Assembly: GCA_025966365.1 (NCBI GenBank)
Contig: JAICWV010000020.1
Span: 1 to 33,895 of the forward strand
Direction of reading: 5' to 3'
Length of the DNA stretch: 33,895 bases
Source of the DNA: Chloroflexota bacterium
Lineage (GTDB): Bacteria; Chloroflexota; UBA5177
Below the pieces are notes generated by a model. That model did no database searches, was not told the origin of the DNA, and saw nothing but the letters and a program-made list of their open reading frames with translations. A program made the position numbers and the translations under genes. Below, piece after piece: positions 1 to 33,895 of the stretch (its first letter is position 1; each line of letters starts with the position of its first letter).

Positions 1-44
1 GCGCCGACCCCGGGCCGGAGACCATGCGATTGTTGGAGGCTAGA

Positions 45-2420
45 TCAGCATTCGCTGTAGCCGCAGGTGTGGCACTTCTTGCAGCCCTCTTCGTGGACGA
101 AGGCAGCCCAGCCGCAGGAGGGGCAGATGTCGGCTCTGGCGGATTGGGCCAGAGAGAGATCCGGAAGGGCGCTCAACAGGGCGCCGGAAGAAACCTCGCC
201 TTCAACCCGCTCGCGATACTCGTCCAGCACCTGCGCCAGAGCGTCGGGCAGAGACATGACGCGCTGGGCGCCGAAGCCCACCGACCGGCTGCCGGCAATG
301 CCGCTCAGCTGATCCACGATCTGCTCGATCTTCTCGCGCTGCGTCAGGGTCGAGGGAGTCCGCAGGACCAACGAGATGAGCCGGCCCAGCGCTTCGGCAA
401 AGGCCATGACGTCAGTCCCGGAGCTGCCGATATTCACAAAGGCTTCCAGCGGCTCGCCGTTCTCGTCCATGTTGACGGTGACGTACGCCTTGCCCAGCGG
501 GGTCTCGACCCGGTGCGTGTTGCCACGCACGACTTTCGGGCGTGGCTGGATGGTTGGGAAGCCGGGAAGCGATGCCTGCGCGGGACGCGATTCCACCACC
601 TCGACCTCGGCTCGCTTCTTGTCGTCGATACCCACGTTCAGGACCTGGGCGCCCTTGCAGCCGTCGCGGAAGACGGTGATGCCCAGGCAGCCGAGATCCC
701 AGGCCAGGTTGTAGGCCTCTTCCACGTCGACACGGGAGGCGCTGTTGGGCAGGTTGATGGTCTTGGACACGCCGTTGTCGGTGTGCTGCTGGAAGGCGGC
801 CTGGGTACGCACGTGCCACTCCGGCGCCACTTCGTGCGCCGTGACGAACACCCGCTGCACATCTTCAGGGACCCCGTCGACCCCGTGCACCGTTCCCACC
901 GCGCTGACCCGATCCAACAGCTCGTCGCTGTCAAACCCGCGCCGCTTCGCCGCTTCGGTGAAGAAGGGGTTGACGAAGGTCAGCTTGCGATCGTCCACCT
1001 TGTGCTGGAACGCCAGGGCAAAGATGGGCTCGATGCCGCTGGACGCATCGGCGATGATGCTGATGGTGCCGGTGGGCGCAATGGTGGTGACGGTCGAGTT
1101 CCGCATGGGGGGGCCGTCGCGATAGATGCTGCGATGCCAATTGGGGAACGGGCCCCGGACACGCGCCAGATCCTGCGACGCCTGATGACTGGCCCGCTTG
1201 ACGAAGGCCCATATGCGGTCGGCCAGCTCGGTCGCCTCGGCGCTGTTGTAGGGAATGCCCAACTCGAAGAGAAGATCGGCCCAGCCCATGATGCCCAGGC
1301 CGATGCGCCGGTTGGCCTTCACCACCTCGTCGATCTCGGGCAGCGGGTACGGGTTCACGTCGATGACGTCGTCGAGGAAGCGCACGCACAGCTTGGTGAC
1401 GCGCTCCAGTTCCGCCCAGTCGATCTCTTTGCCGTCGGAGGTCTCGACCACGAACCGCGCCAGATTCAGCGAGCCCAGATTGCAGGCCTCGTTGGGAAGC
1501 AGCGGCTGCTCGCCGCAGGGATTGGTGGCCTCGATCATCCCGACCTCGGGCGTCGGATTAGCCGGGCTGGCATTGATCCGGTCGATGAAGACCAGGCCGG
1601 GATCGCCGGTGCGCCAGGCCGAGTCGATGATCTTCTCCCAGACGTCGCGCGCACGCAGGCGGTTGCAAACCTCCTGACTGTGCGGGTCCACCAGATCGTA
1701 ATAGTCGTCGTTGCGCAGGGCGTCCATGAAGGCATCGGTCACGGCGACACTGATGTTGAAGTTGGTGATGCCGCCGTCGTTCTTGCAGTCGATGAACTCG
1801 AGGACGTCGGGATGGTCGATGCACAGAATGCCCATGTTGGCGCCGCGCCGCGTCCCGCCCTGCTTCACTGCCTCGGTGGCGGCATTGAAGACACGCAGGA
1901 ATGAAACCGGACCGCTAGCGCGGCCGCCGGTGCTCTTGACCAGGCTGTTCTTGCGCCGGATGCGGGAAAAGGCGAAGCCGGTTCCACCGCCACTCTGGTG
2001 GATGAGGGCCGCATTCTTCAGGGTGTCGAAGATGTCCGATATTGAGTCGCCGACGGGAAGGACGTAGCAGGCCGAAAACTGCAGGCCGTTGCCGGTTCCG
2101 GCATTCATCAAGGTCGGAGAGTTGGGCATGAACTTTCGGTCGATCAGTACGTCATAAAAGAGCCGCTCGTGCTCCCGGACCACGCTTTCGCCGTGCCAGT
2201 GATACTCGGCCCCGGCGATCGAGCTCGACACCCGCCAGCACATCTCGTCCGGGGTCTCGATGACCTTGCCGTCCTTCTTGAGCAGATAGCGCTCGCTGAG
2301 GACGCGAAGCGCCGATTCGGACCACTGTCCTCGCCGCTCGGGCCGCCCACCACCCCTGTTTCTCTCGGCGTGACCGTTCTGGTCCGCCGTCTCTACCGCC
2401 TGCTGCACATCCAGTTCCAT
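45..2420 (-). CDS. nrdJ: Adenosylcobalamin-dependent (class II) ribonucleotide reductase
   Basis: Reduces ribonucleotides to deoxyribonucleotides using a radical generated from adenosylcobalamin; cytosolic. The 791-residue protein has the class II landmarks: FSACYV (Cys118, one of the redox pair), the finger-loop NPCGEQPLLPNEACNLGS (Cys302 and Cys313, which should include the thiyl-radical and partner cysteines), a TSCPD domain near residues 640-710, and a C-terminal zinc-ribbon-like tail with CPSC, CKKC and CG that probably re-reduces the active site. Length is normal for the long NrdJ form. ATG 2420 is preceded by GGAG at a reasonable distance. It stands alone, divergent from hutI. No class I or III reductase is in the window. 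A strong promoter with NrdR-like boxes lies just upstream; I see no cobalamin riboswitch. Confidence 0.97.
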   Translation of the reverse strand: MELDVQQAVETADQNGHAERNRGGGRPERRGQWSESALRVLSERYLLKKDGKVIETPDEMCWRVSSSIAGAEYHWHGESVVREHERLFYDVLIDRKFMPNSPTLMNAGTGNGLQFSACYVLPVGDSISDIFDTLKNAALIHQSGGGTGFAFSRIRRKNSLVKSTGGRASGPVSFLRVFNAATEAVKQGGTRRGANMGILCIDHPDVLEFIDCKNDGGITNFNISVAVTDAFMDALRNDDYYDLVDPHSQEVCNRLRARDVWEKIIDSAWRTGDPGLVFIDRINASPANPTPEVGMIEATNPCGEQPLLPNEACNLGSLNLARFVVETSDGKEIDWAELERVTKLCVRFLDDVIDVNPYPLPEIDEVVKANRRIGLGIMGWADLLFELGIPYNSAEATELADRIWAFVKRASHQASQDLARVRGPFPNWHRSIYRDGPPMRNSTVTTIAPTGTISIIADASSGIEPIFALAFQHKVDDRKLTFVNPFFTEAAKRRGFDSDELLDRVSAVGTVHGVDGVPEDVQRVFVTAHEVAPEWHVRTQAAFQQHTDNGVSKTINLPNSASRVDVEEAYNLAWDLGCLGITVFRDGCKGAQVLNVGIDDKKRAEVEVVESRPAQASLPGFPTIQPRPKVVRGNTHRVETPLGKAYVTVNMDENGEPLEAFVNIGSSGTDVMAFAEALGRLISLVLRTPSTLTQREKIEQIVDQLSGIAGSRSVGFGAQRVMSLPDALAQVLDEYRERVEGEVSSGALLSALPDLSLAQSARADICPSCGWAAFVHEEGCKKCHTCGYSEC

Positions 2421-2476
2421 AACCGTTTCTCCGTGAGTCCCGGGATCGAGGCCACTAGGTCTAGGCCTGTCCTCTC

Positions 2477-2505
2477 ATCCTAACCACAAGATGATGTGGT
2501 GTCAA
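2477..2505 (-). promoter_or_regulatory. nrdJ promoter (sigma70-type)
   Basis: Read on the minus strand, TTGACA (plus coordinates 2500-2505) is followed by exactly 17 bases and TAGGAT (2477-2482). This is a perfect -35, an ideal spacer and a 4/6 -10. Transcription should start near 2470, giving a leader of about 50 bases before the nrdJ ATG at 2420. It is the best promoter match I found in the window. Confidence 0.8.
2484..2499. promoter_or_regulatory. NrdR-like box, proximal
   Basis: CCACAAGATGATGTGG is a 16-base palindrome (CCACA, 6 bases, TGTGG) and matches about 11 of 16 positions of the NrdR consensus ACACWATATWTWGTGT. It fills the spacer between the -35 and -10 of the nrdJ promoter, so a bound repressor would block RNA polymerase. 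NrdR is the usual regulator of ribonucleotide reductase genes; its own gene is not in this window. Confidence 0.65.
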
Positions 2506-2512
2506 CTGGTAA

Positions 2513-2528
2513 ACCCAACATGTAGTGT
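2513..2528. promoter_or_regulatory. NrdR-like box, distal
   Basis: On the minus strand this reads ACACTACATGTTGGGT, about 13 of 16 matches to the NrdR consensus. It lies just upstream of the nrdJ -35 element, 29 bases centre to centre from the proximal box. That is close to the roughly three helical turns usual for paired NrdR boxes, so both would lie on nearly the same DNA face. Confidence 0.65.
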
Positions 2529-2651
2529 TGCACGCGACGTCGACTCCACAAAATGCCAGGTATGCGGGCATCCTTCATTTTAGTACATCGGTTCTAGTTC
2601 ACGCCCGGGGTTTCTCGGCCTCGTATGATGAGGTGGCCTGTGGAGGACTGC

Positions 2652-3929
2652 ATGCTTTCCGCCGACTTTGCCGTCTTCAACGTCGATCAGCTCATCACCA
2701 TGGCACCCGCGGCACATCCCGCCGCCTCCGGACCGCTCGGAATCGTGGAGCGCGGCGCGCTGGCCGCTCAGAACGGCAAGATCGTCTGGCTGGGCCCCAT
2801 GGACGACTTCCACGACAATGTCCGGCTGGACGCAAACGCGACCGCGATCAATCCCCATGGGCGCGTTGTCCTTCCGGGCTTCGTGGACCCCCACACCCAT
2901 CCGATCTTTGCCGGGTCCCGCGTGAACGACTTCTACCGCCGCGCTTTGGGCGAGCGCTACCAGGAGCAGCTGCAATCCGGCGGGATCATGGAGACCGTCA
3001 GGGCCACCCGCGCGGCCTCCGAGGACGCGCTGATAGATGCGGGTTTCTGTCGGGCCGAGGGGTTTCTCTGCAACGGAACTACCACCATCGAGGCCAAGAC
3101 GGGCTACGGTCTGACAGGCGAGGACGAGGCTAAATCGCTGCGTGCCCTCACCCGCCTGCAGCGGCTGACGCCCCTCAAGATCGTTCCAGCTTTCCTCGGC
3201 GGCCATGTAGTCCCGGCTGACTTCGCAGGCGACGGCGACGCCTACGTCGCCCGGCTGATCGAGGAATGGCTGCCGCAGGCCAAGGACATGGCGTCGATCG
3301 TGGACGTCTGGGCCGACGATGGCGCCTTTTCCGAGGAGCAATCGCGGCGCATCCTTGGGGCCGCCCGCGACCTGGGTTTTGCGCTGACCGCCCACGCCAA
3401 CGAGCTCGGCCCGCATGGAGGCGCGCGCATGGCGGCAGAGCTGGGAGCGCTCTCCGTGGACCATGCCGTCTATCTGGACGATCGGGACATTGCCGCTCTG
3501 GCAAAGTCCGGGACAGTTGCCGTGCTCCTCCCGGCCACCACCCTTTTTCTGGGCAGCGACACCTACGCACCGGCCCGCCGCCTGCTCGACGCCGGGGTGC
3601 GCGTCGCGCTCGGCACCGACTACAACCCCGGTACCTCCTTTACTCAGAACATGCAGCTCGTGCTCAGCCTCGCCGTCCTCAAGCTCGGCATGTCGGCGGA
3701 GGAGGTATTGCGCGCCGCCACCATCAACGCTGCCGCGGCCGTGGGCATGGAAGACCGTGTCGGGTCGCTGGAAGTGGGCAAGTTCTGTGACCTCTCCATC
3801 TTCACTGTGGACGACTATCGGAGCATCCCGTACCATCTGGGCGCCAACCTGGTGGACACGGTGGTTGCCGGAGGAGGGGTTGTGGTGCAGGACGGTAAGA
3901 CCGTCCTGCTGTCGGCGCCCAGAGCTTGA
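2652..3929 (+). CDS. hutI: Imidazolonepropionase
   Basis: Hydrolyses 4-imidazolone-5-propanoate to N-formimino-L-glutamate in histidine degradation. It is an amidohydrolase-fold enzyme of 425 residues. DPHTHPIFAG carries the metal-binding His81 and His83. FLGGHVVP, AHANELGPHGGARM and GTDYNPGT supply the remaining conserved metal and substrate residues. I chose ATG 2652 over the in-frame ATGs at 2625/2628 because GGAGGA ends four bases before it and a -10-like TATGAT (2624-2629) overlaps the earlier codons. The next gene starts inside its stop codon, and ftcD, which uses its product, follows one gene later. hutH and hutU are not in the window. Confidence 0.95.
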   Translation: MLSADFAVFNVDQLITMAPAAHPAASGPLGIVERGALAAQNGKIVWLGPMDDFHDNVRLDANATAINPHGRVVLPGFVDPHTHPIFAGSRVNDFYRRALGERYQEQLQSGGIMETVRATRAASEDALIDAGFCRAEGFLCNGTTTIEAKTGYGLTGEDEAKSLRALTRLQRLTPLKIVPAFLGGHVVPADFAGDGDAYVARLIEEWLPQAKDMASIVDVWADDGAFSEEQSRRILGAARDLGFALTAHANELGPHGGARMAAELGALSVDHAVYLDDRDIAALAKSGTVAVLLPATTLFLGSDTYAPARRLLDAGVRVALGTDYNPGTSFTQNMQLVLSLAVLKLGMSAEEVLRAATINAAAAVGMEDRVGSLEVGKFCDLSIFTVDDYRSIPYHLGANLVDTVVAGGGVVVQDGKTVLLSAPRA

Positions 3930-4414
3930 TCCGCGACCTTCTGGAGCGACTCTGGCGGCGGCCATGGCCACGCTGGCTGCGGCGTCTGGCCTCGGAAGTC
4001 TCAGCCCTGCCGCTGATCCGCTTCATCCTGTTCCCGCACTTCCTGGTGGGGGTAGTTGGCGTCATCACCAACGGCGACGGTCAGGTGCTCCTGCTCCACC
4101 ACACCTATCGCGGCACGCCCTGGGGCCTGCCCACCGGGTTTCTGGAGCGGGGTGAGCAGCCGATTGACGCCCTGGCTCGCGAGATCATGGAAGAGGCCGG
4201 ACTGCGGGTCAGGCTCGACCCGCGTCCGATTGTGTTTTCGGAGCCGGGCCGGCCTCTGCTCAACATTGCCTATCGCGGCATCTTTACCGGCGGCAGCTTC
4301 GAAGCCAGCGCCGAGGTCTCCCAGGCCCGCTGGTTCGCGGCCGACGCGCTTCCCCCCATGCTGCCCGCACAGAAGCAGCTGCTCATATCCACTCTGGAGG
4401 AGGTGTCCCATTAG
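3926..4414 (+). CDS. Nudix hydrolase
   Basis: Probably hydrolyses a nucleoside diphosphate linked to another group; the substrate cannot be told from the sequence. The protein has 162 residues and a complete Nudix box at residues 71-93 (Gly71, Glu77, REIMEEAGL), matching GX5EX7REUXEEXGU without a gap. The N-terminal 40 residues are basic and Trp/Leu-rich (LWRRPWPRW), then hydrophobic (LIRFILFPHFLVGVVGVI), so it may sit on the membrane surface. The start is TTG 3926, overlapping the hutI stop; the Shine-Dalgarno match is weak, so the exact start is uncertain. It lies between hutI and ftcD, but no Nudix step in histidine breakdown is known to me. Confidence 0.88.
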   Translation: MIRDLLERLWRRPWPRWLRRLASEVSALPLIRFILFPHFLVGVVGVITNGDGQVLLLHHTYRGTPWGLPTGFLERGEQPIDALAREIMEEAGLRVRLDPRPIVFSEPGRPLLNIAYRGIFTGGSFEASAEVSQARWFAADALPPMLPAQKQLLISTLEEVSH

Positions 4415-5315
4415 CGGCCTGATGGAATCTGTTCCCAACTTTTCCGAGGGACGGCGCCGGGATGTGATCGATCGCATCGTGGAGGCGGCGCGGTCCGTTG
4501 CGGATGTCCGCCTGCTTGACCTCCATTCCGACGAGGACCACAACCGCTCCGTCCTCACGCTGGCGGGAGAGGAAGGCCCGCTCAGCGAAGCCGTCTTCCG
4601 CTCGATGGCGACGGCAACCGAGCTCATCGACCTGCGCGGGCACAGCGGCGAGCACCCCCGAGTGGGAGCGACCGACGTCGTTCCCTTCATTCCTCTGATG
4701 GGAGCGACCATGAAGGACGCGGTGGGCGCGGCCGAGGCATTGGGGCGTCGAGTAGCGGAGGAGCTGCAGATCCCGGTCTATTTCTATGAAGAAGCCGCGC
4801 GGCGGCCGGAGCACCAGAACCTCGAGGCCATCCGGCGCAAGGGGTTCGAGGAGCTGCGCGAGGTCATCGGGACCGACCCGGATCGCGAACCGGATCTGGG
4901 TCCACGGGCCGTCCACCCCTCGGCAGGGGCCGTCGTGATCGGCGCCAGGGGCCCGCTCATCGCCTACAACATCTATCTCGGTACCGCCGATCTCGCGGTG
5001 GCGAAGGCGATCGCCAGGAGGGTGCGGCACAGCTCCGGCGGGCTGCGCTACGTCAAAGCGCTGGGGATCGATATCCCGGCCCGCGGCCAGGTGCAGGTGT
5101 CCATGAATCTCACCAACTATCGCCGCAGTGCCGTCCACACCGTCTTCGACATGGTCAGATCCGAGGCAGCGGCATACGGCGTGGCGGTGACCGACTCGGA
5201 GATCGTGGGGCTAGTTCCGATGGAGGCGCTGATTGACGCCGCCCGGTTCTACCTACGGCTGCATGACTTCGAGCCCAAGCAGATCCTGGAGTCGCGTCTT
5301 ATGTCGAGTGAGTGA
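4410..5315 (+). CDS. ftcD: Glutamate formimidoyltransferase
   Basis: Transfers the formimino group of N-formiminoglutamate to tetrahydrofolate, joining histidine breakdown to one-carbon metabolism. It is a single-domain enzyme (301 residues) without the cyclodeaminase domain of the mammalian protein. Motifs are ESVPNFSEGRR at the N-terminus and GHSGEHPRVGATDVVPF. The first ATG (4422) would drop four residues of the usual N-terminus and is 18 bases from the Shine-Dalgarno. ATT at 4410 is six bases after GGAGGAGG (4396-4403), gives an M-S-G-L-M-E-S-V-P start like the mammalian M-S-Q-L-V-E-C-V-P, and puts the catalytic histidine at 82, its mammalian number. I therefore favour ATT, with ATG 4422 as the conservative alternative. 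Confidence 0.93.
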   Translation: MSGLMESVPNFSEGRRRDVIDRIVEAARSVADVRLLDLHSDEDHNRSVLTLAGEEGPLSEAVFRSMATATELIDLRGHSGEHPRVGATDVVPFIPLMGATMKDAVGAAEALGRRVAEELQIPVYFYEEAARRPEHQNLEAIRRKGFEELREVIGTDPDREPDLGPRAVHPSAGAVVIGARGPLIAYNIYLGTADLAVAKAIARRVRHSSGGLRYVKALGIDIPARGQVQVSMNLTNYRRSAVHTVFDMVRSEAAAYGVAVTDSEIVGLVPMEALIDAARFYLRLHDFEPKQILESRLMSSE

Positions 5316-5324
5316 GCCCGAGCG

Positions 5325-5354
5325 TTGTCCCTCGGCCAAACGGGCTGGTATCAT
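5325..5354 (+). promoter_or_regulatory. Promoter for the lipoprotein gene
   Basis: TTGTCC (5325-5330), an 18-base spacer and TATCAT (5349-5354), with TG one base before the -10 (extended -10, TGGTATCAT). Transcription would begin about 5361, which bears on the choice of the downstream start codon. Confidence 0.5.
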
Positions 5355-5357
5355 GCC

Positions 5358-6248
5358 GTGGTTTCCCGGGAGTTCGCCATTCGTCTCGTCTCACTTTCCT
5401 CTCTGTGCCTGATCGCACTGTTTATTTCTGCCTGCGGCAAAGATGTCGGCGCGTCATCGGCCACCTCCACCCCCACGCGTAAACACATCACGGCCACGTC
5501 GGTGCCGACAACCGCCCCCCTGTACGTTCAACCCACGGCCACTGCGTTCCCCACTGCCACGCCAGGACCCACCGATACCCCCACACCCCGCCCGACGCGG
5601 GTGAAGCCGACGGCGGTGCCTCCCGCGCAGCCGGGCAGCGTTCTGTCCGCGGTCGTCCAGCCGCTCAACGTCGACCCGCAAGCGACGCTCGACGCAACCG
5701 TGCGAACGTCGGGCGCGGTCACGCGCATCGAGGTCTATCTTGGATCCGGCGTCCCGGGAACATCGGGCCCCATCAGCACCACCTTGACCCAAACCGCCGC
5801 CGGAACATGGTCCGGCAGCTTCGGCGCACCGGCACGGCCCGGCTACTATCACTTCACCGTCGGCCTCTTCACCGGGGGCAGGCGAACCGTGATCGACAAC
5901 GACAACTGGAATATCAGGGTGCTCGAGCCCTCCAGCGCCGCACAGCCGCTGCCCGACAACATTCCTCTGGTGCCGCCGTTTAATTGGGGCAATCCAGTCG
6001 CCGCCACCTTCAGCGCCGACGGGCGCTCCGTCAACGGCTCGGAGGTCAGCAGCACCACCCGCTCCGACGTAACCGCGAGCTATGTGTCCCAATGGTACGC
6101 CAACCGCCTCCCTGCCTCCGGCTGGACCATCGTGCCCTCCACGCTTCCGGCGCAGGGCGCGACATCGTTCACCATCGTCGCCAACTCGGGCACGCAGGTC
6201 TGCGTCGTGCAGTATGCAGCGGGCACCGTCCACATCTTTTACGGCTAG
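5358..6248 (+). CDS. Predicted lipoprotein with Thr/Pro-rich spacer
   Basis: Function not recognised. The N-terminus is a lipoprotein signal: a hydrophobic stretch (LVSLSSLCLIALF) ending in the lipobox ISAC, so the mature protein should begin at a lipidated cysteine. A Thr/Pro/Ala-rich spacer of about 60 residues follows (TATPGPTDTPTPRPT), typical of surface proteins in Chloroflexota. Two folded-looking parts come next: a beta-rich segment (TLDATVRTSGAVTRIEVYLGSG to NWNIRVLE), resembling an Ig-like fold, and a C-terminal part ending VCVVQYAAGTVHIFYG. GTG 5358 lacks a Shine-Dalgarno; ATT 5379, six bases after GGGAG, would give a shorter, tidier signal peptide (see findings). The last 35 bases overlap the proposed start of the next gene. 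Confidence 0.8.
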   Translation: MVSREFAIRLVSLSSLCLIALFISACGKDVGASSATSTPTRKHITATSVPTTAPLYVQPTATAFPTATPGPTDTPTPRPTRVKPTAVPPAQPGSVLSAVVQPLNVDPQATLDATVRTSGAVTRIEVYLGSGVPGTSGPISTTLTQTAAGTWSGSFGAPARPGYYHFTVGLFTGGRRTVIDNDNWNIRVLEPSSAAQPLPDNIPLVPPFNWGNPVAATFSADGRSVNGSEVSSTTRSDVTASYVSQWYANRLPASGWTIVPSTLPAQGATSFTIVANSGTQVCVVQYAAGTVHIFYG

Positions 6249-7278
6249 CTCCGCGCAGCGGCTCCTGAACGATTTCGGACGCCGCCGGGTGCTCGTGCTC
6301 GGCGACATGGTGGTGGACGAATACATCGTGGGGCGCCCCGCCCGCATTTCCCGGGAGGCGCCGGTGCTGATCCTCCATCATTCCGACACCTTCATCCGGC
6401 CCGGTGGGGCCACCAACGCCGCGCATAACTTCAACGCTCTGGGCGCGCAAACGACTGTCATCGGCGTGATCGGTGACGACGAAACCGGGGCGCGGCTCCG
6501 GACGCTGCTGGAGGAGACCGGCATCGATGTCTCCGGCCTGGTGGTCGATTCCTCCCGGCCCACCTCGACCAAAACGCGCGTTCTGGCGAAGGGGACGCAG
6601 GAAGTCCAGCAGCAGATCGTCCGCATCGATCGTGTCGACACCAGCAGCGTGGACGGGTCCCTGCGCGACCGTATGATTGATATCTTCTGCCGCCTGGTGT
6701 CGGAAGCCGACGCCGTTCTCATCTCCGACTACGACAACGGAGTCATCTCACCGGAGATTCTCGACGCCTGCCTCCCGTCAGCGGCATCCTCCGGCAAGAT
6801 CGTCACCGTGGACTCGCACGGCGACCTCTTCCGCTTCCACGGCGTCACCGCCGCCACTCCCAATCAGCCGGAGGCCGAGGCCTCGGTCGGCTTTTCTATC
6901 CGCACCGAGGACGACCTGTGTCGCGCGGGCGAGCGGCTGGTCGAGGGCATGGACGCCGAGGGGGTGCTCATCACCCGCGGAAGCGAGGGAATCGCCCTGT
7001 TCGAGCGCCGCCGGGAGCCCTACCTGCTCCCCGTCTCCACCACGCGCCCGATCGATGTGGTCGACCCCAATGGCGCGGGCGATACCGTCTCCGCCGTCTT
7101 TACATTGGCCCTTGCCGGTGGCGCGGACATGCGGCTGGCCACCTACATATCCAACGTGGCAGGGGGAGAGGTGGTTCGCTACGCTGGTCCGGTCGCGCTC
7201 ACCGCCTCTCAGCTTGATGAGGTGCTTCGGCGCACCCGTCTGGAGACGCCTGCCGAAACCTATAATGAGTCCCCATGA
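6214..7278 (+). CDS. PfkB-family sugar kinase, heptose-7-phosphate kinase type
   Basis: Likely an ATP-dependent sugar kinase closest to the N-terminal (RfaE1/HldE) domain that phosphorylates D-glycero-D-manno-heptose 7-phosphate at C1. Evidence: VLGDMVVDEYIVGRPARISREAPV, RPGGATNAAHNFNALGA (substrate and first PfkB signature), TKTRVLA, VRIDR, LISDYDNG and the second PfkB signature DVVDPNGAGDT, whose Asp is the catalytic base. There is no cytidylyltransferase domain and no other heptose gene here, so the true sugar could differ. ATG 6214 overlaps the upstream gene by 35 bases and has a poor Shine-Dalgarno; it is the only ordinary codon that leaves the first strand intact. The stop overlaps the next ATG (ATGA). 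Confidence 0.82.
   Translation: MQRAPSTSFTASSAQRLLNDFGRRRVLVLGDMVVDEYIVGRPARISREAPVLILHHSDTFIRPGGATNAAHNFNALGAQTTVIGVIGDDETGARLRTLLEETGIDVSGLVVDSSRPTSTKTRVLAKGTQEVQQQIVRIDRVDTSSVDGSLRDRMIDIFCRLVSEADAVLISDYDNGVISPEILDACLPSAASSGKIVTVDSHGDLFRFHGVTAATPNQPEAEASVGFSIRTEDDLCRAGERLVEGMDAEGVLITRGSEGIALFERRREPYLLPVSTTRPIDVVDPNGAGDTVSAVFTLALAGGADMRLATYISNVAGGEVVRYAGPVALTASQLDEVLRRTRLETPAETYNESP
7261..7266 (+). promoter_or_regulatory. Possible internal -10 element before the asparaginase gene
   Basis: A perfect TATAAT lies inside the end of the kinase gene, eight bases before the asparaginase ATG at 7275. Transcription would start about 7273, making the message nearly leaderless. The -35 region is poor and there is no good Shine-Dalgarno, so this is only a candidate. 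Confidence 0.35.
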
Positions 7279-8342
7279 CGACCTCGGCGCAGCCCCGCGT
7301 ACGCATTTCGGTCCCGCATCACGCTTTCGCGGGCGACGTTCCGGTTGTCGCGGTGATGCGCGGCACCATGGTCGGCTCGCTGCACCGGGGTACCGCGGCC
7401 GTTGCCGACCCGGACGGCACGGTCCAGCTGGCACTGGGCGATCCATCGCAACCCGCCTTTCTGCGCTCGTCGGCCAAACCATTTCAGCTCCTTCCGGCGC
7501 TGGTGACCGGGGCCGTCGACCGGTTTGGAATCACAAACCGTGAGCTGGCAGTGCTGGCCGCCTCCCATAGCGCCGAGCCTCGCCACCAGGAAGCGGTGCT
7601 CTCCGCGCTGGAGAAGGCGGGCCTGACGGAGGAGGCGCTCCGCTGCGGCACCCACCCGCCGCTTCACGAAGCCACGGCGAAGCGGCAGGTCCAGGAAGGC
7701 AGAGCCCCATCTCCGGTGTGCAACAACTGCAGCGGCGCGCACGCCGGCATGCTGCTGGCCTGCAAGGCGGAGGGCTGGCCGCTGGAGAGCTACGGGCAGC
7801 CCGATCACCCGCTACAGCGTTTGACGCGCAAGCTCCTCGCGCAGTTCGCGGGAATGCGGGAGGATGATATCCGGTTTGCCGTGGACAACTGCGCGGTTCC
7901 CACCTTCCTTCTGCCTATCGAGAGCACCGCCACGGCCTTTGCCCGATTCGTCACCGGCCGCGGCGTCCCGGCAGATCTCGCCCGGGCGGCCGCGCGCATC
8001 TCCACCGCCATGCGCGAGAACCCCGGCATGGTCGGCGGTGAGGCACGGTTCGACACCGATCTGATGACCGCAGCCGGAGGGAGCATCCTGGCCAAGGGCG
8101 GCGCCGAAGGGTTTCAGGGTATCGGCCTGCCCGAACGCGGGCTGGGGATGGCCCTCAAGATCTCGGACGGCAACGCGCGGGCAGGTGCGCCGGTCACCCT
8201 GGAAATTCTGCGCCGCCTGGACCTGCTGGACGCGGAGACGCTGTCCCGGCTGCAGAGCTATGCGAACCCGGAGGTCCGCAACCATCAGGGTGAGCTGGTC
8301 GGCCGGCTCACCACCGTCTTCGAGATCGAGGGGCGGGCGTGA
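7275..8342 (+). CDS. Asparaginase, type II (Rhizobium etli family)
   Basis: Predicted to hydrolyse L-asparagine to aspartate and ammonia. It belongs to the Asparaginase_II family (R. etli ReAII/ReAV), unrelated to the E. coli enzymes. 355 residues. Conserved: LRSSAKPFQ (Ser65 and Lys68, equivalent to ReAV Ser48/Lys51), ASHSAEPRHQEAV (Ser97, equivalent to Ser80), CNNCSG (Cys152, equivalent to Cys135), DNCAVPTF (Cys206, equivalent to Cys189) and ILAKGGAEG. The residue matching the zinc ligand Lys138 is Ala155 (CSGAHAG where CSGKHAG is usual), a notable change. The start overlaps the previous stop (ATGA) and the end overlaps ddl (GTGA), so coupling is likely, perhaps with a promoter of its own. 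Confidence 0.9.
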   Translation: MTTSAQPRVRISVPHHAFAGDVPVVAVMRGTMVGSLHRGTAAVADPDGTVQLALGDPSQPAFLRSSAKPFQLLPALVTGAVDRFGITNRELAVLAASHSAEPRHQEAVLSALEKAGLTEEALRCGTHPPLHEATAKRQVQEGRAPSPVCNNCSGAHAGMLLACKAEGWPLESYGQPDHPLQRLTRKLLAQFAGMREDDIRFAVDNCAVPTFLLPIESTATAFARFVTGRGVPADLARAAARISTAMRENPGMVGGEARFDTDLMTAAGGSILAKGGAEGFQGIGLPERGLGMALKISDGNARAGAPVTLEILRRLDLLDAETLSRLQSYANPEVRNHQGELVGRLTTVFEIEGRA

Positions 8343-9436
8343 CGCGCAAGCTGCGCGTGGGTCTCGTCTTCGGCGGGAGGTCGGGAGAGCACGAGGTGTC
8401 TCTGGCGTCGGCCTCCTCGGTGATGAAAGCCCTCGATACCAGCCGCTATGACGCCGTGCCCATCGGCATTACCAGAGGCGGCCAGTGGCTGATCGCCGAT
8501 TCGCCTGAGCGTCTGCTCGAGGCGGGAGAGGTCACGCTGGAGTTGCCCGATACCACCGAGGCCATGCTGGATGTGACCCACCACGGCATTGTCCCGGTTA
8601 ACAGCCGGGGCGGCATCGACCGACACGAGACCGCGGTTGACGTCGTGTTTCCCCTTCTCCACGGTCCCTTCGGGGAGGACGGAACCATTCAAGGCATGCT
8701 GGAGCTTGCCGATATCCCCTATGTCGGGGCCGGCGTCTTCGCGTCGTCAGCGGCCATGGACAAGGGCCACATGAAGCGTCTCTTTCGGGAGGCGGGAATC
8801 CCCAGCGGCCACTGGATGGTGGTCAAGCCGCTGGCCTGGGAGCGCGAGCGCAAGGCCGTGCTTTACGGTGCCATGTCGCAGCTGGCCTTTCCCATGTTCG
8901 TCAAGCCGTGCAATCTGGGGTCGAGCGTGGGCATCTCGCGGGTAACCGACCGGGAGGAGCTGGAAGCAGCCATCGAGCGCGCCCGCCTCTACGACCGCCG
9001 CGTCATTGTCGAAGAGGGCGTGGACGGCCGCGAGATCGAGTGCAGCGTGCTCGGCAACGACGAGCCGCTGGTCTCCGTTCCCGGTGAAGTCATCTCCCAC
9101 CATGACTTCTACGATTACGAGTCCAAATACACCGAGGGTCTGGCCGACCTGATCATCCCGGCTTCTCTCGCCGCCGACGAGTACCGCGAGGTTCGCAAGC
9201 TTGCGCTGCGGGCCTTTGAGGCCGTTGATGCGTCGGGCCTGGCGCGGGTTGACTTCTTCCGGCGCCACAGCGACGGCGCGTGGCTGGTGAACGAGATCAA
9301 CACCATGCCCGGCTTCACCTCCACCAGCATGTATCCCAAGCTGTGGGAAGCCAGCGGGGTGTCGTATAGTGAGCTAATCGATCGCCTCATCCAGCTGGCG
9401 CTGGAGCGGCATCGGTCCAGGCCCCAACCCAGCTAG
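8339..9436 (+). CDS. ddl: D-alanine--D-alanine ligase
   Basis: Makes the D-Ala-D-Ala dipeptide for peptidoglycan in the cytosol. 365 residues with the expected order: N-terminal LVFGGRSGEHEVSLASA, central PLLHGPFGEDGTIQGMLELADIPYVG, then the ATP-grasp part with KPCNLGSSVGISRV, EEGVDGREIECSVLG and the metal/active-site segment VNEINTMPGFTSTSMYPKLW. The start is GTG 8339, overlapping the asparaginase stop as GTGA. Final residues are charged and variable. No vancomycin-type (D-Lac) feature stands out, but I cannot exclude it by eye. Other wall genes (murE, femX-like) lie about 20 kb away in this window, not in the same operon. Confidence 0.96.
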   Translation: MTRKLRVGLVFGGRSGEHEVSLASASSVMKALDTSRYDAVPIGITRGGQWLIADSPERLLEAGEVTLELPDTTEAMLDVTHHGIVPVNSRGGIDRHETAVDVVFPLLHGPFGEDGTIQGMLELADIPYVGAGVFASSAAMDKGHMKRLFREAGIPSGHWMVVKPLAWERERKAVLYGAMSQLAFPMFVKPCNLGSSVGISRVTDREELEAAIERARLYDRRVIVEEGVDGREIECSVLGNDEPLVSVPGEVISHHDFYDYESKYTEGLADLIIPASLAADEYREVRKLALRAFEAVDASGLARVDFFRRHSDGAWLVNEINTMPGFTSTSMYPKLWEASGVSYSELIDRLIQLALERHRSRPQPS

Positions 9437-9480
9437 GCCCAACCCACCTCTCGTACAAATCAATCGGCGTTGAGGGAGAG

Positions 9481-10443
9481 ATGAAGCGAACGCTCGCGTT
9501 GGTCGTGGTTGCGGCCGTGATGGGCGCCCTGTTTGTGAGCGGGCAGACCCAAGCCGAAGGCATTTTCCCCGGCTCGATTTCGGGCACGGGCCCCGTCGCC
9601 ACTGTTGGGTGCGTGTCGGTGCCCAAGCGGACACCATGTCCCACCGCGGGCCCTGCGACCATTACACCGCTCTTGCCGGTCAAGAGCATGTCGGTGTCAC
9701 CCGCCAGCTCGGGACCCCTGGGCGTGAACTCGTACACCGTCAATATCGTCTCTCAGATCGGCTGCTTTAGCCTGACCGAGCCGGTCCTTGTTACTGCACT
9801 GGGCAACAGTGGAGAGGCGGTGTTCCGGCAGGTGGATCCGCCGGTGGTCGGCGGAAATCCCTTTGTTGTCAACGTGGTTCCCTCGGGGTCGGGCACGGCC
9901 ACTCTGTCTCTCGAAGTCTGGACGGCGAAGGTCGGTCCCGGCGGTCTGGTCGTGAAGGCCATCTGGCCGGAAGAAAACGTGGAGCAGGTTCAGAGAATCA
10001 TCGAGCAAACGTCGCAGCCGGCCCCAACCGGCGCTCCGGCCACGGCCACTGCTGTGACGCCCACGCCGACGGACACGCCGGGAACAGGCGCCACCCCGGC
10101 CGCAACCAGCACACCCGCTCCCACGGTCACATCCACGCCGGCCCCGCTCACGGTTGCAACCTGCTACTCGCCCGGGACCTCGGCGATCGACATCCGGTCT
10201 CTACCCGGGGCGAGCTGCACGCTCTCACTGACCCTGAATCAGGGGCTCCTTCCGGCCACTACCTATAACCAGGGCCCGTTTATCATTCCGTCGACCGGCG
10301 TCGGCGAGGTTCCCTTTACTCCAGCACCCACCTCCAGCCAGGGTACGGCGGTTACCACCTGCTCCTTCGGCGGCCAGACGGAAGCAGACACGCTCGCTTT
10401 CACGCTGCCTCTACCGCCGACTCCGATACCAACAAGTCCCTGA
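9481..10443 (+). CDS. Secreted protein with Thr/Pro-rich linker, function unknown
   Basis: Not recognised. It starts with a Sec signal peptide (MKRTLALVVVAAVMGALFVSG, likely cleavage after QTQA), has no further membrane segment, and should be released or held at the surface. Residues of about 30-170 look beta-rich (VGCVSVP, SYTVNIVSQIGCFSLTEPVLV, TATLSLEVWTAKVG). A Pro/Thr/Ala linker spans roughly 180-220, followed by a second compact part with several cysteines (ATCYSPGTSAIDIRSLPGASCTLSLT, TTCSFGGQ) and a TPIPTSP tail. The start ATG has a good Shine-Dalgarno (GAGGGAGAG directly upstream). It closes the plus-strand run that began at hutI and is followed by the repeat region. Confidence 0.8.
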   Translation: MKRTLALVVVAAVMGALFVSGQTQAEGIFPGSISGTGPVATVGCVSVPKRTPCPTAGPATITPLLPVKSMSVSPASSGPLGVNSYTVNIVSQIGCFSLTEPVLVTALGNSGEAVFRQVDPPVVGGNPFVVNVVPSGSGTATLSLEVWTAKVGPGGLVVKAIWPEENVEQVQRIIEQTSQPAPTGAPATATAVTPTPTDTPGTGATPAATSTPAPTVTSTPAPLTVATCYSPGTSAIDIRSLPGASCTLSLTLNQGLLPATTYNQGPFIIPSTGVGEVPFTPAPTSSQGTAVTTCSFGGQTEADTLAFTLPLPPTPIPTSP

Positions 10444-10517
10444 TGTCCTGGGGCGCTTAGCAGCCGGGCGCAGATCGGCGGGTGCAACCCAAGATGTCGC
10501 AGCGGGGAGGTTGGAAG

Positions 10518-10571
10518 TGTCGGGGCGATGTGCAATCCGCTGAGATGTAGGGGCGATTTTGCAATCGCCCG
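10518..10571 (+). repeat. Left arm of intergenic inverted repeat
   Basis: 54 bases, beginning TGTCGGGGCGAT and containing TGAGATGTAGGGGCGAT and GCAATCGCCCG. About 47 of 54 positions match the reverse complement of the right arm, with one gap. The arm is itself two related units (GTCGGGGCGAT and GTAGGGGCGAT). Directly inside it lies a 7-base-pair hairpin (GCCGCTC, CACA loop, GAGCGGC; 10571-10588). Confidence 0.8.
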
Positions 10572-10746
10572 CCGCTCCACAGAGCGGCTTTGGTGCATGC
10601 ATCTCCAGAGCATGCCTTCGCGTCACAGGTGTGGTCGGGGCCGATCCCCCGGTTCCACCTGCTGCGGCAGGGACCCGGAAAGACTCGCCTGTTCCCGAGA
10701 CCCATATCCCTGGGTGGCGGGCACCGGAAGCTGTGCTGAGGCACAG

Positions 10747-10799
10747 CGGGCGATTGCACATCGCCCCTACATCTCAACCGAGTACAAATCGCCCCGACA
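10747..10799 (-). repeat. Right arm of intergenic inverted repeat
   Basis: 53 bases, the reverse-complement partner of 10518-10571. Directly inside it is another 7-base-pair hairpin (GCTGTGC, TGAG loop, GCACAGC; 10730-10747), so both arms are capped in the same way. Confidence 0.8.
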
Positions 10800-10809
10800 T
10801 CTCAGGCTC

Positions 10810-10830
10810 GCGATTGCAAATCGCCCCTAC
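10810..10830 (-). repeat. Extra single repeat unit
   Basis: GCGATTGCAAATCGCCCCTAC, the same unit as in the arms, in the orientation of the right arm. GCGATT and AATCGC are themselves inverted around GCA, so each unit can form a small stem. Confidence 0.65.
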
Positions 10831-10931
10831 TGCAAAAACGTGGGGCACACCCCAGATCGGCGGCAGGACTAGCGAATATCCGCAATTTGTGTGATACTCG
10901 CAGTACTTTGGCGTGCTAGGTCGGGTAGGGG

Positions 10932-11342
10932 ATGACGCGTGTAGTTATTGTGGATGACGATCCGGACTTCACGCATCTGGTCAGCGAATTGCTTCGCGAC
11001 CAGGGCTATGAAGTAGCCGCATGCGACGACGATCAGCAAGCGCTGCAGTGTGTGATTGGCGCGGACGCGGACCTCATCATACTGGACCTGAGGATGAGCT
11101 CACGGGAGAGTGGCTGGCGCATCCTCGACGACCTGACGCGTGACCCCAGAACGAGAGCCGTTCCCGTTATCATTAGCTCCGCGGCTCTCGACGATCTCAG
11201 CAGTCGGGCTGATGAGCTGCGCGATCGGGGCATCGAGACGCTGCCCAAGCCGTTTGACATCGACGATCTTCTGACCATGATCGAGCGCATGACGCGGTCC
11301 GAGGACAACCACCGCAACTCGGACCACGCCTCCAAGATGTAG
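10932..11342 (+). CDS. Single-domain response regulator (CheY-like)
   Basis: A stand-alone receiver domain of 136 residues with no output domain; it should pass a phosphoryl signal by protein contact. Key residues are present: acidic pocket Asp8-Asp10 (VIVDDDPD), phospho-acceptor Asp52 (LIILDLRM), Ser82/Ser83 (VIISSA) and Lys106 (LPKPF). No histidine kinase lies in the window, so its partner is elsewhere. ATG 10932 follows TAGGGG closely; an extended -10 (10890-10898) lies about 35 bases upstream. The next gene on the other strand ends one base after its stop. Confidence 0.92.
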   Translation: MTRVVIVDDDPDFTHLVSELLRDQGYEVAACDDDQQALQCVIGADADLIILDLRMSSRESGWRILDDLTRDPRTRAVPVIISSAALDDLSSRADELRDRGIETLPKPFDIDDLLTMIERMTRSEDNHRNSDHASKM

Positions 11343-11672
11343 TCAGAGTGTCTCTATGGCAGATACGACACCGCTTCCGGCCCGGGCGGCATCGGTGAGG
11401 CGGCGGCGAATGGAGGCCACGTCAGTATCATCGCGGTGGGTCTCGACCCACGTCATGGCTTCGCGCATCCCGCGCAGCGCATCGCTGGCCCGCTCCAGGG
11501 GGACGGTATTGCCCACGCGGTTCACTGCGTCCGCCACGCTGCGATTCAGATGCCGCATGAGGAGCCGCAGGATGGTCTCGATCTCCCGGAGTCGGTGGGC
11601 GTCCATGCCTTCCACCTGCAACTCGGCAAGCATGCGATCGACCGTCGCCCTCATCTCAGCCAGCGATGGCAC
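11343..11672 (-). CDS. Small helical protein, function unknown
   Basis: Not recognised. About 109 residues, predicted almost wholly alpha-helical and charged (SLAEMRATVDRMLAELQVEGMDAHRLREIETILRLLMRHLNRSVADAV), without signal peptide or membrane segment. I place the start at GTG 11672 because GGGGAGG ends eight bases before it; the longer frame to ATG 11738 has no Shine-Dalgarno. The overlapping plus-strand frame is Ser/Arg-rich and looks like a shadow. It ends one base beyond the response regulator stop, convergent with it. A protein partner of that regulator is conceivable, but nothing shows it. Confidence 0.6.
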   Translation of the reverse strand: MPSLAEMRATVDRMLAELQVEGMDAHRLREIETILRLLMRHLNRSVADAVNRVGNTVPLERASDALRGMREAMTWVETHRDDTDVASIRRRLTDAARAGSGVVSAIETL

Positions 11673-11878
11673 CCGTTGCGCCTCCCCTCTTCCCGCAGCG
11701 AGATCCCACGGGATGTGCCGCCAGCCGAAACGGAGCATGGATCGTGCCGTGCCGCAACGGTGAGGCGAAATGCAACCGAATGTCTCCCGATTTCAGCCGA
11801 ATTCGTCGCGCGCGTGCCCGTTGGTGCGCTACTCTAGGCGAGATCAAGTAGCCATAGCTCAAGAAGAAGGTGATTTCG

Positions 11879-13312
11879 ATGGGTCTGTTGTCCAGGATGA
11901 TGGAGTACGCGAACTCGATGGACATCGAGGCCGAGAAGAATTCGGGTGCCGAGGTGTCCACGCTGGAGCCGGATGGCTCGGACGGTGCTGAGGAGCGGGC
12001 GTGGCTGGCGCCGGTGGAGGCTGCTGGTCCTGCGCAGGTTCCCTTCCTACCCATGCGGCGGGTCCGGGAGCGCGTCCAGGCGGAGCTCCTGAAGGGAACC
12101 GGCGGCATTCCGAATCCCGACGACGTTGATGCCACGCGCGAACAAATCTCCTCCCTTCTGCACGAGGCTCTCATCGAGGAGAACGTCCAGGCTGCGGCAG
12201 TGGACGTCGCCCGTCTGACCGATGCCATCGCCAACGAGATTCTGGGATACGGACCCATTCAGCCGCTTCTGGACGATGACACCGTAACTGAAGTGATGGT
12301 CAACGGTCACGAGCACGTCTTTGTCGAGCGTTTCGGCAAATTGGAGCGAGCCCCGGTTGCCTTCGATGACAACCACCATGTGATGCGTATCATCGACAAG
12401 ATTGTGTCGCCGCTGGGGCGCCGCGTAGATGAGGCGTCGCCGATGGTCGATGCCCGCCTTCCCGACGGCTCCCGCGTGAACGCGGTAATTCCTCCGGTCT
12501 CGATCTTTGGGCCCAGCATGACCATTCGCCGCTTTCCGGCTCAGCCCTTCACCATGGACGACATGATCAAGACCGGGACCGTGAACGGTGAGATGGCCGA
12601 ATTTCTGATTGGCGCCATACGGTCCAAACTGAACATCATCATCTCCGGCGGTACCGGCACCGGCAAGACCACGCTCTTGAATGTGCTGTCCTCGTTCATC
12701 GGCCCTGACGAGCGAATCGTGACCATCGAGGACGCGGCCGAACTTCGCCTGCAGCAGCCGGACATCGTGTCGCTGGAGGCCCGACCGGCCAACATGGATG
12801 GACGCGGAGAGATCACCATCCGTGAGCTGCTCCGGAATGCGCTGCGTATGCGTCCCGATCGGATCATCGTCGGAGAGGCCCGCTCCGGAGAGGCGCTGGA
12901 CATGCTCCAGGCCATGAACACCGGCCACGACGGCTCCATTACCACGGTACACGCCAACAACCCCCGTGAGGCACTGAACCGCGTGGAAACCATGGTGCTC
13001 ATGGCGGGCATGGATCTTCCCGTCCGCGCCATCCGGTCGCAGGTGGCAGAGGGCATCCACCTGATCGTGCATGTGTCCAGGCTCATGGACGGTACCCGAA
13101 AAGTCGTCGCCATCACGGAAATTCAGGGCCTCGAAGGTGACACCATCACCCTTGAAGAAATCTTCCGCTTCGACCAGGTGAGCTTCGACGGCACGCGGGT
13201 CCACGGCCAGTTCGCAGTCACCGGCATTCGCCCCAAGTGCTACGACGCGTTCGAGCGTGCCGGTCAGTATCTCAACCCGCGCGTCTTCGGTCACGCCGGA
13301 ATCCTGTCCTAG
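11879..13312 (+). CDS. tadA: CpaF/TadA-type secretion ATPase
   Basis: Hexameric ATPase of the type II/IV secretion family that drives assembly of Tad/Flp pili. 477 residues: a variable acidic N-terminus of about 100 residues, an N-terminal domain ([23 protein letters not shown]), then the RecA-like core with Walker [10 protein letters not shown] (Lys263), the Asp box [10 protein letters not shown], Walker [16 protein letters not shown] and the His box [12 protein letters not shown]-type segment ([18 protein letters not shown]). ATG 11879 is chosen because AGAAGGTGAT lies just upstream. No tadB, tadC, prepilin, prepilin peptidase or RcpC/CpaB gene is adjacent, so it is an orphan here; downstream is a methionine gene. 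Confidence 0.93.
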
Positions 13313-13361
13313 AACCTCCATCAAGGCGAGAGAGAACCAGTTCCTCGATCGGGGCCGCGGC

Positions 13362-13367
13362 TATACT
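13362..13367 (+). promoter_or_regulatory. Possible -10 element for the methyltransferase-MTHFR gene
   Basis: TATACT in the context GGCTATACTTG, 42 bases before ATG 13409, in the short gap after tadA. The best -35-like TTCCTC (13341-13346) is only 15 bases upstream, so confidence is limited. Confidence 0.35.
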
Positions 13368-13408
13368 TGCTTGGCTCGCGCCGTGGCCGGGTCTCGGAGT
13401 TTCTTGCA

Positions 13409-15274
13409 ATGGATCAATTCCGCCAGCGACTGGCACGCCATACCCCGCTCCTGGCCGATGGAGCCATGGGCACTCAGCTCTACGAGCGCCTGGGATACCG
13501 TCACACCTGTTTTGAGGAGCTGAACAACAGCGCGCCCGAGGTGGTCCGGGCGGTTCACCGCGACTATATCGCCGCCGGGGCCGAGATGATCGAGACCAAT
13601 ACTTTCGGCTGCAACCGGTACGTCCTTTCGCAGTACGGGCTGGACGGACAGGTAGAGTCGCTGGCGCGCCGGGGCGTCCGGCTGGCGCGCGAGGCCCAGG
13701 AGGCGATGGGCGCGAGTGTCTTCGTCGCCGGAGCCATCGGTCCGCTATCGAGCCGTGCCATCTCAGCCTCCCCGGGGGAGATTCAGGCGGCCTTCCAGGA
13801 AACGGTCGATGGACTTCTGGCGGGCGGCGTTGATTTGCTCATTCTGGAGACGTTCGGCTCACTCGACGAGATCCTGGCAGCCCTGGCGGTCTGCAAGGCA
13901 TCCAGCCACGTCCCGGTGATTGCAAGCATGACCTTCGCCGAGGACGGTCACACGTTGTCAGGCGAGACCGCGGCCGACGTGGCCCGGGCACTCGCTGCGG
14001 CGGGCGCGGACGTGGTGGGCGCGAACTGCGGGTTCGGTCCGCAGCCCACGCTCGACGTGCTGCGAGAGGTGGCGACCGAAGTGCAAACCCCACTGGCTGC
14101 TCTCCCCAATGCCGGGCTGCCCGCCCGCGTCGAAGGACGCCTGGTGTACACGGCGTCGCCCGAATACTTTGCTACCTACGCCGAGCGCCTGGCCGCCGCA
14201 GGAATCCAGATTATCGGTGGCTGCTGCGGCACGACCCCTGCGCATATCGCCGCCATGCACGCGGCACTCGGCCGGCTGGAGTCGGGAGCCACGCCCCGGG
14301 ACAACGCAGTCCGCATCGAGACGTCCTGGCGCCCTGCCGCTCCACCCCTCGCGCATGCCGAGGAGACTCAGGGAGAATTTGCGCGCGCGCTGGAGACGGG
14401 CCGCTTCCCGATCAACGTCGAAATGCGGCCGTCACGCGGCGCCAACCCTGCCAAAGTGCTGCGCTCCGCCGAAGAGCTCCGTGATGCCGGTATCCGCTGC
14501 GTGGACGTTACCGACAGCGCCATGGCGCGGGTGCGCATGAACCCGTTCGTCACCGCCCACTTTATTCAGTCGCATGTCGGGATCGAGGTGATCACCCACC
14601 TCACCACCCGCGACCGCAATCTGATGGCACTGCAGGCCGACTTGCTGGGGATGCACGCGCTCGGGCTGCGCTACGTCCTGGCCATTACCGGCGACCCGCC
14701 CATGACCAGCACCTGGGCCCCCGCCACCGGCGTGTACGACGTCGACTCCGTCGGCTTGATTCGTCTCATCAAGGGCCTGAATGCGGGAGAAGATGCGTCT
14801 GGCACCAGCATCGGCCAGCCCACGAACTTTCTGGTCGGCTGCACTCTCAATCCCATGGCCGATGACCTTGACGTTGAAATAGGGAGGTTTGAGCGAAAGC
14901 TGGAGATGGGCGCCGATTTTGCCGTCACTCAGGCCGCGTACGACCCCGAGCTGTTTGCCCGGGTGCTCGACCGTATCGGCCCACTCTCGGTCCCGCTTCT
15001 CCTGGAGCTCATGCCACTGCAGAGTTACAAGAACGCTGAGTTTATCCACAATGAGCTTGCGGGGGTGCATCTCCCGTCCCATGTGCTTGAGCGCATGAAG
15101 GCCGCGGGCGGAGACGCCACCGAGGTCGGACTGGAGATCGCGCGCGGTACCTTCCGCGCCCTGCGGGATCGTGTGAACGGCGTCTATATCGTGCCTGCCT
15201 TTGACCGCTTCGCTGCCGCCGCGCGGCTGGGAGCCGAGCTCCGGGCAGAGGTTGCGGAGGGCCAGCCATGCTGA
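13409..15274 (+). CDS. Homocysteine S-methyltransferase / methylenetetrahydrofolate reductase fusion
   Basis: Two enzymes in one 621-residue chain, the arrangement of Bacillus YitJ. Residues of about 5-295 form a homocysteine S-methyltransferase: LLADGAMGTQLYERLG at the start and zinc ligands Cys207 (GANCGFGP), Cys272 and Cys273 (GGCCGTTPAH). Residues of about 320-610 form the flavin-dependent MTHFR barrel: VEMRPSRGANPAKVL, DVTDSAMARVRMNP, VITHLTTRDRNLMALQADLLG, LAITGDPP and AQAAYDPELF-type segments. It would make methyl-THF and methylate homocysteine, although the methyl donor of the first domain is uncertain. ATG 13409 follows GGAG nine bases upstream. It overlaps the aminotransferase by seven bases. 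I see no SAM riboswitch in the 96-base gap upstream. Confidence 0.93.
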   Translation: MDQFRQRLARHTPLLADGAMGTQLYERLGYRHTCFEELNNSAPEVVRAVHRDYIAAGAEMIETNTFGCNRYVLSQYGLDGQVESLARRGVRLAREAQEAMGASVFVAGAIGPLSSRAISASPGEIQAAFQETVDGLLAGGVDLLILETFGSLDEILAALAVCKASSHVPVIASMTFAEDGHTLSGETAADVARALAAAGADVVGANCGFGPQPTLDVLREVATEVQTPLAALPNAGLPARVEGRLVYTASPEYFATYAERLAAAGIQIIGGCCGTTPAHIAAMHAALGRLESGATPRDNAVRIETSWRPAAPPLAHAEETQGEFARALETGRFPINVEMRPSRGANPAKVLRSAEELRDAGIRCVDVTDSAMARVRMNPFVTAHFIQSHVGIEVITHLTTRDRNLMALQADLLGMHALGLRYVLAITGDPPMTSTWAPATGVYDVDSVGLIRLIKGLNAGEDASGTSIGQPTNFLVGCTLNPMADDLDVEIGRFERKLEMGADFAVTQAAYDPELFARVLDRIGPLSVPLLLELMPLQSYKNAEFIHNELAGVHLPSHVLERMKAAGGDATEVGLEIARGTFRALRDRVNGVYIVPAFDRFAAAARLGAELRAEVAEGQPC

Positions 15275-16413
15275 TCACTGGCGAGACCGATAAACTACTC
15301 ATGATTCCGGGGCCGACCCCGGTCATGCCCGACATTCTTGACGCTCTGGCCGAGCCCACCGTATCGCACACGTCCTCCTACCTGGCCGGAATCATCCGAT
15401 ACTGCCAGGACGCGATTCGCATGATCGCGGGCAGCGCCGACGCGTCGGTGTTCCTCTTTGGCGGCTCGGGAACTCTGGCCCAGGAGGCGGCGGTAGCCAA
15501 TCTCCTGGCGCCGGGCGATCGTCTCCTGGTGGTCTCCAACGGCGTGTTCGGGGACCGCTTCGTGCCCATCGCCCGCGCGCATGGGGTCGAGGCAACTCCT
15601 CTCACGGCGGAGTGGGGCGGGTCCGTCACGCCCGACGAGCTGGATCGGGCGCTCGCCTCGGGGGGATTCCGCGCCGTCACGCTGACCCACGTCGAAACCT
15701 CCACCGGTGTGATGGCGCCCGTTGCCGATCTCGCTCGGGTGGCGCAGCGTCACCGCGCCCTTGTGATCGTCGATGCCGTTTGCTCACTGGCCGGTGCTCC
15801 GGTGGAGATGGATGCCTGGGGCCTGGACATCGTGCTAAGTGGCGCGCAGAAGGCACTGGGCGTCCCACCCGGTCTCAGCATTCTGGCAGCATCGTCCCGT
15901 GCCATGGACCGGAGGCGAGGGCTGGACAGCGTTTCGACGTACTACGCTGACTTCCTCAACTGGGAGCCAGCCATGCTCGATCCCCGGGTCTACTTTTCCA
16001 CCCATGCCGTCAACCTCTTTTACGCGTTGAAAGCGGCACTGGATGTGATCCTGGCCGAGGGACTGGAGTCGCGTTTTGCACGACACTGCGCGCTGGCCGG
16101 CTCCTTCCGTGCCGGAGCTGGCGCCCTCGGATTTACCCCTCTGACCGACCAGCGCTTCCTGGCACCGACCATGTCGGTCGCGGCCTATCCGGACGGCATT
16201 GACGATGCCCGGTTCCTCATCCCGCTGAGCGAGGACGGCGTGGTGGCGGCGGGTTGCCTGGGAGCGGCCCGAGGGACGGGTGCCCGCTTTGGCCATATGG
16301 GGAACATCACGCACGAGGACATCCTGCGCGCCCTCGACGCCATGGAACGGGTGCTCAAGGCGGCAGGACTGGACATCGCCCGCGGAGCCGGGCTGGCTGC
16401 ATCCTCTCAGTAG
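15268..16413 (+). CDS. Class V aminotransferase, alanine/serine-glyoxylate type
   Basis: PLP-dependent aminotransferase of about 381 residues, closest in pattern to alanine-glyoxylate or serine-glyoxylate aminotransferases. MIPGPTPVMPDILDAL is the family N-terminus, FGGSGTLAQEAAVANLL the cofactor phosphate region, HVETSTGVMAPV and VDAVCSLAGAPVEMDAWGLD bind PLP, and Lys195 in SGAQKALGVPPGL is the Schiff-base lysine. The N-terminal segment usually reading HRSPEF or HRTPEY is here SHTSSYLAG, so substrate choice may differ. The start overlaps the preceding stop by seven bases, which suggests coupling to one-carbon metabolism. The end overlaps the convergent XRE gene by seven bases. Confidence 0.9.
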   Translation: MLITGETDKLLMIPGPTPVMPDILDALAEPTVSHTSSYLAGIIRYCQDAIRMIAGSADASVFLFGGSGTLAQEAAVANLLAPGDRLLVVSNGVFGDRFVPIARAHGVEATPLTAEWGGSVTPDELDRALASGGFRAVTLTHVETSTGVMAPVADLARVAQRHRALVIVDAVCSLAGAPVEMDAWGLDIVLSGAQKALGVPPGLSILAASSRAMDRRRGLDSVSTYYADFLNWEPAMLDPRVYFSTHAVNLFYALKAALDVILAEGLESRFARHCALAGSFRAGAGALGFTPLTDQRFLAPTMSVAAYPDGIDDARFLIPLSEDGVVAAGCLGAARGTGARFGHMGNITHEDILRALDAMERVLKAAGLDIARGAGLAASSQ

Positions 16414-18236
16414 GACTCGTCTTTACTGGACCGTGCGCGGCCGTGACCCCGGCGGGACACGCCCCCGCGTTCCAGCCGCTGGACCTCGCGAATCTTGCCG
16501 CGAAGGATCTCGCGGACCGCCGCCCGATCCCGTATGACCCCGGGGCCGTCCCACAACTCGGTGAAGTACGCGTGGAATGCATCCACGATTCGGGTTTCGC
16601 GCAGGACCGCGAAGAAGCCTTCCTCTCGATCGACATCGCGAGATTCGGGCCAGACTTGAACGAAGACAGCCCGATTTCCGTTCACGGGGATCCCCATTCG
16701 GATGGTGAGCAGGTTCCGAGGAAACGGCTCCTCCATGCGGTCGGGATCAGCGATTCCGAGGTGAAACCGCTCGTACTGGTCGAGGAGTGCGATCAATCGT
16801 TCTAGATGCTCGATGCGGAATCGAGCGGGCACGCAGCCATCGGGCTGCAAGTCCTGCGCCCGGGCTATCAGCCAGTCATCTCGGTCATACCGGCCGCGCA
16901 CCAGATCATCGAGGGCAGCCGCGCTCATGAGATCGTACGACAGGTACGACTGAAGACCGTTCTCGAGAAGCTGTCCTCGCTTGATCATGGCGCGCTCGTA
17001 CTGGTCCACCAGGTCGAGAGCGGGCCGCGACTCTTGCCCTTCGTCTATCGGCTCCCGCGCCTGCCGCGCGGCCCAGCGCCACAGGTCCTTGGGGACGGTT
17101 GCAAGCGCGGGACCGGGCTTGATCTGGTAACGATCGGCCGGAATCTGGTCGGGATGGAGCAGGATACGCAACAGGGCGGTGTACTGGGGGTACGTGTCGA
17201 TGAGCTGTTCAGCGGCCGCCTCGCTCTTCTGGAAGACCACCGCCATCTGGCGCTGAATGGACGGATCGTAGAGCTTGAGGGCGGCATCCGCCGCCCGCCC
17301 TGGCTCGGTGCTCCACAGCTGGATCGCGCATGAGCCGGGAATGACCAGGAGATCAAAATCGGTGGACGAGTCGGGATCGTCGGCAAGATATTTCGCCACG
17401 TACCGTCCCTTCCTCCCGGCCAGTTCTACCGCCTGAGAGGTGATATCGAGATAGCGGCGCGTCAGCGTGGAATAGCGCAGGAGATGGAGTACATTCCATC
17501 CGCGGTCGAGCACCCCGCGAAGTGTCTGCAGAAGCTCAGCCCGCAGCTCGGGCTCGACCATCGCGAAGACATCATGTCCCTGATAGGTCAGGAGGATGGT
17601 TCGGTTGGGGGCGTCAGGAGGCCTGGCCGTTCCTTCCTTCAGTGCGTCGATGATGACTCGCGCCACCTCGGTCCACCCATGGAACAGCTCGGCGCGTGTG
17701 GTCGTTTCCTGCCTGCTGGGGAGGGCGGTCAAATCGAAGCCCACGGACACGCGCTGGTGGGTCGCGAGACTCGCGACCTCCTCCGGCGCCGGAACAGCCC
17801 CGCCGCTCGGCACGCGCCGGGAGTTCTGACGCATGAAATCGGTTGCCCAAAGTGTGAGGTCGGACTCCGATGTGTCGAGACCATGATCGAAATCGGGAAT
17901 CTCGGGTGCTCGACCCTCCGGCCCGATCAGACGCTCGAGCAGTGTGGAGATGCGTTCCAGGGAGGCATCAATGCCGTCGCCGTGTCCTTCCCCTTTCCCG
18001 GCACGAACCAGCGCTGCCGGGGAGATGCCCAACTCGCTGGCGATGGCCTCGACGATGTGGCGACTCACGCGGCGCGTGTACCCGGTTTCAATGTGTCCGA
18101 TCAGCGCGCTGGACACACCCACGCGGCGCGCCAACGCCTCCTGGCTCATGGCGTTTCTGGGCGAGGTGCGCAAGTGCCGAACCATATCTCCGTCGATTTC
18201 GACGACGTCCAGCGATCGGCCGGCAACGCGGGACAT
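16407..18236 (-). CDS. XRE-family regulator with a large C-terminal region of unknown function
   Basis: DNA-binding regulator of unusual size (609 residues). Residues of about 15-75 form an XRE/Cro helix-turn-helix (MSQEALARRVGVSSALIGHIETGYTRRVSRHIVEAIASELGISPAAL). The remaining 520 or so residues match no domain I can name: a linker, a part beginning RTILLTYQGHDVFAMVEPELRAELLQTLRGVLDRGWNVLHLLRYS, a Lys/Arg-rich centre, and a C-terminal part rich in Asp/Arg. There is no membrane segment or enzyme signature. ATG 18236 has AGGAGTGTG just upstream. It stands alone on the minus strand, convergent with the aminotransferase and downstream of the phosphatase gene; its targets cannot be read from the sequence. 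Confidence 0.85.
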   Translation of the reverse strand: MSRVAGRSLDVVEIDGDMVRHLRTSPRNAMSQEALARRVGVSSALIGHIETGYTRRVSRHIVEAIASELGISPAALVRAGKGEGHGDGIDASLERISTLLERLIGPEGRAPEIPDFDHGLDTSESDLTLWATDFMRQNSRRVPSGGAVPAPEEVASLATHQRVSVGFDLTALPSRQETTTRAELFHGWTEVARVIIDALKEGTARPPDAPNRTILLTYQGHDVFAMVEPELRAELLQTLRGVLDRGWNVLHLLRYSTLTRRYLDITSQAVELAGRKGRYVAKYLADDPDSSTDFDLLVIPGSCAIQLWSTEPGRAADAALKLYDPSIQRQMAVVFQKSEAAAEQLIDTYPQYTALLRILLHPDQIPADRYQIKPGPALATVPKDLWRWAARQAREPIDEGQESRPALDLVDQYERAMIKRGQLLENGLQSYLSYDLMSAAALDDLVRGRYDRDDWLIARAQDLQPDGCVPARFRIEHLERLIALLDQYERFHLGIADPDRMEEPFPRNLLTIRMGIPVNGNRAVFVQVWPESRDVDREEGFFAVLRETRIVDAFHAYFTELWDGPGVIRDRAAVREILRGKIREVQRLERGGVSRRGHGRARSSKDESY

Positions 18237-18479
18237 TCACACTCCTGTACAGACCAGACTGTCATACATTACATCAGACGGCGCCGTGTATGCCTCACTG
18301 CATCCCTGCCTTCTGACAATTGCAACAGAGACTCGGAGTAGTCCTGGTGACTCCCTGTCTGGTCCTGTCAGCCGGAGGCGTCGCCTCGGCAGCGGTAACA
18401 GCGATGGCGTCGGGATTACGACCTCGGATACGGCCGCCTACAGCCCCGGTATTACGTCCATGCCTCGAACCGGTGGCGG

Positions 18480-20162
18480 TCAGGCGCCAAGCTTTTTGGG
18501 GGCCGGAGCCGAATCTCCGGATTGCTGGGCGATGTCCGCGGCGGATCGCGCGATCAGCGCCGCCTGGTATTCATTCAAGCGCCCGGTCAGGTCGTGCTGG
18601 GTGGTGCTCTGGGAGTCGGTCGCGCCTTTCAGCGCGTCGGCCAGGACTATACCATCCATCCGCTCGGGGTGGAGGCCGAGCAGGGTGAGGACCGTGGGCG
18701 CGATGTCCATCAGCCGGGCTGGAAACGGCGACGTATGATTTCGGCGAACGCCGGGCCCGCTGATGACCAGGGGGATATGCTGCGCGCCCCAGGTTGCGCC
18801 CCCGTGTTCCCCGTGCACCTCCGGATTGTGGCTGGTGATGGTGTTCTCTTCGAACCACAGCGCGATATCGGGGGCAATGGGCCCCGCGAACGTCTGCAGC
18901 AGGTACTGATACGCCTTTTCCAGCTCGACATCCACCGCGGTCCCGGTGGGGACCACCGGATGGTAGGTGTACTGGCCGCCCTCCAGCGTCTGGTAGTGCG
19001 CGAAGGCGACGGATTGCGCGTCAGCGGACCGGTAGAGCGGAAGAGTGGGAAAGGCATCGACCATCTTCTGCGCCACAGATCCCGCTGCCGCCGGGTTCTT
19101 GAGCCAGATGTACGCCGAATTACCGCCGACATGGAAGAGGTATTCACCGCCGGCATCCCGTATGGCGTGCTTGATCACGGAGTCGTCGAGCTGAAAGGTG
19201 TTGCCCACCATCCCGTGGTCCGCGGTGACCACAACAATCGTCTGGTCGAGGATGCCTCGCCGGCGCAGCTCGCCGATCAGCCGCCCGATCTGGACGTCGG
19301 CAGCGGCGGCGATACGCCGCATCACATCGGGAGAGGCAGGGCCGCCGACACGGTGACCGTAAATGTCGGCGCCGGGAAGGTTGATCATCAGGAGGCGTGG
19401 GTCGAGGGTGGACAGAGATTGCAGTGCCATCGTCATCGCCATCTCGTCGAATTGTCCGTATGTCAGGGGCCATGCCCGTGACATCGAGGGCTGCTCCAGG
19501 AACGACTGGGGCGGGATGTGGTGCGGGATGCCGCGGGTCACAATTCGCTTCCCCACCGGCTGTCCAAAGATGATGTAGTCCGCCGCCGAGCCGCCCAGCG
19601 CATCCGCGGCATAGTACTTTTCGCTGCTGAGCGCCACCACCCGGGCGTGCGGGTCCTGCCGCTTCATGGCCTGGGGAATCGAGTTCACGCCGTGCTGCTG
19701 AAGCTGTGCCTCCAGACGGCCGCTCATCACTCCCTGCCACCAGGCGGTGTAGTCCTCCTGGCCCGTCTTCGGATCCCGCCAGCTAAAGCCGATGACGCCG
19801 TTGTGAGCAGGACGCGCTCCGGTCGAGATGGTGGCATGACCGGTGGGCGTATACGACTCGAGGTGCCCCACCCAGGCGTTGCTGTAGGTGGTGCCGTGCT
19901 GCATCAGCCAGTGCAAACTGGGCATTGGAGCCAGCGACTCATAATCGGCCCGGAACGCGTCCATCACCAGCACGACCACATAGGGAGCGTGCGACGGATA
20001 CTTTCGCACGTCCGGCGCCGCCATCGCCCTCCGCACCCCGGGCCCCAGCAACGACTCGATGAATCCCATGCCGACGCCGAGGGCCAGCAAGCGGCGGACG
20101 AAGTCGCGCCTGGACAGGGACCCGGAGAGATACTGTGAGAGGGCTTGATCGAGATCCGACAC
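18480..20162 (-). CDS. Tat-exported alkaline-phosphatase-family phosphodiesterase
   Basis: Secreted metal-dependent phosphatase or phosphodiesterase of the alkaline-phosphatase superfamily (type I phosphodiesterase/nucleotide pyrophosphatase branch), 560 residues. The N-terminus carries a twin-arginine signal, SRRDFVRRLLALGVGMGF (residues 17-34), so export is in folded form. Metal and nucleophile sites: VVVLVMDAFRADY (Asp68), ESYTPTGHATISTGARPAHNGV (probable Thr nucleophile, Thr105 or Thr107), VVTADHGMVGN and HGGATWGAQHIPLVISGPG. The substrate is unknown. GTG 20162 is the start; no Shine-Dalgarno is visible, but a -10/-35 pair lies just upstream. It is divergent from the gene at 20223. Confidence 0.9.
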   Translation of the reverse strand: MSDLDQALSQYLSGSLSRRDFVRRLLALGVGMGFIESLLGPGVRRAMAAPDVRKYPSHAPYVVVLVMDAFRADYESLAPMPSLHWLMQHGTTYSNAWVGHLESYTPTGHATISTGARPAHNGVIGFSWRDPKTGQEDYTAWWQGVMSGRLEAQLQQHGVNSIPQAMKRQDPHARVVALSSEKYYAADALGGSAADYIIFGQPVGKRIVTRGIPHHIPPQSFLEQPSMSRAWPLTYGQFDEMAMTMALQSLSTLDPRLLMINLPGADIYGHRVGGPASPDVMRRIAAAADVQIGRLIGELRRRGILDQTIVVVTADHGMVGNTFQLDDSVIKHAIRDAGGEYLFHVGGNSAYIWLKNPAAAGSVAQKMVDAFPTLPLYRSADAQSVAFAHYQTLEGGQYTYHPVVPTGTAVDVELEKAYQYLLQTFAGPIAPDIALWFEENTITSHNPEVHGEHGGATWGAQHIPLVISGPGVRRNHTSPFPARLMDIAPTVLTLLGLHPERMDGIVLADALKGATDSQSTTQHDLTGRLNEYQAALIARSAADIAQQSGDSAPAPKKLGA

Positions 20163-20198
20163 GGCAGTGGAAAACGGTCAGGGGCCGACCGCTGCGCT

Positions 20199-20227
20199 AT
20201 TGTACGGATACGGAGAAGGGATGTGCA
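20199..20227 (-). promoter_or_regulatory. Candidate promoter for the exported phosphatase gene
   Basis: On the minus strand, TGCACA (20222-20227), 17 bases, TACAAT (20199-20204). The -10 is a 5/6 match and the -35 a 4/6 match. The -35 overlaps the first codon of the divergent gene at 20223. Transcription would start about 20192, 30 bases before GTG 20162. Confidence 0.45.
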
Positions 20228-20988
20228 GACGTCTTCACCGTCAGTCGCCACAGACCTCCCGGTGGCCAGGGCCGGGCTGGCGGCCGTCCGGTCGCGGCTC
20301 CTGCGCCAGTATGTTGGACTGGGGCCGGGAACGCTTCAGTCTCGCGAGTTGTGGCCGCAAACGACCCCTGCGCTTGCTCTGGCCCGCATCGCGCGCCGGG
20401 ACGACGACGCGGCATGTTCCATCGAGGCACTCCTTCACCGGCGGGCCCGAAAGGCTTCGATCGCACTCGAGGGCGCGACTGCCGACTACGCCCTGGCGTC
20501 CTTTCTGGCTGCTCGCTCGCGTCTCCTGAGTGCCGTGGCGAAGCTGCACAGTGACGCGCCGCTTGCCCCGTCGTCGCCGACTATGACGCTCCTGGCCAGG
20601 TGCCGCGACCTGGATGTCCGCTGGGCGCGGCGCCTGGAGTGGTGGAACGAGGAACAGCAGATTCCCTTTGAGGCGGGTCCGGTCTCGATACTGACCGCCG
20701 CCGTCCGTGCCGCCCGCAAAGAGCTGCTGACGGCGCTGGCTCTGCTGCCGTCGGCCGCGCGTCCCGGGTGGCGGGCACAGCTTCTGGCACGTTCGCGCAG
20801 TGAAACGCAGCTTCTTCGCTCGCTCAATCCGCCGCCCGGGCCGGGTGCCGGACCAGGGGTTGACGGACTCCCGGAGCTTGCCTGGGAGGATACCTGGCGC
20901 CAGTTCCACGACACGCATCACGCGCTTGTGATGCGGCTGGACACGTGGGGCCCTCCACTCCTGGAGGACCTCGCGCTCTACCGTCAGA

Positions 20989-24550
<3,562 letters not shown>

Positions 24551-24569
24551 CTGGTCCTCCTCCGTATGC

Positions 24570-24938
24570 TCACGTCTCAGTGTTGGGCAGCGATGCCAGG
24601 GCCTTTCGCAGGGCGGACGCGGCCAGGGCGGAGGCATGCGCCTTCCGCGCCGGCAAGCCCCCCAGCGCCTCCGTGATGCGCTCGCGGTCCAGCGCGCGCG
24701 CCTCCTGGAGCGGCATGCCCGCGACCAGCTCGCTGGTCACGCTGGCAGCGGCAATGGCGGGCGCGCACCCCTCAGCCCTCCAGCGCATCTCAAGGACCCG
24801 GTCGCCCGCCACGCGGAGCCACACGTGCAAGCGGTCGCCGCAGATCGGGTTCTCGTCTTCGGCTTCGGTGTCCGCCCCCTCGATCTCGCCGACATTCCTG
24901 GGGTGGTTGAAATGGTCGATCACGGCCTCCGAGTACAC
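24570..24938 (-). CDS. NifU/IscU-like Fe-S scaffold lacking the third cysteine
   Basis: Scaffold on which the desulfurase encoded just upstream would help build an Fe-S cluster. 122 residues from GTG 24938, giving the usual start YSEAVIDHFNHPRNVGE. Cys33 with Asp35 (NPICGD) and Cys58 (EGCAPAIAAAS) match the first two cluster cysteines of IscU. The third, normally in an HCS-type motif near residue 100, is Ala102 (KAHASALAASAL), a two-base codon change. Cluster assembly or transfer may therefore differ, or another ligand such as His101 may serve. The start lies one base after the iscS stop. Confidence 0.88.
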   Translation of the reverse strand: MYSEAVIDHFNHPRNVGEIEGADTEAEDENPICGDRLHVWLRVAGDRVLEMRWRAEGCAPAIAAASVTSELVAGMPLQEARALDRERITEALGGLPARKAHASALAASALRKALASLPNTET

Positions 24939-24939
24939 G

Positions 24940-26109
24940 TCAGGCCCCGTACACGGCCGGTGAAAGCCCGCGAAGTCGGGTGACCAGACCGTGCAGCACG
25001 TCGACGGTTCGGTCCATCTCGTCCCTGGTGTTGTCTCGCCCGACGGTGAGTCGGAGAGATGAGCGCGTGGCCTCGTCGGGAAGGCCCAGTGCCTCCAGGA
25101 CATGTGATGGGTCCAGAGATCCCGAGGTGCAGGCGGAGCCGCTGGAGGCCATGATGCCGGCCAGATCCAGCCCCAGAAGCAGCGACTCTCCGTGGACGCC
25201 GTCCAGTGAAAGATTGATGTTGTTCGGCAGCCGATGGGTGGTGTCGCCGTTGATGCGGACACCGGGAATCCCGTCCAGGATCCGCGTCATGAGATGATCG
25301 CGGAGCGCCCGCGCCTGAGCCGAGCGGCGCTCGCGCTCCTGGACTGCAAGCGACAGCGCCTTGCCGCTGCCGACAATACCGGCCACGTTCTCCGTTCCTG
25401 CTCTGCGATTGCGCTCCTGCCCCCCGCCGGTGAGGAGCGGCCACCATGGGGTGCCGCGGCGCAGGTACAGCACCCCGGTTCCCTTGGGCCCGTACAGCTT
25501 ATGGGCGGAGAGACTGAGCAGGTCGATGGGTACGGTTCGGAGGTCGATGGTCAGGTACCCTGCCGCCTGCACCGCGTCTACATGTAGAGGGATACCTCGC
25601 GCTCGCGTCATTGCCGCGATTGCCTCCACCGGCTGAATGGTGCCGATCTCGTTGTTTGCCCACATCACCGAGACCAGGGCCGTATCGGGACGCAGTGCCC
25701 GCTCGATCTCCCCTGGATCGACGATGCCGTTTGCGCCAACGGGGACCACCGTGACCTCGAACCCAAACAGGGCTTCCAGCTCCTCCATGGGGTGGAGCAC
25801 GGCGTGATGCTCGATGGCGGTGGTGATCGCGTGCCGATGGGTCTGGCGCCTCGCCAGAGCAACCCCCTTGACCGCCGCGTTGTTGCTCTCGGTGGCCCCG
25901 CCGGTAAAGATGATCTCGGCGGCGGCGGCGCCGATGCAGGCGGCAACCTCGTCCCGGGCGCGATCGATCGCGGCTCGGGCGTCCTGCGCCGCGCGATAGA
26001 TACTGGAGGGATTGGCAAAGGAATCCTCCAGAAACGGCTCCATGACGGCGCGGACCTCGGGATGCAGCGGAGTGGTCGCCGCGTGGTCGAGGTAAATGGG
26101 TGAAGACAT
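24940..26109 (-). CDS. iscS: Cysteine desulfurase
   Basis: PLP enzyme that takes sulfur from cysteine for Fe-S clusters. 389 residues. YLDHAATTPLHPEV is the family N-terminus, TSGATES-type FTGGATESNNAAV binds PLP, WANNEIGTIQP and HVDAVQAAG follow, Lys204 in SLSAHKLYGPKG holds PLP, and Cys327 in GSACTSG is the persulfide cysteine (group I, IscS/NifS-like). ATG 26109 has no clear Shine-Dalgarno; a -10-like TATACT (minus strand, 26124-26129) would give a leader of about eight bases. It heads the operon iscS-iscU-gpmI-eno-HD hydrolase and is divergent from the phosphofructokinase gene. Confidence 0.96.
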   Translation of the reverse strand: MSSPIYLDHAATTPLHPEVRAVMEPFLEDSFANPSSIYRAAQDARAAIDRARDEVAACIGAAAAEIIFTGGATESNNAAVKGVALARRQTHRHAITTAIEHHAVLHPMEELEALFGFEVTVVPVGANGIVDPGEIERALRPDTALVSVMWANNEIGTIQPVEAIAAMTRARGIPLHVDAVQAAGYLTIDLRTVPIDLLSLSAHKLYGPKGTGVLYLRRGTPWWPLLTGGGQERNRRAGTENVAGIVGSGKALSLAVQERERRSAQARALRDHLMTRILDGIPGVRINGDTTHRLPNNINLSLDGVHGESLLLGLDLAGIMASSGSACTSGSLDPSHVLEALGLPDEATRSSLRLTVGRDNTRDEMDRTVDVLHGLVTRLRGLSPAVYGA

Positions 26110-26123
26110 GCCGTGGCCACTTC

Positions 26124-26147
26124 AGTATAGGAGCCGCGGTTACCGCG
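26124..26147. promoter_or_regulatory. Shared iscS/phosphofructokinase promoter region with palindrome
   Basis: Minus-strand TATACT (26124-26129) is a -10 candidate for iscS. On the plus strand TATAGG (26126-26131) overlaps it and is a weaker candidate for the divergent gene. Next to them is a perfect palindrome, CGCGGTTACCGCG (26135-26147), where a regulator of both genes could bind. Neither -10 has a good -35. Confidence 0.35.
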
Positions 26148-26165
26148 CTCGTGATAGCGTTTCAG

Positions 26166-27356
26166 GTGAAGAAGGGGAAACTGCTGGTCGGCCAGGCAGG
26201 TGGGGCCACCGCCGTCATCAACAGCAGCCTGGCCGGCGTCATCTCCGAGGCGCAGTCCTCCGGGGCATTTGACGCCATATGGGGGATGCGCCGGGCGGCC
26301 GAGGGAGCGCTTCAGGGGGACCTGGTCGATCTCACCGGCATCTCGCCCGCGGGGCTCGCCGCGCTGGCGGCGACCCCGGGCGCCGCACTGACCTCCTCGC
26401 GCCATAAGCTGTCCGACGACGATGTCGAACGTCTTCTCGATCTCTTCCGGAAGTACGACATCCGTGCCTTTCTTTACATCGGCGGCAACGACTCCGCCGA
26501 CACCGTCCACCGGCTCGCGCGCATGGCTGCATACGGGGGCCAGGAGCTGGCCGCTATCGCCGTGCCCAAGACCATCGACAATGACCTGCCGGAAACGGAC
26601 CATTCACCGGGCTACGGCAGCATCGCGCGCTATGTGGCCATCGCCACCATGGATTCGGCCCAGGACACGGAGTCGATGCCTACCATGTACCCCGTCAAAT
26701 TCCTGGAGGTTATGGGCCGCGACGCCGGATGGGTCGCCGCGGCGGCCGGTCTGGCGAAGCGGCAGGAAGAGGATGCGCCGCACCTGATCTATACACCCGA
26801 GATTCGCCTGTCGCGTGAGCGCCTCCTGGCCGACGTGGAGCGGGTCTACCAGATGTACGGGCGTGTGGTAGCGGTGACGGCGGAGACGGTGCGCGACGAG
26901 AGCGGGCACCCCTTTGCCGACACCGGAGCCGAGCTCGACGCCTTCGGTCATCCGCTCTTGCGCGGCACCGCCGCCGGCATGTGCAGGTTGGTCCAGAGTG
27001 AGATGGGGCTTCGCTCACGCTTCGACAAGCCGGGCTCTTTGCAACGCATGTCCATGGCGCATGTTTCTCCGGTTGACCTGACCGAAGCGGCGGAGGTCGG
27101 CAGAGCGGCGGTTCGCCTGGCCCTTTCCGGCGCCGGCGACCGCATGATCACGATCGTTCGGGACTCCAACCAGCCCTACGCCTCCCACACCGAAGACGTC
27201 GAGCTCCACCTCGTCGCCAACCGCCAGCGGCTCATGCCTCTCGACTATCTCGGCTCCGACGGCTCCGTCACCGACGCGTTCAGGGAGTATGCCATGCCGC
27301 TGCTCGGGCCGGAGCCCCTACCGCGGTACCCGCGGCTGGACGACCTGCTGTCGTGA
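26166..27356 (+). CDS. 6-phosphofructokinase, predicted PPi-dependent
   Basis: Phosphorylates fructose 6-phosphate, probably with pyrophosphate and so reversibly. 396 residues from GTG 26166 (VKKGKLLVGQAGGATAVINSS). In E. coli PfkA the phosphate-donor site reads GGDGS and PGTIDND; here it is GGNDS (Asn108, Asp109) and PKTIDND (Lys135, catalytic Asp138). Asp in place of Gly104 and Lys in place of Gly124 are the known marks of PPi-dependent enzymes. Asn where a metal-binding Asp is usual is a further difference. MGRDAGW and SMAHVSPVD-type sugar-binding segments are present. No Shine-Dalgarno supports the start. It lies opposite the iscS-gpmI-eno operon, adding a third glycolytic gene. Confidence 0.9.
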   Translation: MKKGKLLVGQAGGATAVINSSLAGVISEAQSSGAFDAIWGMRRAAEGALQGDLVDLTGISPAGLAALAATPGAALTSSRHKLSDDDVERLLDLFRKYDIRAFLYIGGNDSADTVHRLARMAAYGGQELAAIAVPKTIDNDLPETDHSPGYGSIARYVAIATMDSAQDTESMPTMYPVKFLEVMGRDAGWVAAAAGLAKRQEEDAPHLIYTPEIRLSRERLLADVERVYQMYGRVVAVTAETVRDESGHPFADTGAELDAFGHPLLRGTAAGMCRLVQSEMGLRSRFDKPGSLQRMSMAHVSPVDLTEAAEVGRAAVRLALSGAGDRMITIVRDSNQPYASHTEDVELHLVANRQRLMPLDYLGSDGSVTDAFREYAMPLLGPEPLPRYPRLDDLLS

Positions 27357-27435
27357 CCGGCGACCAACTTGCAGGAGACCGCGGCAGCTGAACTGGAAGG
27401 CGGACAGCAGTCGCCGTGAAGGGGGGCGCGGCGCG

Positions 27436-27816
27436 CTATCGGGGAGAGACGGGCCTGGCGGCGACTGGTGGCTCGGTGACTGCGGTCGGAGCCGGCGGCG
27501 CTGGAGGAACCTCTCGCGCTGCTTCGATTTGCCGCACTCGTTGCTTGATCGCCTCCACGGCCGCGCCGGCCGTTTCTGCGTACTTTCTCACCATGATCAC
27601 GGGAAGCGCGGCGTAGCCGGTTCCGGTGTGGACGTAGCCGGTCCCTTTCGCGGTGTAGGTTCGCACCATGTCAAAGGCGGGTCCGGTCTTGCCGTTCACC
27701 CAATGCAGCCCGAAGGCCAGACCGCCCGCCACCCCGAGAAAGATCAACAGGACGACCATGAGCTCCAGGATGAGGATGACGGCCGCGATCTCAGCCGCGT
27801 ACTGCAGGATGGTCAC
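27436..27816 (-). CDS. Small membrane protein, function unknown
   Basis: Not recognised. 126 residues: one long N-terminal hydrophobic stretch (ILILELMVVLLIFLGVAGGLAFGL), then an amphipathic central part (GYVHTGTGYAALPVIMVRKYAETAGAAVEAIKQRVRQIE) and a Pro/Ala/Val-rich tail (PPAPPAPTAVTEPPVAARP). GTG 27816 follows AGGAG by six bases, and the upstream gene ends two bases before it, so the pair is an operon. It is convergent with the phosphofructokinase gene. Its tandem position after a DUF948-like protein suggests that the two work together at the membrane. Confidence 0.7.
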   Translation of the reverse strand: MTILQYAAEIAAVILILELMVVLLIFLGVAGGLAFGLHWVNGKTGPAFDMVRTYTAKGTGYVHTGTGYAALPVIMVRKYAETAGAAVEAIKQRVRQIEAAREVPPAPPAPTAVTEPPVAARPVSPR

Positions 27817-27818
27817 TG

Positions 27819-28187
27819 TCAACTCCTGCGCTTGTACAGGGGCTCGGTGAACGACCGGGCGGTCGCGCGCGCCGCGCTGACGAAGCCGACGGCTTGAGAC
27901 ACGGGCTGCACGAGGTTGTCGCTGATGAAGCGAGCTGTGCCTTTCACCTCGGTCATGGTTTCTTGCGCGGTCCCCATCAGGGTGTGGACCTCGCCCCGAA
28001 CCTCTTTCACCAGGCCGACGACCTGAAGCGCTGCGTATCCGAGTAGCGCGAACGCCACCAACGAGGAGACCGCGGCCAGGATGATGAAAATGTCGACCAT
28101 CGCCTGCCCATCCCAGATGGCGCCAATAATCAACAGAATCAGGACAACCAGGGCGGCGACGAGTCCGAGGACTACCTTCTTTCCGAT
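27819..28187 (-). CDS. DUF948-like membrane protein with probable ATC start
   Basis: 122 residues if begun at ATC 28187. The N-terminus (GKKVVLGLVAALVVLILLI) is a membrane segment preceded by lysines, a second hydrophobic stretch follows (MVDIFIILAAVSSLVAFALLGY), and then a soluble helical part (LVKEVRGEVHTLMGTAQETMTEVKGTARFISDNLVQPVSQAV) like the spaced repeats of DUF948 proteins. Between the upstream stop and the first membrane segment there is no ATG, GTG, TTG or CTG in frame. AGGAGG lies six bases before ATC, which supports it. A conventional annotation would begin at TTG 28133 or ATG 28100 and lose the first membrane segment. Confidence 0.72.
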   Translation of the reverse strand: MGKKVVLGLVAALVVLILLIIGAIWDGQAMVDIFIILAAVSSLVAFALLGYAALQVVGLVKEVRGEVHTLMGTAQETMTEVKGTARFISDNLVQPVSQAVGFVSAARATARSFTEPLYKRRS

Positions 28188-28288
28188 GACGTGCCTCCTG
28201 GGGCCGACATTTCCTCACTATATCAAGAGGCCGCCGCTATACTGATTGGCCGTACAACCGTCGAATCCGCGCCGCACGGCCTCTCACT

Positions 28289-29332
28289 ATGCAAGCAACC
28301 CTCCTCGAGCGCAACCACCGCGACGCCTGGAACCGGTTCGTCGCCTCGTCGCCGCACGGCCACATTCTGCAGTCGTGGGAATGGGGCGACGTAAAGGGAC
28401 GCACGGGATGGCGGCCCCTCCGTCTGGGCCTGCTGGATGCGGGCGAGATTCGGGCTGCTGCACAGGTACTGATCCGCTCGCTCCCCTATGGAGTCGGACG
28501 CCTGGCATACGTCCCGAAGGGACCGGTTCTGGACTACGCGGACCCCGCTCTGCTGGACGTCACGCTGGACGCGCTGCGTGACCTTGCCGCCCGGGAGCGC
28601 GTCATCTCGCTCAAGATCGAGCCGGAGATGGTGGAGCCCAGCCCCGTTTCGGACACGTTCCTGGCAGACGGTCTCGTTCCCGCGCCCGCGGTTCAGATGC
28701 GGTCCACCATCTGGGTCGATCTCACGGCGAGCGAAGACGAAATGCTGGCGCGCCAGAAGCAGAAGACGCGCTACAACATACGGCTGGCGGAGCGAAAGGG
28801 GGTCGAGGTCCGGTCGGGAACCCCGGCGGATCTCCCTCTCTGGTACCGGATGTATGAAGTCACCTCCCGGCGCGACACTTTCAGCATCCACGGGCTCGAC
28901 TATTACCGCACCGTCCTTGACATCCTGCAGCCGAGCGGCCTTGCCGATCTCCTACTCGCCTATCACGACGGTGACCTGCTGGCCGGAATCATTGTCTTCG
29001 CCTTCGGGCACGAGGCCCAGTACATGTACGGCGCATCCAGCAATGAGAAGCGCAATCTGATGGCGCCGTATCTGGTCCAGTGGAGGGGTATGCAATGGGC
29101 AAAGGCACGCGGCGCCCGGGTTTACGACCTCTGGGGAATCCCGGACCACCTGGACGAGAGAGAGGATCTCTGGGGCGTGTACCGTCATAAGCGCGGCTAC
29201 GGTGGTGAGATCGTCCGCTACATCGGGGCCTTCGACCTGGTTCGCGCCCCCCTCCAGCACATGGCTCTGGAACGTGTCGCCCGGCCGCTCTTCAAGCGAG
29301 TCGCGCGAATGGGGACGCAGGCGGCACAATAG
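28289..29332 (+). CDS. FemAB-family (FemX-like) aminoacyltransferase
   Basis: Probably attaches an amino acid from aminoacyl-tRNA to the stem peptide of a peptidoglycan precursor, starting an interpeptide bridge. 347 residues with the two GNAT-like folds of the family: HGHILQSWEWGDVKGRTGW at the N-terminus, a central QKQKTRYNIRLAERKGVEV, and the C-terminal signature YDLWGIPDHLD...GVYRHKRGYGGEIVRYIGAFD. There is no coiled-coil insertion of the FemA type that I can see. ATG 28289 lacks a Shine-Dalgarno; a -10-like TATACT (28238-28243) lies 45 bases upstream. murE follows after 23 bases, which supports a peptidoglycan role. Confidence 0.9.
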   Translation: MQATLLERNHRDAWNRFVASSPHGHILQSWEWGDVKGRTGWRPLRLGLLDAGEIRAAAQVLIRSLPYGVGRLAYVPKGPVLDYADPALLDVTLDALRDLAARERVISLKIEPEMVEPSPVSDTFLADGLVPAPAVQMRSTIWVDLTASEDEMLARQKQKTRYNIRLAERKGVEVRSGTPADLPLWYRMYEVTSRRDTFSIHGLDYYRTVLDILQPSGLADLLLAYHDGDLLAGIIVFAFGHEAQYMYGASSNEKRNLMAPYLVQWRGMQWAKARGARVYDLWGIPDHLDEREDLWGVYRHKRGYGGEIVRYIGAFDLVRAPLQHMALERVARPLFKRVARMGTQAAQ

Positions 29333-29355
29333 TCCGGATTTCCAGAGGTAATCGC

Positions 29356-30834
29356 GTGCGGCTATCGACATTGCTGGACGCCCTTTCCCATGCGCAGTGG
29401 GATGGTCCGGCAGACATAGACATCGGTGACATTGCCTACGACTCGCGAGAGGTAACGCCAGGCGCTCTGTTCGTCGCCGTACCCACTGTCGGCGCAGACG
29501 CGGGCAGTGGGGGTGTTCGCTATCTCGCCGAAGCGGCGCGGCGCGGCGCCGCGGCGGCGGTCGTGCCGGCGGAAGCACAGATCCCCGGGGGACTTCCGGC
29601 GGTGCGCGTGGCCGACAGCCGTGCTGCCCTGGCCGATCTGGCCGCCCGATTCTTCGACAATCCCAGTCACGCTCTACACCTATTCGGCGTCACCGGAACT
29701 GACGGCAAAACTACCACCACCTACCTCACCGAGCAGATTTTTTCCCACGCCGGCTATCGCACGGGGCTGATCGGGACGGTGGAGACCAAGATCGGGGAGG
29801 AGCGGGGCCGCAATGCAGACCGCATGACGACACCGGAGTCGCTCGACCTGCAGCGTCTGCTCCGCCGCATGGCCGACGCCGGTGTGACCCACGTGGCGGT
29901 GGAAGCCTCCAGTCACGCCCTGGCTCTGCAGCGACTTCGCGGCTGCCGGTTCGAGGCCGTGGGCCTGACCAATGTCACCGGCGACCACGTCGAGTTTCAC
30001 GGCTCCTGGGATGCATATGTCGCCGCCAAGATGTCGTTGTTTACCGAGGTCGCTCGCGGCCGGCCGGCGGTAGTGAATCGCGACGACGAGGTCTATGCCC
30101 GGGTGGCCGCGTGCGCCACCGGTCCGCTTATCGGCTACAGTACCAGGACCGCCGATGCAGACCTCACGGCGAGCGACATCTTCGTCCACCCCCGTGGTAC
30201 CACCTTTCGGCTCTCCGCGGGCGGCCAGTCGGTGCCCGTCTCCCTTCCACTGCTGGGCCGCTTCAACGTTTCCAACGCACTGCTCGCCGCGGGGCTGGCG
30301 CTGCGAGTCGGACTACCGCTCGAGACCATTGCCGCCGGGCTTTCCCATGCCTCCAGCCCTCCTGGGCGCCAGGAGCGGGTCAATGCCGGCCAACCGTTCG
30401 AGGTGTTGATCGATTACGCGCACACGCCTCACGCCTTTCGCTCCATGCTCTCCACCGCCCGCGAATTTACGCCCGGAAGGCTCATCGCCGTCTTCGGGGC
30501 CGCCGGAAACCGGGATCGCGGAAAGCGTCCCACGCTGGCCCGAATCGCGGCGGAATACGCCGACCTTGCCATCGTCACCAACGAGGATCCGTTCGGCGAA
30601 GATCCGGAGGCGATCATCGACGAGATTCTGGCAGGCGCCCCCAGCGACGAGCTGGGCCGGCAGTTTGTCCGCGAGCCGGACCGAGGAGAGGCGATCCGCG
30701 TGGCCATGCGGCAGGGCCGGCCCGGCGATACCGTGGTCATTCTCGGCAAGGGCCACGAGCGCAGCATCGTCGCCAATGGGCGCTCCGAGGCGTGGAGTGA
30801 CGCCGCCGTCGTGCACCAGGCGCGTTGGGCATGA
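29356..30834 (+). CDS. murE: UDP-N-acetylmuramoyl-L-alanyl-D-glutamate ligase (MurE)
   Basis: Adds the third, diamino residue of the peptidoglycan stem in the cytosol. 492 residues, normal length. GVTGTDGKTTTTYL is the ATP-binding loop (Lys118); TTPESLDLQRLL, VAVEASSHAL, NVTGDHVEFHGSWDAY and IDYAHTPHAFRSML follow in family order. The substrate-choosing motif, DNPR in meso-diaminopimelate enzymes (E. coli 413-416), reads E-D-P-F here (residues 410-413, NEDPFGEDP), lacking the arginine that binds the distal carboxylate. Lysine or ornithine is more likely than diaminopimelate. GTG 29356 follows AGAGGT. The stop overlaps the next ATG (ATGA). Confidence 0.95.
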   Translation: MRLSTLLDALSHAQWDGPADIDIGDIAYDSREVTPGALFVAVPTVGADAGSGGVRYLAEAARRGAAAAVVPAEAQIPGGLPAVRVADSRAALADLAARFFDNPSHALHLFGVTGTDGKTTTTYLTEQIFSHAGYRTGLIGTVETKIGEERGRNADRMTTPESLDLQRLLRRMADAGVTHVAVEASSHALALQRLRGCRFEAVGLTNVTGDHVEFHGSWDAYVAAKMSLFTEVARGRPAVVNRDDEVYARVAACATGPLIGYSTRTADADLTASDIFVHPRGTTFRLSAGGQSVPVSLPLLGRFNVSNALLAAGLALRVGLPLETIAAGLSHASSPPGRQERVNAGQPFEVLIDYAHTPHAFRSMLSTAREFTPGRLIAVFGAAGNRDRGKRPTLARIAAEYADLAIVTNEDPFGEDPEAIIDEILAGAPSDELGRQFVREPDRGEAIRVAMRQGRPGDTVVILGKGHERSIVANGRSEAWSDAAVVHQARWA

Positions 30835-31736
30835 AGGCCGTGGTCGTCTGTAACCCGCGGGCGGGTCGCAGAGGAAACGAAGACAGAATCACGGCGGCGG
30901 TGCACGTGTTGCAGCGAGCGGGCTGGACCGTCGACCTGGAGCTGAGTGGTGGCCCGGGCAACATCACGGAGCTGGCGGCACGCGCGGCCCAGGAGGGCAT
31001 GGATGCCGTGCTGGTGGCCGGAGGCGACGGTACGCTCAATGAGGCGGTGCAGGGTCTGGCAGGCACGGACACCGCGCTCGGCTATCTTCCCTACGGCACC
31101 GTCAATGTGTGGGCGCGCGAAATCGGGCTCCCCATGGACCCCGCCGGCGCCGCCCGCGCCATGGTCAGTGGACGAGACGAGCAGATCGACCTCGGCTGCG
31201 CCAACGGCCGCGCATTTCTTCTCATGGCCGGAGTCGGACTGGACGGCGAGGTCGTGCGGCGGGCGCAATCGGTCGAGCACTACAAGCAGCGTTTCGGTGT
31301 GCTCCCTTATGTCGCTGTGGGCCTATCAACCCTGCCGCTCTATCGAGGGGCGGATCTGGAGCTGCGCTATGACGGGTTGATCCGCCGGGTCCAGGCGTTG
31401 ATGCTCGTGATCGGCAACTCCCGCCTCTATGCCGGGCGCTTCCAGCTCACTCCCCAGGCAGTGATGAACGATGGGTGGCTCGATTTGTGCATCGTGAAGG
31501 GGAAAGGGCCTCTGGCCGTCGTCCGCCAATCACTGCCACTGCTCCTCTCGCGGACGATTACTCGCGGCGATGTGGAATTGCTTCGGGTTCGGGAGCTGAA
31601 CGTGGTCAGCGACAGCCCGCTGCCCTATCAGGTAGATGGAGAGCTGGCCGGCTCAACGCCGGTTCGCTTCACCATCCAGCCTCGGGCCCTCCGCGTGATC
31701 GTGCCCGGAGAGTTTGCCTCCGGACTGATCGCGTAA
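30831..31736 (+). CDS. Diacylglycerol-kinase-family lipid kinase
   Basis: ATP-dependent lipid kinase of the DagK/YegS/BmrU family, which returns diacylglycerol to phosphatidic acid or acts on a related lipid. 301 residues. VVCNPRAGRRGN is the N-terminal loop, GGDGT (residues 64-68) the nucleotide-binding motif, LPYGTVNVWAREIGLP the following loop (GTxN motif), then LMAGVGLDGEVVRR and a C-terminal beta-rich domain (VSDSPLPYQVDGELAGSTPVRF). No membrane segment, so probably peripheral. I chose ATG 30831 over TTG 30825, giving a 4-base overlap with murE and likely coupling to wall synthesis. Confidence 0.92.
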   Translation: MKAVVVCNPRAGRRGNEDRITAAVHVLQRAGWTVDLELSGGPGNITELAARAAQEGMDAVLVAGGDGTLNEAVQGLAGTDTALGYLPYGTVNVWAREIGLPMDPAGAARAMVSGRDEQIDLGCANGRAFLLMAGVGLDGEVVRRAQSVEHYKQRFGVLPYVAVGLSTLPLYRGADLELRYDGLIRRVQALMLVIGNSRLYAGRFQLTPQAVMNDGWLDLCIVKGKGPLAVVRQSLPLLLSRTITRGDVELLRVRELNVVSDSPLPYQVDGELAGSTPVRFTIQPRALRVIVPGEFASGLIA

Positions 31737-31770
31737 CAGTACGCTATACCCGACACAGGGGGAATACGTC

Positions 31771-33294
31771 ATGGCCGGTTTAACGATAGTCGGACTCGGT
31801 CCCGGCTCCTGGAAATTGCTCACGCTGGAGGCGGCCGACATGCTCCGTTCCGCGCCGGAGATCTACGTCCGGTCGTCGGGACATCCGGCGATTTCCGCCA
31901 TCGCCTCTCATCTCGGCGACACCGTCATCCATGGTTTTGACCAGGTCCAGGCGTCATCGGGCACCCTGCCCGGGGCATCCGACGCCATCGCAGGGCGCCT
32001 CGCCGACCTGGCCCGCCGGCCGCAGGGTGTTGTGTACGGGGTTCCCGGGAGCCCTGCACTCGGTGACCGGTCGGTACCGCTCGTTCTGGAGATGCTGGGA
32101 AGCGAGGTCCCGGTGACGATGGTCGCCGGGCTGGGTTATGTCGAGGAGGTTCTCCACACTGCCGGGATTGCCGATCCAGGCTGGATTGATGTCCTGGACG
32201 CCACCGAGATCGATCTCCTTTCCCGCGCCGATGCGCTCGGCAAGGTGGATGAGGTGTCGGCGAGGGTGCCCTGGCGCGCTCCCTTGCCCACGGTGCCGCT
32301 GATAGTAACGTCAGTCGGAACCGCGGACATCGCGGCGAGTGTCGGCCGCTGGCTGGCGCGCTTCTACCCGGAGAGCCATCCCGTCCTGGTCGTCCCCGGA
32401 ACCGGCTCTCAGGACACCCATTCGGTCACGCTGGGACGGCTGGCGACCGTCGTCGGCGAGTGTCTATTCATTCCGGCATTGTCGGAGGCCGACAACGTCC
32501 GGACTTTTTCCGGGCTCATGAATCTCACCCGGACGCTGCGTGCCCCCGGCGGCTGCCCGTGGGACCGCGAGCAAACCCATGCCTCGCTCAAGCCACATCT
32601 GCTCGACGAAGCGTACGAGGTCGTCGACGCGCTCGATAGCGGAGACCCGGCGGAGCTCTGCGAGGAATTGGGCGATCTGCTCTTTCAGGTCGCGATTCAC
32701 AGCCAGGTTGCTGACGAAATGGGTGAGTTCACGATCGAGGATGTGATCGGCGGCATCGTCACCAAGCTTATTGGCCGGCACCCGCATGTTTTCGGTGACC
32801 TTCAGCTGGAGAGCGCTCAGGACGTCCTGCATGCCTGGGAAGCGCTCAAGCAGAAGCAAAAACCCAAACGGCTTTCGGTTCTGGAGCAGATCCCGCGCGG
32901 AATGCCGGCCCTGCCTCAATCCAACCTGATCCAGAAGCGGGCCGCGAACGTGGGGTTCGAGTGGCCGGACCTCGGCAGTGTCATCGCCAAGGTCGAGGAA
33001 GAGCTCGCTGAGCTGCGCCAGGAAATTGACCGTGGCGCGTCGCGCGACCTGGAGCGCGAGGAGTTCGGCGACATTCTCTTCGCGCTGGTCAGCGTTGCCC
33101 GGCATCTCCGGATCGATCCCGAAGAGGCACTCAGACTGGCGAACCGCAAGTTTGCCGCCCGCTTCCAGTACGTCGAGTCACGAGCCGCCGCAAACGGCGT
33201 GTCGCTCCGAGAGCTGTCGGCAGAGCAGCTGGACGGCTACTGGAACGAGGCCAAGGCCCTGGGCACGAGCTCCCATGCCACCGAGTCGGGGTAA
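31771..33294 (+). CDS. mazG: Tetrapyrrole-methylase-domain / MazG fusion protein
   Basis: Nucleoside triphosphate pyrophosphohydrolase that may remove unwanted NTPs. 507 residues in the layout of Bacillus YabN: an N-terminal SAM-dependent methylase-like domain (about 1-225; LTIVGLGPGSWKLLTLEAA, GVVYGVPGSPALGD) followed by a full MazG unit. The MazG part starts with CPWDREQTHASLKPHLLDEAYEVVDAL and ELCEELGDLLFQVAIHSQ (EExxE and ExxD metal sites), then a second, partial repeat (VEEELAELRQEID, EREEFGDILFALV). The methylase domain's own role in such fusions is not settled. ATG 31771 follows GGGGGA; TATACC (31745-31750) is a -10 candidate. Confidence 0.94.
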   Translation: MAGLTIVGLGPGSWKLLTLEAADMLRSAPEIYVRSSGHPAISAIASHLGDTVIHGFDQVQASSGTLPGASDAIAGRLADLARRPQGVVYGVPGSPALGDRSVPLVLEMLGSEVPVTMVAGLGYVEEVLHTAGIADPGWIDVLDATEIDLLSRADALGKVDEVSARVPWRAPLPTVPLIVTSVGTADIAASVGRWLARFYPESHPVLVVPGTGSQDTHSVTLGRLATVVGECLFIPALSEADNVRTFSGLMNLTRTLRAPGGCPWDREQTHASLKPHLLDEAYEVVDALDSGDPAELCEELGDLLFQVAIHSQVADEMGEFTIEDVIGGIVTKLIGRHPHVFGDLQLESAQDVLHAWEALKQKQKPKRLSVLEQIPRGMPALPQSNLIQKRAANVGFEWPDLGSVIAKVEEELAELRQEIDRGASRDLEREEFGDILFALVSVARHLRIDPEEALRLANRKFAARFQYVESRAAANGVSLRELSAEQLDGYWNEAKALGTSSHATESG

Positions 33295-33460
33295 TCCCGC
33301 GCCGGTTCCACGAGCAACACCGTAGCCCCGAAGACCCATTTGTCAATTCAGTGGCAAACCGCGGCACCGCGCCAAAACCCGCTCTTGACAAATTGATCCG
33401 GCAGTAGACCCGCGCTCCCCTAATTCCGTTCAATAGTGTACAGTTAGGCAGCCGAAAGGC

Positions 33461-33480
33461 GCGTTGGAATCGTCCAACGC
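33461..33480 (+). promoter_or_regulatory. Perfect hairpin in the presumed rny leader
   Basis: GCGTTGGA, loop ATCG, TCCAACGC: an 8-base-pair perfect stem ending four bases before the Shine-Dalgarno of rny. No T-run follows, so it is not a simple terminator; it could shield or expose the ribosome site or serve as a processing point. Confidence 0.5.
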
Positions 33481-33497
33481 TACAAGGGAGTTACGTC

Positions 33498-33895
33498 ATG
33501 ACCGGAGTAATACTGGCCGTTCTGGGAGCGGTCGGTGGCCTCGTCGTGGGGGCCGTTATTGTCTATTTCTGGCTGCGCTCGCAGGCTACGGGACAGACAG
33601 CGGCCGCTCAGGAGGGCGCCGAGCGCACCCTGACGGAAGCACAGGCACAGGCCAAGGAAATCGTCCTGGAGGCCAAGGATGAATCACACCGCATCCGGAC
33701 CACCGCGGAGCAGGATGCGCGCGAGCGGCGCGCGGAGGTGCAGCGGCTCGAGCGCCGCAACCTGCAGAAGGAAGAGAATCTCGAGCGCAGGGCGGACTCG
33801 CTGGATAAGCGCGAGCGCCAGCTCGGACAGCGGGAGACCGAAATCGAGCAATATCGCTCGACGATTGACGAGTTGATCGCGCAGCAGCGGGTTGA
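33498..33895 (+). CDS. rny: Ribonuclease Y, N-terminal part (cut by window end)
   Basis: The membrane-bound endoribonuclease that starts mRNA decay in many bacteria. About 132 residues are visible: a short N-terminal membrane segment (VILAVLGAVGGLVVGAVIVYFWL) and then a long, highly charged coiled coil (AEQDARERRAEVQRLERR, RRADSLDKRERQLGQRETEIEQ), the RNase Y layout. The KH and HD domains lie beyond the window, so the call rests on the N-terminal half; another coiled-coil membrane protein is possible but less likely. ATG 33498 follows AAGGGAG by seven bases. The frame is open to the last base. Confidence 0.85.
   Translation, partial: MTGVILAVLGAVGGLVVGAVIVYFWLRSQATGQTAAAQEGAERTLTEAQAQAKEIVLEAKDESHRIRTTAEQDARERRAEVQRLERRNLQKEENLERRADSLDKRERQLGQRETEIEQYRSTIDELIAQQRV

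Follow-up and report, generated by a model that had tools for sequence, protein, structure and literature searches.

A predicted class 3 L-asparaginase of Chloroflexota with alanine at the zinc-site lysine position and asparagine beside the second cysteine ligand

The window, a stretch of 33,895 nucleotides from a Chloroflexota genome (GenBank assembly GCA_025966365.1, contig JAICWV010000020.1), carries a class 3 L-asparaginase gene (PF06089) at 7275..8342 on the forward strand, an open reading frame of 355 amino acids that overlaps its neighbors at both ends: in an ATGA its start lies over the preceding stop, and in a GTGA its stop lies over the next start. The upstream neighbor is a pfkB-family sugar kinase (6163..7278, forward strand, start codon provisional) and the downstream neighbor a D-alanine-D-alanine ligase (8339..9436, forward strand). 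As far as the compared stretches reach, the window's Chloroflexota family, here called f1 and represented by five species, has the gene order ribonucleotide reductase, amidohydrolase, formiminotransferase, an open reading frame without Pfam match, pfkB kinase, asparaginase and ligase. In G004 the kinase was not found between the open reading frame without Pfam match and the asparaginase, and in G005, the sister of f1, only the asparaginase-ligase pair is kept among the probes used. Two open reading frames without Pfam match (5325-6245 and 9481-10440) flank the kinase-asparaginase-ligase block and are partly conserved there in other f1 members. The intergenic region 10518-10830, between an unknown open reading frame and a response regulator gene, contains a cluster of direct repeats of 21 nt together with inverted repeats of 40 nt that show 88% complementarity.

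Class 3 asparaginases are under study as drug candidates against leukemia. The product of the 7275-8342 frame is, by family, an asparaginase of this class (ReAIV/ReAV-type) with predicted activity, as it matches PF06089 (Asparaginase_II) with E = 1.7e-114 and 382.6 bits against a curated cut-off of 25. Its closest solved relatives are ReAIV and ReAV of R. etli (ReAIV by phmmer, 2.5e-57). A structure predicted with AlphaFold2 on the basis of four sequences (mean pLDDT 77.1, pTM 0.82) showed the class 3 fold in a Foldseek search, where ranks 1-41 were all ReAIV or ReAV (TM 0.78-0.81) and were followed by beta-lactamase-like folds with a query TM of at most 0.40; the model matched ReAIV 8clz with TM 0.80 and the ReAV K138A variant with L-Asn, 9g68, with TM 0.81. 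The genome (3.59 Mb, 97.4% complete) holds one PF06089 copy, and a Pfam search of it found no PF00710, PF01112 or glutaminase PF04960, which rules out a second asparaginase relaxing selection on the one in the window. PF00710 and PF01112 asparaginases were likewise found in none of the five f1 genomes, three of which are less than 90% complete, so that the PF06089 protein is the only recognizable asparaginase there.

Residues were numbered by alignment with a plasmid-borne ReAV-type protein of R. etli, to which the window protein runs at a constant offset of 17 through Arg47/64, Ser48/65, Lys51/68, Gln54/71, Ser80/97, Cys135/152, Lys138/155, His139/156, Tyr156/173, Asp187/204 and Cys189/206; an indel then lowers the offset to 11, and Lys263 aligns with Lys274. 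The alignment agrees with the initial annotation, which had given this offset for the two serines and two cysteines and had judged both Ser-Lys pairs to be kept. The first tandem is Ser65...Lys68 (7467..7478, forward strand), equivalent to the nucleophile Ser48 and Lys51, and the second is formed by Ser97 (7563..7565, forward strand), equivalent to Ser80, and Lys274 (8094..8096, forward strand). The stretch originally singled out, 7722-7895, spans codons 150-207 and contains the metal site. There, the zinc ligands Cys135 and Cys189 have their equivalents in Cys152 (7728..7730) and Cys206 (7890..7892), and Asp187, essential in ReAV (PMC11024299), in Asp204 (7884..7886), all on the forward strand. 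The classical Cys-Lys-Cys ligand set is nonetheless incomplete: as had been proposed, the position of zinc ligand Lys138 is taken by Ala155, codon GCG (7737..7739, forward strand). A second change in the same stretch had been missed. The position of Gly188, one residue before the second cysteine ligand, is occupied by Asn205, codon AAC (7887..7889, forward strand), which co-varies with residue 155. At residue 34 (7374-7376), the equivalent of a ReAV glutamate, Glu17, that forms a bridge to the partner subunit's Arg47 (PMC12292245), the window protein has Gly; Gly or Asn is found there in four of the five f1 members, whereas 155 of the 161 Chloroflexota proteins have Glu.

The loss of the lysine is common to the whole family. 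Lys138 is present in none of the five f1 species, four of which have Ala and one Val, and residue 188 is Asn in the four Ala species and Thr in the Val species. In a 39-row tree computed without both trait columns (138 and 188) the five form one clade (bootstrap 99, SH-aLRT 92), whose sister G005, from the same order, has Lys/Gly at the two positions (support 100/97). The initial annotation had asked whether Ala155 defines a clade; it is the loss of lysine, to Ala or Val, that does so. Further f1-specific changes lie at residues 75, 174, 207 and 212, in addition to the replacement of Glu17. The codons at position 155 in f1 are GCG, GCG, GCT, GCG and GTG, as against AAA in the sister, and a step from Lys to Ala needs at least two base changes. 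A base error at this codon, which had been raised as a possible objection, is contradicted by the other f1 species, each with its own codon (GCG, GCT, GCG and GTG). More broadly, gene decay or an error in sequencing or assembly could be imagined given that the f1 assemblies are all drafts, but five species with their own codons, reading frames without internal stops, and conserved catalytic residues and gene order leave this explanation next to no probability, and we regard it as ruled out.

A horizontal origin of the lysine-less form is not supported, because the gene order is shared through f1 and the asparaginase-ligase pair also occurs in the lysine-bearing sister. Nor can one single loss account for all lysine-less proteins, as the trees require a minimum of three changes between Lys and non-Lys (39 rows) or five (161 rows). 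A pattern search of the named genomes in the sequence collection with NNCSG[A/V]H..[G/A]M, which misses L033 (Gln for Met) and motifs such as HMCSGAH, returned only three stretches, all from f1. Viral relatives gave 21 pattern matches, none of them confirmed.

The survey of the phylum comprised 161 Chloroflexota rows from 160 genomes. Ten short, broken or weaker matches among 110 matching genomes were left out (G056, G146, G200, G226, G277, G307, G332, G350, G362 and G386), and from another search with 92 matching genomes the survey did not take up the rows of G446, G447, G453, G277 and G362, nor the second fragments of G426 and G432. Lys138 is present in 65 of the 161 proteins and absent from 96, but these numbers should not be read as a phylum-wide frequency since one family, f21, is over-represented with 88 rows; broken down by family, the lysine occurs in 2/88 f21 proteins, 0/5 in f1 and 63/68 in the rest. 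Both cysteines are found in 161/161 proteins, with or without Lys138, and the same holds for the equivalents of Arg47, Ser80, His139, Tyr156 and Asp187. The lysine thus appears to be a replaceable ligand, whereas the cysteines are not. The initial annotation had also considered that lysine might not be the ligand in most members of the family. Outside Chloroflexota this does not hold, with Lys/Gly at 138/188 in all 13 outgroup proteins (bacteria of other phyla) and conservation of Lys138 reported for 97% of orthologues in PMC11024299, where the lysine-bearing zinc site is treated as near-invariant; within our phylum sample it does hold. The window protein accordingly falls outside the classical metal-site type and still inside PF06089.

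Family f21 deserves separate mention. There, Lys138 is replaced by Gln, Phe, Met, Tyr, Ala, Asn or Pro in 86/88 proteins, mostly by Gln, and Gln54 and Asn134 are often changed too; a distant copy of the Lys type is present in two f21 genomes (L124 and L125). In two f21 proteins (L109 from G319 and L110 from G218) the catalytic Lys51 is replaced by His in the motif RSAGHPFG. In another (L188 from G473) the equivalents of Ser48, Lys51 and Lys138 are Ala, Ala and Pro, with both cysteines kept, and this protein is possibly a pseudoenzyme or an error.

The consequences of losing the lysine can be judged from the R. etli enzymes. According to the papers cited here, the metal of ReAV anchors the substrate and Ser48 is the nucleophile. 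Cys to Ala replacement at either ligand abolishes activity, and the K138A mutant retains about 1.5% of it (kcat 4.8 vs 416 per s) with eight-fold weaker zinc binding (KD 25.6 vs 3.3 uM); optimal zinc boosts the activity of the mutant by 467%, and its KM falls to 0.5 mM with 10 uM Zn (PMC11024299). When zinc is left out, the kcat/KM of this mutant is 2.2 per s per mM. In ReAIV, K137A with zinc has a kcat of 158 vs 770 per s (PMC10917881). Turnover, zinc affinity and KM are hence all reported to shift upon loss of the lysine (PMC11024299, PMC10917881). The K138A crystal contains no zinc and has Lys51 shifted, and one chain displays alternative conformers with a partial Cys135-Cys189 disulfide (PMC11024299). 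From this last observation it could be supposed that the f1 proteins have lost metal binding and put their two cysteines to other use, such as a disulfide. We consider this quite improbable, as the mutant still binds zinc in solution and neither cysteine of ReAV can be dispensed with. The retention of the cysteine pair together with the equivalents of Asp187, Arg47, His139, Tyr156 and Ser80 in proteins without the lysine speaks for continued use of the metal site.

Positions 138 and 188 are coupled. Mutual information with average-product correction was calculated for all column pairs over 174 aligned proteins, and the pair 155-205 (ReAV 138-188) ranked first of 48,828 pairs with 62% weighting (z 8.8, effective number 48) and seventh of 50,403 with 80% weighting (effective number 125). 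After exclusion of f1 (five proteins) its rank was 35 of 45,753 and 40 of 47,895, within the top 0.1%, and among the 91 lysine-less proteins outside f1 it ranked 5 of 43,071 and 10 of 44,253, with 205 as the best partner of 155. Position 155 is also coupled with 71 and 151, the equivalents of Gln54 and Asn134; in ReAV, two waters link Gln54 to Lys138 (PMC8602277). Wherever residue 138 is Lys, residue 188 is Gly (65/65 Chloroflexota and 13/13 outgroup proteins). With Lys, Gln, Asn or Tyr at 138, residue 188 is mostly Gly or Ala, and the other pairs are A-N, V-T, F-D and M-Q. Asn, Thr, Asp or Gln is found at 188 in 17 of the 20 proteins with Ala, Val, Phe, Met or Pro at 138, as compared with Ser or Glu in 6 of the 141 others. 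The nonpolar/polar grouping, unlike the all-pairs ranking, was picked after the pairs had been seen. Three proteins run counter to the pattern by combining a nonpolar residue 138 with a residue 188 that is not polar (A/G twice and P/A once), and the P/A protein also lacks Ser48 and Lys51. Phylogeny calls for caution here, as on supported branches the nonpolar-138 and polar-188 combination has only about three origins; independent contrasts over random pairings gave 3.0 in agreement, 0.1 in disagreement and 0.9 ties (sign test, median p 0.25), about three contrasts being too few to reach significance.

The small number of independent origins is in line with another explanation, in which the family tolerates a weakened zinc site like that of ReAV K138A, slow and with better apparent affinity in the presence of zinc, and Asn205 is a neutral passenger. 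The residual turnover of ReAV K138A, and the higher turnover of ReAIV K137A with zinc, make such an enzyme conceivable. On the other hand, a passenger fits poorly with a coupling that persists without f1 and with the invariable Gly188 in proteins that have Lys138, and we therefore hold this explanation to be rather unlikely, with something like one chance in four.

We favor, with about an even chance of being right, the reading that the window encodes a genuine, selected class 3 asparaginase with a variant but working metal site, where the polar group lost with the lysine would be supplied by residue 188. According to this reading, the lysine of an ancestral site of Cys, Lys, Cys and water would have disappeared a single time, on the f1 stem, accompanied by the change of Gly188 to Asn or Thr; Cys152 and Cys206 most likely still bind metal, Asn205 would make up for the missing lysine, and Ser65 would, like Ser48 of ReAV, attack the amide of the side chain. 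In ReAV, the main-chain nitrogen of residue 188 makes contact with a sulfate located next to the metal water and to Arg47 (PMC11024299, PMC12292245), and a side chain at 188 should consequently lie near the metal, the lysine site and the substrate carboxylate; it may reach the metal. Covariation makes Asn205 a concrete candidate for the additional ligand that the initial annotation had left unnamed. Retained function is suggested by the conservation of the whole catalytic set, the maintenance of the locus and the lack of PF00710 and PF01112 asparaginases in the five f1 genomes, and we infer that activity is retained in f1 with Asn205 as the compensating residue. However, the other f1-specific changes (75, 174, 207, 212 and Glu17) could equally be the compensation.

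A more far-reaching version, which we consider less likely than not, is that the third zinc ligand is movable, that the side chain at 188 would become the ligand when Lys138 is lost, and that this may have arisen several times in Chloroflexota. The ligand at 188 would then be Asn or Thr in f1 and, in another family, Asp where residue 138 is Phe and Gln where it is Met. The remodeled pocket (155, 174, 205, 207 and 212) could alternatively act on an amide other than L-Asn. Several f1-specific residues lie beside active-site residues in sequence, and the asparaginase gene overlaps that of the D-Ala-D-Ala ligase, both of which would suit a changed substrate. Yet the ligase pairing already exists in the lysine-bearing sister and does not explain the residue change, the nucleophile, both tandems and the Arg47 and Asp187 equivalents are all kept, and no other recognizable asparaginase occurs in the five f1 genomes; a changed substrate thus seems improbable to us.

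In the open-licence literature, searched by titles and the beginnings of abstracts, we found no description of a natural lineage-level loss of the zinc-site lysine or of coupling between 138 and 188. A natural lysine-less lineage with one coupled change provides a direct and inexpensive test of the role of the lysine, and the change in the neighboring residue suggests that nature may have compensated for a replacement that cripples the laboratory enzyme. Our favored reading predicts that a G188N or G188T partner change would restore function to the published ReAV K138A.

Among known systems, the constitutive R. etli enzyme ReAIV (class 3 type AIV, PDB 8cly) is the best match in sequence and structure (phmmer 2.5e-57; TM 0.80) but, unlike the window protein, keeps the lysine ligand and the glycine beside the second cysteine. 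The f21 homologues resemble the window protein in lacking Lys138 (86/88) and keeping both cysteines, and differ from it in having mostly Gln at 138, in the frequent changes of Gln54 and Asn134, and in forming a clade separate from f1. With ReAV, the inducible R. etli L-asparaginase (class 3 type AV, PDB 7os3 series), the window protein has in common the Pfam family, the fold (TM 0.81), both cysteine ligands, both Ser-Lys tandems and the equivalents of Arg47, His139, Tyr156 and Asp187, at about 33% identity; it differs by Ala for Lys138, Asn for Gly188, Gly for His157, Val for Glu60 and Asp for Cys249. The closest parallel is the ReAV K138A mutant (PDB 8rud, 9g68 and 9sdk), laboratory-made and characterized (PMC11024299), which has the same ligand change; in this mutant Gly188 and the remainder of the ReAV pocket are unaltered, whereas the natural protein carries Asn205 along with further f1-specific residues.
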